Made by a program: the position numbers and the translations under genes
The notes under the pieces: model-generated
What the model saw: only the letters and a program-made list of their open reading frames with translations
Told to the model about the DNA's origin: nothing
The model's database searches: none
Origin: Caldisericia bacterium
GTDB lineage: Bacteria; Caldisericota; Caldisericia; B22-G15
NCBI GenBank assembly: GCA_026414995.1
Contig: JAOAHY010000006.1
Location: forward strand, 1 to 64,000
Reading direction: 5' to 3'
DNA: 64,000 nt
Shown: positions 1 to 64,000 of the stretch, piece after piece
Numbering within the stretch: the stretch's first letter is position 1
How the letters are laid out: each line of letters begins with the position of its first letter

Positions 1-29
1 GTTTCAAAACTTATTGAGTAGGTGAAAGA

Positions 30-179
30 ATGAGAATAATTATATCTCTTGAATGCACTGAATGTAAAAGAAGAAATTATACAACAACAAAAAATAAAAA
101 TAATGATCCTAATAGATTAGAATTAAAAAAGTATTGTCCATGGTGTAAAAAACATACTCTTCATAGGGAGGTGAAATAG
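30..179 (+). CDS. rpmG: Ribosomal protein L33 (bL33)
   Basis: A 49-residue basic protein starting [13 protein letters not shown], with two CxxC pairs (ECTEC and CPWC) that form the zinc ribbon of the C+ type of L33, a component of the 50S subunit near the E site. Length is normal for the family. The ATG is preceded by a GTAGGTGA ribosome-binding site. It is the first gene of the classical rpmG-tRNA-Trp-secE-nusG order. Its TAG stop codon shares two bases with the first two bases of the following tRNA-Trp gene. Confidence 0.95.
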
Positions 180-253
180 GCCCGTAGCTCAACTGGCAGA
201 GCACCGGTCTCCAAAACCGGTTGTTGGGGGTTCAAGTCCCTCCGGGCCTGCCA
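178..253 (+). tRNA. tRNA-Trp (CCA anticodon)
   Basis: A full cloverleaf can be folded: 7-bp acceptor stem AGGCCCG/CGGGCCT, D arm, anticodon loop CTCCAAA with anticodon CCA, T arm with TTCAAGT loop, discriminator G, and encoded 3' CCA. tRNA-Trp between rpmG and secE is a widely conserved arrangement. The 5' end overlaps the rpmG stop codon, so RNase P processing at position 178 would cut inside that stop codon. Confidence 0.95.
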
Positions 254-261
254 TTTTTATC

Positions 262-471
262 ATGAGTGAGAAAAAAAGTATTATTCAAAGAATTAAAAAT
301 TTTTTAAAAGAAGTAAGGGTTGAATTTATAACAAGAACTACTTGGCCTTCTAGAGATAGGTTGTTAAATTCTTTTGTAACTATTTTGATTTTTATAATAT
401 TCTGGGCTATATTAATTGGAATTTTTGATATAGTATTTGCGGAATTTCTAAGTTTTATTACTTCAATATAG
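262..471 (+). CDS. secE: Preprotein translocase subunit SecE
   Basis: A 69-residue protein with a charged N-terminal amphipathic helix containing the conserved VRVEFITRTTWPSRD segment (residues about 18-33) and one C-terminal transmembrane helix, the minimal bacterial SecE. It is the clamp subunit of the SecYEG channel in the cytoplasmic membrane. It lies 8 nt after tRNA-Trp and 6 nt before nusG, as in most bacteria. Confidence 0.95.
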   Translation: MSEKKSIIQRIKNFLKEVRVEFITRTTWPSRDRLLNSFVTILIFIIFWAILIGIFDIVFAEFLSFITSI

Positions 472-477
472 TTTAAT

Positions 478-1038
478 ATGAAAAAAGAAGATATCGTAGA
501 AGAAAAAGAAAAAAAACAAAAAAGATGGTATATTGTTCATACTTATTCAGGTATGGAAGAAAAGGTTAAAAAAAACCTTGAACAAAGTATTGATGCTCAC
601 AATATGCATGATAGAATATTTAGAGTTGAAGTACCTGTAGATTGGAAAGTTAAGTTAAAAGATGGCAAGAGACAAATTGTTCCTGAAAAGGTTTATCCAG
701 GTTATGTTCTTGTCGAAATGATAATGGATGATGATACATGGTATGTTGTAAGAAATACTCCAGGAGTACTTGGTTTTGTTGGAGGTGGGGGAAAACCAAC
801 CCCACTTACAGAAGATGAAGTTAGAGTTATAATGAATAGAATTGGAATTGAAGAAGCAAAAGCTCAACTGACCTTTTCAATTGGTGATACAGTTAGAGTT
901 ATAGGAGGACCTTTTGACCAAATGATTGGAAAAGTTGAAGAAATTTATGAAGAAAAAGAAAAAGCAAAAGTTAGACTCTCAATATTTGGTAGAGATATAC
1001 CAGTTGAGATTGATTTTATACACTTAGAAAAAATATAA
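478..1038 (+). CDS. nusG: Transcription termination/antitermination factor NusG
   Basis: A 186-residue protein with an N-terminal NGN domain (WYIVHTYSGMEEKVKKNL from about residue 17, then VYPGYVLVEM) that binds the RNA polymerase clamp, and a C-terminal KOW domain (IGDTVRVIGGPFDQMIGKVEEI). The length matches the simple form of NusG without the extra insertion seen in Thermotoga and Aquifex. It is followed after 12 nt, with an AGGAGG site, by rplK. Confidence 0.97.
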   Translation: MKKEDIVEEKEKKQKRWYIVHTYSGMEEKVKKNLEQSIDAHNMHDRIFRVEVPVDWKVKLKDGKRQIVPEKVYPGYVLVEMIMDDDTWYVVRNTPGVLGFVGGGGKPTPLTEDEVRVIMNRIGIEEAKAQLTFSIGDTVRVIGGPFDQMIGKVEEIYEEKEKAKVRLSIFGRDIPVEIDFIHLEKI

Positions 1039-1050
1039 GGAGGTTTATAT

Positions 1051-1476
1051 ATGGCAAAAGAGGTTGAGGCAATAATAAAACTTCAAATACCTGCTGGCAA
1101 AGCAACTCCAGCACCACCAATAGGTCCAGCTCTAGGTCAAAAAGGAATTAATATTATGCAATTTTGTAATGAATTCAATCAGAAAACTAAAGATCAAGAT
1201 GGAATTATTTTACCTGTTATAATAACAGTTTATAAAGATAAAAGTTTTACATTTGAAATTAAAACTCCTCCTGTTTCAGAACTTATAAAAAGAACATTAA
1301 AAATTGAAAAAGGTTCAGGAGAACCAAATAAAAATAAAGTTGGAAGATTAACTAAAAAACAGATTAGAGAAATTGCAGAAAAAAAATTAAAAGATCTGAA
1401 TACAGATGATATTGAAGCAGCAATGAGAATTGTTGAAGGCACAGCAAGAAGTATGGGAGTTGAAGTAGAAAGGTAG
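1051..1476 (+). CDS. rplK: Ribosomal protein L11 (uL11)
   Basis: A 141-residue protein with the L11 N-terminal domain ([20 protein letters not shown]) and the RNA-binding C-terminal domain ending in ARSMGVEVE. It forms the GTPase-associated centre on 23S rRNA, where translation factors act and RelA senses stalling. It is co-transcribed with rplA, with 10 nt between them. Confidence 0.97.
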
Positions 1477-1486
1477 GTGATATAGA

Positions 1487-2185
1487 ATGAGTAAGAGATA
1501 TGAGGCGCTTCTTTCAAAAATTGAAAAAGGTAAAACTTATGATCCAAACGAAGCATTTAAACTTATTAAAGAATTAGGAACTGCAAAATTTGATGAAAGT
1601 GTAGAGGTTCATATTAAATTAAATATTGATCCAAAACAAACAGATCAAACTGTTAGAGGTTCTGTTCTTTTACCACATGGTATAGGAAAAACAAAAAGAG
1701 TTCTTGCATTTGTTAGAGGTGATAAGATTAAAGAAGCAGAAGAAGCAGGAGCAGATTATATAGGTGACCAAGAAATAATAGAAAAAGTTTTAAATGGATG
1801 GTTCGAGTTTGATGCAGTTGTGGCAACTCCTGACATGATGCCTGCAATTTCAAAACTTGGAAAAGTTTTAGGACCAAGAGGTTTAATGCCAAATGCAAAA
1901 GCAGGAACTGTAACACAAGATATTGGAAGAGTTATAAAAGAGATTAAAATGGGAAAAATTGAATTTAAAACTGATAAACTTGGAAATATTCATTCTGTAA
2001 TTGGTAAAGTAAGTTTTGAGGAAGATAAACTTAAAGAAAATTTTATTGCTTTAATTGATGCTATATTAAAAGCAAGACCTCCATCTGTGAAGGGCCAATA
2101 TATTAAATCTATTTATATAACTACTACAATGGGCCCTTCTATTAAATTAGATACTCTTAAAGTTTTAAATTTAATTGGAAAGTAA
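1487..2185 (+). CDS. rplA: Ribosomal protein L1 (uL1)
   Basis: A 232-residue L1 with the family hallmark segments (KFDESVEVHIKLNIDPKQTDQ; LGPRGLMPNAKAGT). L1 forms the mobile L1 stalk beside the E site and in many bacteria represses the L11-L1 mRNA. The stop codon is followed directly by the L10 leader, which separates rplKA from rplJL. Confidence 0.97.
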   Translation: MSKRYEALLSKIEKGKTYDPNEAFKLIKELGTAKFDESVEVHIKLNIDPKQTDQTVRGSVLLPHGIGKTKRVLAFVRGDKIKEAEEAGADYIGDQEIIEKVLNGWFEFDAVVATPDMMPAISKLGKVLGPRGLMPNAKAGTVTQDIGRVIKEIKMGKIEFKTDKLGNIHSVIGKVSFEEDKLKENFIALIDAILKARPPSVKGQYIKSIYITTTMGPSIKLDTLKVLNLIGK

Positions 2186-2302
2186 GCCTAAGATAGTGGG
2201 TGCCTTTTGGCTTAATGTTTATCGCCCACCGAGGCAGGGAAAACTAAAAAGATTTTCTTGTCCTTCGGTGGAAGGACTTTTTAATTTTTAGGAGGATAAG
2301 AG
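2186..2302 (+). promoter_or_regulatory. L10 leader with terminator/antiterminator switch
   Basis: The rplA-rplJ gap holds mutually exclusive RNA structures. An upstream stem pairs GTGGGT (2196-2201) with GCCCAC (2224-2229). CCACCGA (2226-2232) can instead pair with TCGGTGG (2265-2271), which would block the terminator stem GTCCTT/AAGGAC (2260-2265 with 2272-2277), itself followed by a T tract. This matches the known L10 leader class: the L10-L12 complex binds the upstream fold and lets the terminator form when L10 is in excess. Structures were worked out by hand. Confidence 0.85.
2260..2285 (+). terminator. Intrinsic attenuator terminator before rplJ
   Basis: Six-base-pair stem GTCCTT/AAGGAC with a 6-nt loop (CGGTGG), followed by TTTTTAA. 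The loop and one arm are shared with the antiterminator pairing of the L10 leader, so this is a conditional terminator. Confidence 0.75.
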
Positions 2303-2824
2303 ATGATAACAAAAGAAAAGAAACTTGAACTCTTAAATGAAATAGAGAAAAAAATTGATGAGACAAAAATTATAGTTTTTACTACTTTTAATGAACTACC
2401 TGTTTCTGAAATTTTACCTTTAAGAAGAGATATAAGATCTAAAAAAGGTGAATTAAAAGTATATAAAAACACTTTACTGAAAAAAGTTTTAGAGAAAAAA
2501 GATATAAAACTTAATGATTCTATTTTTACAGGAACTACAGCAGTTGTATTTGCATATGAAGATCCATTTCAGATATTAAAAAGTGTAAATGAATATTTAA
2601 GAACCCATAGAAAAAATTTCGATATTAAGGGAGGAATTTTTGGGAGAACAATATTATCAAAAGATGACATTAACTCTCTTTCAACTATTTCATCAATTAA
2701 TGAAGTATATGGAAAATTAGTTTATTCACTAAAATCTCCATTGATGAGAATTTCATTAACTCTTAAATCTCCAATAATAAGGCTTATAAATGCCTTAAAT
2801 GAGATAAAAAGTAAAAAAGAATAA
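2303..2824 (+). CDS. rplJ: Ribosomal protein L10 (uL10)
   Basis: A 173-residue L10. The N-terminal rRNA-binding domain is recognisable ([45 protein letters not shown]), and a C-terminal helix serves as the docking site for L12 dimers. A GGAGG site precedes the ATG. With rplL it forms the stalk operon, expected to be autoregulated through the leader immediately upstream. Confidence 0.95.
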
Positions 2825-2838
2825 AGGAGGAATTAACA

Positions 2839-3219
2839 ATGACAAAAGAGGAACTTTTAGAAGCAATTGAAAAAATGAGTGTAGTTGAACTTGTTGAATT
2901 TGTTAAAGCACTCGAAGAAAAATTTGGTGTCTCTGGAATGCCTATGGCAGTTCCTATGGCAGGAATGCCTCAAGCGCAGCAACAAGCAGCAGCACAAGAA
3001 GTTGAAAAAACAACATTTGATGTAGTTTTAACTAGTGTAGGTCAAGCAAAAATACAAGTTATTAAAGTTCTAAGAGAAGCATTAAATGTTTCACTAAAAG
3101 AAGCAAATGACCTAGTTTCAACTACACCTCAAGTTATAAAGAAAGGGTTAAGTAAAGAAGAGGCAGAGGATCTTAAAAACAAACTCTCCGCTGTTGGCGC
3201 AACAGTGGAAATTAAATAA
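2839..3219 (+). CDS. rplL: Ribosomal protein L7/L12 (bL12)
   Basis: A 126-residue L7/L12 with the N-terminal dimerisation helices, an alanine/methionine/glutamine-rich hinge (about residues 35-55) and the C-terminal factor-binding domain ([41 protein letters not shown]). It recruits translational GTPases. It is followed by a strong hairpin that probably sets the stoichiometry between ribosomal protein and RNA polymerase genes. Confidence 0.97.
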
Positions 3220-3221
3220 TT

Positions 3222-3252
3222 TGAACCCCGAAATTTTTCGGGGTTCTTTTAT
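3222..3252 (+). terminator. Intrinsic terminator/attenuator between rplL and rpoB
   Basis: A 10-bp perfect stem (GAACCCCGAA at 3223-3232 with TTCGGGGTTC at 3237-3246) and a 4-nt loop, followed by TTTTATATT. GC-rich for this genome. Because rpoB follows 18 nt later with no clear promoter, it probably acts as a partial terminator that reduces transcription into rpoB, as known for rplL-rpoB in other bacteria. Confidence 0.85.
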
Positions 3253-3269
3253 ATTAAATTGGAGAAATT

Positions 3270-6200
3270 ATGGAGATAAAAGAAGTTATTAACTTCAATA
3301 AATTTATTTTTTCTAATTTTGAAATACCTGATTTATTACAATTTCAAAAAGATTCATTTTATAATTTTATTAATAAAAAAATACCAAAATTACTTGATGA
3401 AATATCACCAGTTGATACACCAAAAGCTATGGTTGAATTTTTTGATCCAAAAGTATTTCCTCCTGAACTTTCAGTTGATGAATGTAAAGAAAGAAAATTA
3501 ACATATGCAGGAACTTTAAAAGCAAAAGTTAGAATAACAAACAAAAGAACAGGAGAAATAAAAGAACAAGATGTTTTTTTGGGAGAGATTCCTTATATAA
3601 CTCCTCACGGATCTTTTGTTTTTAATGGTGCTGAAAGAACAGTTGTATCACAATTGATTAGAGCACCAGGTGTTTATTTCACAAAACCATCATCTGCTCA
3701 TTCAGGAAGAGTTATTTTTGAAGCAAGATTAATACCAGAAAGAGGTACATGGTTTATATTTGAAGTTGAATCTACAAATACTTTAGTTATTAGATTAAAT
3801 AAAGGCTCAAGAAAGCTTTACTTTCCAACTATATTAAGAGTTTTTAAAGAATTGAGCGATGAAGAGATAATGGATCTATTTAGAGAAAAAAGAAAAATAA
3901 AAGTAAATATTTCTGAGCTTGAAAAAAATCTCCCATGTACATTAGCAGAAAATATTTATGACCCAGCTACTGGAGAGATAGTTTATTATGATGGAGAAGA
4001 AGTAACAAAAGAAAAAATTTCTACACTATACGATTTAGGCATAAATAATTTAGAGATTTATAAAGATGTTGTTGATATAATTATTAAAAAAACACTTGAA
4101 AAAGATAATAATAAAACACAAGAAGATGCCATATTAGATATTTATAGAAAATTAAGACCTGGAGAAAGAGTTCTTTTAGAGTCAGCTAAAAATTTAATTT
4201 ATGTAACATTTTTTGATACAAAAAGAAATTATCTTTCTGATGTTGGAAGGCATAAAATAAATCAAAAATTTGGATTAAACCTTAAAGACAATATTGTTAC
4301 ATTTGATGATATAGTCGCAATTATAAAGCATGCAATTAAAATTAAAAATGGATTTGAAAAATTAGATGATATAGACCATCTTGGTAATAGATATGTAAGA
4401 GGAGTAGGTGAATTAATGGAAGTCAACATGAGATATGGACTTTTAAGAATGGTAAAAGTTATGAAAGGTAGAATAAGCACCTACTCTGAAGATATGTTTA
4501 CAGCACAACATCTTGTTAATTCAAAGCCGATTACAGCATCACTACAAAGTTTCTTTGGAACTGGACAACTCTCACAATTTATGGAGCAAACGAATCCTCT
4601 TTCATCTTTAACACATAAAAGAAGACTCTCTTCTATGGGGCCAGGGGGATTAACTCGTGAAACTGCTGGACTTGAAGTAAGAGACATACATTCATCTCAT
4701 TATGGAAGGATTTGCCCGATAGAAACACCAGAAGGTCAAAATATCGGTCTAATCAATTCATTAACAGTTTATGCAAGAATAAACGAGTATGGATTTATAA
4801 CAACTCCATATAGAAAAGTAATAAATGGTAAATTAACAGATGAGATTGTATATCTTGAAGCACTTGAGGAAGAAAATTATTATATTGCACAGGCAAATAC
4901 TCCAGTTAATAAAAAAGGAGAGCTATTAAAGGATAATAAGGGAAATATTTTAAATGATGGTTATGCAACAGGAAGATATAAAGGTGAAGTTATTGAAAAA
5001 ATTCCATTAGAAAAAATTCAATTCATGGAAATTTCACCGCTTCAAGTTTTTTCTGTATCAGCATCATTAATTCCATTTTTAGAACATGATGATGCAAACA
5101 GAGCTCTTATGGGTTGCAATATGCAAAGACAGGCAGTTCCTCTTCTTTTTCCTGAACCACCAATTGTTGGTACTGGAATGGAAAAAATTGTTTCAAGGCA
5201 TGATCCAAGTATTGTTATTTCAGAAATTGATGGAAATGTAAAAGAAGTATCTGGAGATAAAATAGTAATAAAAAATAAAAAAGAAGAAAGGATTTATGAA
5301 TTAAAGAAATTCGCTAGATCCAATCAAGATACATGTATAAATTCAAGACCAATTGTAAAAAAAGGTGATTATGTTAAAAAGGGTGATGTAATAGCCGATG
5401 GTCAAGCAATAAAAGATGGCATTTTATCTTTAGGAAGAAATCTTCTTATAGCTTATCTTCCATGGAGAGGTTATAATTATCAAGATGCTATATTGATTAG
5501 TGAAAGATTAGTAAAGGATGATGTTTATACATCAATCCATATAAAAGAATATATTACTACAGTAAGAGAAACAAAAGCAGGACCAGAAATTTTAACAAAA
5601 GATATACCTAATGTTGATGAATCTGAACTAAGAAATCTCACTGAGGAAGGTATTGTAAGAATAGGAGCAGAAGTTAAACCTGGTGATATTCTTGTAGGTA
5701 AACTTGCTCCAAAAGCTGAAGTAGATACATCTCCAGAATCTAAAATTTGGAGAGCAATGTTTGGTGAAAAAGGAAAAGATGTTGTTGATAATTCTTTAAG
5801 ACTTCCACCTGGTGAATTTGGAACCGTAATTTTAACTAAAGTTTATTCAAAGGAAAAAGGAGATGAACTGCCAGTAGGAATTGAAAAACTTGTTAAAGTC
5901 TTAGTTGCTCAAAAGAGAAAGATAATGGTTGGAGATAAAATGGCTGGAAGACATGGAAACAAAGGAGTTGTAGCTGCAATACTTCCTGAAGAAGATATGC
6001 CTTTTAGAGAAGATGGAACACCAATTGATTTAGTTTTATCACCACTATCTGTTCCATCAAGGATGAATATTGGACAGACACTCGAAACTATGTTAGGATA
6101 TGCTGCATATAAATTAGGATTAAGAGTTGAGATTCCAATTTTTTCATCTCCAACAGAAGAAGAAGTTCAAGAATGGTTAAAGAAAGTTGGTTTAGATATT

Positions 6201-6695
6201 TATAGTAAAGAAACATTATATGATGGATATACTGGTGAACCATTTAAAACAAAAGCCCTTGTTGGATATGCATATATAATGAAACTCAACCATCTTGTTC
6301 TTGATAAAGTTCACGCAAGATCAACAGGAACTTATTCGCTTGTAACTCAACAACCTCTTGGTGGTAAATCTCAATTTGGTGGTCAGAGATTAGGAGAGAT
6401 GGAAGTTTGGGCTCTTGAGGCATATGGTGCAGCGAATTTGCTTCAAGAGATGTTAACTGTAAAATCTGATGATATTGAAGGAAGAAGAAAAGCATATGAA
6501 AGCATAGTTAAAGGTAAAGATATTGAAGAAGTTGGAATACCTGAATCATTTAAAGTTTTAGTAAGAGAACTAAGAGGCTTAGGTATTAATATAAAGACAA
6601 TACCTGATTTTGAAAAGAAAGAAGAAAAAAAAGAAGTTAAATTTTTCCTACCAACCAGGAAAAGAAAAAATAAAAAGAAAGAGGTGAGTCAATGA
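3270..6695 (+). CDS. rpoB: RNA polymerase beta subunit RpoB
   Basis: A 1141-residue beta subunit without the large lineage-specific insertions of proteobacteria. Recognisable segments include the rifampicin-region sequence (FFGTGQLSQFMEQTNPLS then HKRRLSSMGPGGLTRE), the GDKMAGRHGNKGV active-site region with its catalytic lysines, and the C-terminal GGKSQFGGQRLGEMEVWAL clamp anchor. The ATG has a modest GGAG site. The stop codon overlaps the ATGA start of the next gene by 4 nt; that next gene is an EF-G-like GTPase, not rpoC. Confidence 0.98.
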   Translation: MEIKEVINFNKFIFSNFEIPDLLQFQKDSFYNFINKKIPKLLDEISPVDTPKAMVEFFDPKVFPPELSVDECKERKLTYAGTLKAKVRITNKRTGEIKEQDVFLGEIPYITPHGSFVFNGAERTVVSQLIRAPGVYFTKPSSAHSGRVIFEARLIPERGTWFIFEVESTNTLVIRLNKGSRKLYFPTILRVFKELSDEEIMDLFREKRKIKVNISELEKNLPCTLAENIYDPATGEIVYYDGEEVTKEKISTLYDLGINNLEIYKDVVDIIIKKTLEKDNNKTQEDAILDIYRKLRPGERVLLESAKNLIYVTFFDTKRNYLSDVGRHKINQKFGLNLKDNIVTFDDIVAIIKHAIKIKNGFEKLDDIDHLGNRYVRGVGELMEVNMRYGLLRMVKVMKGRISTYSEDMFTAQHLVNSKPITASLQSFFGTGQLSQFMEQTNPLSSLTHKRRLSSMGPGGLTRETAGLEVRDIHSSHYGRICPIETPEGQNIGLINSLTVYARINEYGFITTPYRKVINGKLTDEIVYLEALEEENYYIAQANTPVNKKGELLKDNKGNILNDGYATGRYKGEVIEKIPLEKIQFMEISPLQVFSVSASLIPFLEHDDANRALMGCNMQRQAVPLLFPEPPIVGTGMEKIVSRHDPSIVISEIDGNVKEVSGDKIVIKNKKEERIYELKKFARSNQDTCINSRPIVKKGDYVKKGDVIADGQAIKDGILSLGRNLLIAYLPWRGYNYQDAILISERLVKDDVYTSIHIKEYITTVRETKAGPEILTKDIPNVDESELRNLTEEGIVRIGAEVKPGDILVGKLAPKAEVDTSPESKIWRAMFGEKGKDVVDNSLRLPPGEFGTVILTKVYSKEKGDELPVGIEKLVKVLVAQKRKIMVGDKMAGRHGNKGVVAAILPEEDMPFREDGTPIDLVLSPLSVPSRMNIGQTLETMLGYAAYKLGLRVEIPIFSSPTEEEVQEWLKKVGLDIYSKETLYDGYTGEPFKTKALVGYAYIMKLNHLVLDKVHARSTGTYSLVTQQPLGGKSQFGGQRLGEMEVWALEAYGAANLLQEMLTVKSDDIEGRRKAYESIVKGKDIEEVGIPESFKVLVRELRGLGINIKTIPDFEKKEEKKEVKFFLPTRKRKNKKKEVSQ

Positions 6696-8767
6696 TGGTT
6701 GAAAGATCTAAAATAAGAAATGTTTCATTAGTTGCCCATAGTGGCGCAGGAAAAACTTCTTTAGTTGAATCAATGCTTTATCTTTCAAAATTTATACAAA
6801 AAAAAGGAAGTGTTGACAAAGGGAATACTGTTTCAGATTTTGAACCTGAAGAGATAAAAAGACATATAAGTTTATCAACATCAGTTATTCCTATTAATTG
6901 GAAAGGTTATAAAATAAACATACTAGATACACCTGGTTATGTTGAATTTTTATCAGAAGTTAAAGGTGCGCTACTTGTTTCTGAGGCAAGTCTGATTCTT
7001 GTTGATGCTACTTCCCATGTAGAAGTTGGAACTGAAAGAGTATGGGAATTTGTAAAAGAGGAAAATTTACCAACTGCTTTTGTTGTAAGTAGAATGGATA
7101 GAGAAAATGCTAATTTTAAAGAGGCAGTTGTTAGTATCAAAAAATTTTTTGGTAATGATGCAGTTCCAATTATGATTCCAATAGGTGAAGGTTTAAATTT
7201 TAAAGGATACATTAATATAATTACTCAAAAAGGTAAAATTTTTGATAATGGAACATACAAAGAAATTGAAATACCTCAAGAATTAAAAAATGATTTTGAA
7301 ACATATAAGAATGAATTAATTGAAAAAATTGCTGAAGTTGATGAAGAATTTTTAAATAAATATTTAAGCGAAGGAACTTTACAGGAAAAGGATTTGGTGA
7401 GAGGTCTTCTCTTAGGGGTAAAAAGTAGAACCCTATTTCCAATACTTTTATCATCAAGTATTAATGATATTGGTACTGAAGAAATACTTGACTTTATAAT
7501 TAATGAATTCCCAGAGCCATATCTAAATGAAAAGAGGTTTGGTTTTGATGTTAAAACAAATGAGGCTGTTGTTAGAAATTTTGATGAGAATCTTCCATTT
7601 TCAGGTCTTGTTTTTAAAACAATAATTGACCCATTTGTTGGAAGAATAAATTATATAAAAGTAATAACTGGTAAAATTATTCCTGATTCTAAAGTATATA
7701 ATGTGAATAAAGATCAAGAAGAAAGAGTATCTTCAATAGGATTTATTATAGGTAAAAATCAAGAAAAAGCTCAAGAAATTAGAGCAGGTGATATTGGAAT
7801 TATAACTAAATTAAATGTTACTTCAACAGGAGATACATTAACTCAACCAGGTTTTAATGTAAAATATAATTATTTTGAAATACCATACCCTATTATTTCA
7901 TATGCTGTTGAACCAAAGAGAAAAGAAGATGAAGATAGATTAACATCTGCACTTTTTAAAATGGCAGAGGAAGATCCAACCTTTATTGTAGAGAGAAATG
8001 ATATAACTAAACAGTTAATAATTAGAGGTACTGGAGCAACCCATATTCAGGTTATACTTGAAAGAATTTCAAGAAAATTTGGAGTTGAAGTTAATTTAAA
8101 GAAACCTGAAATCGCTTATAAAGAAACAATAAAAGGAACTGCAAAAGCTGAAGGCAAATACAAAAAACAGACTGGTGGACACGGTCAATATGGGCATTGT
8201 TTTATAGAAATTAATCCTCTTGAAAGAGGAAAAGAGTTTGAATTTGTAGACAAAATATTCGGTGGAGCTATTCCAAAACAATACATACCTGCAGTTGAAA
8301 AAGGTATAAGAGAAACAATGAAAGAGGGAATAATAGCAGGCTATCCAGTAGTTGATGTTCAAGTGATACTATATGATGGTTCATATCACCCAGTAGACTC
8401 CTCTGAACTCGCTTTTAAAATTGCTGCTTCAATGGCTTTCAAAAAAGCTTTTGTTGATGCTAACCCTATTCTTTTAGAACCTATATTAGAAGTTGAAATT
8501 AAAGTTCCTGAAAACTTTTTAGGAGATGTAATATCTGATTTAAACACAAGAAGAGGAAAAATACTGGGCATGGATTCTGATAAAGGAATTTCAATTGTAA
8601 AAGCATTGGTTCCTGAATCAGAAATGTTAACTTATGGATTAGATCTTGCTTCAATAACTCAAGGCAGAGGATATTTTACTGCAAAATTTTATAAATATGA
8701 TGAAGTTCCTCAAAAGTTAGCAGAAGAAATTATAAAGAAAAGGAAAGAAGAGTTAGAAAAACAATAG
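6692..8767 (+). CDS. EF-G-2-type translational GTPase between rpoB and rpoC
   Basis: A 691-residue five-domain EF-G paralogue: G domain (1-about 290), beta barrel, domain III, domain IV containing KYKKQTGGHGQYG, and domain V. It belongs with the EF-G-2/EF-G-like subfamily (Thermus EF-G-2) rather than canonical FusA: P-loop AHSGAGKTS (15-23) instead of AHIDAGKTT, and DTPGY (79-83) with Tyr in place of the catalytic His, which is usual in that subfamily. The guanine-specificity motif NKxD reads SRMD (133-136), which is odd. The family member in Thermus is a ribosome-dependent GTPase of unclear role. It is translationally coupled to rpoB (ATGA overlap) and 13 nt upstream of rpoC. Confidence 0.93.
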   Translation: MMVERSKIRNVSLVAHSGAGKTSLVESMLYLSKFIQKKGSVDKGNTVSDFEPEEIKRHISLSTSVIPINWKGYKINILDTPGYVEFLSEVKGALLVSEASLILVDATSHVEVGTERVWEFVKEENLPTAFVVSRMDRENANFKEAVVSIKKFFGNDAVPIMIPIGEGLNFKGYINIITQKGKIFDNGTYKEIEIPQELKNDFETYKNELIEKIAEVDEEFLNKYLSEGTLQEKDLVRGLLLGVKSRTLFPILLSSSINDIGTEEILDFIINEFPEPYLNEKRFGFDVKTNEAVVRNFDENLPFSGLVFKTIIDPFVGRINYIKVITGKIIPDSKVYNVNKDQEERVSSIGFIIGKNQEKAQEIRAGDIGIITKLNVTSTGDTLTQPGFNVKYNYFEIPYPIISYAVEPKRKEDEDRLTSALFKMAEEDPTFIVERNDITKQLIIRGTGATHIQVILERISRKFGVEVNLKKPEIAYKETIKGTAKAEGKYKKQTGGHGQYGHCFIEINPLERGKEFEFVDKIFGGAIPKQYIPAVEKGIRETMKEGIIAGYPVVDVQVILYDGSYHPVDSSELAFKIAASMAFKKAFVDANPILLEPILEVEIKVPENFLGDVISDLNTRRGKILGMDSDKGISIVKALVPESEMLTYGLDLASITQGRGYFTAKFYKYDEVPQKLAEEIIKKRKEELEKQ

Positions 8768-8780
8768 GAGGTGAATATAT

Positions 8781-11700
8781 TTGATTCAAAAGAAATTTGA
8801 TGCAATTGAAATATCATTAGCATCACCTGAAGATATATTATCCTGGTCTCATGGTGAAGTAAAAAAAGCAGAAACTATTAATTACAGAAATTTTAGACCA
8901 GAAATGGAAGGACTTTTTTGTGAAAGGATTTTTGGTCCAGTAAAAGATTATGAATGCCATTGTGGAAAACTTAAAGGTGTTAGATATAGAGGCCTTGTCT
9001 GTGAAAGATGTGGAGTTGAGGTTACTACGTCAAAAGTTAGAAGAGAAAGATTTGGACATATCACACTTGCTTCTCCAGTAGTTCATATTTGGTATTTCAG
9101 ATCAACAAATATAATTCCAGTATTACTTGATATGTCAAAGAATGATGTAGAAAAAATAGTTTATTATGCTTCTTATGTTGTTTTAGATCCAGGAAATTCT
9201 CCTTTAAAATATAAACAAGTAATTAATGAAGAAGAGTATAGAGAATATAAAGAGAGGGGATATAACTTTATAGCAAAAAGAGGTTCAGATGCAATTTTAG
9301 AGTTATTAAAATCCATTGACCTTGAAAGTTTAAGAGAAGAGTTAATGGAAGAGATAAAGAGATCTTCAACTAAGCAGAAAAAGACTTCAGCAATGAAAAG
9401 ACTTGATTATGTAGAAGCATTTTTGAAATCTGGAAATAAGCCCGAATATATGGTTTTAACAGTTCTTCCCGTTATACCTCCTGATTTACGACCTCTTTTG
9501 CCTCTTGATGGTGGAAGATTTGCATCTGTTGACTTAAATGATTTATATAGAAGAGTCATTAATAGAAACAATAGGTTAAAAAAGTTAATCGATGTTAATG
9601 CTCCAGAAATAATGTTACAGAACGAAAAGAGAATGCTTCAGGAAGCAGTAGATGCATTACTTGATAATACTCATAAAATACATCCAATTATTGGTTCACA
9701 TAATAGACCTCTTCATTCATTATCTGATATTTTAAGAGGTAAACAAGGAAGATTTAGACAGAATCTTTTAGGAAAAAGGGTTGATTATTCTGGTAGAAGT
9801 GTAATAGTTGTAGGACCAAAATTAAAACTTGATGAATGTGGTTTACCAAGAAATATGGCACTTGAACTCTTTAAACCATTCTTAATGCACAACCTTGAAG
9901 AGACAGGTATAGCACTAAACTTAAGAAGCGCAAAATGGATGATTGAACAAGCTGTTAAAGATCAAAATAGTCCTGTATGGAAAGTACTTGCTGATACAGT
10001 AAAAGATTATGTCGTACTTTTAAATAGAGCACCAACGCTTCATAGAATGAGCATTCAATCATTTAAACCTGTCCTTGTAGATGGTGAAGCAATTCATATT
10101 TCTCCTTTGGTTTGTCCCCCATATAATGCAGATTTTGATGGTGATCAAATGGCAGTTCATCTTCCTCTATCTATTGCTGCACAAACTGAAGCAAAATATT
10201 TACTTTTATCGAAATATAACATTATCTCTCCTGCACATGGTAAACCAATAACTCTACCTGTACAAGATGTAGTTGCTGGTTGTTATTATTTAACGAAAGA
10301 GAAAAAAGGTGAAAAAGGAGAAGGTTTAAAGTTTTATACAATAGAAGATCTCAACGCAGCATTAGATGAAGGAAAAGTAACATACCATACTATCATTGAT
10401 TTTTATTGGAATAAAAGATGGATAAATAATACAACTGTTGGTAGAGTCATATTCAATAATCTGGTTAAAGAAACACTTGAAGATGAAAACTTTGAATTTT
10501 TTGATAGGGTAATAGATCAAAAAACAGTAAACGATCTTTTCTTCCAAGTATTTAAAAAATATGGATTTGAAAAAACAGCAAAACTTTTAGATGAAGTTCA
10601 AAAACTTGGTTTTGAAATTGTTACTCTTTCAGGATTAACAATTGGAATGGATGATATGGTTATACCCAAAAGAAGAGACGAAATAATTAAACAAGCAGAA
10701 GAAAAAGAGAAAAAATTAAGAGAATTTTATGAAAAAGGTTTAATGTCTGAAAATGAAAGGTATAAAAAAACAATTGATGTTTGGTTGAAAGCAGGAGAAG
10801 AACTTGTTAATGAAATATTTGATACCTACAATCCATTCAATTTCTTACTCCTTATGGCAATTTCAGGTGCAAGAGGAAAACCAGAGCAAATTTTACAAAT
10901 GGTTGGAATGAGAGGGCTTATGTCTGATCCATCTGGTAGAATTATTGAGTTTCCAATTAAATCAAATTTAAAAGAAGGTTTGTCTGTTCTTGAATACTTT
11001 ATATCAACACATGGAGCAAGAAAAGGTTTAGCCGATACAGCTTTAAAAACTTCTGATGCAGGGTATTTAACAAGAAGACTTGCTGATGTTGCCCATAAGG
11101 TTTTTGTAAAATATGAGGATTGTGAAGTTGTTCCTGTTAAACCAATAGTTATAGGTGAAAAGGTTATAAAGAGTTTATACAGACAAATTGTAGGAAAAGT
11201 TGCAGCAAAAGATGTTATTGATCCAAATACTGGAGAGATAATTGTTCATGAAAATGAGGAAATAACAAGAGATAAAGCTCTTGAAATTGAAAATAAAAAT
11301 ATTGAAATTGTTTGGGTAAGGAATTTTACAGATGGAATTGAAGTTGAAGAGATAAAAGAAGGTCAAAGAATTATTGAAACTCTCGAAGAGAGGATTCTTG
11401 GAAGATATGCAGCAGAAGATATTTATTCACCGAGTGAAAAGATTGTGAAATATAATATTGAAACTGAAAAACCAGAAGAAGGATTTATAGCAAAAGATAT
11501 TGTAGACGAAAAACTAAATATAATTGCAAGAGAAGGCGAAAAAATAACAACTGAATTATTAAAGAAACTAATTGATAACAATATTAAAGAGATATTAATT
11601 AAGATACCATCTAAAAGAGAGTTAATCGTTAAAAGAGGAGAAGAAATTGATGAAGTTGCAGTAAACAAAATTAAAGAATATGGTATTAAGAAAGTCAAAA

Positions 11701-12830
11701 TAAGATCAGTTCTTACATGTTCTTCACCAAATGGAGTTTGTGCTAAATGTTATGGAAGAGATCTTTCAACCGGAAAACTTGTAAATTTAGGTGAAGCAGT
11801 AGGAATTATTGCATCTCAATCAATCGGTGAACCAGGAACTCAATTAACATTAAGAACTTTCCATACTGGTGGAATTGCAGCTAAAGATATCACTTCTGGT
11901 TTACCCAGAGTTGAAGAATTGTTTGAAGTAAGAAAACCAAAAGGAAGTGCAATAATTTCAGAAGTTACAGGATATGTAACAGTTAGAGATGAAGAGGATG
12001 CAAGAAAAATTATAATAACACCAAGAACAAGAGAAATAGCTGTTAATATTTATGAAAAATTAATTGAAAAATTAAATAATTTAATGTCAGTTGACTCAAA
12101 TTTAACAATAACAGATCTAGATTTAGATAGAGAAACATTAGAAGTTTTAACTGAAGCTAAAATAGAAAAGGTTAAAGATATTTTAAATTTAGAAAAAGAA
12201 GAGTTAATTAAAAAATTAATTGGAAGAGAAACTATCTACATAGTTCCCTATGGTAAGACATTAAGAGTTCAAAATGGAGATTATGTTAATGTGGGTGATA
12301 GATTAACAGAAGGACCTCTTGATCCTCATAAAATTTTCCAAATTAAAGGTTTAAGAGAAACAGAACAATATCTATTACAGGAAATCCAGAAAGTTTATAA
12401 AAGTCAAGGTGTTACAATAAATGACAAACACATAGAAATAATATTAAGAGAATTAACAAGAAAAGCCATAATAATTAATCCAGGGGATACTAAATTTTAT
12501 CCTGGTCAAGAAGTTGAAAGAAGTGAAGTTGAAGAAGAAAATAGAGTTGCTAAAGCAGAAAGTAAAAATCCTGCAACCTATAAAATTTTATTACTAAGAT
12601 TAACCAAAGCAGCTCTTTCTGCAGATTCTTTCTTATCAGCATCTTCTTTCCAAGAAACTACTAAAGTACTTGCTGAAGCAGCAATCAGTGGAAAGATAGA
12701 TACATTAGAAGGACTAAAAGAAGCAATTATTGTAGGAAGTATGATACCTGTTGGAACTGGTTTTTCAGAGTATGATGGTATAAAAATTATTGAAAAGAAG
12801 GAATTAGTTGAAGAAAGGGAGAGTGTTTAA
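8781..12830 (+). CDS. rpoC: RNA polymerase beta' subunit RpoC
   Basis: A 1349-residue beta' subunit. Seen: N-terminal zinc finger (ECHCGKLKG...LVCERCG, about residues 58-77), catalytic NADFDGDQMAVHLPL (about 446-460, three Mg-binding Asp), the trigger-loop/bridge region, and the second zinc site CSSPNGVCAKCYGRD. Between about 810 and 970 are three repeated AxDI..P..GE-type units, known from other Gram-positive beta' subunits. The start is TTG, chosen because AGGAGGTG lies 9 nt upstream and the protein begins exactly where the family does. Its stop lies in the loop of a terminator. Confidence 0.98.
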   Translation: MIQKKFDAIEISLASPEDILSWSHGEVKKAETINYRNFRPEMEGLFCERIFGPVKDYECHCGKLKGVRYRGLVCERCGVEVTTSKVRRERFGHITLASPVVHIWYFRSTNIIPVLLDMSKNDVEKIVYYASYVVLDPGNSPLKYKQVINEEEYREYKERGYNFIAKRGSDAILELLKSIDLESLREELMEEIKRSSTKQKKTSAMKRLDYVEAFLKSGNKPEYMVLTVLPVIPPDLRPLLPLDGGRFASVDLNDLYRRVINRNNRLKKLIDVNAPEIMLQNEKRMLQEAVDALLDNTHKIHPIIGSHNRPLHSLSDILRGKQGRFRQNLLGKRVDYSGRSVIVVGPKLKLDECGLPRNMALELFKPFLMHNLEETGIALNLRSAKWMIEQAVKDQNSPVWKVLADTVKDYVVLLNRAPTLHRMSIQSFKPVLVDGEAIHISPLVCPPYNADFDGDQMAVHLPLSIAAQTEAKYLLLSKYNIISPAHGKPITLPVQDVVAGCYYLTKEKKGEKGEGLKFYTIEDLNAALDEGKVTYHTIIDFYWNKRWINNTTVGRVIFNNLVKETLEDENFEFFDRVIDQKTVNDLFFQVFKKYGFEKTAKLLDEVQKLGFEIVTLSGLTIGMDDMVIPKRRDEIIKQAEEKEKKLREFYEKGLMSENERYKKTIDVWLKAGEELVNEIFDTYNPFNFLLLMAISGARGKPEQILQMVGMRGLMSDPSGRIIEFPIKSNLKEGLSVLEYFISTHGARKGLADTALKTSDAGYLTRRLADVAHKVFVKYEDCEVVPVKPIVIGEKVIKSLYRQIVGKVAAKDVIDPNTGEIIVHENEEITRDKALEIENKNIEIVWVRNFTDGIEVEEIKEGQRIIETLEERILGRYAAEDIYSPSEKIVKYNIETEKPEEGFIAKDIVDEKLNIIAREGEKITTELLKKLIDNNIKEILIKIPSKRELIVKRGEEIDEVAVNKIKEYGIKKVKIRSVLTCSSPNGVCAKCYGRDLSTGKLVNLGEAVGIIASQSIGEPGTQLTLRTFHTGGIAAKDITSGLPRVEELFEVRKPKGSAIISEVTGYVTVRDEEDARKIIITPRTREIAVNIYEKLIEKLNNLMSVDSNLTITDLDLDRETLEVLTEAKIEKVKDILNLEKEELIKKLIGRETIYIVPYGKTLRVQNGDYVNVGDRLTEGPLDPHKIFQIKGLRETEQYLLQEIQKVYKSQGVTINDKHIEIILRELTRKAIIINPGDTKFYPGQEVERSEVEEENRVAKAESKNPATYKILLLRLTKAALSADSFLSASSFQETTKVLAEAAISGKIDTLEGLKEAIIVGSMIPVGTGFSEYDGIKIIEKKELVEERESV

Positions 12831-12850
12831 AACTCTCCCTTTTAATTTTA
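12816..12850 (+). terminator. Intrinsic terminator after rpoC
   Basis: GGGAGAGT (12817-12824) pairs with ACTCTCCC (12832-12839) over a 7-nt loop that contains the rpoC TAA codon; TTTTAATTTT follows. Flanking A and T runs extend the stem. This would end the long rpmG/secE-to-rpoC transcription unit. Confidence 0.88.
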
Positions 12851-12854
12851 AAAA

Positions 12855-13529
12855 ATGAAGGGTACACTTTTTAATATTTTTACTGTAATCTTAGGGAGTA
12901 TTCTTGGAATTTTAATTGGTAGTAAATTTCCAGAAAGAATTAAAAAAATTGCATTTGATGGTGTAGGGCTTTCATCATTGACTCTTGGAATTATGCTCTC
13001 ATTAAAAACAGATAACATAATAATAATGGTATTCTCGATTCTTTTAGGTGGAATTATAGGCGAACTAATAAAAATTGAAGAATTTTTAAATGCAATTGGT
13101 GATAAGATTAAAACTAAAATAAAATCAGACTCTCCATTTACTGAAGGATTTATAACTTCAACTCTTGTTTTTTGTGTAGGTTCTATGGCAATAATTGGTT
13201 CAATTAATGAAGGTTTAACAGGTGATGCTACAATTTTATATACAAAATCTATTTTAGATGGGGTAACTTCAATTGCTTTATCTTCAACTTTAGGAATAGG
13301 TGTAATGTTTTCTGTATTTCCTATATTGATATATCAAGGGGGTATAACTGTTTTATCAACGTTAATTAAAGAACTGTTTACAGAACATACTATAAATATG
13401 ATTACAGGAGTTGGTGGAGTTTTGATAATTGGTATAGGATTAAATTTACTAGGATTAAAAAAGATAAAATTATCAAATTTTTTACCATCTCTAATAATTG
13501 CATTTATTTTATCTCTTATTATCAAATAA
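12855..13529 (+). CDS. DUF554 family membrane protein
   Basis: A 224-residue protein with six to seven hydrophobic segments. It starts MKGTLFNIFTVILGSILGIL and contains glycine-rich pairs (ILLGGIIGELIKIEEF, VFCVGSMAIIGSINEGLTGD) typical of the DUF554 (YdfK-like) family, possible small transporters of unknown substrate. It sits between the rpoC terminator and a tRNA cluster. I see no good ribosome-binding site or promoter, so it may depend on read-through or be leaderless. Function is not established. Confidence 0.8.
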   Translation: MKGTLFNIFTVILGSILGILIGSKFPERIKKIAFDGVGLSSLTLGIMLSLKTDNIIIMVFSILLGGIIGELIKIEEFLNAIGDKIKTKIKSDSPFTEGFITSTLVFCVGSMAIIGSINEGLTGDATILYTKSILDGVTSIALSSTLGIGVMFSVFPILIYQGGITVLSTLIKELFTEHTINMITGVGGVLIIGIGLNLLGLKKIKLSNFLPSLIIAFILSLIIK

Positions 13530-13534
13530 ACCTC

Positions 13535-13562
13535 TTGAATTTTTTAAAAATTCTAATATACT
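13535..13562 (+). promoter_or_regulatory. Sigma-70-type promoter of the tRNA cluster
   Basis: TTGAAT (13535-13540), 16-nt spacer, TATACT (13557-13562). Predicted start is about 13569, some 7 nt before the mature tRNA-Pro 5' end. Confidence 0.65.
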
Positions 13563-13575
13563 TTTAATTTGATGT

Positions 13576-13653
13576 CGGGGCGTGGCGCAATTTGGCTAGC
13601 GCGCATGTTTTGGGTACATGAGGTTGGAGGTTCGAATCCTCTCGCCCCGACCA
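13576..13653 (+). tRNA. tRNA-Pro (TGG anticodon)
   Basis: Acceptor stem CGGGGCG/CGCCCCG, anticodon stem CATGT/ACATG with loop TTTGGGT (anticodon TGG), T loop TTCGAAT, discriminator A and encoded CCA. First of six tandem tRNA genes. Confidence 0.95.
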
Positions 13654-13657
13654 TTTC

Positions 13658-13734
<77 letters not shown>

Positions 13735-13735
13735 T

Positions 13736-13813
13736 GGTGGACGTAGCTCAATTGGTTAGAGCGTCGGACTGTGGATCCGATGGTTGCGAGTTCGAGTCTC
13801 GTCGTCCACCCCA
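13736..13813 (+). tRNA. tRNA-His (GTG anticodon)
   Basis: Acceptor GTGGACG/CGTCCAC with the extra G-1 (13736) opposite C73, the histidine identity pair. Anticodon loop CTGTGGA (GTG), encoded CCA. Confidence 0.95.
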
Positions 13814-13816
13814 TTA

Positions 13817-13893
13817 GCGCCTATAGCTCAATAGGATAGAGCAGCGGAGTCCTAATCCGCAGGTTGCAGGTTCGATTCCTGCTAGGCGCACCA
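13817..13893 (+). tRNA. tRNA-Arg (CCT anticodon)
   Basis: Acceptor GCGCCTA/TAGGCGC, anticodon loop GTCCTAA (CCT) closed by GCGGA/TCCGC, encoded CCA. It closely resembles the tRNA-Arg(TCT) two genes upstream, suggesting tandem duplication and anticodon change. Confidence 0.93.
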
Positions 13894-13919
13894 TAAGTAA
13901 GTCATGATTATTATGAGGT

Positions 13920-13995
13920 GGGTCGTTAGCTCAAATGGTAGAGCACCTGACTCTTAATCAGGGTGTTACAGGTTCGAGTCCTGTACGACCCACCA
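13920..13995 (+). tRNA. tRNA-Lys (CTT anticodon)
   Basis: Acceptor GGGTCGT/ACGACCC, anticodon loop CTCTTAA (CTT) closed by CCTGA/TCAGG, T loop TTCGAGT, discriminator A, encoded CCA. Confidence 0.94.
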
Positions 13996-14001
13996 AATTA
14001 C

Positions 14002-14088
14002 GCGAGGGTGGCGGAATTGGTAGACGCACTGGACTTAGGATCCAGTGGGCAATAGCCCATGCGGGTTCGAGTCCCGCCCTTCGCACCA
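14002..14088 (+). tRNA. tRNA-Leu (TAG anticodon)
   Basis: Class II tRNA with a long variable arm. Acceptor GCGAGGG/CCTTCGC (one G-T pair), anticodon stem CTGGA/TCCAG with loop CTTAGGA (TAG), T arm GCGGG/CCCGC, encoded CCA. The next protein gene starts 6 nt after its CCA. Confidence 0.95.
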
Positions 14089-14094
14089 ATATAG

Positions 14095-15057
14095 ATGAAA
14101 AAGAGATTTGATATAAAGAATAAAAAAAAGAAAATATTAAAATTTCTTATTTTTTTTATTGTTATACTAATTATTTTTATAATAGGATATTTTAAATTTA
14201 TTAATTGGTGGCGAAAAGAATCACAAATTGCCGCTAGAGTTGGTAATGATATTATAACATATGAAGATCTTGAAAATAGAGTATTATTGAATCTTGGTTT
14301 AGAAAATATATACTCATCTGCATTTCAAGATAGATATCTTACAATAAGAAAACAAATTCTCGAAGAAATTATTGAAGATTCTCTTGTTATGAAATATGCA
14401 ATTGAAAAAGGGTATTCCGCACCTCAAAAAATAGAGGGTTTTGATGAATATACAGAAAATGATAAGATTAGAAAATTTTATGTTTCTATGATTGAAAATG
14501 AAATAATGAATGAAATATCTAAAAAATTAAAAGAAGAAGAACTTTTAAAATATTATAATGATAATAAAATAGAATTTATAAAATTAAAAGCTCAAGTAAT
14601 ATACATTAGTTCAAATAAAGGAGATCCTGATTATTCAGAAAAAGAAAAGAAAATCAATGAAGCTTACACCAAGATTTTAAGAGGAGTACCATTTGAAAAA
14701 GTTGTACAAGAATATTCTGATGAAAAAGAAAACAATGGAATAACAGAATATTTTGATGTATTTAAATATATAGGACCAGTAAATGAAGTTATTTTTAATT
14801 TAAAAATTGGCGAAATTTCAAAACCAATTATAACTATAAAAGGTTTTTATATTTTTAAAATATTAGATAGAATTGAAGGATATGAGAAATTTAAAGATGT
14901 TATTAAAGAAAGGTATTTAAAATATAAAACAAACATTGAACTTGCTAATTTAAAGGAAAATTTAAAATATGAAAATGAATCAATAATACAATATGGTAAT
15001 AAAGTTGAAAAATTAATTAATTGGTATAATAAAGTTTTATTAGGAAAAGGAGGATAA
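14095..15057 (+). CDS. PpiC/SurA-type membrane-anchored peptidyl-prolyl isomerase or foldase
   Basis: A 320-residue protein with a lysine-rich cytoplasmic start, one transmembrane anchor (about residues 15-36), a SurA-like helical N domain (VGNDIITYEDLENRVLLNLG) and a parvulin-type (PpiC) domain at about 150-270 (AQVIYISSNKGDPDYSEKEKK... IGEISKPIITIKGFYIFKILDR). It probably assists folding outside the membrane. No lipobox cysteine is seen, unlike PrsA. It begins 6 nt after tRNA-Leu, is presumably transcribed with the tRNAs, and is followed at once by trigger factor, forming a chaperone pair. Confidence 0.8.
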   Translation: MKKRFDIKNKKKKILKFLIFFIVILIIFIIGYFKFINWWRKESQIAARVGNDIITYEDLENRVLLNLGLENIYSSAFQDRYLTIRKQILEEIIEDSLVMKYAIEKGYSAPQKIEGFDEYTENDKIRKFYVSMIENEIMNEISKKLKEEELLKYYNDNKIEFIKLKAQVIYISSNKGDPDYSEKEKKINEAYTKILRGVPFEKVVQEYSDEKENNGITEYFDVFKYIGPVNEVIFNLKIGEISKPIITIKGFYIFKILDRIEGYEKFKDVIKERYLKYKTNIELANLKENLKYENESIIQYGNKVEKLINWYNKVLLGKGG

Positions 15058-15058
15058 T

Positions 15059-16243
15059 TTGAACATTACAATTAAAAACTCGGAAAAGAACAAAGTTAAT
15101 TATGAGGTATCATTTGAGAGAGAGGAAATAGAAAATGAATATAGAAATATATTAAATTATTATTCAAATAAAGTAAAAATTCCTGGTTTTAGACCTGGTA
15201 AAGCACCACATAATCTAATTAAGAATATTATAGGAGAAGATATTATTCTTGATGAGATTAAAAAAAGATTAAGAGATAAAGCTCTTGAAAAAATATTTAA
15301 TGATATTAAAAATTTATTTCCATCAGTAGATATAAATTTTAGTGATTTTAAAATAGAAAATCCAGTTTTTTTTCTAACAACCTATTTAATACCTGATATT
15401 AAAACTATAAATTTAAAAGAAATTATTGATGAATTAAAAAATGTAACAGAGGAAGAAATTGAAAAAAGAATTAATATTATAAAAGAGGAAATGAAAGAAT
15501 TTATTCCCAAAGAAGGTTTAATTGAAAAAGGAGACTATGTAATATTAAAATATAAATTTCAAGATACCAATGAAGATAAAGAAATTTCCTTTATTGTTGG
15601 TGAACATAAAAATTTGATCGAAGATTATATTTATGGAATGAGAATTGGTGATAAAAAAGAGATTGATATTCAAGGTAGTAAAATGATTATTGAAATTATA
15701 GAGATAAAAACTCCTAAATATCCTGAATTAGATGAAAAGTTTTTTAAGGATTTTGAAGTATCTAATTTCGAAGAATTTAAAGAAAAAGTTAAAAATAATA
15801 TTATAAGAGAAAGGTTTAATGATGAATTTCTTGAATCTTTTATAAATAATAAATTAATTGAATTAAACGACTTTTATGTTCCTAAAACATATATTGACGA
15901 TGAGACAAATCATAAAATAGAACATTTTAAAGAAGACTTATTGAAAAGCGGTTTAACTCTTGAAGAATTTCTTAAGGCCAGAAATGAAACTTTGGAAGAT
16001 TTGAAAAGTAGTTTTGATAAAAGCTCAGAAAATCAGATAAAACTTGATATTATTTTAAGTTTACTTTCAAAAGATTTAAATGTTTCAGATGAAGATATCA
16101 AAAATTATTTTCCAGATAATTATCAATATATCATACAGGATAATGAACAAAAAGAAAGAGTTGAATCATATATTAAAAAAGTTAAATTAATTAAAAATTT
16201 AATTGATGAAATAAAGAAAATTGGTGGAGCAGACGGGATTTGA
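15059..16243 (+). CDS. tig: Trigger factor
   Basis: A 394-residue ribosome-bound chaperone. The N-terminal domain carries the ribosome-docking loop PGFRPGKAPHNLIKNIIGED (about 42-61), then a short FKBP-like PPIase domain (about 140-215) and a helical C-terminal substrate domain. The start is TTG behind GGAGG, one base after the previous stop. The last codons (GGADGI) are written in the antisense of tRNA-Ala(CGC), and the stop comes from the tRNA T loop, so gene and tRNA overlap by 22 nt tail to tail. Confidence 0.93.
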   Translation: MNITIKNSEKNKVNYEVSFEREEIENEYRNILNYYSNKVKIPGFRPGKAPHNLIKNIIGEDIILDEIKKRLRDKALEKIFNDIKNLFPSVDINFSDFKIENPVFFLTTYLIPDIKTINLKEIIDELKNVTEEEIEKRINIIKEEMKEFIPKEGLIEKGDYVILKYKFQDTNEDKEISFIVGEHKNLIEDYIYGMRIGDKKEIDIQGSKMIIEIIEIKTPKYPELDEKFFKDFEVSNFEEFKEKVKNNIIRERFNDEFLESFINNKLIELNDFYVPKTYIDDETNHKIEHFKEDLLKSGLTLEEFLKARNETLEDLKSSFDKSSENQIKLDIILSLLSKDLNVSDEDIKNYFPDNYQYIIQDNEQKERVESYIKKVKLIKNLIDEIKKIGGADGI

Positions 16244-16296
16244 ACCCGCGACCTCATCCTTGCGAAGGATGCGCTCTCCCTCTGAGCCACTGCCCC
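16222..16296 (-). tRNA. tRNA-Ala (CGC anticodon)
   Basis: On the minus strand: acceptor GGGGCAG/CTGCTCC, short D loop, anticodon stem CATCC/GGATG with loop TTCGCAA (CGC), T arm GCGGG/CCCGT, discriminator A, encoded CCA. It overlaps the 3' end of tig on the opposite strand and follows tRNA-Ser in the same transcript. Confidence 0.93.
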
Positions 16297-16334
16297 TAAA
16301 TTATTTATATGATTGTTAATTTCTTTTAAAATAG

Positions 16335-16428
16335 TGGCGGAGAGAGCGGGATTCGAACCCGCGAGGCGGGTTTTAACCCACCTACCCGCTTTCCAGGCGG
16401 GTGCCTTCGGCCACTCAGCCATCTCTCC
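16335..16428 (-). tRNA. tRNA-Ser (GGA anticodon)
   Basis: Class II tRNA on the minus strand: acceptor GGAGAGA/TCTCTCC, anticodon stem CCCGC/GCGGG with loop CTGGAAA (GGA), long variable arm, discriminator G, encoded CCA. Confidence 0.95.
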
Positions 16429-16436
16429 TAAAGTTT

Positions 16437-16464
16437 ATTATATTAAAAAATTAATTTATGTAAA
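16437..16464 (-). promoter_or_regulatory. Promoter of tRNA-Ser/tRNA-Ala
   Basis: On the minus strand TTTACA (16464-16459), 16-nt spacer, TATAAT (16442-16437). Predicted start about 16430, next to the mature tRNA-Ser 5' end at 16428. Confidence 0.7.
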
Positions 16465-16468
16465 TATT

Positions 16469-17017
16469 TTACTTTTTATGCTTATTTTTAAATAAAGTTT
16501 CACTATTTTTAACCTCATGATTTGGTATACCCTCTATGTACTCTTTAATAACTTTAAAAAATCTTTTATGGAATAGTATAAGATTTATTAGAATCCATAT
16601 TAAAATTATAACCCTTAAATCTTCATAATAAATTATTGCAATTATGAAGGGAGAAAAGGTAACAGGCGCTTGTAGTGTCATTAGAAAAGTTTTATTGTAA
16701 TAGAAAATTAATATAAATACAAAGATAATGTTATATATGATAAATATTTTTTCATTAATATAATTTGCTTTAAACAAATAAAAGAAAAATGACCATTCAA
16801 AAAATAGATCAATTTGAAAATCAAATTTACCAAGTTTACCTTCTATATTAAATATTCTAGCTAGAAATCCATCTAAAATATCAGTTGTCCATCCAAATAA
16901 AATAGAGTAAAAATAAAGATGAAAATTAAATATATCAAAAACACCAAGATATATAATAAATAATCCACTTAAAATTCTCAAAAATGTAAATATATCAGGT
17001 AACATCTTTAACATCAT
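16469..17017 (-). CDS. CDP-alcohol phosphatidyltransferase family membrane protein
   Basis: A 182-residue, very hydrophobic protein with several membrane helices. The family signature is visible as DILDGFLAR (DxxDGxxAR) and then GKFDFQID. In the usual form (D-x2-D-G-x2-A-R-x8-G-x3-D-x3-D) there are three residues between G and the third Asp; here there are two, so one position is deleted, though the DxxxD spacing is kept. Likely role is phospholipid head-group synthesis (phosphatidylglycerophosphate-like), but the substrate cannot be assigned. It is divergent from gltX. ATGATG at the start has no ribosome-binding site; the second ATG (17014) is 7 nt from TACAAT. Confidence 0.7.
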   Translation of the reverse strand: MMLKMLPDIFTFLRILSGLFIIYLGVFDIFNFHLYFYSILFGWTTDILDGFLARIFNIEGKLGKFDFQIDLFFEWSFFFYLFKANYINEKIFIIYNIIFVFILIFYYNKTFLMTLQAPVTFSPFIIAIIYYEDLRVIILIWILINLILFHKRFFKVIKEYIEGIPNHEVKNSETLFKNKHKK

Positions 17018-17031
17018 TTTTATTGTATAAT
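17002..17031 (+). promoter_or_regulatory. Candidate gltX promoter
   Basis: TATAAT at 17026-17031 with TG just upstream, about 28 nt before the gltX ATG, leaving a short leader that contains AAAGGAGG. The -35 region is poor. The same AT-rich segment read on the other strand offers TACAAT (17027-17022) for the divergent gene. Confidence 0.5.
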
Positions 17032-17058
17032 AAATAAAAGATTTTTAAAGGAGGTATT

Positions 17059-18489
17059 ATGATTAGAGTTAGATTTCCTCCATCACCAACTGGTTTTATG
17101 CATATAGGAAATGTAAGAACAGCTCTTTTTAATTTTCTTTTCGCAAGAAAAAACAATGGAAAATTTATTTTAAGAATAGAAGATACTGATAAGGAGAGAT
17201 CCAAAAAAGAATATGAAGATGATATAATTGAGGGTTTAAAATGGTTAAACTTAAACTGGGATGAGGGCCCAGATATAGGTGGTCCTTTTGGACCATATAG
17301 ACAATCAGAAAGATTAGAAATTTATAAATTTTATATAGATAAACTTTTGGAGGAAGGTAAAGCATACTTATGTTTTTGTAGCGAAGAGGATATTGAGAGA
17401 GATAGGGAAGATATGCTTAAAAAAGGTCTTATGCCTAAATATTCAAGAAGGTGCAGAAATTTAAATAAAGATGAAATAGAAAAAAAATTAAAAGATAATT
17501 CTAGTCCAGTTGTAAGATTTAAAACACCATTAGATGGGGAAGTTGTTGTAGAAGATGAATTGAGAGGAAGACTTACTTTTCCAATTGAAAATTTAGATGA
17601 TTTTGTGATTTTGCGTTCAGATGGTATGCCAACATATAATTTTGCTGTTGTTATTGATGATGCATTAATGAAGATCAATTATGTAATTCGAGGAGAAGAT
17701 CATCTTCATGGAAACACACCAAGACAAATTTTGCTCTATAAAGCACTAAATTTCCCATTACCAAAATTCGTTCACTTACCAATGATACTCGGTGAAGATC
17801 ATACCAAACTTTCAAAAAGACATGGCTCTGTTTCGTTAAGAGATTATAAAAATGAAGGTTATCTACCTGAAGCTCTCGTAAACTATATGGCACTACTTGG
17901 ATTTTCGCCTAAGACAAAAGAAAAAGAAATATTCTCTCTTCAAGAATTAATAGATGAGTTTAGTATTGAGAACCTTTCAAAAAGTAATGCCATATTTTCT
18001 CCTTCAAAAATAAGATGGATGAATCATAAATATATTGAGATGTTATCTATAGATGAACTTTTGAAAAGAATTAAAGATTTTTATAAAGATAGTGATTTAG
18101 AGATTAAAAATGATGATTGGTATAAAGAATTTTTAAGACTTATGAGAGATCATATATTTGTTCTTAGTGATATAAAAAAGTTAGTAAAAGAAATATTTGA
18201 ACCTGAAAAATTATCAGATGAGAAAATTTCTTATTTAAGAGAAAATAAGAATTTAATTCTAGAGTTTTATGATGCTATTGAAAAATTTGAAAAATGGAAT
18301 GAAAATAATATTTTAAATTTGATCAAAGATATAGGGAAAAAGCTTTCTCTCAAAGGAAAAGACCTTTATCATCCATTAAGAGTACTTATAACTCATCAAG
18401 ATCAAGGACCAGAAATTTATATTTATATTTATCTTCTTGGTAAAGATAAAACACTAAATAGAATTGAGGAGGTATTAACTATTTTATGA
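17059..18489 (+). CDS. gltX: Glutamyl-tRNA synthetase (copy 1)
   Basis: A 476-residue class I synthetase. HIGH-type motif HIGN at 15-18, KLSKRHGS at about 249-256, and the CFC...YSRRC zinc-type cysteines in the acceptor-binding insertion are present. It charges tRNA-Glu, and in organisms without GlnRS also tRNA-Gln. AAAGGAGG precedes the ATG. It overlaps cysS by 4 nt, the usual gltX-cysS neighbourhood. A second, distinct copy lies at 52149-53549, so the two may have divided tRNA specificity. Confidence 0.95.
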   Translation: MIRVRFPPSPTGFMHIGNVRTALFNFLFARKNNGKFILRIEDTDKERSKKEYEDDIIEGLKWLNLNWDEGPDIGGPFGPYRQSERLEIYKFYIDKLLEEGKAYLCFCSEEDIERDREDMLKKGLMPKYSRRCRNLNKDEIEKKLKDNSSPVVRFKTPLDGEVVVEDELRGRLTFPIENLDDFVILRSDGMPTYNFAVVIDDALMKINYVIRGEDHLHGNTPRQILLYKALNFPLPKFVHLPMILGEDHTKLSKRHGSVSLRDYKNEGYLPEALVNYMALLGFSPKTKEKEIFSLQELIDEFSIENLSKSNAIFSPSKIRWMNHKYIEMLSIDELLKRIKDFYKDSDLEIKNDDWYKEFLRLMRDHIFVLSDIKKLVKEIFEPEKLSDEKISYLRENKNLILEFYDAIEKFEKWNENNILNLIKDIGKKLSLKGKDLYHPLRVLITHQDQGPEIYIYIYLLGKDKTLNRIEEVLTIL

Positions 18490-19937
18490 TAAAAGTTTAT
18501 AATACTATATCAAGAACAAAAGAAGAATTCATAACAAGAGAGAAAAATAAAGTTTATATGTATGTTTGTGGATTAACTCCTGATAATTATCCACATATTG
18601 GTCATGCAAGACCACTTGTTATTTACGATACAATAAAAAGATATTTAAAATTCAAAGGTTATAATGTGAAATATGTTCAAAATTATACTGATATAGATGA
18701 TAAAATAATCAAAAGAAGTTTAGATTGGGGGCTTTCTCCAAAAGAAATTGCAGAAACATTTATTAATATGTATGAAAAATATATTGAATTATTAAATATA
18801 GACACTGAAGGCAATATATATCCGAGAGTTACTGAGCACATAGATGATATTATAAAAATGGTAAAAGACCTTCAGGATAAAGGATATGCTTATGAAACAG
18901 ATACTGGTGTTTATTTTGAAGTTAATAAATTTAAAGAATATGGAAAACTATCAAATAGAAAAATTGAAGAATTACTTAAAGGCGTAAGAATTGAAGTAGA
19001 TGAAACAAAAAGAAATCCTCTTGATTTTGCCTTATGGAAAAAGGCAAAAGAAAATGAGATTTCATGGAATTCACCATGGGGAAAAGGTAGACCTGGATGG
19101 CATATTGAATGTTCTGTAATGTCAATTAAATATCTTGATTTTAGTTTTGATATACATGGGGGAGGCATAGATCTAATTTTTCCACATCATGAAAACGAAA
19201 TTGCACAAGGAGAAGCATGGAAAGGAGATAAGCCTGTTGTTAGATACTGGTTACATAATGGATTAATTACAATTAATAAGGAAAAAATGTCTAAATCACT
19301 TGGAAATATCTTAACAATAGAGGATATTTTAAAAAAGTATGAGCCAGAAGTTCTAAGAATGTTTCTTTTATCATCTGATTATCATTCACCAATTGACTAT
19401 TCTGAAGAAAAAATGGAGAAAACAAGAAATGAATATTATAAGATAAGAGAATTTTATTCAATTGTACAAAATTTTGAAAAAGAAAAAGATTTGGAAGACG
19501 AATATTCTAAAAATATAATTAATTCTACTTTTAACGAGTTTATAGAATTTATGGATGATGATTTTAATACTCAAGGAGCAATTGGTACAATATTTAAATT
19601 AATTAATAAATTTAATTCCAATGAAATAAAAGGAGAATATAAACTTTTAAAAGAAACATTAGATAAAATGTTAAATATTCTCGGAATTAAAATTTCGTAT
19701 AAAGTTGTTGAAAATTTAAAGGAAGAATTGATAAAAATATTGAAACAATTCAATTTTTATACACTAGATGACGAAAATTTAGAAGAAAATGAGTTAATAA
19801 AAAAAATAATAGATGAAAGAAAAAAATTAAGAGAGAATAAAGAGTTCAAAAAATCTGATGAAATTAGAGATAAATTGAATCAATTAGGTTATGAGATAAG
19901 GGATGGAAGAAGAGAAACAATTGTTTTTAAAAGATAA
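18486..19937 (+). CDS. cysS: Cysteinyl-tRNA synthetase
   Basis: A 483-residue class I synthetase with the zinc cysteine in YVCGLTPDN (Cys28), HIGH at 37-40, GWHIECSVMS and HHENEIAQGEA zinc ligands, and KMSKSLGN. The C-terminal anticodon domain is complete (ERKKLRENKEFKKSDEIRDKL). It starts within the gltX stop (ATGA), so it is translationally coupled. cysE, found between these genes in Bacillus, is absent here. Confidence 0.96.
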   Translation: MIKVYNTISRTKEEFITREKNKVYMYVCGLTPDNYPHIGHARPLVIYDTIKRYLKFKGYNVKYVQNYTDIDDKIIKRSLDWGLSPKEIAETFINMYEKYIELLNIDTEGNIYPRVTEHIDDIIKMVKDLQDKGYAYETDTGVYFEVNKFKEYGKLSNRKIEELLKGVRIEVDETKRNPLDFALWKKAKENEISWNSPWGKGRPGWHIECSVMSIKYLDFSFDIHGGGIDLIFPHHENEIAQGEAWKGDKPVVRYWLHNGLITINKEKMSKSLGNILTIEDILKKYEPEVLRMFLLSSDYHSPIDYSEEKMEKTRNEYYKIREFYSIVQNFEKEKDLEDEYSKNIINSTFNEFIEFMDDDFNTQGAIGTIFKLINKFNSNEIKGEYKLLKETLDKMLNILGIKISYKVVENLKEELIKILKQFNFYTLDDENLEENELIKKIIDERKKLRENKEFKKSDEIRDKLNQLGYEIRDGRRETIVFKR

Positions 19938-20622
19938 TTATATAGTTTTTAACAAAAACGAAATATTAGAAGCAATTAAAGAAAATAAGCTTCTAAAAGT
20001 AATTTTTAAATATGGCTATAAAAATAGCGAACTTGAAAATACATTAAAAAAATATGGAATTCCAATATCTATTAAAGATAAAGATTTTTTTAAAAAATTT
20101 TCAAAAAATGTTAATTTTATAGGTTATGTTTCACCTATTCAAATAAATTCAATAAATGAAATAGAAATAAGTAATGATTCTTTTTATGTATTACCTTTAA
20201 ATATAGAAGATCCACATAATCTTGGTGCAATTATCAGAAGCGCTGAAATTTTTGGAGCCAAAGGGATTATTTTACCTAAAAGAAGAGGCTCACTGATAAC
20301 TCCAACTGTAATTAAATCTTCAACTGGTGCAATTTTTCATTTAAAGATTTTTGAAGTAAGTGGAATTGTTAATTCTATAAAAGAGTTAAAAAAAAGAGGT
20401 TTTTGGATTATTTCCCTTGATATGAAAGGAAATATTGAACTTCATAAGTTTAGTTCCCCTAAACCATTTATTTTAATTACTGGTGGTGAAGATAAAGGTA
20501 TCAATCAAAAAGTTTTGGAAGAAAGTGATTATATAATAAAAATTAAAACATATGGAAAAACTGAAAGTTTAAATTCATCTGTTGCATTAGGTATTGCTCT
20601 TTATGAATTGACAAAATCTTAA
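19903..20622 (+). CDS. rlmB: SpoU/TrmH-family 23S rRNA or tRNA 2'-O-methyltransferase (RlmB-like)
   Basis: A 239-residue SPOUT methyltransferase. Motif 1 DPHNLGAIIRSAEIFGA, motif 2 ITGGEDKGI and motif 3 SLNSSVALGIALYEL form the knotted SAM site. It follows cysS as RlmB (YacO) does in Firmicutes, making 23S rRNA Gm2251-type methylation likely, but tRNA methylation is not excluded. The overlap with cysS is 35 nt if the first ATG is used; a TTG six codons later is an alternative start. Confidence 0.82.
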   Translation: MEEEKQLFLKDNYIVFNKNEILEAIKENKLLKVIFKYGYKNSELENTLKKYGIPISIKDKDFFKKFSKNVNFIGYVSPIQINSINEIEISNDSFYVLPLNIEDPHNLGAIIRSAEIFGAKGIILPKRRGSLITPTVIKSSTGAIFHLKIFEVSGIVNSIKELKKRGFWIISLDMKGNIELHKFSSPKPFILITGGEDKGINQKVLEESDYIIKIKTYGKTESLNSSVALGIALYELTKS

Positions 20623-20975
20623 TCAATAAAATTCTTAATATGATTTATTTTAAAATTATTTTCTGATTTATATTCAATGCCAATAAAATCAAATTTTATA
20701 TTCTTATATTTCTTTTGTGTTGATAAAAGATATTCAAGTGCTAATTTTTTATAGTTATATATTTTCTTTTTTGTTATACTTTCTTCTGGTAAAAGTAAAT
20801 TTGATGAACTTTTGGTTCTAACTTCAATAAAAATTATTTCGTTATCTTTTTCAGAGATTAAATCTATTTCTCCAAATCTAGTTCTGTAATTTTTACAAAT
20901 TATTTTGTACCCTTTATTCTTTAAATATTCTGATGCAATCTCTTCGCCTAGATTTCCTAAAATTTTCCTCTTCAT
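20619..20975 (-). CDS. yraN: YraN/UPF0102 family endonuclease-like protein
   Basis: A 118-residue protein with the family's PD-(D/E)xK-like core: GNLGEEIASEYLKNKGY, RTRFGEIDLI and IIFIEVRTKSS. Its role is unknown; Holliday-junction-resolvase-like nuclease activity has been proposed. It converges on rlmB with a 4-nt overlap of stop regions. Its only Shine-Dalgarno candidate (GGAGG) lies inside the 3' arm of the terminator that ends the upstream gene, and the terminator T tract touches its ATG. Confidence 0.9.
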   Translation of the reverse strand: MKRKILGNLGEEIASEYLKNKGYKIICKNYRTRFGEIDLISEKDNEIIFIEVRTKSSSNLLLPEESITKKKIYNYKKLALEYLLSTQKKYKNIKFDFIGIEYKSENNFKINHIKNFID

Positions 20976-21006
20976 AAAAAAAGAGCCCCTCCTTTATGGA
21001 GGGGCT
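20976..21006 (-). terminator. Intrinsic terminator of the NHL/cohesin/stalk gene
   Basis: On the minus strand a 9-bp stem AGCCCCTCC/GGAGGGGCT with a 5-nt loop, followed by C and seven T. The T tract abuts the yraN start codon. Confidence 0.88.
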
Positions 21007-21021
21007 TAAAATTTTCTTAAT

Positions 21022-24009
21022 TTAATCCTTTGGATAAGTAATTGTCACTGTTTTTGTATTTGGATCCCAGTCAACTTTACATCCAAGATTTTCAGCAACA
21101 AATCTTACAGGGAGCATTGTTCTTCCTTGAATAATCATTGGAACAACCTTTGGGTTATTCGGATCAATTGGAGTATTTACTCCATTTACTCTTGCTATAT
21201 TTTTTCCAATCCATAGTTCAATTGTGGTTAATTTTAATGAAACAGTTACTTTCTTTTCGTTTGCATCCCATCCTACATTTGCTCCAAGTGGTTCAGCAAC
21301 CCATCTTATTGGAAGTAAAGTTCTACCTTCAATGATTTGTGGTGGTACATCTATTTCTTGTTCTTTATCATTTACAAGCATTATTTTATTGCCAATTTGG
21401 AGTTTTAATATTATTTTCCTAATATTTATTTCACCAATTTCTATATTTGCTTTTATTTCATTTAAGTCTGGATCTTTTAAGACAAGATTTGATAATTTAA
21501 GTTGTGTCTTTCCTAATTTTAATGCCTTAAATTTAAATTTTATGATTGTTCCTTCTCCACTTATTCCTTGAACTTTTCCTGTTCTTGAAACTCCTATAAT
21601 TATTTCCCCTTTATCTTTATTTATATTCTTTAAAAATAAAGTCGAGGCACCATCTTTTTTGAGAAATTCACCTTCGATTATATCTTCTAAATCTAAATAT
21701 TCCTTATCATATGTTAAAGTAAAACCAAATCCGTATAAATTATCAACTTCTTTAATAATTATTGGAACATCGAATGATGAGTTAAGATCTGCATTTATCC
21801 CATTAACTAAAATTTTAGTTCTTGTTGCAAGAACAACTTTTAATGAAATAATCTTAATTAAATTAGGGTCTCCCTTAGATTTAATTTCAAGATCAATTTT
21901 CATCTCTTCTCCAATTTTAGCTGTTATCGGAGGAGTTACTTTTAATTCGAAACTCTTTTTTTCTTTTGAGTTTAAATTTAATTCTTTTGGATAGATTACC
22001 TTCCAATCATAAACATTTGATACTAAATTTATTTCATAAATATCATCTTTTGCACCTTTATTAGAAATAGTTAAATTAAATATTATTTCAACCCCAGGTT
22101 TAGTAATTTTCTCAATTGAATCAGAAGTTAAAGAAAATGCAAAATCTTGTAGTTTTTCACCAAAAGGAGAAATAATTCTAACAACATTATGAAATAGATC
22201 TGCTGCATAAATCATACCATCCTGTCCTATAAATAAATGAGCAAGTTCATAATATCCTCTTGGTGTTGAGCCTAAAAAAGTTCCATCAATCTTAAACATT
22301 TGAATTCTTCCATTTTCAGTATCTGCTACATAAACAACTCCTTCTTTGTCAACAGCAACTCCTGTAGGAAACCAGAATTTTTCTAATGCTCTTCCTCCTC
22401 CTTTTCCAATTTTTAATAGTAATTTACCATTTTCATCATAAACATCTACATAATGATCAAAAGTTGCGACATAGATGTTATTATTTGAATCTACTGCAAT
22501 AGCATTAGCTTCACCTTTAATCTGAAATTCTTTTAAAATTGTTCCGTCATTTGGAGATATTGCATAAACCATAAAATTTCTTGTTACAACCCAAATTCTA
22601 CCTTTATTATCAAATGCCATCTGATATGGTTGTAATATTGTATCCTTACAATTTTCTAATACTTTTTTAAAATTACCCTGTAAATCAAATACTGAAATTG
22701 GTGCGCCTTCAATTCCAGATGAAACATAAACCTCATTTTTACCACATAAAACGCCACCAATTGCTGCAAAAGGTTTATCATCTGAAATTCCTTTTATTTT
22801 TTTCAAAAATTTTCCCTCACTATTGAATATCGCAATTTCGCCTGTGTCAGAAAAGTTTGCCCAATGTGCTACCCAAATATTTCCAGAAGAGTCAACAGAG
22901 GCAGAAATTGGATTTATTAATCTCCCTTCTAATTCATAATCATAATCAATTTTATTTTTAAAGTTTCCATTTTTATCAAAAACTGTTAATCTTGTTGTTC
23001 TTGGCCAACCAAATGGATTTCCTGGTCCATAGAAATATCCTGCATCAAATGTGTAAACATTTTCTTCTTCATCAACTGCAACACCTGCTGGTGTTAAAAA
23101 CTCACCTGGTTGAAGTGGAATTCTTGTTCCTCTTTTACCAAACTTCAAAATAAAGTTACCATTTTTGTCAAATTTTTTAATACAAGGATTTAAAGGTGTT
23201 CCTAAACCTCTATCTACGATATATATGAAATTACCTTTAACTTCAATATCAAATGGGTAAATAAATTGAGTATCTCCTGCGCCTTTTCCACCAAAAGAGA
23301 AGAGCACATTTCCATTTTGATCAAGTTTAAATATTTTGCAACTTTTAGCATCCACAACCCATAAATTGTTTTCTTCATCAAAACACATACCTTCTGGATT
23401 TTCTATTTCTACAACTTTTATTACTTTTAAAAGCTCTCCTTTGTTTGTAAAAATTTGAATTCTAGAATTTAATTGATCTGAAACAAATATTTTTCCATCT
23501 TTTGAGACCGCAATACCAGAAGGTCCGTTAAATTTTCCTTCAGCTGTTCCTTCTTCGCCAAATACAAGTAACACATCTCCAAGTGGTGAAAATTTTACAA
23601 TATAGTTATTAAAGAAATCAGCAACATAAACATTCCCATTATCATCAACATCTAAATCAGCAGGATATTGAAGTTTTCCATCACCAAATCCAAGTTCTCC
23701 AAATACTTTGATATGTTTCAAATTTTTATCAAGAATATGTATTCTACCATATGATGTGTCTGAAACATATAGTAATCCCTTTTTAAATTTCATTCCTTGC
23801 ATTGGAAAAGAAAGTTCAGATTTAAAATCGCTTTCAACAGTGTTTGCCCATAATAGTGTAAAAGAACCAATATAATCTTCTGGCATAATGCCAATAACAC
23901 CAATTTGAACAATATCCCTTTGTTGTGAAAAAGTTGTTTTAATAGTGGTATACCCAAATAGAATTACTAAAATCAATATTAAATTTAGTAACCTTTTAAA
24001 TAATTGCAT
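21022..24009 (-). CDS. Secreted NHL-repeat beta-propeller protein with cohesin-like and stalk domains
   Basis: A 995-residue exported protein. Signal peptide at about 1-29. NHL repeats at about 45-615 (repeating GVAVDxxGxVYVADxxNxRIQ-type units) form one or two beta propellers. Then a NEW3-like Ig fold (about 624-730), a cohesin-type domain (about 731-865; LYGFGFTLTYDKEYLDLEDI) and paired copper-amine-oxidase N-terminal 'stalk' repeats (866-995; GRTLLPIRWVAEPLGANVGWD, GRTMLPVRFVAENLGCKVDWD). Likely a surface adhesion or scaffold protein; no enzyme site is recognised. It shares the cohesin and stalk modules with the gene at 26684 and the stalk with the gene at 29669. Confidence 0.85.
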   Translation of the reverse strand: MQLFKRLLNLILILVILFGYTTIKTTFSQQRDIVQIGVIGIMPEDYIGSFTLLWANTVESDFKSELSFPMQGMKFKKGLLYVSDTSYGRIHILDKNLKHIKVFGELGFGDGKLQYPADLDVDDNGNVYVADFFNNYIVKFSPLGDVLLVFGEEGTAEGKFNGPSGIAVSKDGKIFVSDQLNSRIQIFTNKGELLKVIKVVEIENPEGMCFDEENNLWVVDAKSCKIFKLDQNGNVLFSFGGKGAGDTQFIYPFDIEVKGNFIYIVDRGLGTPLNPCIKKFDKNGNFILKFGKRGTRIPLQPGEFLTPAGVAVDEEENVYTFDAGYFYGPGNPFGWPRTTRLTVFDKNGNFKNKIDYDYELEGRLINPISASVDSSGNIWVAHWANFSDTGEIAIFNSEGKFLKKIKGISDDKPFAAIGGVLCGKNEVYVSSGIEGAPISVFDLQGNFKKVLENCKDTILQPYQMAFDNKGRIWVVTRNFMVYAISPNDGTILKEFQIKGEANAIAVDSNNNIYVATFDHYVDVYDENGKLLLKIGKGGGRALEKFWFPTGVAVDKEGVVYVADTENGRIQMFKIDGTFLGSTPRGYYELAHLFIGQDGMIYAADLFHNVVRIISPFGEKLQDFAFSLTSDSIEKITKPGVEIIFNLTISNKGAKDDIYEINLVSNVYDWKVIYPKELNLNSKEKKSFELKVTPPITAKIGEEMKIDLEIKSKGDPNLIKIISLKVVLATRTKILVNGINADLNSSFDVPIIIKEVDNLYGFGFTLTYDKEYLDLEDIIEGEFLKKDGASTLFLKNINKDKGEIIIGVSRTGKVQGISGEGTIIKFKFKALKLGKTQLKLSNLVLKDPDLNEIKANIEIGEINIRKIILKLQIGNKIMLVNDKEQEIDVPPQIIEGRTLLPIRWVAEPLGANVGWDANEKKVTVSLKLTTIELWIGKNIARVNGVNTPIDPNNPKVVPMIIQGRTMLPVRFVAENLGCKVDWDPNTKTVTITYPKD

Positions 24010-24047
24010 CTACTCCTCCTTTCTAAAAATTTTTTATTTCTTTTAAA

Positions 24048-24076
24048 ATTATAAATTAAACTTGACATAGTTTCAA
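24048..24076 (-). promoter_or_regulatory. Promoter of the NHL-repeat protein gene
   Basis: On the minus strand TTGAAA (24076-24071), 17-nt spacer, TATAAT (24053-24048), then a leader with AAAGGAGGAG before the ATG at 24009. It interleaves with the divergent tRNA-Ala promoter. Confidence 0.75.
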
Positions 24077-24090
24077 ATAAAAAATATAAT
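24062..24090 (+). promoter_or_regulatory. Perfect-consensus promoter of tRNA-Ala/leuS
   Basis: TTGACA (24062-24067), 17-nt spacer, TATAAT (24085-24090), an exact match to the sigma-70 consensus. Predicted start about 24097, 8 nt before the tRNA. Confidence 0.88.
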
Positions 24091-24104
24091 GATTAAGATT
24101 GTAT

Positions 24105-24180
24105 GGGGCAGTAGCTCAGTTGGGAGAGCGTCTCTATGGCATGGAGAAGGTCGCGGGTTCGAGTCCCGTCTGCTCCACCA
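24105..24180 (+). tRNA. tRNA-Ala (GGC anticodon)
   Basis: Acceptor GGGGCAG/CTGCTCC, anticodon stem TCTCT/GGAGA with loop ATGGCAT (GGC), T loop TTCGAGT, discriminator A, encoded CCA. It heads the leuS transcript with a 20-nt gap. Confidence 0.95.
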
Positions 24181-24200
24181 TGTTCCATGGAGGAATACTA

Positions 24201-26684
24201 ATGGCATTTTATAATTTTCGAGAAGTAGAGGATAAATGGATAAAAAGATGGGAAAAAGAAAGATTATATTCAAAATATAATTATGATAAACCTAAATATT
24301 ATGTTTTAGAAATGTTTCCTTACCCATCTGGTCCTCTTCATATGGGACATGTAAGAAACTATACACTTGGTGATGTTGTAGCAAGATATAAGAGAATGAG
24401 AGGTTTTAATGTGCTACATCCTATGGGTTGGGATGCTTTTGGACTACCAGCAGAGAACGCTGCAATTCAAAGAGGAATTTCACCGAAAGAGTGGACTTAT
24501 AATAATATAAATATAATGAAATCTCAACTAATAAAACAAGGAATTTCATATGATTGGGATAGAGAAATTGCAACATGTGATCCAAATTATTATAAATTTA
24601 CCCAATGGTTTTTCCTCGAACTTTATAATTCTGGACTTGCATATAAAGATAAGGCACTTGTAAATTATTGTCCAAAATGTAAAACAGTTCTTGCAAATGA
24701 ACAAGTAGTAGGTGGAAGATGTTGGAGATGCGATTCTTTAGTAGAAAAAAGAGAATTGGAACAATGGTTTTTTAAGATAACTCATTTTGCAGAAGAATTA
24801 TTAAATGATCTTGATTTGCTTGAAAATTGGCCAGAGAAAGTAAAAATAATGCAAAAAAATTGGATAGGAAAAAGTGAAGGAGTTGATGTTTCTTTCCCAG
24901 TATTAAACTCTGATGAATATATTGAAATTTTTACTACAAGACCTGATACTATATATGGAACTACTTTTATGGCATTAGCGCCAGAACATCCTCTATCTGA
25001 AAAACTTGCTTTAAAAAATGGTTTATTTGATGATTATAAAAAATTTAAGAATAAGGTTTTAAAATTAAGTGAAATAGATAGAATTTCTACTGAGTTATCT
25101 AAAGAAGGTCTGTTTTTAAATAGTTATGCAATTAATCCTTTAACAAATGAGAAGCTTCCAATTTTTGTAGCTAATTATGTTGTTTATCAATATGGAAAAG
25201 GAGCAATAATGGGAGTTCCTGCACATGATTCGAGAGATTTTGATTTTGCAAAAAAATATGGTCTTCCAATTAAAATAGTTATTCAGAATAAAGATTATAG
25301 TTTAGATGAAAAATCACTAGACAAAGCATATGAAGATGAGGGAATTATAGTTAATTCAGATTTTTTTTCAGGATTACCTTCTGAGGAAGGAAAATTGAAA
25401 ATTAGTATATATATAGAAGAAAAAGGATTTGGGAAGAGGGTAATAAGGTATAGATTAAGAGATTGGCTAATATCAAGACAAAGATATTGGGGAGCACCAA
25501 TTCCGATAATTTATTGCAAAGAATGTGGTATTGTACCTGTCCCTTATGAAGATTTACCTGTTTTGTTACCAAATGAAAATGAGGTCAATTTTGGAGTTGA
25601 AGGAAAAAATCCGCTAGAGACTGTTGAGTCATGGATAAATACTACTTGTCCTAAATGTGGTGGTAATGCAAGAAGAGAGACAGAAACAATGGATACATTT
25701 GTTTGTTCTTCTTGGTATTTTTTAAGATATACATCACCAAAAAGTTTAATAAATCCCAAAGATTTTCCTTTTGATAAGGAAAATGTTAATTATTGGATGC
25801 CAGTTGATCAATATATAGGTGGAGTTGAACATGCTATTTTGCATTTGCTTTATTCAAGATTTTTTACAAAATTTTTATACCAAAAAGGTTATATTAATTT
25901 TAAAGAACCATTTAAAAATTTATTTACACAAGGAATGGTCCTTTATAATGGAAGTGCAATGTCTAAATCAAAAGGAAATGTTGTATCACCAGATGAAATT
26001 ATAAATAAATATGGTGTTGATGCTGAAAGATTATTTATTCTTTTTATTGCACCTCCAGAGCTTGATGCAGATTGGACTGATAAAGGAATTGAAGGCATGA
26101 GTAGATATGTAAATAGAATTTGGAGATTATTTAACAAATTCATAGATTATAAAAATTCAAATAAAACTTTTAAAATTGATTTAAACAAAGACAAAGAACT
26201 TGAAATAAAACTTAATGAGACTATTAAAAAAGTTACAGATAGTATTGAAAATAATTTTAGATTTAATACATCAATAGCATCTTTGATGGAGTTAACAAAT
26301 TTAGTTCAAGAATATATGAATGATGAAGAGAAAATTAATATAAATCTTTTAGAAAAGATATTTAAAAATTTCATACTTATATTATCACCCTTTGCACCAT
26401 TCATAACAGAAGAAATGTGGGAGAAGTTAGGAAATACAACAAGTGTTCATCTAGAAAGTTGGCCTTCTTATGATGAAGAAATTCTTAAAAGAGACATTAT
26501 TGAAATAGTAATTGAAGTTAATGGTAAAGTTAGAGGTAGAATAAATGTAAATAGACATAGCGATGAGAAAGAAATAGAAAAAATTATTTTAGAAGATCCA
26601 AAAATCAAGAAATATATTGAAAATAAAAAAATTAAAAATATTATTCATGTAAAAAATAAAATAATAAATATTGTGGTTGAATAA
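24201..26684 (+). CDS. leuS: Leucyl-tRNA synthetase
   Basis: An 827-residue class I synthetase: HMGH at 47-50, zinc cysteines ([15 protein letters not shown]...CWRCD), CP1 editing domain with the [21 protein letters not shown] threonine-rich region, KMSKS-type AMSKSKGN, and the C-terminal anticodon domain. The ATG at 24201 follows GGAGG and matches the family start; a reading frame continuing upstream through the tRNA is not coding. The stop overlaps the next ATG (TAATG). Confidence 0.97.
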
Positions 26685-27817
26685 TGAAAAAAATAATAAT
26701 TTTTATATTACTTTTAACTACATTTAATTTGTCATTTAACTTTCAAGAAACTATTATCTCTTTTGGCAATTCAAATATAGAAATTTTATCTAATGAAGAA
26801 GTAATAATTCCAATTAAAGTAGATAATATAAAAAATTTATATGGCTATTCAATATATATAGAATTTGAGCCTGAAAATTTGAAGATAATAGAAATAAAAG
26901 AAGGTGATTTTTTAAAAAAAGATTCTCAAACCTTTTTTTTATCAAAAGTTGATTTAGAAAGGAGAGAGATTATAGTAGGTTGTGCAAGGAGAGGAAATGT
27001 TCAAGGTGTCAGTGGATCAGGAGTTCTTTTTAATATTAAAATTTTATTAAAAGAGAAAAATAAAACTTTTTTAAAATTTAAAGAAATAACTCTTAAAGAT
27101 AACAACTTGAATGATTTAATATTTAAATCTATAGATTTAAATATCTCACCTAAACTACAAGATATACCTATCTTAAAATTTGAACCCACAGTGCTTGTTT
27201 TTAAAAGTTTAGATGAGATTCTAGAAATTAAAATTTCAAATATTGGTAAAGGGGTGCTTAAAGGAACAGTTTATACAAAAGATGACTGGGTAGTACTAAA
27301 TAAAACAAATTTTGAAGGTAATAACAATATTATATATGTAGCAATCAAAAAACAGAGTATTGAAGAAGGCACAATTTTTATTGAAAGTAATGGTGGAAAT
27401 GGTGTAATAAAAGTAAAATTTGAAAAATTATCAACAACAAAAATAGTCCTTCAAATTGGAAATCAGATAGCATATGTAAATGATAAATCTTATCTTTTAC
27501 CATTTCCTCCTTTTCTTGAAAAAGGAAGAACTATGGTGCCTTTAAGATTTATTTCAGAAAATAGAGGTGCACAAGTTTTGTGGGTTAAAGAAGAAAATAA
27601 AGCAATAATAATATTTAATGAAGTTTATATAGAATTGTGGGTTGACCAGAATAAAAATTATGTTAGAATGAATGGTGTTTTTTATACTATTGATGTTGCT
27701 CCTTATACTTTAAAAGGAAGAACCGTAGTTCCAGTTAGATTTGTATCTGAATTTTTAGGAGGAAAGGTATTTTGGAATCAAGATACAAAAACAGTAACTA
27801 TATATTTTGAATCATAA
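26684..27817 (+). CDS. Secreted cohesin-like/stalk-domain protein
   Basis: A 377-residue exported protein: signal peptide (about 1-19), cohesin-type domain (about 24-150; LYGYSIYIEFEPENLKIIEI, GNVQGVSGSG), a BACON/Ig-like middle domain (about 155-255), and two copper-amine-oxidase 'stalk' repeats (about 256-377; GRTMVPLRFISENRGAQVLW, GRTVVPVRFVSEFLGGKVFW). It resembles the C-terminal half of the NHL protein 2.7 kb away. Its ATG shares a base with the leuS stop, so it is translationally coupled to leuS. Probably a cell-surface structural protein; no enzymatic site is seen. Confidence 0.82.
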   Translation: MKKIIIFILLLTTFNLSFNFQETIISFGNSNIEILSNEEVIIPIKVDNIKNLYGYSIYIEFEPENLKIIEIKEGDFLKKDSQTFFLSKVDLERREIIVGCARRGNVQGVSGSGVLFNIKILLKEKNKTFLKFKEITLKDNNLNDLIFKSIDLNISPKLQDIPILKFEPTVLVFKSLDEILEIKISNIGKGVLKGTVYTKDDWVVLNKTNFEGNNNIIYVAIKKQSIEEGTIFIESNGGNGVIKVKFEKLSTTKIVLQIGNQIAYVNDKSYLLPFPPFLEKGRTMVPLRFISENRGAQVLWVKEENKAIIIFNEVYIELWVDQNKNYVRMNGVFYTIDVAPYTLKGRTVVPVRFVSEFLGGKVFWNQDTKTVTIYFES

Positions 27818-27840
27818 CTTAAAACTTAAGGAGGTAATTT

Positions 27841-28029
27841 ATGGGAGTTCCAAAGAAAAAAAAGAGTAAATCAAGAGTTAGAATGAGGAGAGCATATTTT
27901 TATAAACCACCAAATGTTAATCTTGTTGAGTGTCCTCATTGTCATGAATTAATAGTTCCTCATAGAGTTTGTCCATATTGTGGATATTATAAAGGAAGAG
28001 AAATTATAGCTAAAGAGGTAGAAAGTTGA
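27841..28029 (+). CDS. rpmF: Ribosomal protein L32 (bL32)
   Basis: A 62-residue basic protein with the MGVPKKKKSKSR start and a zinc ribbon CPHC...CPYC. It is a 50S component. AAGGAGG precedes the ATG. rpmF-plsX is a conserved pairing in many bacteria. Confidence 0.95.
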   Translation: MGVPKKKKSKSRVRMRRAYFYKPPNVNLVECPHCHELIVPHRVCPYCGYYKGREIIAKEVES

Positions 28030-29006
28030 AAATAATTCTAGATGCTATGGGGGGTGATTATGCCCCCCATGAAATTATTGAAGGAGCAAAACTAGCAAAA
28101 AAAGAGTTAAATATAGATATAACCCTTGTGGGAAGAGAAGATGAAATTAGAAAATATTTAACAAATGAAGATAATAAACTTTTTGAAATTATACATGCTG
28201 AAGAGATAGTGACAATGGAAGATAAGCCAGTTATGGCTTTTAGAAGAAAAAAAGATTCATCAATTAATAAAGGTTTAAATCTTTTAAAAGATGGATTAGG
28301 TGATGCATTTGTTTCTGCTGGTAATACTGGTGCAATTTTAACATCTTCTTATTTTATATTAGGAAAAATTAAAGATTACATTAGACCTACACAATCTGCA
28401 ATAATCCCAACTCTTAAAGGTTTTTTAATACTTGTTGATGCTGGAGCAAATATTGAGGCAAATACTATAAATCTATTACATTGGGCACAAATGGGTAAAG
28501 TTTTTTCAAAAATTTTAACAAATAAAGAAAAAATTAAAATTGGTTTATTAAATATTGGAGAAGAGGAAGAAAAAGGAAACGATTTAACAAAAGAAGTTTA
28601 TAAGCTTTTTAAACAACATTTTGTTGATGAATTTGCTGGAAATATGGAAGGTAAAGATTTTCTATACGGAGATTTTGATTTATGTGTGACTGATGGATTT
28701 ACAGGTAATATTGCTTTAAAAACACTTGAGGGAGAGGCATCACTATTTCTTTTACTAATAAAAAACATTTTTAAGAAAAATATATTAACAAATATAGCAT
28801 ATTTATTAGTAAAAAATGAGTTTAAGAAGAATTTTGAAAAATTTAATTATGAAAAGTATGGGGGAAGTCCTATTTTAGGGGTTAATGGAACTGTTATTGT
28901 TTGTCATGGAAGATCCAAAAGAGTTGCAATTAAAAATGCAATTAAAATGGCTAAACATTTAGTTGAACTTAAGCTTGTTGATAGTCTAAAAAGTGAATTC
29001 GATTGA
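28026..29006 (+). CDS. plsX: Phosphate acyltransferase PlsX
   Basis: A 326-residue protein with the family start KIILDAMGGDYAPHE and the conserved SAGNTGAILTSSYF, LVDAGANIEAN and CVTDGFTGNIALKTLEG segments. It converts acyl-ACP to acyl-phosphate, the first step of phospholipid synthesis with PlsY. The start is TTG overlapping the rpmF stop, chosen because the protein begins exactly there in the family. A strong GC-rich inverted repeat lies 18 nt inside the gene. fabD, fabG and acpP, usual between plsX and rnc, are absent. Confidence 0.95.
   Translation: MKIILDAMGGDYAPHEIIEGAKLAKKELNIDITLVGREDEIRKYLTNEDNKLFEIIHAEEIVTMEDKPVMAFRRKKDSSINKGLNLLKDGLGDAFVSAGNTGAILTSSYFILGKIKDYIRPTQSAIIPTLKGFLILVDAGANIEANTINLLHWAQMGKVFSKILTNKEKIKIGLLNIGEEEEKGNDLTKEVYKLFKQHFVDEFAGNMEGKDFLYGDFDLCVTDGFTGNIALKTLEGEASLFLLLIKNIFKKNILTNIAYLLVKNEFKKNFEKFNYEKYGGSPILGVNGTVIVCHGRSKRVAIKNAIKMAKHLVELKLVDSLKSEFD
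28047..28070 (+). repeat. GC-rich perfect inverted repeat inside plsX
   Basis: ATGGGGGG (28047-28054) and CCCCCCAT (28063-28070) with an 8-nt loop, 18 nt after the plsX TTG codon. It encodes the conserved MGGDYAPH but with G- and C-rich codons that are rare in this window. Confidence 0.7.
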
Positions 29007-29676
29007 TAAATTCATTTCTTTTATTGAGAAAAATTTTAACATTAAAATTAAAGATAAAAAGTTAATTGAGTTATCCTTAACTCACACTTCAAAAGGAATT
29101 TTTGACCCTCCCATAAATTTTGAAAGATTGGAATTTTTAGGTGATTCAATCATTAATTTTTTAATTACAGAAAAGGTTTTTAAAAAATATAAAAATTTAT
29201 CTGAGGGGTTTCTTGCTAAATATAAAGCAATACTTATAAGCAAAAAAACTCTCTCAAATTTTGCAAAAAGTTTAAAAATAAATGAATATCTAATTCTTGG
29301 AAAAGGGGAAGAGAAAAATAGTGGAAGAGAGAAAGAAAATATTTTATGTGATGCTTTTGAATCTTTTATTGGAGCAATTTATCTTGATTCGGGAATTAGA
29401 TCTGTAAGGAAGATTTTAAATAAATTAATAAAAGAGGTTAAAATTGAAAAAATATATGATAGTAAAACTTATCTTCAAGAAATAACACAAAGTAAATTTG
29501 AGACATTACCAAAATATTCAGTACTTGAAATAAAAGGTCTTGAGCATGATAGAACCTATATTATAGGAGTTTTTGTTAATAATAAGATAGTTGGAATTGG
29601 TGAAGGTAAAAGTAAAAAGGAAGCAGAAAAAGAAGCAGCAAAAGAAGCAATAAAGAATTTAACAAAGAATGAATAG
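28993..29676 (+). CDS. rnc: Ribonuclease III
   Basis: A 227-residue RNase III: catalytic signature ERLEFLGDS (44-52), second acidic site CDAFESFIGAIYLD, and a C-terminal double-stranded RNA-binding domain ending GEGKSKKEAEKEAAKEAI. It processes rRNA and other structured RNAs. The start is GTG, overlapping plsX by 14 nt; the downstream gene overlaps it by 8 nt. Confidence 0.95.
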   Translation: MNSIDKFISFIEKNFNIKIKDKKLIELSLTHTSKGIFDPPINFERLEFLGDSIINFLITEKVFKKYKNLSEGFLAKYKAILISKKTLSNFAKSLKINEYLILGKGEEKNSGREKENILCDAFESFIGAIYLDSGIRSVRKILNKLIKEVKIEKIYDSKTYLQEITQSKFETLPKYSVLEIKGLEHDRTYIIGVFVNNKIVGIGEGKSKKEAEKEAAKEAIKNLTKNE

Positions 29677-31828
29677 AATCCTTTTTTTAATACTTATAAT
29701 TTCTATATTAATTTCAAATATTTCTTTTTCTCAAAATAAATTAATAAAAGACAGAAATTTTGAAGAAGATATTGGGAATGGTATATGGATTCACATTAAT
29801 ACTTTTAATAATAGTTCTAATCAAGAAATAATAGATTTATGTAAATTTTTTTTAAAGAAAAATATTAAAAATGTTTTTATACTTGCTAAAGATATAAATG
29901 GAGAACTTCTTTATAAAAAATATGAGAAAACACTTCTTAATATTATCGATATATTCAAAAAATTCCAAATAAAGATTCATTATTATATTCCAATTGGTTA
30001 TGATCCAAAATTTTTAAAAGAAAACCCTCAGGAAGTATCTTTTTGTGCACCAGATAAAAGTAATTATAATGTTTACCCAGATAAAGAAATGAAAGTTCCA
30101 AATTTAAATAGTAAAAAATATTTAAATTATATAAAAACAGTTGTAAAAGAATTGATTTATTATTATAATGCTGAAGGTATTCAACTTGATTATATTAGAT
30201 ATCCAAATGTTAATTATGGTTATGATGAAAATGTAAAAAATATTTTTATATCAAGAGGTGGTAATTGGGATAAAATTCTTGAGATTTTTAGAAAAAATGT
30301 TGATATCTTTTCACTTTATGACAACAAAGATAAAGATGTTGTTCTTCTAGGAGATGTTAGAAGTGAAATTGTCACAAATTTTGCTAATGAAATAAAAGGG
30401 TTCATATCGTCAATATCAAAAGATATTATTTTTTCTGTTACTTTAATACAGAGTGGCTCATCTTTTTTATCATATAAAGAAGGAGGAAAAGATTCTTTTC
30501 CTTATGGTTTTCTACATTTTGGACAAAATTATAGAAAGTTATCTGAAATATCAGATTTTGTGTCTCCCCTTGCTTATCATAAAAATTATGATAAAAATCT
30601 TGAGTGGGTTAGAGAAATAATAATAAATACGAAAAAGAAAGTTGTTTCAAAAATATTGTGTGGAATACAAGGGAATGATACACATGAAAACATAGAAAAA
30701 TTGATAAATATATGCAAAGAAGAGAAAGTAAACTTTTCATTGTTTAGATTAGGTACATTTCTTCCAGTTCAAATTAATTTAAAAAATATAGATAGTTTAA
30801 AGTATGAAATAAATTTTTCAGTTCTAGATAAGTTTTATGAATATACAAAAATTTATAACTTTGAAATTAAAATTAAAGAACTAAATCTTTCAGAGAAAAT
30901 TAATATAAAAGAGAAATTCGTAATTAATACTGAAAAAAATTTAATAAGTATATACCTAATAGGTATTCCTCTTTTAACAGATACAGTAAAATTAACTCTT
31001 TTTAATACAATAAAGTTTAAAATAGGTGCAAATATATATTATTTAGATGGAGTAAAAAAGACAATGGATGCTATGCCTTTTTTGTTTAACGGAAGAACAA
31101 TGATACCTGTAAGAGTTATAGCTGAGACTCTTGGATATACAGTTTTATGGAAAGATGGTGAAGTGGTTTTAAACAAAAAAAATTTAACTATCAATTTATT
31201 CATTAATAAAAATAAATTAAAAATAAATGGTATAGAATATTTTATTGACTCATTTCCTATAATTAAAGAGGGTAGAACATATTTACCAATAAGATATCTT
31301 AGTGAAGTTTTAAATTTAATCGTTTCATGGAATGAAAAAGAAAATGAAGTTTTAATTGAAGGTTATATTGATGATGAACAAGAAGTAATAATTTTATATA
31401 AAAATAATTTAAATAACAATATCATAAGAGATTTAGTTTTTAATAAATCTAATAAAATTATTTTTAAAAATATAGATATTAGTTCTTTGATAAAATTAGA
31501 CAGAGAATTTACATTAAGGGGAATAAAGATTTATCTTTACAATACAGATGATTTAATTTTAAACAAAGACAAATTATTCTCATTTGATGGAATATTTATT
31601 GAAGAAGAAAATTATTACTATATTTTGAAAGATAGTAAAAAATACAATATTTTTGATACTAAAGAATTTTTACCAAAAGAAGCCCTTTTAAATTTTGCCA
31701 ATTTTAGATTTAAAGAAAAATCTAACTATTATATACTTGTTTATGAGAAATTTTTTATTGATTTATTTAAACCTTATATTGAAAAGGATACAAATTTTTC
31801 AGGTTTTATTTTAAAAGAAAATAGTTGA
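29669..31828 (+). CDS. Secreted GHL10-like glycoside-hydrolase-type protein with stalk domains
   Basis: A 719-residue exported protein. Signal peptide at about 1-21. A TIM-barrel-like domain at about 30-365 resembles the GHL10 (glycosyl hydrolase-like 10) family, with the tell-tale AEGIQLDYIRYP (about 168-178) and DFVSPLAYHKNYD segments. Paired 'stalk' repeats lie at about 440-560 (GRTMIPVRVIAETLGYTVLW, GRTYLPIRYLSEVLNLIVSW), followed by an unrecognised C-terminal domain. Substrate is unknown; cell-wall or exopolysaccharide sugar is possible. It overlaps rnc by 8 nt and converges on ydjM with a 23-nt overlap. Confidence 0.75.
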   Translation: MNRILFLILIISILISNISFSQNKLIKDRNFEEDIGNGIWIHINTFNNSSNQEIIDLCKFFLKKNIKNVFILAKDINGELLYKKYEKTLLNIIDIFKKFQIKIHYYIPIGYDPKFLKENPQEVSFCAPDKSNYNVYPDKEMKVPNLNSKKYLNYIKTVVKELIYYYNAEGIQLDYIRYPNVNYGYDENVKNIFISRGGNWDKILEIFRKNVDIFSLYDNKDKDVVLLGDVRSEIVTNFANEIKGFISSISKDIIFSVTLIQSGSSFLSYKEGGKDSFPYGFLHFGQNYRKLSEISDFVSPLAYHKNYDKNLEWVREIIINTKKKVVSKILCGIQGNDTHENIEKLINICKEEKVNFSLFRLGTFLPVQINLKNIDSLKYEINFSVLDKFYEYTKIYNFEIKIKELNLSEKINIKEKFVINTEKNLISIYLIGIPLLTDTVKLTLFNTIKFKIGANIYYLDGVKKTMDAMPFLFNGRTMIPVRVIAETLGYTVLWKDGEVVLNKKNLTINLFINKNKLKINGIEYFIDSFPIIKEGRTYLPIRYLSEVLNLIVSWNEKENEVLIEGYIDDEQEVIILYKNNLNNNIIRDLVFNKSNKIIFKNIDISSLIKLDREFTLRGIKIYLYNTDDLILNKDKLFSFDGIFIEEENYYYILKDSKKYNIFDTKEFLPKEALLNFANFRFKEKSNYYILVYEKFFIDLFKPYIEKDTNFSGFILKENS

Positions 31829-32177
31829 GCAAGAAAAGAATTAAAAAAAGAATAGTCAGTAATCTGTCTATTTTGCCACTGCTTTTTATTAACCTTAAAG
31901 AATATTTTCCTCTATAAGGCCATAGCAATGGTAATGGCGTGTATGTTAAATAATCTAAAAAAATATGAGATAAATAGGGAATGAATATAAAGTTATTTTT
32001 AAATAAAACTAAAATTAGAAATGAAAATAAAAACGAATGTGTCAAATTTCTATGATCTTTTATCTTTATGTCTATATCTGGAAGTAAAGAAACAATTGAA
32101 TATAAAAAAATATAAGGTTCCTTTTTTATTAAAGAAAGAAGAAAAAGCGAAAATGTATAATGAGTAGATAAAGTCAT
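31806..32177 (-). CDS. YdjM/DUF457-type inner-membrane metal-dependent hydrolase-like protein
   Basis: A 123-residue membrane protein with the histidine/aspartate motifs of the LexA-binding YdjM family: HYTFSLF near the start, SLLPDID, HRNLTHSFL and SHIFLDYLTYTPLPLLWP. It is about 60% of the usual family length, but the motif-bearing core is present. Activity is unproven in this family. It has no visible ribosome-binding site; a TATAAT lies exactly 7 nt before its ATG on the minus strand. Confidence 0.75.
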   Translation of the reverse strand: MTLSTHYTFSLFLLSLIKKEPYIFLYSIVSLLPDIDIKIKDHRNLTHSFLFSFLILVLFKNNFIFIPYLSHIFLDYLTYTPLPLLWPYRGKYSLRLIKSSGKIDRLLTILFLILFLLNYFLLK

Positions 32178-32184
32178 AAAAATT

Positions 32185-32208
32185 ATTATACAATATTTAT
32201 GATATAAT
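32185..32208. promoter_or_regulatory. Divergent -10 elements between ydjM and lepA
   Basis: Minus strand: TATAAT at 32190-32185, 7 nt before the ydjM ATG. Plus strand: TATAAT at 32203-32208, 9 nt before the lepA ATG. No convincing -35 boxes. Both mRNAs would have almost no 5' leader. Confidence 0.6.
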
Positions 32209-32217
32209 TTATAAATT

Positions 32218-33996
32218 ATGAATATAAGAAACTTTTCTGTGATTGCTCATATTGATCATGGTAAATCAACATTATGTGATAGATTTCTAGAATTATGCGG
32301 ATTAACATCGCCTCTTTTAAAAGAAGGTCAAGCTTTAGATCAAATGTCTTTAGAAAGAGAGAGAGGTATTACTATAAAAGCACATCCAGTAAGGCTTATT
32401 TATAAAAAAAATAATGAAAATTATATTCTTAATTTAATAGATACTCCAGGTCATGTTGATTTTACATATGAAGTTTCAAGAAGCCTTGCTGCATGTGAAG
32501 GTGCAATTTTACTTGTTGATGCAACTCAAGGAGTTGAAGCTCAAACTCTCTCACACTATTATTTAGCAAAAGAAAACAATTTAAAAATAATTCCTGTAAT
32601 AAATAAAATAGATTTACCAAATGCAAGAATTGAAGAAGTAAAAAATGAAATAATTAATTTAACAAAAGATGACAAAATTACACTTATTAGTGCTAAAAGT
32701 GGAATTGGAGTAGAAGATTTGCTTGATAGAATTATTAATGAAATACCTCCCCCTAATATTGAAATAGATTCTCCTCTAAAAGCTTTAATTTTTGATTCTC
32801 ATTATGATAAATACAAAGGAGTTATAGTTCATATTAGGGTTTTTGAAGGAAAAATAAAAAAAGGAATGAAAATAATGTTATATTCAAACAAAAAAGTTTT
32901 TGAAGTAATAGAAGTAGGAGTATTTGAATTAGAACTAAAAGAAACAGATGAATTAAAATCTGGTGAGGTTGGATATTTTGCTGCTTTAATTAGGGATCCT
33001 AGGGATATTAGAGTTGGTGATACTGTTATAGATATTAAACATCAAGATGTTGAGCCTTTGCCTGGTTTTAAAGTTTTAAAACCTGTTGTTTTTGCTTCTA
33101 TTTATCCAACTTTTCCACAAGGATTTGAATCTTTAAGAAAATCCATTGAAAGATTATATTTAAATGACCCTGGCTTTGTTTTTGAACCAGAAGATTCATC
33201 TCAATTAGGTCCTGGTTTCAGATGTGGTTTTCTTGGTTCTCTTCACTTAGAAATAGTTGAGGAAAGATTAGAAAGAGAATTTGAGGAAAATATAGTTATA
33301 ACTTATCCATCAACAAAATATAGAGTTATATTAACAAATGGAGAAGAGATAGAGATTACTAATCCATCTAAATTTCCAGATGAATCAAAAATTAAAGATA
33401 TTTTAGAACCTATTGCTTTTTTAAAGATAATAACTCCATCTATCTATATTGGAGAAGTTTTAAAATTAATTGAGGTTAGAAAAGGAAGATTCCTAAATAT
33501 GATTTACATTGATCCCAATAGAGTTATTATTGAAGCAAAAATTCCTTTTTCAAAAATAATAACTAAATTTTTTGATGATTTAAAATCAATAACGAAAGGA
33601 TTTGGAACTTTTGATTATACAATTTCTGATTGGGAAAAAGGAGATTTAATTAAAGTTGATATATTGGTTAATGGTAAAATTGTTGATGCTCTTTCTTTTA
33701 TTACATATAGAGATGAAGCATATAGAAAAGCAAAAGATATATTAATAAAAATGAGAAATTTTATCCCAAGACAACTTTTTGAAGTTGTATTGCAAGCAAA
33801 AGTTCAAGGAAAGATAATTGCAAGAGAGTCGATAGCTCCATTAAGAAAAGATGTATTACAAAAGTGTTATGGTGGAGATGTAACGAGAAAGAAGAAATTA
33901 CTTGAAAAACAAAAAGAAGGCAAAAAAAGAATGAAAATGGTAGGAAATGTTGAGATCCCACAGGAAGCATTTCTTTCAATCATGGAAGTTGAATGA
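32218..33996 (+). CDS. lepA: Elongation factor 4 (LepA)
   Basis: A 592-residue translational GTPase with canonical motifs AHIDHGKST, DTPGHVDF and NKIDLPNA, EF-G-like domains, and the LepA-specific C-terminal domain (DVLVNGKIVDALSFI-type region, ending KKRMKMVGNVEIPQEAFL). It remodels stalled or mis-translocated ribosomes. There is no Shine-Dalgarno, and a TATAAT ends 9 nt before the ATG. It begins the conserved lepA-hemW-hrcA series, with ATGA overlap to hemW. Confidence 0.97.
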   Translation: MNIRNFSVIAHIDHGKSTLCDRFLELCGLTSPLLKEGQALDQMSLERERGITIKAHPVRLIYKKNNENYILNLIDTPGHVDFTYEVSRSLAACEGAILLVDATQGVEAQTLSHYYLAKENNLKIIPVINKIDLPNARIEEVKNEIINLTKDDKITLISAKSGIGVEDLLDRIINEIPPPNIEIDSPLKALIFDSHYDKYKGVIVHIRVFEGKIKKGMKIMLYSNKKVFEVIEVGVFELELKETDELKSGEVGYFAALIRDPRDIRVGDTVIDIKHQDVEPLPGFKVLKPVVFASIYPTFPQGFESLRKSIERLYLNDPGFVFEPEDSSQLGPGFRCGFLGSLHLEIVEERLEREFEENIVITYPSTKYRVILTNGEEIEITNPSKFPDESKIKDILEPIAFLKIITPSIYIGEVLKLIEVRKGRFLNMIYIDPNRVIIEAKIPFSKIITKFFDDLKSITKGFGTFDYTISDWEKGDLIKVDILVNGKIVDALSFITYRDEAYRKAKDILIKMRNFIPRQLFEVVLQAKVQGKIIARESIAPLRKDVLQKCYGGDVTRKKKLLEKQKEGKKRMKMVGNVEIPQEAFLSIMEVE

Positions 33997-35117
33997 AAGA
34001 GATATCTTTATATTTTCATATTCCTTTTTGTCTTAAAAAATGTAATTATTGTAGTTTCTATTCTGTTATATTTAATAGAGAAATAAAAAATTTATTTGTA
34101 AAATATCTTTTAAAAGAAATTTCTTTAAAAGAAGATATACTTAAAAATTATTATATAAAAACGATATATTTTGGTGGAGGCACTCCATCTCTTCTCAACG
34201 AAGAAGATTTTGAATTAATTTTTAATTATTTATATAAAAAATTTAGATTTAACAATACAAAAGAAACAACTTTGGAAATTAATCCAGAAACTGTAAATTT
34301 AGAAAAATTTAAAAATTTAATAAAATTTGGAATAAATAGGATTAGTTTAGGAGTTCAAACTTTTAATGATTGTTCTTTAAAATTATTAGGTAGAGTTCAC
34401 GGAAAAGATAAGATTTTTAATTCATTCAAAATTTTAAGAAAACTAGGATTTGATAACATAAATTTTGACCTAATTTTAGGAATACCTAAAGAAAGTTTAA
34501 AGGATGTAGAAAATTCAATAATGGAAACTATGTCTCTAAACCCTGAACATATTTCAATATATTCATTAGAGTATCATGAAGATACGAAAATTTATTTTGA
34601 TATTATAAATAATAAATTACATCCATGGGATAAGAAAAAAGAAAAAGAAGGTTTTATTTTAATTAAAAATATTTTATTAGATTATGGATATAAACATTAT
34701 GAATTTTCAAATTTTTCAAAAATTGGTTTTGAGTCAAAACATAACTTAAATTATTGGAGTGGTGGAGAATATATAGGTTTTGGCCCTATGTCATTTAGTT
34801 TTATAAATAATATATATACTCAAAACGGAAATTTATTTTATTATTTTAACAAAATTGAAAAAAACAAAAATCCAATTTTAAAAATTTTTTATATCAATTA
34901 CGAAAAGCTTAAAAAAATTTTTTTAATTTTATCATTAAGGAGAATTAATGGTTTAAATTTAAAAAAATTTGAAGAAAAATTTGGAAAAATAGAAAATTTA
35001 GATAATAAATTAATTGATTTAGAAAAAAATGGTTTTATAGAAAAAAATAAACAGAAAATAAAATTAACAGATTCAGGAATCATAATCAGTAACCAGATTT
35101 TTTCAAATTTGATATAA
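33993..35117 (+). CDS. hemW: Radical SAM haem chaperone HemW
   Basis: A 374-residue radical SAM protein with CLKKCNYC (Cys13, 17, 20) binding the 4Fe-4S cluster and the HemW-type IYFGGGTPSLL and RISLGVQTF segments. In this lineage-typical position after lepA it is HemW rather than coproporphyrinogen dehydrogenase HemN. It probably delivers haem to membrane proteins. Its stop codon lies within the hrcA -10 box. Confidence 0.9.
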   Translation: MKEISLYFHIPFCLKKCNYCSFYSVIFNREIKNLFVKYLLKEISLKEDILKNYYIKTIYFGGGTPSLLNEEDFELIFNYLYKKFRFNNTKETTLEINPETVNLEKFKNLIKFGINRISLGVQTFNDCSLKLLGRVHGKDKIFNSFKILRKLGFDNINFDLILGIPKESLKDVENSIMETMSLNPEHISIYSLEYHEDTKIYFDIINNKLHPWDKKKEKEGFILIKNILLDYGYKHYEFSNFSKIGFESKHNLNYWSGGEYIGFGPMSFSFINNIYTQNGNLFYYFNKIEKNKNPILKIFYINYEKLKKIFLILSLRRINGLNLKKFEEKFGKIENLDNKLIDLEKNGFIEKNKQKIKLTDSGIIISNQIFSNLI

Positions 35118-35118
35118 T
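35113..35118 (+). promoter_or_regulatory. hrcA -10 element (leaderless start)
   Basis: TATAAT overlapping the hemW stop codon. The ATGATG that follows places its second ATG (35126) exactly 7 nt downstream, with no Shine-Dalgarno. The -35 region is weak. No CIRCE inverted repeat is visible. Confidence 0.55.
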
Positions 35119-35125
35119 TAAAATG

Positions 35126-36142
35126 ATGAGAGATTTAAAGGAGAGGCCAATTAAAGATAAAAAAGAAACAATATTATTTCTTACAGTAAAAGAATATCTA
35201 GACACAGGGTTACCTGTAGGTTCAAAGACCCTTGTTGATAAATATATGCTTGATGTATCGCCTGCAACAGTAAGAAATTATATGAGTGAATTTGAAGAGG
35301 AAGGTTATTTAATACATATTCATACATCTTCGGGCAGAATTCCTACAGAAAAGGGTATTAAATTTTATATTGATAAAATAATAGAAAAAATGAATGTTAT
35401 GACAAATCTTAAAATTGAGAAGGATATACAAAAATCATTTGCTATATTAGGAGAAGAATTTATTGATTTATTTTTAAATAAACTTTCAAATTTAACAAGT
35501 TCTGTATCATTCTTTTTTTACTCAGTTCCAAAAGAGGATAAAATTTTAAATTTACATTTAATGAACTGCTCTTTTGGTAAAATTTTATTTATACTAGTTC
35601 TTGAAGATAAAGTTGAAGAGTATATAATTAAAACAGATAAAGAAATTTCAGATGAAGAACTTTTTAAAATAAAAGTTGAAGTTTTAAAATCATTAAAAGA
35701 AAATAACTATATATATCTATTTAAACTAAAAAAAATCTATCCTGAATTAATTATAGAAATTGAAAAAATTTTAAATGAAAGGTTAAAAAAGAGAGAAATT
35801 GGAGACATTTATATTAACGGATTAAAATATATTTTATCTTATGAAGATATAAAAAAATCTAAAGATCTTGAAACTTTGATCACATTTATTGAAGAAAAGG
35901 AGAAAGCATTATCTTTGATTGATTTTTTAACTGAATTTAAAAATCTTCTCATAATAATTGGTAATGAAATTGATAATTTAACTCTAGAAAAAACAGTACT
36001 AATTGATCTTCCATATTTGAAAGAAGACAATGTTGAGGCAGGTCTTGGATTTATTACACCCGAAAGGTTTGATTTTGAATATCTTTTTAAAATATTGAAA
36101 CAACACGCACTTGAAATAAAGGAGAAATTGGAGAATATATAG
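35126..36142 (+). CDS. hrcA: Heat-inducible transcription repressor HrcA
   Basis: A 338-residue repressor: N-terminal winged helix (about 10-80; VKEYLDTGLPVGSKTLVDKY, VSPATVRNYMSEFEEEGYL, HTSSGRIPTEKG), then a GAF-like inserted/dimer domain ending GLGFITPERFDFEYL. It represses chaperone operons through CIRCE. I chose the second of two adjacent ATGs because it is 7 nt from TATAAT; the first (35123) is possible. The chaperone genes grpE-dnaK-dnaJ that normally follow are missing; rsmE starts on the last base of its stop codon. Confidence 0.93.
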   Translation: MRDLKERPIKDKKETILFLTVKEYLDTGLPVGSKTLVDKYMLDVSPATVRNYMSEFEEEGYLIHIHTSSGRIPTEKGIKFYIDKIIEKMNVMTNLKIEKDIQKSFAILGEEFIDLFLNKLSNLTSSVSFFFYSVPKEDKILNLHLMNCSFGKILFILVLEDKVEEYIIKTDKEISDEELFKIKVEVLKSLKENNYIYLFKLKKIYPELIIEIEKILNERLKKREIGDIYINGLKYILSYEDIKKSKDLETLITFIEEKEKALSLIDFLTEFKNLLIIIGNEIDNLTLEKTVLIDLPYLKEDNVEAGLGFITPERFDFEYLFKILKQHALEIKEKLENI

Positions 36143-36873
36143 TGCATGAATTTTTCATTCCAAAAGATTCTGTTAAGGGTAATATTGCAAAAATTGAAAA
36201 AGAAGATTTTCATCATCTAATTCATGTATTAAGAGCAAAAATTGGAGATAAGGTTATAATTGTTATAAATAGAGGAGAAAAATATATTTCAAAAATAGTA
36301 GATATAAAAGAAAAAGATCGAATTGTAAAATTAGAAATAGAGGAAAAAATTAATGAAAGTTTTGAACCCAAAGTTAATATTTATCTTGCTCAATCAATTG
36401 TTAAAGGAAAAAAATTTGAAGAAATTTTAAAAACTGGAACAGAATTAGGTGTTAAATATTTCTATCCATTAATTACAGAAAGAACAGAAGTTAATTTAAA
36501 AATTGAAAAAATTGAGAGGTTTAAAAAATTAGTTAAAGAGGAGGCTCAAGTTTCAAAAAGAAATATAATACCTGAAGTTTATAAGCCTATAAAATTTGAA
36601 GAATTTTTAAATTTAGATATAAACACAAAAAATAAATTTATATTTTGGGAATTAGAAAATAAAAATAGTATTTATGATATAGATTTGAAAGATAATGAGG
36701 ATATTGTTTTGATTGTTGGAAACGAAGGCGGTTTTAGCATTAAAGAAGTTAATATGGCAAGAGATAAAGGTTTTATATCATTAACACTTGGAAAAAGAAT
36801 TTTAAGAGCAGAAGTAGCACCAGTTGTTATTTTGAGTATATTTCTTTATAAACTTTTTGAATTTAAAAAATGA
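36142..36873 (+). CDS. rsmE: 16S rRNA m3U1498 methyltransferase RsmE
   Basis: A 243-residue SPOUT methyltransferase with a PUA-like N domain (DFHHLIHVLRAKIGD) and SAM-knot motifs LAQSIVKGKKFEEILKTGTELGV, IVGNEGGFSIKEV and LTLGKRILRAEVAPVV. It uses a GTG start overlapping the hrcA TAG by one base. Its position before mtaB is conserved in Firmicutes. Confidence 0.93.
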   Translation: MHEFFIPKDSVKGNIAKIEKEDFHHLIHVLRAKIGDKVIIVINRGEKYISKIVDIKEKDRIVKLEIEEKINESFEPKVNIYLAQSIVKGKKFEEILKTGTELGVKYFYPLITERTEVNLKIEKIERFKKLVKEEAQVSKRNIIPEVYKPIKFEEFLNLDINTKNKFIFWELENKNSIYDIDLKDNEDIVLIVGNEGGFSIKEVNMARDKGFISLTLGKRILRAEVAPVVILSIFLYKLFEFKK

Positions 36874-38174
36874 GTATAAAATTTTACATTAAAACATTTG
36901 GATGTAAAGTAAATCAATATGATTCTCAACTTATAAAGGAAAATTTAATTCAGGATGATAATTTTGTTTCTACATCAGATTATAAGAATGCTGATTTAGT
37001 AATAGTAAATAGTTGTGTTGTTACAGAGAATGCAGAGGAAGAAGTTATTAAAAACATTAAGAAATTTAAAAATTATGCTACAGTAATAGTAACAGGTTGT
37101 TTTTTGGAAAATATGAAAATAGATGGAATATATTATTTACCATTAAAAAATGAATTAAACATAAAAAATTATATTTATGAAATTTTAAATAATAAGAATA
37201 AAGAAAGTGAAGTAAAAAATAAGGTTACATTTTTTGAAGGAAGAACAAGAGCATTTCTAAAAATTGAAGAAGGTTGTAATAAATATTGTTCATATTGTAT
37301 TGTTCCGTATTTAAGAGGTGCTGCAAAATCAAAAGAAATTAAAGTTATAAAAGAAGAATTTATAAATTTATTAAAAAATGGATATAAAGAAATTGTTTTA
37401 ACCGGAACTGAGCTTGGTTTTTATGGTATTGATTTAAAAATAAATTTAATTGAACTTCTAAAAGAACTTATTAAATTACCTTATGATTTTAGAATAAGAC
37501 TTTCTTCTATTGATCCTGAGTTTTTTAGTGATGATTTAATTAAATTTATAGGTGAAAATGAAAAAATATGTCCACATATACATTTACCTCTTCAAAGTGG
37601 AAGTGATAAAATTCTAACTTTGATGAGAAGAAGATATACTAAAAATTTTTATATTGAAAGAGTATTAAAGTTTAAAGAGTTTGTCAAAAATGGAACTATC
37701 ACAACTGACATAATTGTAGGTTTCCCTGATGAAAATGATGATGATTTTTATGAAACATTAGACATTATAAATAAAGTTCAATTTTTAAAATGTCATATTT
37801 TTCCTTACTCAGAGAGAGATGGGACTTTCGCATCAAAATATTTAAATAATAAAAGATTAGATGAAAAAATAATAAAAGAGAGGTTAAAGTTAATAAACAA
37901 AATAGCACAAGAGACAACAAATAAAGTTTTAAGTAATTTTTTAAATAAAGAATTAATTTTCTTAGGAGAAACCAAAAAAGAAAATTTCCTTTTTGGTTTC
38001 ACAGAAAATTATATTAGAGTTTTTATTAGTGGAATTCATGATAAAAATAAATTTTACAAAGTGTATTTACAAAATAAAAAAAATTTTGTAGAATATGGAA
38101 TAGTTATTTCTGAATTCCATTATGGAGTTCCAATAAAGAAGGAGGTGAGAATTTGCAATGCCAGCAGTATATAG
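36870..38174 (+). CDS. mtaB: tRNA t6A37 methylthiotransferase MtaB
   Basis: A 434-residue radical SAM enzyme: MTTase N-terminal cluster-binding domain (FYIKTFGCKVNQYDS, Cys12; VNSCVV; VTGCF), radical SAM motif CNKYCSYCIVPYLRG, and a short TRAM-like tail. It makes ms2t6A at position 37 of tRNAs reading ANN codons. It overlaps rsmE by 4 nt and rpsU by 17 nt. Confidence 0.93.
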   Translation: MSIKFYIKTFGCKVNQYDSQLIKENLIQDDNFVSTSDYKNADLVIVNSCVVTENAEEEVIKNIKKFKNYATVIVTGCFLENMKIDGIYYLPLKNELNIKNYIYEILNNKNKESEVKNKVTFFEGRTRAFLKIEEGCNKYCSYCIVPYLRGAAKSKEIKVIKEEFINLLKNGYKEIVLTGTELGFYGIDLKINLIELLKELIKLPYDFRIRLSSIDPEFFSDDLIKFIGENEKICPHIHLPLQSGSDKILTLMRRRYTKNFYIERVLKFKEFVKNGTITTDIIVGFPDENDDDFYETLDIINKVQFLKCHIFPYSERDGTFASKYLNNKRLDEKIIKERLKLINKIAQETTNKVLSNFLNKELIFLGETKKENFLFGFTENYIRVFISGIHDKNKFYKVYLQNKKNFVEYGIVISEFHYGVPIKKEVRICNASSI

Positions 38175-38319
38175 ACGTGAAGGCGAAGATCTCGATAGTC
38201 TAATAAAAAGATTTAAAAAAGAATGTGAAAGAGAAGCAATACTTTCTGAAATAAAAAAAAGAGAATTTTTTGTTCCTCCATCTGTTGAAAGAAGAAAAAG
38301 AAAAGGAAAAAAGAAATAA
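38158..38319 (+). CDS. rpsU: Ribosomal protein S21 (bS21)
   Basis: A 53-residue highly basic protein beginning MPAVYRREGEDLDSLIKRFK and ending in a KKREFFVPPSVERRKRKGKK-type tail, typical S21. GGAGGTGAGA lies upstream of the ATG inside mtaB. mtaB-rpsU order is conserved in Firmicutes, where yqeY normally follows; yqeY is absent here. Confidence 0.93.
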   Translation: MPAVYRREGEDLDSLIKRFKKECEREAILSEIKKREFFVPPSVERRKRKGKKK

Positions 38320-38338
38320 ATATAGGAGGTGTTAACTT

Positions 38339-39337
38339 ATAGAATCTTCTGAATTAAAAGAAAGATTTTTTTATCCATTCGTTAATGAAGAAGAAGCTGT
38401 AACCTTTTTAGGTTATTATAATGATTTAATTAAAGAATTAGAAAAAAATTTTAATTTAAGAATAAAAATAACAAGAGAGGGTTTAAAATTTTATTCTTCA
38501 GAAGATATACCAGAGGAACTAGATCAATTTATAAAAGATTTATTTGAGATTAAAAGAAATAAAAATATACTTTTGACAAAAGATGAATTAAAAAGAAGCA
38601 TAATTTCTATCAAAGAAAAAAATTATAAAATAACAAGAGAATTTTTTGTTGATGTAGTTTTTGTATCAAGTAAAGGTAAAAAAATTAAACCTAAAAGTGA
38701 GAATCAGAAAAAATATATTGAAATGATTAGAAAAAAAGACCTTGTTTTTTGTATAGGTCCTGCAGGTTCTGGTAAAACTTATCTTGCCATTGCCTCAGCT
38801 CTTAGTTATTTATTCGATAAAAGAGTTGAAAGAATTATATTGACAAAACCTGTTGTTGAAGCAGGCGAGAAACTTGGGTTTCTTCCTGGAACTTTTCTTG
38901 AAAAGGTTGATCCTCATTTTAGACCCTTATATGATGCTCTTTATGATTTAGTTGAAGTTGAAAAAATTACAAGATTAATTGAGAACAATATAATCGAAAT
39001 TGCACCACTTGCATATATGAGAGGAAGAACATTGAATGATTCATTTATAATTCTTGATGAAGCACAAAACACTACTTATTCCCAAATGAAAATGTTTTTA
39101 ACAAGAATGGGATTTAATTCTAAAGTTGTAATTACAGGCGATATTACTCAAATAGATATAGATAATCCAAAAGATTCAGGACTTGTTAAGGCAATTAAAA
39201 TACTTAAAAATTTAGATGAAATTGGAATTGTTGAATTAGAAAAAATCGATATTGTTAGAAATCCAATCGTTCAGAAAATAGTTGAAGCATATGAAAATTT
39301 TGAAAATTATAAGAAAAAAAATAAATTTGAAGATTAA
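38339..39337 (+). CDS. phoH: PhoH-family ATPase, predicted to start at an AUA codon
   Basis: A 332-residue P-loop protein. A KH-like N-terminal domain at about 1-85 (NEEEAVTFLGYYNDLIKELE, FNLRIKITREGLKF), Walker A GPAGSGKT (140-147), Walker B-type FIILDEAQN, and the PhoH core. The full domain reads through from ATA at 38339, which sits 8 nt after a perfect AGGAGGT (38324-38330); an in-frame stop is just upstream (38333) and no ATG, GTG or TTG occurs until TTG at 38573, which would remove the first 78 residues and has no Shine-Dalgarno. The total length fits the family (about 320). Possible RNA-related ATPase. Confidence 0.85.
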   Translation: MESSELKERFFYPFVNEEEAVTFLGYYNDLIKELEKNFNLRIKITREGLKFYSSEDIPEELDQFIKDLFEIKRNKNILLTKDELKRSIISIKEKNYKITREFFVDVVFVSSKGKKIKPKSENQKKYIEMIRKKDLVFCIGPAGSGKTYLAIASALSYLFDKRVERIILTKPVVEAGEKLGFLPGTFLEKVDPHFRPLYDALYDLVEVEKITRLIENNIIEIAPLAYMRGRTLNDSFIILDEAQNTTYSQMKMFLTRMGFNSKVVITGDITQIDIDNPKDSGLVKAIKILKNLDEIGIVELEKIDIVRNPIVQKIVEAYENFENYKKKNKFED

Positions 39338-41339
39338 TAAAGAAAAAATAATTATCAAATCTATACTAACTTTAATATTCTTTTCCTTTTTATTTTATGC
39401 ATTTTCACCTCCGTATATTTTTGTTCGAAAAGGAACTAAATTAAATAAAAATTTAATTTCACCAAAAAATTTAGAAGTTATTGATATAGAGAAGACTCAG
39501 AAAGAAATTGAAAAAGCTTTAGAAAATGTGCCAATTTATTATGAATATATGCCAGAAATTGATAAAGAAGTAATGAACAATATTAATAAAATTTTAGAAA
39601 TTATTGAGAGCTATAGAGAAAATCAAGGAAATACACTAGAAATACTTTTTGAAAGTTATGGAATAACATTTGATTTAGAATTATTAAAAGAAATTAAATC
39701 TAAGTCTAATTCAAATTTTATTAGATTTAAAAATAAGATTTTAGAGATAACTTCCAATTTACTTCAAAGTGGTGTTAAAGAAAGCGATTTAATAAATCTT
39801 AATGATAAGTTAAATTTAATCATAAAAGATAATGATTTTAATGACAATGAAAAGAAGATAACTTATATTATTTTAGAAAAAATATTAAAACCGAATTTAA
39901 TAATAAACGAAGATTTAACTAATAAAAAAAGAGAAGAGATTGTTAAGAGTATTAAGCCAATTATAAAAATTATTAAAAAAGGTGAAATTATATTTCCGAA
40001 AGGTACAATAATTACTGACAATGAAATAAAAATTTTAAAAGAATACAATTTGCTTTTTGCTTCAAAGGACCTATTCAATATTATTTTTATATTAATTTTA
40101 TCATTAACAATATCTTTTATTTTATATAATGTAATAAAAATAAATAACAATTATAGATTAAAAGAAAAGATTTTTATAATTTTAATCCTATTTATATCTA
40201 TACTTCTAGGAAAATTTATTAAAAATGTCACATTATTACCTATTTTTCTAATATCTAATTTAACAATTTTATTTTTTGATATTATAACCTCAATAATAAT
40301 TTTATTAATAGTAAATATTTTTTATACCCTATATTTTAATGATAAATTCATTTTAATTTTTTTGATTTTGTTCATATCAATCATATTTTCTTTAAAAACT
40401 AAAAAGATAATAAATATATCAGATTTTTTAAAAATTGGGTCTTTTGTTAGTTTAATGTATTTAATAGTTTATATTTCAATAGAATTTATTCAAAGAAATT
40501 TTGATTTTTCAACATATTTATTAAACTCAATTTATATAGCATTAAATCCTATAATTTCAATTCTAATACTTTTAGTATTTGTACCTTATTTAGAAAAAAT
40601 TCTTTCGATTACCACACCTATTGGTTTAGTTGAACTTTTAAATATAAATAATCCAATTTTAAAGGAATTTATAACAAGGGCACCAGGTAGTTATCAACAT
40701 TCATTAAATGTAAGTACACTTGCTCAAGTTGCAGCAGATGCAATTGGAGAGGATCCTCTTCTTGCGAAAGTTTGTGCTTATTACCACGATATAGGAAAAC
40801 TTGAAAGACCCGATTTTTTTATTGAAAATAATCCTCAATTTAACCCTCACGATTCGCTTTCTCCTTCATTATCAGCACTTATTATTATATCTCATGTTAA
40901 AGAGGGTGTTGAACTTGCTAAAAAACATAATTTACCAAAAATTATTGTTGATACAATCAAAGAACATCATGGTACAACATTTGTTACTTACTTTTATTCA
41001 AAAGCAAAACAAATTGACCCTCAAATTGATGAATCAACCTTTAGATATCCTGGACCAATTCCCTCTTCAAAAATATCTGGAATTATAATGTTAGCAGATT
41101 CTGTAGAAGCATCAGTTAGAGGTGAGAAAATTGAATTTGAAAGTTTTTCTGATTTTGTCAATGATGTTATAGATTCAAAAATTTCTGATGGTCAGCTAAA
41201 TAATTCAAATTTATCCTTTAAAGATATTTTAAAAATAAAAGATTCATTTATTAAAACACTTACATCGATGTATCATGAGAGGATTAGTTATGTATTCAAA
41301 AATAGAGATTTACGAGAAAGAAAGAAAAGTCCCTATTAA
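39282..41339 (+). CDS. pgpH: 7TM-HD domain protein, PgpH-type cyclic-di-AMP phosphodiesterase
   Basis: A 685-residue membrane protein: N-terminal transmembrane helix, extracellular 7TMR-HDED-type domain (about 50-260), seven or so hydrophobic helices (about 265-440), and a cytoplasmic HD domain with APGSYQHSLNVSTLAQ, CAYYHDIGKLERP and IKEHHGTTF metal ligands. PgpH homologues degrade c-di-AMP. The position phoH-pgpH-ybeY matches Firmicutes. The start is uncertain: TTG at 39282 (56 nt overlap with phoH), ATG at 39291 or a later TTG. Confidence 0.9.
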   Translation: MKHMKILKIIRKKINLKINKEKIIIKSILTLIFFSFLFYAFSPPYIFVRKGTKLNKNLISPKNLEVIDIEKTQKEIEKALENVPIYYEYMPEIDKEVMNNINKILEIIESYRENQGNTLEILFESYGITFDLELLKEIKSKSNSNFIRFKNKILEITSNLLQSGVKESDLINLNDKLNLIIKDNDFNDNEKKITYIILEKILKPNLIINEDLTNKKREEIVKSIKPIIKIIKKGEIIFPKGTIITDNEIKILKEYNLLFASKDLFNIIFILILSLTISFILYNVIKINNNYRLKEKIFIILILFISILLGKFIKNVTLLPIFLISNLTILFFDIITSIIILLIVNIFYTLYFNDKFILIFLILFISIIFSLKTKKIINISDFLKIGSFVSLMYLIVYISIEFIQRNFDFSTYLLNSIYIALNPIISILILLVFVPYLEKILSITTPIGLVELLNINNPILKEFITRAPGSYQHSLNVSTLAQVAADAIGEDPLLAKVCAYYHDIGKLERPDFFIENNPQFNPHDSLSPSLSALIIISHVKEGVELAKKHNLPKIIVDTIKEHHGTTFVTYFYSKAKQIDPQIDESTFRYPGPIPSSKISGIIMLADSVEASVRGEKIEFESFSDFVNDVIDSKISDGQLNNSNLSFKDILKIKDSFIKTLTSMYHERISYVFKNRDLRERKKSPY

Positions 41340-41703
41340 TAAGAAATTTTTAAAGAAAATAACAGATGAAATTCTTAAAAATGAAGGTTTTAATAAATAT
41401 GAAATTTCTATTGCTTATTTAAATAAAGATGATTTAAGAGATTTAAACAAAAAGTTTAGGAAACTTGATAGAACGACAAATGTTTTATCATTTATTTATG
41501 AAACAACGCCAGTACTAGTAGGTGAAATTGTCATTTCAAATTATAGTGTTGAGATAAAGAAAGAAAATTTTTTAAAACTATATATACATGGTCTGCTACA
41601 TATTTTGGGTTTCGATCATATAAAAAAGAAAGATAGAGAAATTATGAGAAAAAAAGAGGAAAATTATTTTAAATACTACAATGAAAAGCAGAAATTTAAT
41701 TGA
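41290..41703 (+). CDS. ybeY: Endoribonuclease YbeY
   Basis: A 137-residue metalloprotein with the zinc motif HGLLHILGFDH (HxxxHxxxxxH) and LDRTTNVLSFIYE. It functions in 16S rRNA 3'-end maturation and 70S quality control. The ATG at 41290 is favoured because GAGAGG is about 7 nt upstream; ATG 41275 is an alternative. The gene overlaps the end of pgpH. Confidence 0.92.
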   Translation: MYSKIEIYEKERKVPINKKFLKKITDEILKNEGFNKYEISIAYLNKDDLRDLNKKFRKLDRTTNVLSFIYETTPVLVGEIVISNYSVEIKKENFLKLYIHGLLHILGFDHIKKKDREIMRKKEENYFKYYNEKQKFN

Positions 41704-42133
41704 TAGTTTCAAAAATGCCTTTAGAGGTTTAAAAATTACTTATTTAAGAGAAAGAAATTTTAGAATTCAAATATCATTTGCAATACTTGCAATATATTTT
41801 TCAATCAAATTTAATATAGAAAAAATTTATTTTATATTTGTGCTTTTAGCAATCTTTCTTGTTCTTTATTCAGAACTTATCAATAGTGCACTTGAAATAT
41901 TATGTGATAAATTAGAAAAAAAATATGATGAAAATATCAAGAATATAAAGGATGCAATTGCAGGTGGAGTTTTGCTTTTTTCAATTTTTTCAATAATTTT
42001 AGGTTTAATTATATTTTTCAGATATATAAAAAAACTTGATTTATTTTCAATAATTTTTTCAGTAATAATTATTATTATTCCTTTTTTAATCAAAAATAAG
42101 AATGATATAATTAAAAAAAGAGGTGATGTTTAG
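41681..42133 (+). CDS. dgkA: DgkA-family kinase (undecaprenol or diacylglycerol kinase)
   Basis: A 150-residue membrane protein with the family pattern: SFKNAFRGLKITYLRERNFR, ELINSALEILCDKLE and IKNIKDAIAGGVLL, with three to four transmembrane helices. Gram-positive members are mainly undecaprenol kinases that feed the lipid carrier pool for cell-wall synthesis. It overlaps ybeY by 23 nt. An extra hydrophobic helix near the C terminus makes it slightly longer than the usual 120-130 residues. Confidence 0.88.
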   Translation: MKSRNLIDSFKNAFRGLKITYLRERNFRIQISFAILAIYFSIKFNIEKIYFIFVLLAIFLVLYSELINSALEILCDKLEKKYDENIKNIKDAIAGGVLLFSIFSIILGLIIFFRYIKKLDLFSIIFSVIIIIIPFLIKNKNDIIKKRGDV

Positions 42134-43417
42134 TTGGGTAGTATAGAATTAATAAATAATATTATTGTTATTTTAATTTTGTTGGTTATTTCTTATATTT
42201 TTTCAGCTTCAGAAATTTCGTTCATAGGTTCTAATGAAATCAAATTAAGAAAAAAAGCAAATGAAGGTGATAAAAAGGCAAAGAGTATTTTAAAGTTTAA
42301 AGAAAAGCCAGAAGAGTTTATAAGTACTATTATTATAGGTAATAATTTTGTAAATATTTTTGCTGCATCAATAGCAAATACAATTTTCTTAAAATATATC
42401 AAATATGGAAGTACAATTTTATCTTCTATTATTATGACAATAATAATTGTAATTTTTGCAGAACTTCTTCCAAAAACAATTTCAACTTATAACCCAGAAT
42501 CATATATATTAAAGGTTCAACCATTTTTATCATTAATTTCTTATATATTAAAACCTTTTTCATATATAACGAACTATTTAATTTCACTCTCATTGAAATT
42601 TTTTGGCAAAAACCTTAAAAAAACTAGAAGTTTTGATGAGGAAGAATTACGTATATTTTTATCTATGAGTAGTGAAAACGGAACAATAGAAGAAGAGGAA
42701 AAAGAATTAATTGAAAGTATAATTGAATTTCATGATAAACCAGTTTATGAAGTAATGATTCCCAGAGTTGATGTTACAATATTACCAGTTGATTCTAAGA
42801 TTGAAAGTATTATAGAAACAATAAATAAAACTGGACATTCAAGGATACCAATATATGAAGCAAATATTGATAATATAATAGGTATATTGCATGCAAAAGA
42901 CTTATTAAAAATTGCTTTTAATAATAAGAATATTAATATAAGAGATTTATTACACCCAACTATATATGTGCCTGATACTAAAAAAACTTCAGAACTTTTT
43001 AAAGAGATGCAAAAGAAAAAAATACATATGGCTATAGTTATTGATGAATTTGGTGGATTCGAAGGAATTGTTACAATGGAAGATTTGTTAGAAGAGATTG
43101 TTGGTGAAATTCAAGATGAATATGATCTTGAGGAGGTTCCATTCAAAAAACTTAGTAATAAAGAAATTATTTTTGATGCTAAAATTTCTATTGAAGATGC
43201 TGAAGAAATTATTGGAGTTGAACTTCCTCACGAAGATTATGAAACTTTAGGAGGGCTTTTTCTAGATTTATTAGGCCATATACCAACAAAAGGTGAATCA
43301 ATAGAATATAAATCTTTGAAATTTATTGCAATTGAGGTAAAAGGTAATAGAATTGTTAAGATTAAAGTGGAGAAAAAAGATGATACAAGAGAAGAAAAAG
43401 ATTCAAAAATTGATTGA
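42134..43417 (+). CDS. CNNM/CorC-type membrane protein (HlyC/CorC family) with CBS pair
   Basis: A 427-residue protein: DUF21/CNNM transmembrane domain (about 1-185; SASEISFIGSNEIKLRKKA, VIFAELLPKTIST), tandem CBS domains (about 205-330; VYEVMIPRVDVTIL, IHMAIVIDEFGGFEGIVTMEDLLEEIVGEIQDE split across the second CBS) and a C-terminal CorC/HlyC domain. Family members are magnesium/cobalt exporters. TTG start one base after the dgkA stop; AGAGGTGA is upstream. Confidence 0.9.
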   Translation: MGSIELINNIIVILILLVISYIFSASEISFIGSNEIKLRKKANEGDKKAKSILKFKEKPEEFISTIIIGNNFVNIFAASIANTIFLKYIKYGSTILSSIIMTIIIVIFAELLPKTISTYNPESYILKVQPFLSLISYILKPFSYITNYLISLSLKFFGKNLKKTRSFDEEELRIFLSMSSENGTIEEEEKELIESIIEFHDKPVYEVMIPRVDVTILPVDSKIESIIETINKTGHSRIPIYEANIDNIIGILHAKDLLKIAFNNKNINIRDLLHPTIYVPDTKKTSELFKEMQKKKIHMAIVIDEFGGFEGIVTMEDLLEEIVGEIQDEYDLEEVPFKKLSNKEIIFDAKISIEDAEEIIGVELPHEDYETLGGLFLDLLGHIPTKGESIEYKSLKFIAIEVKGNRIVKIKVEKKDDTREEKDSKID

Positions 43418-43784
43418 GCTCGCAAAAGAAGCGAGTTTTAAAGCATATTCTCCTTATTCTAAATATAGAGTAGGTGCTTCCCTTTTAACAAAAAGCGGTA
43501 AAATATATACTGGTTGTAACATTGAAAATGCAAGTTTTGGTGCAACTGTTTGTGCTGAAAGAGTTGCTATTTTCAAAGCAATTTCTGAAGGAGAAAATGA
43601 TTTTGAAATGATAGCAATCTATATCAATGATAAAAATCAAATACCCTCTCCATGTGGTATTTGTAGACAGGTAATGATGGAGTTTTCACCTAATCTAATA
43701 TTAATTCTTGCAAATGAAAATGAACATAAAATATACAAATTAGAAGAACTTTTACCTTATCCTTTTTCAAAAAACTTTCTTTAA
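43380..43784 (+). CDS. cdd: Cytidine deaminase
   Basis: A 134-residue enzyme with zinc-site motifs CAERVAIFKAI (catalytic Glu) and PCGICRQVM. It deaminates cytidine and deoxycytidine in pyrimidine salvage. The ATG at 43380 is preceded by GTGGAG and gives the standard length; it overlaps corC by 38 nt. In Bacillus era follows cdd; here tpiA does. Confidence 0.93.
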   Translation: MIQEKKKIQKLIELAKEASFKAYSPYSKYRVGASLLTKSGKIYTGCNIENASFGATVCAERVAIFKAISEGENDFEMIAIYINDKNQIPSPCGICRQVMMEFSPNLILILANENEHKIYKLEELLPYPFSKNFL

Positions 43785-43803
43785 TTCTATAGGAGGTATT
43801 TTT

Positions 43804-44574
43804 ATGCGTAGAGGATGGATTGGTGGTAATTGGAAAATGAACAAACTCATGAGTGATGCAAAAGAAACAATTGTTTCTTTAAACAAAAGTGTTTCGCTTT
43901 TAAGGGGGAGTGATATTGTAATTTTTCCTCCGTTTACATTAATTTATTTTTTAAAAGATTTTTTTGAATTACCTCATATGTATATGGGAGCACAAAATAT
44001 GCATTGGGAAGAAAGCGGTGCTTATACTGGTGAAATTTCACCTGTAATGCTAAAAGAACTCGGCATTGAATATGTAATAATAGGCCATTCTGAGAGAAGG
44101 AAAATTTTTGGTGAAACTGATGAAATGATAAATAAAAAGATTATATCAGCAATAAAATATGGCCTAAAACCAGTTCTTTGTTTAGGAGAAACCCTTGAAG
44201 AGAGAAAAAAAGGTATTGAAAAAGAGATAATAGAGAATCAATTTAAATTAGATCTTAAAAAAATACCTCTTAATTCTCTTGAGAATATTATTATTGCATA
44301 TGAGCCAGTTTGGGCTATTGGTACGGGAGTTAATGCTACGCCAAAAGAAGCAAGTGATATGCATAAATTTATAAGAGAATTAATTGAAAAGTATGGGGGA
44401 GGAGAAGTTGCAGAAAAAACCAGAATTGTATATGGAGGAAGTGTTAGAATTGAAAATGTTGAAGAATTAGCAAATGAAGATGAAATAGATGGATTCCTTG
44501 TTGGTGGAGCATCTCTCAGAGCAGATACATTTTCTAAAATAATTGAAATATTTAATGAAGTGAAAGGATTTTAA
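43804..44574 (+). CDS. tpiA: Triosephosphate isomerase
   Basis: A 256-residue TIM barrel: GNWKMNKLM (catalytic Lys), GHSERRKIFGE (His), YEPVWAIGTG (catalytic Glu), and the phosphate-binding VYGGSVRIEN and VGGASL. AGGAGGT precedes the ATG. It interconverts glyceraldehyde-3-phosphate and DHAP, and sits beside deoC, whose product it consumes. Confidence 0.97.
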   Translation: MRRGWIGGNWKMNKLMSDAKETIVSLNKSVSLLRGSDIVIFPPFTLIYFLKDFFELPHMYMGAQNMHWEESGAYTGEISPVMLKELGIEYVIIGHSERRKIFGETDEMINKKIISAIKYGLKPVLCLGETLEERKKGIEKEIIENQFKLDLKKIPLNSLENIIIAYEPVWAIGTGVNATPKEASDMHKFIRELIEKYGGGEVAEKTRIVYGGSVRIENVEELANEDEIDGFLVGGASLRADTFSKIIEIFNEVKGF

Positions 44575-44576
44575 AT

Positions 44577-45227
44577 ATGACAAAAAAAGAAATAGTTAAA
44601 TTTATAGATCATACTATTTTAAAACCTGACGCAACAATTTCAGATATTAAAAAATTATGTGATGAAGCTATTAAATACAAATTTTATGCAGTTTGTATTG
44701 CACCTTGTTTTGTTAATTATGTAAAAGAGTATCTCAATGAAATTGATATTAGAATAGCAACAGTTATTGGATTTCCATTAGGCAACTCTACAACAAAAAC
44801 AAAAATTTTTGAAGCAAAAGAAGCTATAAAAAATGGTGCGCATGAAATTGATATGGTTATTAATATTGGCATTCTAAAATCCAGAAATTATAAATATATT
44901 CATGATGAAATAAGTGCAGTTAAAAATGAAATAGGAGATAAAATTTTGAAAGTAATAATTGAGACATCATTATTATCTTTAGATGAAAAAATAGTTGCTT
45001 CCACAATAGTAAAATCTGCAGGAGCAGATTTTGTAAAAACATCAACTGGTTTTTCTCAAAGTGGCGCAACAAAAGAAGATGTTGAATTAATCAGGAGAAT
45101 AGTTGGAGAAAATTTTGGTATCAAAGCATCTGGTGGAATTAAAACATTTGAACAAGCAGTTGAATTAATAAAATCAGGTGCAAATAGAATTGGAACTTCT
45201 TCATCAGTTAAAATTGTTGAAGAATAA
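44577..45227 (+). CDS. deoC: Deoxyribose-phosphate aldolase
   Basis: A 216-residue aldolase with IDHTILKPDAT, FPLGNSTTKTK, the Schiff-base lysine in ADFVKTSTGFSQSGAT and GIKASGGIKTFEQA. It splits deoxyribose-5-phosphate into glyceraldehyde-3-phosphate and acetaldehyde. With cdd and tpiA it makes a short deoxynucleoside-salvage-to-glycolysis block. It is 2 nt after tpiA, and its stop overlaps the recO ATG. Confidence 0.96.
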   Translation: MTKKEIVKFIDHTILKPDATISDIKKLCDEAIKYKFYAVCIAPCFVNYVKEYLNEIDIRIATVIGFPLGNSTTKTKIFEAKEAIKNGAHEIDMVINIGILKSRNYKYIHDEISAVKNEIGDKILKVIIETSLLSLDEKIVASTIVKSAGADFVKTSTGFSQSGATKEDVELIRRIVGENFGIKASGGIKTFEQAVELIKSGANRIGTSSSVKIVEE

Positions 45228-45949
45228 TGGAAATAGTTAGAGTTAAATCATTTATTCTCAAAAAGTTACCAATAAAAGAATATGATGCATTAGTTTTTTT
45301 ATACTGTGACTCATTAGGAAAAATAATTGCTAGAGCAAAAAGTTGTTTCAAAAAAGATACAAAATGGACATCTATTATAGAAACAATGAATTTAATTGAT
45401 ACATCGCTTTACAAAAAAAGAGAATATTTTTATCTTACTGAAACTAAAGTATTAGATTCTTATATTAATATTAAATTGAATCTTAAAAAATCTATTATTG
45501 CTCTCGAAATATTAAATTTAATTGATAAAACTCAAGTTGAAAGCAACCCAAATATTATTCTATTTAATACTCTTATTAATTTTTTTGAAAACCTTAAAAC
45601 AACTACCAATGAAGATTCATTGTTCATTAATTTAATTTTTAATTTTATAAAAATTGAAGGAATACAATTTCCTTTAGAAAAATGTATAAAATGTAGTAGT
45701 CCTCTTAAAACTAGTTTAATTTACGATTTTAATTATAACGGATTTGTTTGTGATTTACATACAACAAAAAATTTTGTAAAAATAGATCAAAAATTATATT
45801 ATAAGATACTTAAAATAATTTCAGAATTTGATAAAAATATCATATTTGAAAAAGATGAGTTAGAGATAATTCATAATATTCTTTCTTCTTTTCTAGAATC
45901 AAATTTTTCATATAGATTAAGATTTCCAATGAATGAGATTTTAGTATAA
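45227..45949 (+). CDS. recO: DNA repair protein RecO
   Basis: A 240-residue protein with an N-terminal OB fold (VKSFILKKLPIKEYDALVFLYCDSLGKIIARAKS), a helical core and a zinc finger (CIKCSSPL...FVC). It loads RecA on SSB-coated DNA with RecR. The position near cdd/ybeY is as in Firmicutes. Its TAA stop is part of a TATAAT. Confidence 0.88.
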   Translation: MEIVRVKSFILKKLPIKEYDALVFLYCDSLGKIIARAKSCFKKDTKWTSIIETMNLIDTSLYKKREYFYLTETKVLDSYINIKLNLKKSIIALEILNLIDKTQVESNPNIILFNTLINFFENLKTTTNEDSLFINLIFNFIKIEGIQFPLEKCIKCSSPLKTSLIYDFNYNGFVCDLHTTKNFVKIDQKLYYKILKIISEFDKNIIFEKDELEIIHNILSSFLESNFSYRLRFPMNEILV

Positions 45950-45950
45950 T
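45923..45950 (+). promoter_or_regulatory. Candidate promoter of the rhomboid gene
   Basis: TATAAT (45945-45950) overlapping the recO stop, with a weak TTTCCA 16 nt upstream. The predicted leader is about 28 nt and holds AAAGGAGGAG before the ATG. A second TATAAT-like box (TTATAATT, about 45955-45962) is also present. Confidence 0.4.
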
Positions 45951-45984
45951 TTAAATTATAATTTTTTATTTCAAAGGAGGAGAT

Positions 45985-46653
45985 ATGATACCTATTTCAG
46001 ATATAAATCCTAGAAGAAAATTTCCAATTGTAGTCATATCTTTAATTATAATCAATGTAATAATTTTTTTATACCAGATTTTTCTAAGTAACCCAATACC
46101 ATTTATTTATAGATGGTCCCTTATCCCAAGGAATTTATTTAAATTTGGAATATATGAATATATAAAACTTTTAACTTCTACTTTTTTACACGGAAATTTT
46201 GCTCATATAATAGGAAATATGTTATATCTATGGGTTTTTGGTGATAACGTAGAAAATGAACTTGGTTCTATAAAATTTGTAATATTTTATTTTTTGTGTG
46301 GAATTTTTGCTGGTCTAACTCATGCACTAATTTACTCTAACTCTTCTATTCCAACAATAGGTGCTTCTGGTGCTATTGCAGGAGTATTAGGTGCATATTT
46401 TTATCTGTTTCCTAATGCAAAAGTTCTAGCACTTGTACCTCTTTTCTGGTATTTTTCAGTAATTCCTGTTCCTGCGGTTATATTTCTAGGTTTTTGGTTT
46501 ATTCTCCAATTAATCCCTGGTTTTGCAAGTCTAGGAAATGTTGCATCAGGTGTTGCTTATTGGGCTCATATAGGTGGTTTTATATCTGGAATTATTTTAA
46601 TTATTTTATTCGGTGGAAAGAGGAGATCTAGATATAGATATTATGAATTTTAA
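45985..46653 (+). CDS. Rhomboid family intramembrane serine protease
   Basis: A 222-residue membrane protein with about six helices. The catalytic serine lies in TIGASGAIAGVLGAYFYL and the histidine in YWAHIGGFISGI; the HGNFAHIIGNMLYLWVFG helix is typical. It cleaves single-pass membrane substrates; its target is unknown. AAGGAGG precedes the ATG. Its end overlaps the possible upstream start of pyk. Confidence 0.92.
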   Translation: MIPISDINPRRKFPIVVISLIIINVIIFLYQIFLSNPIPFIYRWSLIPRNLFKFGIYEYIKLLTSTFLHGNFAHIIGNMLYLWVFGDNVENELGSIKFVIFYFLCGIFAGLTHALIYSNSSIPTIGASGAIAGVLGAYFYLFPNAKVLALVPLFWYFSVIPVPAVIFLGFWFILQLIPGFASLGNVASGVAYWAHIGGFISGIILIILFGGKRRSRYRYYEF

Positions 46654-48049
46654 AAAGACAAAAATCATAGCAACACTTGGGCCTTCATCTCAAGATGAAA
46701 AAATAATAAAACAATTATATCTTAATGGAGTTGATATTTTTAGATTAAACTTGTCTCACGGAGACCATATTTATCATAGAGAATTTATTAACAAAGTAAG
46801 AAAAATTGATAAATTCATACCAATTCTATTAGATTTGCAGGGTCCAAAATTGAGAATTGGAAAATTTAAAAACAAAAGAATATTTTTAAAAAATGGTAAA
46901 ACATTTTACCTTACAACTGAGAATATTTTAGGAGATGATAATCAAGTTTCTATATCATATAAAAATTTACCTAAATATCTCACAAAAGGAGATTTAATTC
47001 TTCTTGATGACGGAAGAATTAAACTCAAAGTTATCTCTATAAGCGATAATTATATTGAAACAAAAGTAATGTTAGGAGGAGAATTAAGTGATAATAAAGG
47101 AATAAATATACCAAAAGAGAATTTAGATATACCATCATTAACAGAAAAAGATAAAGAAGATATAAAATTTGGTATTAAAGAGAGTGTAGATTATATTGCT
47201 CTCTCATTTGTTAAAAATGAAAACGATATTATATATTTAAAAAATTTTCTTTCAAAAAATGGATACTCTATTCCAGTTATAGCGAAAATTGAAAAGAAAG
47301 ATGCAATAAAAAATATAGATAAAATAATTGATGTTTCTGATGGTGTTATGGTTGCAAGAGGTGATCTTGGAATCGAAGTTAATCTTGAAGAAATAGCAAT
47401 ATTACAGAAAAAAATTTTAAATAAAACCTTATTTTCAGAAAAATTCTCAATAACAGCTACTCAAATTCTTGACTCAATGGTTGAAAGGATGTATCCAACA
47501 AGAGCTGAAGTTTCAGATATAACTAATGCGATTTTTGATGGTACCGATGCTCTTATGCTTTCACAAGAAACTGCTGTTGGAAAATATCCAGTTCAAGCAG
47601 TAAAATTTTTAAATAAAGTTTCACAAAAAGTAGAAAAATGGCTTCCATATGAAAACTGGTTAATATCCATGGAATTTTATATAAAAGATAATCCACTTTT
47701 ATCAATTTGTTATTCTGCTGTTCTATTAGCTCTTAAAGTAAGGGCAAAAGCGATAATTGTAACAACAGAAACAGGTAAAACCGCAATAAATATTTCAAGA
47801 TTTAGACCAAATGTACCTGTTGTTGCCTTAACACCTAATGAAAAAGTTTTGAAACAGTTAAAAGTCTATTGGGGTATAGTACCAATTCTTGTTAATAAAT
47901 TTAGAAATGAAAGTGATATAATTGAAACAATAGAGAGTGAAGCAAAGAAATTAGATATATTGAAAAAGGGTGATTTCTATGTTTCAGTTTCTGGTATTAT
48001 ACCTGGTGTCCCTGGTGGAACAAATATGATAAAACTTAATAAGGTTTGA
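46643..48049 (+). CDS. pyk: Pyruvate kinase
   Basis: A 468-residue enzyme: KTKIIATLGPSS start, LDLQGPKLRIGKF, active-site signature PVIAKIEKKDAIKNIDKI and MVARGDLGIEV, FSITATQILDSMVERMYPTRAE, and a C-terminal allosteric domain ending GIIPGVPGGTNMIKL. It makes ATP from PEP in glycolysis. The ATG at 46643 matches the family start; a GTG at 46613 would add ten residues, and the GAGGAG site lies about 17 nt before the ATG, so the start is not certain. Confidence 0.95.
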   Translation: MNFKKTKIIATLGPSSQDEKIIKQLYLNGVDIFRLNLSHGDHIYHREFINKVRKIDKFIPILLDLQGPKLRIGKFKNKRIFLKNGKTFYLTTENILGDDNQVSISYKNLPKYLTKGDLILLDDGRIKLKVISISDNYIETKVMLGGELSDNKGINIPKENLDIPSLTEKDKEDIKFGIKESVDYIALSFVKNENDIIYLKNFLSKNGYSIPVIAKIEKKDAIKNIDKIIDVSDGVMVARGDLGIEVNLEEIAILQKKILNKTLFSEKFSITATQILDSMVERMYPTRAEVSDITNAIFDGTDALMLSQETAVGKYPVQAVKFLNKVSQKVEKWLPYENWLISMEFYIKDNPLLSICYSAVLLALKVRAKAIIVTTETGKTAINISRFRPNVPVVALTPNEKVLKQLKVYWGIVPILVNKFRNESDIIETIESEAKKLDILKKGDFYVSVSGIIPGVPGGTNMIKLNKV

Positions 48050-48050
48050 A

Positions 48051-48347
48051 ATGGAAAATAAATTAATTTATAAAAGAAAAGAACTTGAAAAAACAATTGT
48101 TATTTTATTTATATTGCTATTTATCTACATTTTTTCATTTCCTTTATATAGATTTTATAAATTAAATCATGAGATAAAAAGTTTACAAAATGACATTTTG
48201 GTTTATAAAAATAAAATAGATGAAATGAAACACAATATTGAATTTATAAAAAGTAATGAAGGTATTGAAATTTGGGTTAAAGAAAATTTTAAATTAACGA
48301 AAGATGGAGAGAAGATATACATATTCAAAGAAAAAAAGGTTGACTGA
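48051..48347 (+). CDS. DivIC/FtsB-type septum formation initiator
   Basis: A 98-residue bitopic protein: short cytoplasmic start, one transmembrane helix (about 15-32), a coiled coil (about 35-70; HEIKSLQNDILVYKNKIDEM) and the C-terminal WVKENFKLTKDGEKIYIF, which matches the family's conserved ARExxxxxKPGExxY pattern. Part of the FtsL-DivIC division complex. It starts 1 nt after pyk. Its stop codon overlaps the polA -35 box. Confidence 0.82.
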   Translation: MENKLIYKRKELEKTIVILFILLFIYIFSFPLYRFYKLNHEIKSLQNDILVYKNKIDEMKHNIEFIKSNEGIEIWVKENFKLTKDGEKIYIFKEKKVD

Positions 48348-48368
48348 AATTTAAAAAATTAATATAAT
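48340..48368 (+). promoter_or_regulatory. polA promoter (leaderless)
   Basis: TTGACT (48340-48345), 17-nt spacer, TATAAT (48363-48368), then 7 nt to the ATG at 48376. Predicted transcript begins at or within 2 nt of the start codon; no Shine-Dalgarno is present. Confidence 0.75.
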
Positions 48369-48375
48369 ATTCAAA

Positions 48376-50847
48376 ATGATTATGAAAAAGATTTATTTAA
48401 TTGATGGAAGTTCTCTTCTATTTCGAACATACTTTGCTTTACCTCCTCTTATAAATTCTAAAGGTGAACCAACTGGTGCAACATATGGTTTTGTAAGAAT
48501 TATTCTTAATTTAATAGAAAATGAAAATCCTCAATATATTGCAGTTTCCTTTGATAAAGGAGCTCCAACTTTTAGAATTGATGTTTTACCACAATACAAA
48601 GAAAATAGACCAAAAGCACCACCAGATATTAAAATACAAAAAGAAAGAGTAAAAGAAATTTTAGAAAATTTAGGAATAAAAACTATTGAAATAGAAGGAT
48701 ATGAAGGTGATGATATTATTGGTACTTTAAAAAATAATGCAGAAAGAGAAGGTTTTTATTCAGTTATTATAACAGCAGATAAAGATTTATTACAACTTTT
48801 ATCTGAGAATAGTGAAGTTAGGTTAACAAAGAAAGGTATAACAGATATTGAGATTTATACAAAAGACAAATTTATTAATGAATTTGGAATAAAACCAGAA
48901 AGATTACCTGAATTAAAGGCACTAATTGGTGATCCTTCTGATAATATTCCTCAAATACCTTCAATAGGTGAAAAGAGTGGTATTAAAATTTTAAAAGAAT
49001 ATAATTCTTTATTTGAGTTAATTAATAACCCTCCAGCCAATAAATTTGGAGAAATAATAAAAATTTATAAAGATCAGATTATCAAATCATATGAAGTTGC
49101 AAAAATAAAAACTGATTTAAACCTAAAAATCTCAATTTCTAATTTAAAAAGAAGCAATGAAAATATCAATAATATAATAAAAATATTTTCTGAATTAGAA
49201 TTTCATTCACTTATGGATAAATTTAAAGTTGAAATAAAAAAAATTGAATCAGATTATATTTCAAAAAGTGATTTATTTGAAGAGAAAGAAATTTCTTTTT
49301 TAAAAAGCGATAATGAAATTTTATTTTATTGCAATAAAGGATTTTATAAAGGAAGAATAGAAGATTTAATTGAATTAAATAATAAAAAAATTTTATTTAC
49401 TCATAGTTTTAAAAATTTTATATCTACCTTTTATCCTTTAAATTTTAAACAAAACATTTTTGACACAGAACTTGCTAGTTATATATTAAATACAAACAAA
49501 AAAAATTATGATTTAAAATCACTTGTTCCATTATATCTTGGTGAAAATATTTATGACGAAAATCCTGAAAATCTATTACCAAAAATTTTAAAAATAGGTC
49601 AAATTTTATTAAATGAAATTAATGAATGTAATTTATCAAAACTACTTTTTGACATTGAACTTCCAATTTCTTATATACTCTCAGAAATGGAGTATTATGG
49701 AGTAAAAATAGACAAAGAAAAATTATTGAAAATAAGAGAAGAAATAAAGAAAAAAATTGAAAAATTAACAATAGAAATTTCAGAAATCAGTGGATCAAGT
49801 ATAAATCCACAATCCCCAAAGCAAGTAAGTTTTCTATTATATGAAAAATTAGGCCTAAAGGCCTTTTTAAAAAACAAAAAAAATTTATCAACAGATCAAG
49901 AAACTTTAATAGAATTACTTCCAATACATCCAGTTATTGAAAAAATAATTGAATTTAGAGAATTAAATAAACTTTTAACAACATATTTTAATATTTTACC
50001 TGAACTCGTAGATAAGAATAATCGATTACATACAACATTTATACAAACAGGGACAGCAACTGGAAGAATTATTTCAAAAGAACCAAATTTACAAAATATT
50101 CCAATAAGAACAGAATTTGGAAAAAAAGTAAGAGAAGCATTTATTTCAGATGAAGATTATTTTCTTGCTTCCTTTGATTATTCTCAAATTGAATTAAGAA
50201 TTCTTGCTCATTTTTCATCAGATGAAAATTTAATTGAAGCGTTTAATAAAGGAGTTGATATTCATACAGAAACAGCATCACAACTTTTTTCAATACCAAA
50301 GGAGAGTATAACTGAAGAACAAAGAAGAAAAGCTAAAACTATAAATTATGGAATAATATATGGAATGAGCCCTCATGGTTTAGCAAGAGAATTAAGAATT
50401 TCTGATGAAGAGGCACAAATTTATATTGATTTATATTTTAATAAATTTAGAGGAGTTAAAAAGTTTATTGATAGTGTTATAAGTGAAGCAAAAGAAAAGG
50501 GTTATGTTGAAACTATTCTTGGAAGAAAAAGGTATATTCCTGAATTAAAATCAAAAAATTCAAATTTAATTAAACTTGGAGAAAGAATTGCTATTAACAC
50601 ACCAATTCAGGGGTCAGGTGCAGATATAATAAAAGCCAGTATGGTCAATGTATGGAAAAATTTAAAAAATAGAAAATCTAGAATTGTATTGCAAATTCAT
50701 GATGAACTTCTATTAGAAATACACAGAGATGAGGTTGACGAAATTATTGATATGGTAAAAAATGAAATGGAAAATACAATAAAACTTTCTGTACCTATTA
50801 AAGTTGATTATGGAATTGGAAAAAATTGGCTTGAGTGTAAAAAATGA
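48376..50847 (+). CDS. polA: DNA polymerase I
   Basis: An 823-residue family A polymerase. A 5'-3' exonuclease domain (about 1-285; YLIDGSSLLFRTYFALPP, SFDKGAPTFR, EGYEGDDIIG, TADKDLLQLL), a degenerate 3'-5' exonuclease domain (about 295-440, lacking the usual DxE motif), and polymerase motifs A (FDYSQIELRILAH), B (RRKAKTINYGIIYGM) and C (QIHDELLLEI). It probably lacks proofreading, as in Thermus and Bacillus Pol I. ATG at 48376 or 48382; the first is exactly 7 nt from the -10 box. ATGA overlap with coaE. Confidence 0.96.
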   Translation: MIMKKIYLIDGSSLLFRTYFALPPLINSKGEPTGATYGFVRIILNLIENENPQYIAVSFDKGAPTFRIDVLPQYKENRPKAPPDIKIQKERVKEILENLGIKTIEIEGYEGDDIIGTLKNNAEREGFYSVIITADKDLLQLLSENSEVRLTKKGITDIEIYTKDKFINEFGIKPERLPELKALIGDPSDNIPQIPSIGEKSGIKILKEYNSLFELINNPPANKFGEIIKIYKDQIIKSYEVAKIKTDLNLKISISNLKRSNENINNIIKIFSELEFHSLMDKFKVEIKKIESDYISKSDLFEEKEISFLKSDNEILFYCNKGFYKGRIEDLIELNNKKILFTHSFKNFISTFYPLNFKQNIFDTELASYILNTNKKNYDLKSLVPLYLGENIYDENPENLLPKILKIGQILLNEINECNLSKLLFDIELPISYILSEMEYYGVKIDKEKLLKIREEIKKKIEKLTIEISEISGSSINPQSPKQVSFLLYEKLGLKAFLKNKKNLSTDQETLIELLPIHPVIEKIIEFRELNKLLTTYFNILPELVDKNNRLHTTFIQTGTATGRIISKEPNLQNIPIRTEFGKKVREAFISDEDYFLASFDYSQIELRILAHFSSDENLIEAFNKGVDIHTETASQLFSIPKESITEEQRRKAKTINYGIIYGMSPHGLARELRISDEEAQIYIDLYFNKFRGVKKFIDSVISEAKEKGYVETILGRKRYIPELKSKNSNLIKLGERIAINTPIQGSGADIIKASMVNVWKNLKNRKSRIVLQIHDELLLEIHRDEVDEIIDMVKNEMENTIKLSVPIKVDYGIGKNWLECKK

Positions 50848-51458
50848 GATTAATTGGACTTACAGGTAATATTGCCTCTGGTAAATCTAAAATAAGTGAA
50901 TATTTAAAATCAAAGGGTTTTAAAATAATAGATGCTGATTCATTAGGTAAAACTGTTTTAAATATAGATAGTATAAAAAATAAAATAATAAGAACATTTG
51001 GTAAAAACATATTAAATGATGATGGTTCTATAAATAGAAGAGAGCTTGGAAGAATTGTTTTTTCTTCAAAAGAAAATCTTAAAAAATTAAATAGAATTAC
51101 ACTTCCTATATTAACAAAGTTGGTCAAAAGGAAAATATATGAATTTAAAAAGAAAAAAGTCAAATATGCTGTTCTTGATGCTGCAATTTTAATTGAAGCT
51201 GGTTGGCATAAATTTGTTGATGAAGTATGGGTCGTTTATACTGATTCTGAAACACAACTTGAAAGATTGATTAAAAGAGAAAATTATAGTGTTGAAGAAG
51301 CAAAAAGTAGAATAGAAGCACAATTAAATATCGAAGAAAAATTAAAATATGCAGATAAAGTAGTTAATAATTCTTATGATTGGGAAAACACAAAAAAACA
51401 AATTGATACAATTTTAGAAGATTTATTTAGAAATGAAACTCAGTTTTTCAAAGATTAA
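50844..51458 (+). CDS. coaE: Dephospho-CoA kinase
   Basis: A 204-residue kinase with P-loop GLTGNIASGKSKI, DADSLGKTV, and the AAILIEAGWHKFVDEVWVVYT lid region. It carries out the last step of CoA synthesis. polA-coaE adjacency is common in Firmicutes (polA-mutM-coaE). It overlaps polA by 4 nt and the next gene by 26 nt. Confidence 0.93.
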   Translation: MRLIGLTGNIASGKSKISEYLKSKGFKIIDADSLGKTVLNIDSIKNKIIRTFGKNILNDDGSINRRELGRIVFSSKENLKKLNRITLPILTKLVKRKIYEFKKKKVKYAVLDAAILIEAGWHKFVDEVWVVYTDSETQLERLIKRENYSVEEAKSRIEAQLNIEEKLKYADKVVNNSYDWENTKKQIDTILEDLFRNETQFFKD

Positions 51459-52161
51459 AACCTATCTTGAATGTCCTTTAAAATACTACTTTTTATATGA
51501 ATTAAAACTTCAAGAAAAACCGAAACCTTATAAATCTTTTGGGAAGTCACTTCATCTTACACTTTCAAAGTTTCATTCACTTCCAAAATATCCTTCCTTT
51601 GATAATTTAAAGGAAATCTATCAAAAAAATTGGATTAATGAAGGATTTAGAAATGAAGAAGAAGAAAAAAAAGAATTTCTAAGAGGCCTTGAATTACTTA
51701 AAAAATATTATTATAAAAATATTTTTCATTATGATAAAGCATACAAAGTTGAAAAATATATAAATTTTAAAATTAATGAATTTGAAATATATGGTTTTGT
51801 CGATAGAATTGATAAGATAAATGATGATTTTGAATTAATTGAATATAAGACAGGAAAATACAGTATCGATTTTAATTCTATTGGACTTATTGATGAAAGC
51901 GAAATACTTCAAATGTCAATTTATTATTTTGCATTTGAAAGAGAATTTAATAAACCTCCTAAATTTTTATCAATTTATTATTTAACTCTTGATTTTGATT
52001 ATAAAAAGAGAATTTATTTAAAAGAAGAAAACTTAAATAAATCATTAGATTTAATACTAAATGTAGGAAAAAAAATCAAAAGTGGAGATTTTTTTAAAAA
52101 AGAAAATAATTTTTGTAAATTTTGCGATTTTAAAAAGGAGTGTTCGGAATGGAAAAAATAA
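51433..52161 (+). CDS. RecB/Cas4-type PD-(D/E)xK nuclease with 4-cysteine iron-sulphur site
   Basis: A 242-residue single-domain nuclease. It starts SFSKIKTYLECPLKYYFLYE (first Cys), has the catalytic GFVDRID and IEYKTGKYS motifs, and ends CKFCDFKKECSEW, giving one N-terminal and three C-terminal cysteines of the AddB/Cas4 4Fe-4S pattern. No cas genes or CRISPR repeats are near, so a DNA repair or end-processing role is more likely. The start lies inside coaE by 26 nt. No recognised operon partner. Confidence 0.82.
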   Translation: MKLSFSKIKTYLECPLKYYFLYELKLQEKPKPYKSFGKSLHLTLSKFHSLPKYPSFDNLKEIYQKNWINEGFRNEEEEKKEFLRGLELLKKYYYKNIFHYDKAYKVEKYINFKINEFEIYGFVDRIDKINDDFELIEYKTGKYSIDFNSIGLIDESEILQMSIYYFAFEREFNKPPKFLSIYYLTLDFDYKKRIYLKEENLNKSLDLILNVGKKIKSGDFFKKENNFCKFCDFKKECSEWKK

Positions 52162-53549
52162 GAGTTAGATTTGCTCCATCCCCAACGGGATTGTTACATA
52201 TTGGAAGCGTAAGAACAGCTTTTATAAATTATCTATTTGCAAAAAAGGAAAACGGTACATATATTTTAAGAATAGAAGATACAGATGTTGAAAGGTCAAA
52301 AAAAGAATCTGTTGAAGCAATTTTAAGTGGTTTAAAATGGCTTAAGATAAATTGGGATGAGGGTCCATATTTTCAAAGCGAAAGATTAGAGATTTACAAA
52401 AATTATCTAGGAGTTCTTCTTAATAAGGGATACGCTTATCCTTGTTTCTGTAAAAAAGAAGAAATAGAAAAAGAGAAAGAAAATGCGATAAAAAATGGCA
52501 AAATATATAAGTATAGTGGAAAATGTAAAAATTTAGATAAAAAAGAAGTTTATAGAAAGTTAAGTTTAAATGAAGAACATGTTTATAGATTTAATGTAAC
52601 AAAAGGCAAAGTTATATTTAATGATTTAATAAAAGAAAGAGTTGAGTTTGATAATGAGATATTAGATGATTTTATAATTGTAAGAAGCGATGGAATGCCA
52701 GTATATAATTTTTCATGTGTTGTAGATGATATTGAGATGAAGATTACTCATGTTATTAGAGGTGAGGATCATCTTTCTAATACACATAAGCAAATACTTT
52801 TATATGATGCATTTGGAGTAAAACATCCAAAATTTGGACATCTCCCATTAATACTTGGAAAAGATAGAGAAAAATTGTCAAAAAGACATGGTTCTGTCTC
52901 AATTGAAGAGTTTATGAAGGAAGGCTACCTTCCTGAAGCTATATTAAACTATATTTTTTTAATCGGATTTTCATTAAGAGAAACAAAAGAAATATTTAAT
53001 ATTGATGAAATGATTAATATTTTCTCAATTGAGAAGATATCAAAAAATTCACCAGTTTTTGATCATGATAAGTTAAAATGGATAAATTCATATTATATTA
53101 GAAATTTAGATGATGAAACAATTCTAACATTATCAGATAAATTTTTACCACCTCAATTGAAATTAAAAGGAGTTCATTTTTTAAAAAAATTATTCAAAGA
53201 AATAAAAGGAAATATAAAAGTTTTAAATATAGAAAACCTTACAGAATATTTTTATAAAGAGCCTCTATATGACAAAGATATAATAAGTGATTTAAAGAAA
53301 AGTAAAATTTTTATAGATTTTTTAAAGATTTTATATAAAAGAATCATAGAAATAGAAAAATTTGATAGTATTAATATTGAAAAAGAAATAAAAATGATTT
53401 TAATTGAATTAAATATAACATTAAAAGAAATTGCACAACCTTTAAGGTATATATTAACAGGAAGATTTGCCTCACCAGGTTTATTTATATTAATGGAACT
53501 TTTAGGAAAAGAAATTGTTTTAAAAAGAATAGAAAATCTTATATGTTAA
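52149..53549 (+). CDS. gltX: Glutamyl-tRNA synthetase (copy 2)
   Basis: A 466-residue class I synthetase distinct from the copy at 17059. HIGS at 17-20, KLSKRHGS at about 250, CFC...YSGKC zinc-type cysteines. The ATG at 52149 is preceded by AAGGAG with correct spacing. It lies next to mcsA, mcsB, radA, yacL, ispD and ispF, a neighbourhood that is close to gltX in Bacillus. Two GluRS proteins in one genome often separate tRNA-Glu from tRNA-Gln charging for the GatCAB route; which copy does which cannot be told here. Confidence 0.94.
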   Translation: MEKIRVRFAPSPTGLLHIGSVRTAFINYLFAKKENGTYILRIEDTDVERSKKESVEAILSGLKWLKINWDEGPYFQSERLEIYKNYLGVLLNKGYAYPCFCKKEEIEKEKENAIKNGKIYKYSGKCKNLDKKEVYRKLSLNEEHVYRFNVTKGKVIFNDLIKERVEFDNEILDDFIIVRSDGMPVYNFSCVVDDIEMKITHVIRGEDHLSNTHKQILLYDAFGVKHPKFGHLPLILGKDREKLSKRHGSVSIEEFMKEGYLPEAILNYIFLIGFSLRETKEIFNIDEMINIFSIEKISKNSPVFDHDKLKWINSYYIRNLDDETILTLSDKFLPPQLKLKGVHFLKKLFKEIKGNIKVLNIENLTEYFYKEPLYDKDIISDLKKSKIFIDFLKILYKRIIEIEKFDSINIEKEIKMILIELNITLKEIAQPLRYILTGRFASPGLFILMELLGKEIVLKRIENLIC

Positions 53550-53569
53550 AATGAATTTAGAGGTTAAAG

Positions 53570-54088
53570 ATGTATTGTGATATATGTAAAAAAAGAGAAG
53601 CATCTATTTTTATTACAGAGATTATAAATGGAGAAAAAAAATCACTTCATTTATGTTTTGAGTGTGCAACTAATATTGGAATAAAAGGCATACTCAAGGA
53701 ACTCAATATTCCTTATGATGAAAATATAATAAAGAAATTTTTAAGTTTAATGCCTGGATTTATTGAAGAAAAAGAAAAAGAGAAAATATGCAATACTTGT
53801 GGAACAAAATTTGATGAATTTAAAAAGAGTGGTTTCTTGGGATGTAATGAATGCTATGAAATATTTAAAGATGAGTTAAGACCAATAATTTTAAATCTTC
53901 ATGGTAGCATGAAGCATACAGGAAAAAGAAAAGGAGAAAAATTCACTCCAAAAACTACAATTGATGAGAAAATCAAAAATTTAAAGAGAGAACTTGAGTA
54001 TGCAATAGAAGAAGAAAGATATGAGGATGCGGCTAAAATAAGAGACAAAATAAAAGAGCTTTTAAATAATGTTAAAAACAATTCTTAA
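53570..54088 (+). CDS. mcsA: McsA, activator of protein-arginine kinase
   Basis: A 172-residue protein with four Cys pairs (CDIC, CFEC, CNTC, CNEC) forming zinc fingers, and a C-terminal UVR (UvrB/UvrC-type) helix pair ending EYAIEEERYEDAAKIRDKIKEL. It activates McsB in the stress response. AGAGGT precedes the ATG. It overlaps mcsB by 20 nt. ctsR is absent upstream and clpC downstream. Confidence 0.9.
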   Translation: MYCDICKKREASIFITEIINGEKKSLHLCFECATNIGIKGILKELNIPYDENIIKKFLSLMPGFIEEKEKEKICNTCGTKFDEFKKSGFLGCNECYEIFKDELRPIILNLHGSMKHTGKRKGEKFTPKTTIDEKIKNLKRELEYAIEEERYEDAAKIRDKIKELLNNVKNNS

Positions 54089-55121
54089 AAATTTACCTAA
54101 TTGGATTAAAACTTATGGTATAAATGGAGATGTAACTATTAGCAGTAGAATCAGAATAGCTAGAAATATAGAAGGATTTAAATTTCCTTTTAAATGTTCA
54201 GTTGCTGAAAAAAATAAAATTGTTGAAAAATTAAAATATAAAATTGAAAATTCAAGTTTTTATAAAAAATATAATTTATTTGGACTAAATATAATTGATT
54301 TGAAGGATGTTGAGAGATTAGCTCTTGTTGAAATGCACATAGTTTCGCCATTATTCATTGAAAATCCTTATGGAAAGTACCTTTATTTGAGTGAAGACGG
54401 TTCTATTAGTATAATGATTAATGAAGAGGATCATATTAGATTACAAATAATAAAAGAGGGTTTTTCTCTTGATGAAATTATTATAAATGCATTTGAAATA
54501 ATCGATGAAATTGAAGATAAAATTGAATTATCTTATTCAAACACACTGGGTTTCATTACTTCTTGTCCAACAAATTTAGGCACAGGTTTAAGAGCATCTT
54601 TACTTATGCATCTACCAATATTAACTTTAATTGGTAAAATGAATGAAATAATAGAAAATTCGACTAAATTTTCAATTACGATTAGAGGAACATTCGGTGA
54701 AGGTAGTGAAATTATTTCATCGCTTTTTCAAATTTCAAATACAACTACACTTGGGAAAAGCGAAGAAAATATTATTGATAGTGTTAAAAAGATAGGAATA
54801 GAAATTCTTAAAATTGAAAGAAATGAAAGAGACAAATATTTTATTAATAAAAAAAATTTTTTATTAGATGAAATAAGAAAAGCAAAAAGTAAATTAAAAT
54901 ACTCATATAAAATTTCATATAAAGAAGCAAGTGAAATTCTATCGATTTTGAGATTAGGTTCTATATTAAAAGTTATTGATATACCAATTGAATTATTAAA
55001 TGAACTTTTGATGAAAATTAGGTCTAATATTATGAAAGTTGAGTTCGATACACCTTTGGAAAGTTTCATTGATAATTTAAGAGCAGAATATTTAAAGAAT
55101 ATATTAATGGGTTATATATGA
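54069..55121 (+). CDS. mcsB: Protein-arginine kinase McsB
   Basis: A 350-residue phosphagen-kinase-like enzyme: SSRIRIARNIEGFKFP, the loop INEEDHIRLQ (catalytic Glu region) and SCPTNLGTGLRASLLMHLP with the conserved cysteine, then RGTFGEGSE for nucleotide binding. It phosphorylates arginines to mark proteins for ClpCP degradation. The allosteric RDxxRA region near the C terminus is not obvious. clpC is not adjacent. ATGA overlap with radA. Confidence 0.93.
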   Translation: MLKTILKNLPNWIKTYGINGDVTISSRIRIARNIEGFKFPFKCSVAEKNKIVEKLKYKIENSSFYKKYNLFGLNIIDLKDVERLALVEMHIVSPLFIENPYGKYLYLSEDGSISIMINEEDHIRLQIIKEGFSLDEIIINAFEIIDEIEDKIELSYSNTLGFITSCPTNLGTGLRASLLMHLPILTLIGKMNEIIENSTKFSITIRGTFGEGSEIISSLFQISNTTTLGKSEENIIDSVKKIGIEILKIERNERDKYFINKKNFLLDEIRKAKSKLKYSYKISYKEASEILSILRLGSILKVIDIPIELLNELLMKIRSNIMKVEFDTPLESFIDNLRAEYLKNILMGYI

Positions 55122-56464
55122 GCAAAGAAAATAAAAAATTTGTTTGTAAAGAATGTGGATATGAATCTTATATTAAACTTGGAAAATGCCCCTTTTGTGG
55201 TTCGTGGGATTCATTTCAAGAGAAAGATGAAAAAGAAAAAATAAATTTAGATAGTGTATCATTAAAATTATATGAATCAGATAAAAATGAAATTATAAGG
55301 CTAAAAACTGGTTTTTCTGAAATAGATGAATTACTTGGAGGTGGTTTTCTATCTGGCTCTTTTGTTTTAATATCTGGAGAACCAGGTATTGGTAAATCAA
55401 CTTTATTGCTACAAATTTGTTTAAATGTATCTAAAACTGAAAAGGTTCTTTATATTTCAGGTGAGGAGTCAAGTTTACAAATATTAAATAGAATAAAAAG
55501 GTTAACACAAGTTATTCCGGAAAATTTTTATTTAATATATGAAATAGATATTGATAAAATAATTGATGCTTTAGAAAAAATAAAACCTTCACTTTTCATT
55601 TTAGATTCGATCCAAGTTATAAGAGATGAAGAAATAGATTCACTATCAGGTTCACCATCCCAAGTAAGAAATGTTGCAGAAAAAATTGGAGAGTTTATAA
55701 AAAGAAATATGACTGTTGGTGTTGTTGTAGGCCATATAACAAAAGAAGGAGAAATTGCTGGTCCAAAACTTCTTGAACATATTGTTGATACAGTTCTTTA
55801 TTTAGAAGGAGAAAAATATCAATATTATAGATTATTAAGATGCAAAAAAAATAGATTTGGCTCAACTCAGGATATTGTTGTTTTATCAATGGAAGAAGAA
55901 GGTTTAAAAGAAATAAAAAATCCATCCTCTCTTTTTTTAACAAAAAGAGAAAAAGAGGTTCCAGGAAGCACAATTGTACCAGTAATTGAGACAGGACAAA
56001 AACCAATTCTTGTTGAACTTCAAACTTTATCAGTTCCAACTTACTATACACAACCCAGAAGAATCTGTTTAGGTATTGATTTAACAAGAGTTTCAATAAT
56101 GATTGCTCTTATAGAGAAATTTTTCAAATTAAATCTTTCAAAATTTGATATTTTTGTTAATGTAACAGGAGGGATTAAAATTGAAGAAAGATCGTCAGAC
56201 TTACCTTTAATTATTTCAATATACTCATCCCTCATGAATTTACCAACATCAAATATTGTTTCATTTGGAGAAGTAGGATTGAGCGGAGAAATAAGACCTG
56301 TTTCATTTATAAAAAGGAGAATTTTAGAAAGTATAAAACTTGGTTTCAAAAATTTTATAGTACCTAATTTTTCAAAAAATGATATAAAATTAAGTAAGGA
56401 GGTTAATTTAATAGAAATATGTAACATTAACGAATTAAAAGATGTATTAAAAAAAGGAGTTTAA
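55118..56464 (+). CDS. radA: DNA repair protein RadA
   Basis: A 448-residue protein: zinc finger CKECGYESYIKLGKCPFCGSW (listed here as two CxxC pairs at residues 9-28), RecA-like ATPase with Walker A GEPGIGKST and RadA-specific KKNRFGST, and a Lon-protease-like C domain (VNVTGGIKIEERSSDLPL; GEVGLSGEIRPV). It is a helicase promoting branch migration. The next Bacillus gene disA is absent; yacL follows after 2 nt. Confidence 0.95.
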   Translation: MSKENKKFVCKECGYESYIKLGKCPFCGSWDSFQEKDEKEKINLDSVSLKLYESDKNEIIRLKTGFSEIDELLGGGFLSGSFVLISGEPGIGKSTLLLQICLNVSKTEKVLYISGEESSLQILNRIKRLTQVIPENFYLIYEIDIDKIIDALEKIKPSLFILDSIQVIRDEEIDSLSGSPSQVRNVAEKIGEFIKRNMTVGVVVGHITKEGEIAGPKLLEHIVDTVLYLEGEKYQYYRLLRCKKNRFGSTQDIVVLSMEEEGLKEIKNPSSLFLTKREKEVPGSTIVPVIETGQKPILVELQTLSVPTYYTQPRRICLGIDLTRVSIMIALIEKFFKLNLSKFDIFVNVTGGIKIEERSSDLPLIISIYSSLMNLPTSNIVSFGEVGLSGEIRPVSFIKRRILESIKLGFKNFIVPNFSKNDIKLSKEVNLIEICNINELKDVLKKGV

Positions 56465-56466
56465 TA

Positions 56467-57564
56467 ATGAAGAAATTTTGGATTTTTTTTAGGTATTTTT
56501 TTTCATTTTTAGGTGGGATTATAGGAGTTTTCATATCATATAAATTTTTGTTTTTTTTAACTAACTTAATAAATCTTAATTTTTTAATAATTTACTTTAT
56601 TTTCTTTTTACTTTTTTTCTTTATATTTTTCCTTCTTTCACCACCTTTTACAAAATTATTAATTTTTATAGGAAAAAAAATTAACACTTTTTTTTCTTCT
56701 CTATCTCTTCCAGAATTATTTCTTGGATTATTTTCTGTTTTAATAGCACTAATAATTTCTTTTCTTTTATACTCTTTAATTTCAAAAATTCCATTAATTG
56801 GTATTTATCTTGGAGTAGCAGTTGGTCTATTTGTATTTGGAATTGTTGTTTGGGCAATACTTTCAAGAAAAACAGAAATTATTGATTCTATAAAAAGTTT
56901 AGGAAGAGGTGGAGAGGATAAATTACAAAAAGAAAAAAAGTTTTTTAATAAATATATATTAGATACATCAGCAATAATTGATGGAAGAATTTTAGAACTT
57001 ATACAATTAAATTTTATAGATGGTAGAGTTTATATTCCAATTTTTATCTTAGAAGAATTACATCTTGTTGCTGATTCTGAGGATCAATCAAAAAGAATAA
57101 GAGGAAGAAGAGGTCTTGAAATTCTTGATAGACTAAAAGATGAATATCCAGATAAAGTTAAAATTCTTGAAGAAAGAGGTGAAATATTACCAATTGATAC
57201 AAAATTAATAGATCTTGCTAAGAAATTAAAGGCAAAATTAATAACAACTGATTATAATTTAACACAGGTTTGCAGAACAAGAGATGTGCCAGTTTTAAAT
57301 ATTAACGAATTAGCCTTTTCACTAAGAAAGGTTGTTTTACCTGGTGAAAGATTAGAGATTAAAATAATTAAAGAAGGGAAAGAAAGAAATCAAGGAGTTG
57401 GTTATCTCGACGATGGTACAATGGTAGTGGTTGAAGAGGGTAAATATTATATTGGAAAAAAAGTTTTAATCGAAGTTACATCCTTTTTGCAAGGCCCAAC
57501 TGGTACTATGATTTTTGGAGATTTATTGAAAGATGATAGGGACAGTAATAGTTGGAGGAGGTAA
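56467..57564 (+). CDS. PIN-TRAM domain membrane protein (YacL-type)
   Basis: A 365-residue protein: four N-terminal transmembrane helices (about 1-135), a PIN nuclease-like domain (about 160-285; YILDTSAIIDGRI, ELHLVADSEDQSKRIRGRRG, LITTDYNLTQVC) carrying the expected acidic residues, and a C-terminal TRAM domain (NQGVGYLDDGTMVVVEEGKYYI). Function in RNA metabolism is presumed. It lies in the conserved radA-(disA)-yacL-ispD-ispF order and overlaps ispD by 32 nt. Confidence 0.92.
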   Translation: MKKFWIFFRYFFSFLGGIIGVFISYKFLFFLTNLINLNFLIIYFIFFLLFFFIFFLLSPPFTKLLIFIGKKINTFFSSLSLPELFLGLFSVLIALIISFLLYSLISKIPLIGIYLGVAVGLFVFGIVVWAILSRKTEIIDSIKSLGRGGEDKLQKEKKFFNKYILDTSAIIDGRILELIQLNFIDGRVYIPIFILEELHLVADSEDQSKRIRGRRGLEILDRLKDEYPDKVKILEERGEILPIDTKLIDLAKKLKAKLITTDYNLTQVCRTRDVPVLNINELAFSLRKVVLPGERLEIKIIKEGKERNQGVGYLDDGTMVVVEEGKYYIGKKVLIEVTSFLQGPTGTMIFGDLLKDDRDSNSWRR

Positions 57565-58216
57565 AAGTAAAAGGTTCAATGATGATAAAATTTTCTATAA
57601 AATTAATGATTTACCATTAATATATTACACATTAATTCCCTTTATAAAATGTGACAAAATAGATAAAATTGTAGTAGTTCTTTCTAAAGATAGAGTTGAT
57701 GAAGGTATTAATTTTTTAAAAAGTTTTACTAAAATCATTGGAATTGTTGAGGGAGGTGAAGAGAGAAAAAATTCTGTTTTTAATGGGTTAAAATTTTTTT
57801 ATAATAATGAAAAAATAGACTATGTCTTAATACATGATGGTGCAAGGTCAAATATAAAGATTGAAATAATTGAAAAGGTGATAGAAAATTTAGATATGAA
57901 TTCGTGTGTTATACCAGTAGTTCCAGTGATTGAAACCTTAAAATATATTGAAAATGGAAATATCATAAAAACACTTGACAGAGATAAAATTTTTATAGCG
58001 CAGACACCTCAAGGTTTTCCCTTTCTAAAAATATTTGAGTTATTAAATAAGTATATTAACGAAAAATTATTTGATGATTCATTAGTTTTTGAAATGGAAG
58101 GCTTAAAAGTTAAAGCCATAGAAGGGGATATTGAAAATATAAAGGTAACATATAAAAGTGATATTTTAAAAGTTATTGATTTCATTAAAAGAAATGAGAA
58201 TCGGTATAGGATTTGA
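57533..58216 (+). CDS. ispD: 2-C-methyl-D-erythritol 4-phosphate cytidylyltransferase
   Basis: A 227-residue nucleotidyltransferase with the CTP loop VIVGGGKSKRF (here GGGKSKRF instead of the more usual AAGxGxRM), EGGEERKNSVFNGL, VLIHDGARSN and IFIAQTPQGF. MEP isoprenoid pathway. A GGAGG within the sequence precedes later codons, but the ATG at 57533 fits the family start. It overlaps ispF by 23 nt. Confidence 0.93.
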   Translation: MIGTVIVGGGKSKRFNDDKIFYKINDLPLIYYTLIPFIKCDKIDKIVVVLSKDRVDEGINFLKSFTKIIGIVEGGEERKNSVFNGLKFFYNNEKIDYVLIHDGARSNIKIEIIEKVIENLDMNSCVIPVVPVIETLKYIENGNIIKTLDRDKIFIAQTPQGFPFLKIFELLNKYINEKLFDDSLVFEMEGLKVKAIEGDIENIKVTYKSDILKVIDFIKRNENRYRI

Positions 58217-58661
58217 TTTTCATATAATTAAAAAAAATTTACCAATGTATATTGGAGGAGTATTAATAAATAAAGATTTTGGTTTTTATAGTAACACTGA
58301 TGGAGATATTTTAATTCATGCTATCGTTGATGCAATTTTAGGGGCAATTGGAGAGAAAGATATTGGTGAACTATTTGATGAAAATTGGAAAGGAAGAAGT
58401 AGCATCAAGATTTTAGAAAATACTTTAGAGATAATGAGAAATAAAAATTTTGAAATTGTTAATATAGATGCTGTTATTATACTTGAAAAACCGAAAATTA
58501 TTGATTTTAAGGATATAATTCTTGAAAATTTATCTAAGATTATGAAAATTGATAAAGAAAAGATCAATATAAAAGGAAAAACAATGGAAAAAATTGGATT
58601 CATAGGCAAAAGAAAAGGTGGTGCTTCTTTTGTAGTTGTTCTTCTTAAAGAAATTTGTTAA
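58194..58661 (+). CDS. ispF: 2-C-methyl-D-erythritol 2,4-cyclodiphosphate synthase
   Basis: A 155-residue enzyme: GIGFDFH (zinc Asp/His), STNT-type loop SNTDGDILIHAIVDAILGA (third metal ligand His), KDIGELF and TMEKIGFIGKRKGG. Next MEP-pathway step after IspE. The ATG at 58194 gives the standard start and length. It converges on polX with a 4-nt overlap. Confidence 0.94.
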   Translation: MRIGIGFDFHIIKKNLPMYIGGVLINKDFGFYSNTDGDILIHAIVDAILGAIGEKDIGELFDENWKGRSSIKILENTLEIMRNKNFEIVNIDAVIILEKPKIIDFKDIILENLSKIMKIDKEKINIKGKTMEKIGFIGKRKGGASFVVVLLKEIC

Positions 58662-60352
58662 CTCTTTCTTTTAATATTTAAAAATTTTTGTAATTCTTTA
58701 TAATTATATGTATTTATTATTTTTTTCTCATCTATTAGAGCTCTTTTTGCAATATTAACTCCATATTCATTAACAAACTTAAGTTGTGGTGATATATGGG
58801 CATCAGAGTTTATTGAAAAATAAATATTATATTTATTTGCTTCAAACAAAAGAGAAGATGAAAGGTCTAACCTATCTAATGTCGAATTTATCTCAAGAAA
58901 TGTTTTTGTTTTTTCAGCTTCAATAAATAAACTTTTCCAATCTAAATCCATCTCTTTTCTTTCCCCAATTTTTCTACAACTTGGATGAGCAATAATTGTA
59001 ATGTAAGGATTATTCATTGCATTTATGTATCTTTTAGTATTAATATCTTTAGATTCATTAAAATTAAAATGAATTGATCCTATAACATAATCAAGATCTT
59101 TTAATATTTCCTCTTCTACATCAATAGAACCATCAATTCTAATATTCGCTTCAACACCAAAAAGAATTTTTATATTTGGAAAAATCTTTTCAATTTTTTT
59201 AATTTCTAATCTTTCTTCTAAGATTTTTTCTCTTTTCATACCTTTAGCAATTTTCAAATCTTCAGTATGGTCTGTAATTCCTATATACTCATAACCCATT
59301 TCAACTGCTTCTTTAACCAAATCATAAATTGTTGATATTCCATCTGAATAATTTGAATGTATATGGAGATCTCCTTTTATTGAGTAATTAAAAGACAAAT
59401 TATTATCAATTTTAAGATAAATTTGCCAATTATCTCTAAATTCTGGTGGAATATACGGAATTGAAAAAAGATAAAAAATTTCTTTTTCACTCAAATTTTC
59501 TAATTTTAAAAATCCTATTTTAGTAGATATAATATTCATATTTCTTGCTTTCTCATTTAAAAAAAGATTAAAACTTTTTGGTCCAGTATAATAAATTAAA
59601 GCTGAACCAAAATAATTTTCCGGTATAAAATTTATAATAATTTCCAATTCAGAATAAATTGTTTTGAATTTTATAAAGTTATTGTTTTTTTCAATTAATA
59701 CAAAATCATTAGAATTTTTTAAGAAATTTAAAATTTTTTCTATATTATAATTAAACGCAAGCAAATTCAAGTTTTTTATAACTTCTTTTTTTCTTCTTAC
59801 ACTACCCGTTAATATAATTTCATTTATACCAATTTTTTCTAATTCATTTTTTACAAAGTTAAAAACAGAAATTCCATATGAGTATGAAAATTCATTTTGT
59901 AATTTATTGTATGTATTCAAATTTTTATTAATAAATTCTTCACCTTTTATCCCAATTTCTTTAATATTCCTTAATTTTTTTTCCTTTAAAGCTTGTTTTA
60001 AATCATTTATATCAACAATATTTAATTCTTTATAAAGAATATTAGCAAGTTTATTACCTATTCCTGGAATTTTTGTTAACTTTATTAATGAATTTGGAAT
60101 TTCTTTTAAAGAAGATTCAATTTCTTCGCTTTTCCCGTTAAATACAAGTTCTCTTAAAATTTTTCTTATATAATCTTTCTCAATAAAATATTTTTCAAAT
60201 AGACTAAAATTTTCTCTATTTAATCTAAAATTTAGTGATTGAATTGTATCTGCAACTATTTTAAGTTCTGTAATTATTTTTTTGTTAATATTTTTGAATT
60301 TTAGGGCATCAATATAATATAAGATTTTATTTAAGATAATGAAATTATCCAA
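58658..60352 (-). CDS. PolX-PHP protein with apparently inactive polymerase site
   Basis: A 564-residue protein laid out like bacterial DNA polymerase X: helix-hairpin-helix (about 90-110; LTKIPGIGNKLANILYKEL), polymerase palm with GSVRR (183-187), and C-terminal PHP phosphoesterase (about 325-560). The metal-binding DxD of the palm reads N194-L-N196 and the third Asp position is Glu, while the PHP ligands GDLHIHSNYSDG, ITDHTED, FGVEANI, GSIHF, IAHPSCR and SDAH are intact. It is therefore likely to be a 3'-5' exonuclease/AP-processing enzyme without polymerase activity. It overlaps pheT by 8 nt, and pheT-polX order is known in Firmicutes. Confidence 0.88.
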   Translation of the reverse strand: MDNFIILNKILYYIDALKFKNINKKIITELKIVADTIQSLNFRLNRENFSLFEKYFIEKDYIRKILRELVFNGKSEEIESSLKEIPNSLIKLTKIPGIGNKLANILYKELNIVDINDLKQALKEKKLRNIKEIGIKGEEFINKNLNTYNKLQNEFSYSYGISVFNFVKNELEKIGINEIILTGSVRRKKEVIKNLNLLAFNYNIEKILNFLKNSNDFVLIEKNNNFIKFKTIYSELEIIINFIPENYFGSALIYYTGPKSFNLFLNEKARNMNIISTKIGFLKLENLSEKEIFYLFSIPYIPPEFRDNWQIYLKIDNNLSFNYSIKGDLHIHSNYSDGISTIYDLVKEAVEMGYEYIGITDHTEDLKIAKGMKREKILEERLEIKKIEKIFPNIKILFGVEANIRIDGSIDVEEEILKDLDYVIGSIHFNFNESKDINTKRYINAMNNPYITIIAHPSCRKIGERKEMDLDWKSLFIEAEKTKTFLEINSTLDRLDLSSSLLFEANKYNIYFSINSDAHISPQLKFVNEYGVNIAKRALIDEKKIINTYNYKELQKFLNIKRKS

Positions 60353-62768
60353 TTTTTTTCCTTATCAAACCATTAAGTTCTTTTTCTATTCTGATTTCTA
60401 TTTTCTCTATTATTTCTTTTATATCTTCATCTGTTAATGTTTTTTCAGAGCTTGAAAAAACAAGATTTATAGCATAACTTCTATTATCTATGCCAATTTT
60501 TTCATCTTCATAAATATCAAAAAGTGAAAATCTATTTAAAATTTTTCCTGATTCCTCTTTAATTATTTTAATCAAATCATTAAATTTTTTATCCTTAGGA
60601 ATAATAATTGATAAATCGAAAGTTAAGCTTGGAAATTTTGTTATTTCTTTAAAATCTTTTTTAATAGAAACATACTTTTTCAATTTCTCAAGTTCTATTA
60701 TTGATATATAAACTCTTTGATTTATATTTAGTTTTTCAATTAAATCATCACAAATTTCTCCAATTTCTCCTACAATTTGATTATTTACATATATTTTTCC
60801 ATATCTTGTAGGATGGAAAATATTTGATTTATCATTATTTATTATAGTAAATTCATTTATATTCAATTCATTAAATAATTTTTCAAGTATTCCTTTTAAA
60901 TGATAAAAGTTATAAAATCTATCTTTTTCTCCCCAATATTTTTCAATTATCTTACCTGTCAAACCAACTATAAGTTCCTCTTCTTCTAAATATTTATCTT
61001 CTTTTTCATAATAAATTTTTCCAATTTCAAATATAGCTATGTTTTTATTTCCAAAACTAATGTTTTTTTCAATAACTTTTAATATACTCGGTAAAAGATT
61101 TGTTCTTAGAACATTTTGATCTTGTCTTAAAGGATTAATTAATTCGATAGGTTTTCTATCAAAACTAAAACTTAAAAGATAGTCTCTATCAAGAAGCGAA
61201 AGAGTTAATACTTCATTAAGACCAAGAGATGTTAATATTTGTGAAATTTTATTATTGAATTTAATTTCAAAATTATCTATATAGGGGTCAATTTTAATAT
61301 AAGGTACTGTTGGTGAAATATTTTCAATACCATAATATCTAACTAATTCTTCAATAAGGTCTATTTCTGTTTTTACATCTGGTCTGTTATATTCCTGAAT
61401 AAACAAAGAATAATCGTCTCCTTTTTCTATTTCTTTAAATCCACCTCTATTTAGAATTTCAACAATTTCCTCATTTTTTATATTAAATCCTATAATTTTT
61501 CTTGCTCTCTCAAACCTTAATTTTATTGGTTCAATTTTTAAAGATTCGGAATAGATATCAATTGGTTTATATATTTTTTCACCTTGAAATGTTTGAGCTG
61601 ATGAAAATCCAATTAAAAGAGTTTTATTTATATCTATTCCTTTCTCAAATCTTGATGAAGCTTCTGTTTCAATTTTAAGTTTTCTTTTTGTTTTAGAAAT
61701 TGATGCAGGATTAAAATATGCAGATTCAAGTAAAATGTTTTTTGTATCAAAGTTTACCTCTGTTTCTTTACCACCTATAATTCCAGCTATTGCAATCGGC
61801 CTTAATGCATCACATATAAGTAACATTCCTTCCTCTAATTCTCTCTCTTTACCATCAAGAGTAATAATTGTTTCACCTTTTTTTGCCTCTCGAACTATAA
61901 CCTTTTTTTCTAATTTATCTAAATCGAATGCATGTAAAGGTTGACCATATTCAAACATAAATACATTAGTTGAATCAACAATATTATTTACAGGTCTTTG
62001 TCCTATTGACAATAATTTTCTTAAATTAAAAATATTAGATTTTCCAACATTAACTCCTTCAATAACTACTCCAACATATCTTGGACATAAATAGGTATTT
62101 TTAATCTCAATTTCAAATTTAGTTTCTGGTAAATTTTCTAAATTTAAAATTAGCTCTTTATTATTATTAAATTTTCCCAATCCATATCTTTCTAATTCTT
62201 TTGCTAATCCATATAGTGAAAGAAGATCTCCTCTGTTTAATGTTTTTATTTCAAAAATATAATCATTAAGCCATAAAGCATTCTTTAAGTCTTCATATAA
62301 AGGAGTATCATCAGGTAATACAAATATTCCTTCCTTATATATATCTGATAAAGATGAATCATCAATTCCTATTTCATCATATGATAAAAGAAGAGCCTCT
62401 GAAATATATCCTTCTATATTAATAGGTTTTACATTAATTAGTTCATTAGTTTTCTCTCCATTTTGTATTTTATGTTTATAAACAGCACCTCCTGGTAATG
62501 CAATAGGTACAATATCATTTATTTTTAAATTTTTAGCTCCTGTTATAGATTTTAATATTGTATTTTTAAATTGTATAAAACATAATGATAAATTATTATT
62601 AATTTTTTTAATGTCTTTAATTTTACCTGTAAAACAATTTTTTATATCACTCTCCTTTTTGTAAATCTCTTCAATTTCAAGACCCCTGAAAATTGTAATA
62701 TTTTTTATTTCTTCTATGTCTTTTTTTAATTCAATAAATTCACTTAACCAATTTAATGAAACTTTCAT
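60345..62768 (-). CDS. pheT: Phenylalanyl-tRNA synthetase beta subunit
   Basis: An 807-residue beta chain: start KVSLNWLSEFIEL, EMAP-type tRNA-binding domain (about 40-150), B3/B4 editing region (about 200-370; NIVDSTNVFMFEYGQPLHAFD), B5 domain, catalytic-like core and C-terminal FDX-ACB domain (ITKFPSLTFDLSIIIPKD). It pairs with PheS as an alpha2-beta2 enzyme. 11 nt after pheS, with AAGGAGAAAA upstream of the ATG. Confidence 0.96.
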   Translation of the reverse strand: MKVSLNWLSEFIELKKDIEEIKNITIFRGLEIEEIYKKESDIKNCFTGKIKDIKKINNNLSLCFIQFKNTILKSITGAKNLKINDIVPIALPGGAVYKHKIQNGEKTNELINVKPINIEGYISEALLLSYDEIGIDDSSLSDIYKEGIFVLPDDTPLYEDLKNALWLNDYIFEIKTLNRGDLLSLYGLAKELERYGLGKFNNNKELILNLENLPETKFEIEIKNTYLCPRYVGVVIEGVNVGKSNIFNLRKLLSIGQRPVNNIVDSTNVFMFEYGQPLHAFDLDKLEKKVIVREAKKGETIITLDGKERELEEGMLLICDALRPIAIAGIIGGKETEVNFDTKNILLESAYFNPASISKTKRKLKIETEASSRFEKGIDINKTLLIGFSSAQTFQGEKIYKPIDIYSESLKIEPIKLRFERARKIIGFNIKNEEIVEILNRGGFKEIEKGDDYSLFIQEYNRPDVKTEIDLIEELVRYYGIENISPTVPYIKIDPYIDNFEIKFNNKISQILTSLGLNEVLTLSLLDRDYLLSFSFDRKPIELINPLRQDQNVLRTNLLPSILKVIEKNISFGNKNIAIFEIGKIYYEKEDKYLEEEELIVGLTGKIIEKYWGEKDRFYNFYHLKGILEKLFNELNINEFTIINNDKSNIFHPTRYGKIYVNNQIVGEIGEICDDLIEKLNINQRVYISIIELEKLKKYVSIKKDFKEITKFPSLTFDLSIIIPKDKKFNDLIKIIKEESGKILNRFSLFDIYEDEKIGIDNRSYAINLVFSSSEKTLTDEDIKEIIEKIEIRIEKELNGLIRKKIG

Positions 62769-62779
62769 CTTTTTTCTCC

Positions 62780-63802
62780 TTAAAATTCATTAAGAAACCT
62801 TAAATCATTTTCATAAAAATATCTTATATCTGATATTCCAAATTTTATCATTGCTACTCTTTCAACTCCAAGACCGAATGCAAAACCTTGCCATTCTTCT
62901 GGATCAATATCAACATTTTTTAACACATCAGGATGAACCATGCCAGCGCCTAATATTTCAACATATCCAGTATATTTGCATACACTACAACCTCTTCCAT
63001 AACATAAACTACAAGTTGCAGCAACCTCAAGACCTGGTTCAACAAATGGGAAATATGAAATATAAAACTTTGTTTGAGTTTTTTCTCCAAACATTTTTTT
63101 TGCGAATAAATCGATAATACCCATCAAATCTGCTAAAGATATATTTTTATCTATCATAAGACCTTCTACTTGATGAAATATAGGAGAATGAGAAGCATCA
63201 AACGGATCTCTTCTAAAACATCTTCCAGGTGAAATAATTCTTAATGGTGGTTTAATTTTTTCCATTGTTCTTATTTGAACAGGAGAAGTGTGAGTTCTAA
63301 GAAGTAATCCATTTGGTAAATAAAATGTATCCCACATATCTCTAGATGGATGATATTTTGGTATGTTTAAAGCCTCAAAGTTATAATATTCATTTTCAAT
63401 TTCTGGTCCAAATGAGAGATGAAAACCCATTCTCATAAAAATATCAATAATTTCATTTTCAACAATTTTTAATATATGTCTTTTGCCCAAATTATAAGGG
63501 TATCCAGGTAATGTCTCATCAATTTTTTCTTCTTGGATTTTTAGTTTTTTTAATTTATCTAATATCTTAATTTTGCTTTTTTCAATGGCTAATTCAATTT
63601 CATTTTTTAATATATTAATTAATTCTCCATATTTTCTTTTCTCTTCAAAATCCACAATTGTCTTAAACTTTTCTGTTAAATTTTTAATAATCCCCTTTTT
63701 GCCAAGAAATTTAACTCTAACTTTTTCTAAATCTTCAAGAGTTTCTATTTTATCTAAATCAGCAAAGAGTTCATTCAAGATTTCATCCTTTTTTACATCC
63801 AT
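62780..63802 (-). CDS. pheS: Phenylalanyl-tRNA synthetase alpha subunit
   Basis: A 340-residue class II catalytic chain: coiled-coil N region, motif 2 LRTHTSPVQIRTM and RCFRRDPFDASHSPIFHQVEG, Phe-binding PFVEPGLEVAATC, and GAGMVHPDVLKNVDID with GFAFGLGVERVAMIKFGI (motif 3). The ATG at 63802 is favoured because AAGGAGC lies 5-6 nt upstream; an in-frame ATG at 63832 would begin before the -10 box's predicted transcript start. Confidence 0.96.
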   Translation of the reverse strand: MDVKKDEILNELFADLDKIETLEDLEKVRVKFLGKKGIIKNLTEKFKTIVDFEEKRKYGELINILKNEIELAIEKSKIKILDKLKKLKIQEEKIDETLPGYPYNLGKRHILKIVENEIIDIFMRMGFHLSFGPEIENEYYNFEALNIPKYHPSRDMWDTFYLPNGLLLRTHTSPVQIRTMEKIKPPLRIISPGRCFRRDPFDASHSPIFHQVEGLMIDKNISLADLMGIIDLFAKKMFGEKTQTKFYISYFPFVEPGLEVAATCSLCYGRGCSVCKYTGYVEILGAGMVHPDVLKNVDIDPEEWQGFAFGLGVERVAMIKFGISDIRYFYENDLRFLNEF

Positions 63803-63826
63803 TATAAGCTCCTTTTTATACAATGT

Positions 63827-63856
63827 TTGCATTTATTATATCTAAAAGTGTATAAT
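63827..63856 (+). promoter_or_regulatory. Promoter of the partial gene at 63864 (leaderless)
   Basis: TTGCAT (63827-63832), 18-nt spacer, TATAAT (63851-63856), then exactly 7 nt to ATG 63864. No Shine-Dalgarno. Confidence 0.65.
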
Positions 63857-63864
63857 ATTTTCAA
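63835..63864 (-). promoter_or_regulatory. pheST-polX promoter
   Basis: On the minus strand TTGAAA (63864-63859), 18-nt spacer, TATAAT (63840-63835). The leader of about 26 nt carries AAGGAGC before the ATG at 63802. It interleaves with the divergent promoter of the gene at 63864. Confidence 0.7.
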
Positions 63865-64000
63865 TGGAAGAAAAAAAGGTCAATTTTAAATCTATTGCCA
63901 AAAATATTCTTTTATCTTTTATTCTTACAATTTTAGCAATTTTTATAATTGTTTTATTATCGAAAGGCGAAGGGTTTTTGGGTATCTTTTTTGAGATTAA
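63864..64000 (+). CDS. N-terminal fragment of a membrane protein, cut by the window end
   Basis: The frame starting MEEKKVNFKSIAKNILLSF stays open to the last base (45 codons). It shows a charged start and one clear hydrophobic helix (about 13-33). The pattern is compatible with the lysylphosphatidylglycerol synthase/flippase-like (UPF0104) family, but too little is visible to assign. Transcribed divergently from pheS. Confidence 0.6.
   Translation, partial: MEEKKVNFKSIAKNILLSFILTILAIFIIVLLSKGEGFLGIFFEI

Follow-up and report, generated by a model that had tools for sequence, protein, structure and literature searches.

In Escherichia coli, the AUU start of infC serves the autoregulation of IF3, and the AUU start of pcnB is a natural non-AUG start that reduces expression. 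In Staphylococcus aureus, the AUA starts of infC, ccpN and citZ have been mapped by ribosome profiling, and extended Shine-Dalgarno (SD) sequences were noted for infC, ccpN and cvfC1; the AUU and AUA sites tested there gave ~10% of the expression obtained with AUG, with ccpN reaching up to 30% in rich medium, and the authors attributed this modulation to IF3 (PMC13009471). The PhoH-type ATPase of E. coli, YbeZ, binds YbeY, which acts in the maturation of the 16S 3' end, and the amount of IF3 on the 30S subunit increases when ybeY is deleted (PMC5101352). Very few natural AUA starts have been established in bacteria, and the phoH gene described here, from a Caldisericia bacterium, adds a candidate that is backed by a comparison across two genera.

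The phoH start region and its neighbourhood

We analysed a stretch of 64,000 nucleotides (the window) from a genome of 1.27 Mb in 58 contigs. An open frame of 332 codons on its forward strand (38339..39337) encodes a 332-residue PhoH, which was identified by a profile search (PF02562, E 1.5e-92, residues 115-319); the P-loop GPAGSGKT occupies residues 140-147, and the ATPase part matches structure 3b85 in a structure comparison. The original prediction had placed the start of this gene at an ATA codon, behind a close in-frame TAA and a perfect AGGAGGT and ahead of 78 codons lacking ATG, GTG or TTG, and direct reading bears out each of these elements. The order in the phoH frame is TAA (38333..38335), CTT (38336..38338), the inferred initiation codon ATA (38339..38341) and then GAA TCT TCT, and not a single in-frame ATG, GTG or TTG occurs between this ATA and the TTG at codon 79 (38573..38575). 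The AGGAGGT lies 8 nt ahead of the ATA within an extended SD, AGGAGGTG (38324..38331), a sequence that is present four times in the window, whereas shuffles would yield 0.39 copies. The ORF survey revealed no SD upstream of the TTG of phoH.

Another copy of AGGAGGTG (38140-38147, forward strand) is the SD of rpsU, which encodes the 53-residue ribosomal protein S21 (38158..38319, forward strand; PF01165 E 1.8e-14, TIGR00030) and is found directly 5' of phoH in all five members of the family considered below. The mtaB ORF extends 17 nt into the beginning of rpsU (window 38158-38174), which suggests a single mtaB-rpsU-phoH transcript. On the 3' side, again in all five genomes, phoH is followed by an ORF for a membrane HD-domain protein (39282..41339, forward strand, from the ORF list), probably PgpH-like as judged from its HD motif. 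The gene for the endoribonuclease partner of PhoH, ybeY, lies at 41275..41703 on the same strand, and its model TIGR00043 scores above cut-off in each of the five genomes.

Conservation of the ATA codon in five genomes

The family, one of AT-rich bacteria, consists of five genomes in two genera and is exhausted at that number; every one of them has phoH, and the protein identities to the window's PhoH are 91, 75 and 75% for the three genomes of the same genus and 68% for that of the other genus. The alignment of phoH starts in close relatives that the original prediction had proposed as a check gave ATA, not ATG, in all five: ATA-GAA stands at the equivalent position in each of these separately assembled genomes, always preceded by an in-frame stop at a distance of 1-2 codons and by AGGAGGTG at 7-8 nt. 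A sequencing or assembly error concealing an ATG (for example, ATA read for ATG), which had been named as a possible refutation for positions 38325-38345, could be suspected because apparent frameshifts exist elsewhere in the assembly (G000:C8 near 12438 and G000:C2 near 31172; G000 is the window genome). However, the recurrence of the ATA in all five assemblies, made separately and spanning two genera, rules out such an artefact, and we give this explanation practically no weight.

The five genes have diverged widely at synonymous sites, with dS of ~0.4-2 overall, ~0.8-1 when the species of the window is compared with the relative nearest to it, and 0.4 between G001 and G003. Among the 20 alignment columns that are isoleucine in all five genes, solely the start column is ATA in every gene; a second invariant column is ATT, and the remaining columns vary in codon. 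The ATA is therefore kept as a nucleotide triplet, as a start codon would be, with the proviso that five species provide only a limited number of independent observations of this conservation. The wider contig scan for relatives returned distant phoH genes only and none that was close.

The distance from AGGAGG to ATA, 9-10 nt in all five genomes, exceeds the 4-8 nt that is usual at ATG genes of the window genome, and a start at another non-canonical codon, the one directly upstream of the ATA, would reduce the spacing to 6-7 nt, nearer to the usual range. Nevertheless, that preceding codon varies (CTT, CTT, GTT, CTT and AGT) and differs from ATG by two or three mismatches, whereas the ATA is invariant; we therefore regard initiation there as very improbable.

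Translation could instead begin at the TTG at 38573, the first canonical start in the window's frame, or at another downstream canonical start, in which case the upstream frame would be untranslated or a decayed remnant. The relatives lack this TTG: the first canonical starts in the five species fall at codons 79 (TTG), 129 (ATG), 129 (ATG), 182 (TTG) and 31 (TTG), the one at codon 182, in G003, lying past the P-loop, and in none of the five is a canonical start compatible with a full-length PhoH. Codons 1-78 give dN 0.077 versus dS 1.00 (dN/dS ~0.08) between G000 and G002, and dN 0.027 versus dS 0.41 (dN/dS ~0.07) between G001 and G003; by these ratios, the 78 N-terminal codons are under purifying selection. 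A TTG start, which has no SD ahead of it, would also remove a whole predicted domain. The N-terminal 75 residues are predicted with fair confidence to form strand-helix-helix-strand-strand-helix (pLDDT 76-90), folded from residue 7, and residues ~4-78 would constitute a putative KH-like domain. The original prediction had spoken of an N-terminal KH-like domain, and the predicted topology is indeed KH-like; the name KH is a matter of topology only, as neither Pfam nor the PDB of solved structures returned a match for this part. Initiation at the TTG, which the original prediction had listed as a possible refutation, is thus ruled out as a conserved mechanism, and a downstream canonical start is, in our estimate, highly improbable.

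The proximity of rpsU raises a further possibility, namely that PhoH lacks a start of its own and arises by readthrough or frameshifting out of rpsU or a short overlapping ORF. The end of rpsU is 6-19 nt upstream of phoH, rpsU shares the phoH frame in G004, and an out-of-frame GTG is present inside the SD. However, the distance from the rpsU stop to phoH is variable over that range, and the frame of rpsU relative to phoH is 2, 2, 1, 1 and 0 in the five species, which rules out a conserved fusion of the two genes by readthrough or frameshifting; the GTG shares nucleotides with the SD, and the reading frame from this GTG closes at differing stops between species, whereas the SD stands at a conserved distance ahead of the ATA in all five. 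The probability of such an origin is as slight as that of a downstream start. Taken as a whole, the comparison makes it very probable that phoH starts at AUA throughout this five-genome family. Gene callers limited to ATG, GTG and TTG would shorten PhoH by 30-181 residues, and in one species the P-loop would be lost.

Within the same class, 13 phoH genes were retrieved from family f3; each has an ATG close to its N-terminal end, and the upstream stretch that was read contained no rpsU. The ATA therefore looks derived in the five-genome family. In a class-wide search, PhoH exceeded the family cut-off almost exclusively in families f1 and f3, and the sampled f2, f4, f5 and f6 genomes were without PhoH, with one marginal match in G020. 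Separately, in a UBP7 metagenome-assembled genome (L027), the phoH frame has no canonical start until an ATG 108 codons before the P-loop; the sequence preceding this ATG is conserved in a metagenome-assembled genome labelled Planctomycetales (L029), which has a TTG, and no SD is present. These two loci are a possible second instance of a non-canonical phoH start.

Decoding of the ATA codon and a survey for similar starts

The 16S rRNA of the window genome ends in GGATCACCTCCTTTC, and the phoH SD pairs with this anti-SD over 8-10 bp; the duplex amounts to -14.1 kcal/mol in the window and to -15.4 to -18.8 in the relatives. Decoding follows the standard pattern: the tRNA set includes three tRNAs with a CAU anticodon and a tRNA-Ile with GAU, and TilS is also present, so that internal AUA is presumably read as isoleucine. 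A search for a special initiator tRNA with a UAU anticodon found none, nor any other UAU tRNA; given the CAU tRNAs and TilS, the normal initiator must then read AUA with a third-position mismatch. This initiator tRNA (L050 210-284, - strand) is normal in its anticodon stem, with three G-C pairs, and its acceptor end carries U1-A72 in place of the usual C1xA72 mismatch. In G004 (contig C111), the TilS match, at 25.9 bits, does not reach the family cut-off, unlike those of the other four genomes; tilS may be divergent or missing in G004, or lost to an assembly gap.

A survey for other starts of this kind covered 853 kb, or 67% of the window genome, with 837 non-overlapping coding ORFs, and its first pass also took in parts of G002. 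The rule required that the N-terminal part look coding yet lack a canonical start, that a stop lie close upstream, and that a near-cognate codon be preceded by an SD. Two genes only were convincing among the 837 ORFs, phoH (ATA) and infC (ATT), and the ATT start of infC is shared by every one of the five genomes; the recovery of the textbook infC by the same rule therefore serves as a positive control. The infC locus of the window genome lies at G000:C14, about 4998-5570, on the - strand (L042; relatives L039-L041 and L044); across the five members, its ATT sits behind a G-rich SD, with the first canonical start only at codon 18-71 of the open frame, and G018 likewise has an ATT near the infC start (L043).

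The other survey candidates were rejected as low-complexity ORFs, antisense ORFs, ORFs with an ATG directly after a good SD, or frameshifted genes, of which there were two. One of the latter, at G000:C8 near 12438 (- strand, L052), is an amidohydrolase-like gene with an apparent N-terminal frameshift, owing to an assembly error or pseudogene formation; the other, at G000:C2 near 31172 (- strand, L091), is a sigma-54-activator-like gene (PAS, AAA and HTH domains recognized by eye) with an apparent frameshift, the second half of which has no canonical start codon.

Possible purpose and comparison with known systems

From these sequences, we infer actual initiation at the phoH AUA, its strength, its dependence on IF3 and its purpose. 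We propose that the ordinary initiator tRNA would read the AUA with its third position mismatched, and that the unusually strong SD helix (AGGAGGUG, 8-10 bp) would keep the AUA in the P site, offsetting the poor codon. The SD would thus hold the mRNA while the codon limits initiation, and it is plausible, by analogy, that weak initiation at AUA limits PhoH. Selection may retain the AUA because it would lower the synthesis of PhoH in comparison with that of S21, the abundant product of the preceding gene, and the chances that the codon is kept to damp PhoH synthesis appear to us evenly balanced. The purpose would be to control the ribosome-maturation pair PhoH-YbeY, through its dosage or through feedback, and simple dosage tuning without regulation could also account for retention.

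The AUA start might, however, have no regulatory meaning, being a slightly deleterious substitution that became fixed in the common ancestor of the family and was tolerable thanks to the strong SD. AT bias could favour the change from ATG to ATA; on the other hand, ATG is one transition away and should be readily regained if more PhoH were useful, whereas the ATA persists in all five genomes despite their wide synonymous divergence, and the sole other gene of this kind found in the 67% of the genome surveyed is infC. We consider this explanation unlikely but deserving of real weight; it opposes the purpose and not the start site, and its probability is not additive with those of the explanations weighed above.

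If, instead, the AUA is retained for control, it would render PhoH synthesis sensitive to IF3 and to the quality of the 30S subunit. In the fullest form of this proposal, phoH and infC would be a small IF3-responsive pair, in which start-codon proofreading throttles 30S maturation by PhoH-YbeY and the state of the 30S subunit in turn sets the supply of a maturation factor; we hold this to be speculative and rather unlikely. The idea that immature 30S subunits, by binding IF3 poorly, would raise PhoH through feedback is weakened by the increase of IF3 on the 30S subunit in the E. coli ybeY deletion, which would predict that AUA initiation falls rather than rises when maturation is under stress (PMC5101352). 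The phoH AUA poses the question of whether start-codon proofreading by IF3 controls genes besides infC, and a true IF3-responsive pair would make phoH the second translation-apparatus gene, after infC, under the control of a poor start codon.

The original prediction had described AUA starts as rarer than AUU starts, which is fair, yet those documented in Staphylococcus provide a precedent (PMC13009471). A close parallel is infC, which, like phoH, is a translation-apparatus gene with a conserved AUN start and a strong SD; its start is AUU in E. coli. In S. aureus it is AUA (PMC13009471). However, the E. coli infC codon is AUU and that of phoH AUA, and because PhoH, unlike IF3, does not belong to the initiation factors, it would not be expected to regulate its own synthesis directly by way of start-codon proofreading. 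The ccpN gene of S. aureus and Bacillus subtilis shares with phoH a conserved AUA and an extended SD, and its AUA has been shown to cut expression to 10-30% of that with AUG; ccpN, however, encodes a metabolic repressor in Bacillota, whereas phoH, with its predicted AUA start, is a ribosome-maturation gene 3' of rpsU in an unrelated lineage (PMC13009471). The AUU of cvfC1 and the AUA of citZ in S. aureus are likewise natural expression-reducing non-AUG starts, in genes other than phoH, and the citZ AUA is restricted to one S. aureus strain lineage (PMC13009471). With regard to gene order, the E. coli ybeZ-ybeY operon also encodes a PhoH-type ATPase near YbeY, and YbeZ and YbeY interact (PMC5101352); unlike in that operon, rpsU here lies directly upstream, a membrane HD protein is encoded between phoH and ybeY, and the start is AUA. 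Therefore, the combination of a weak codon and a strong SD is a known kind of start, and what is new is the gene, phoH, and the lineage in which an AUA start is proposed.
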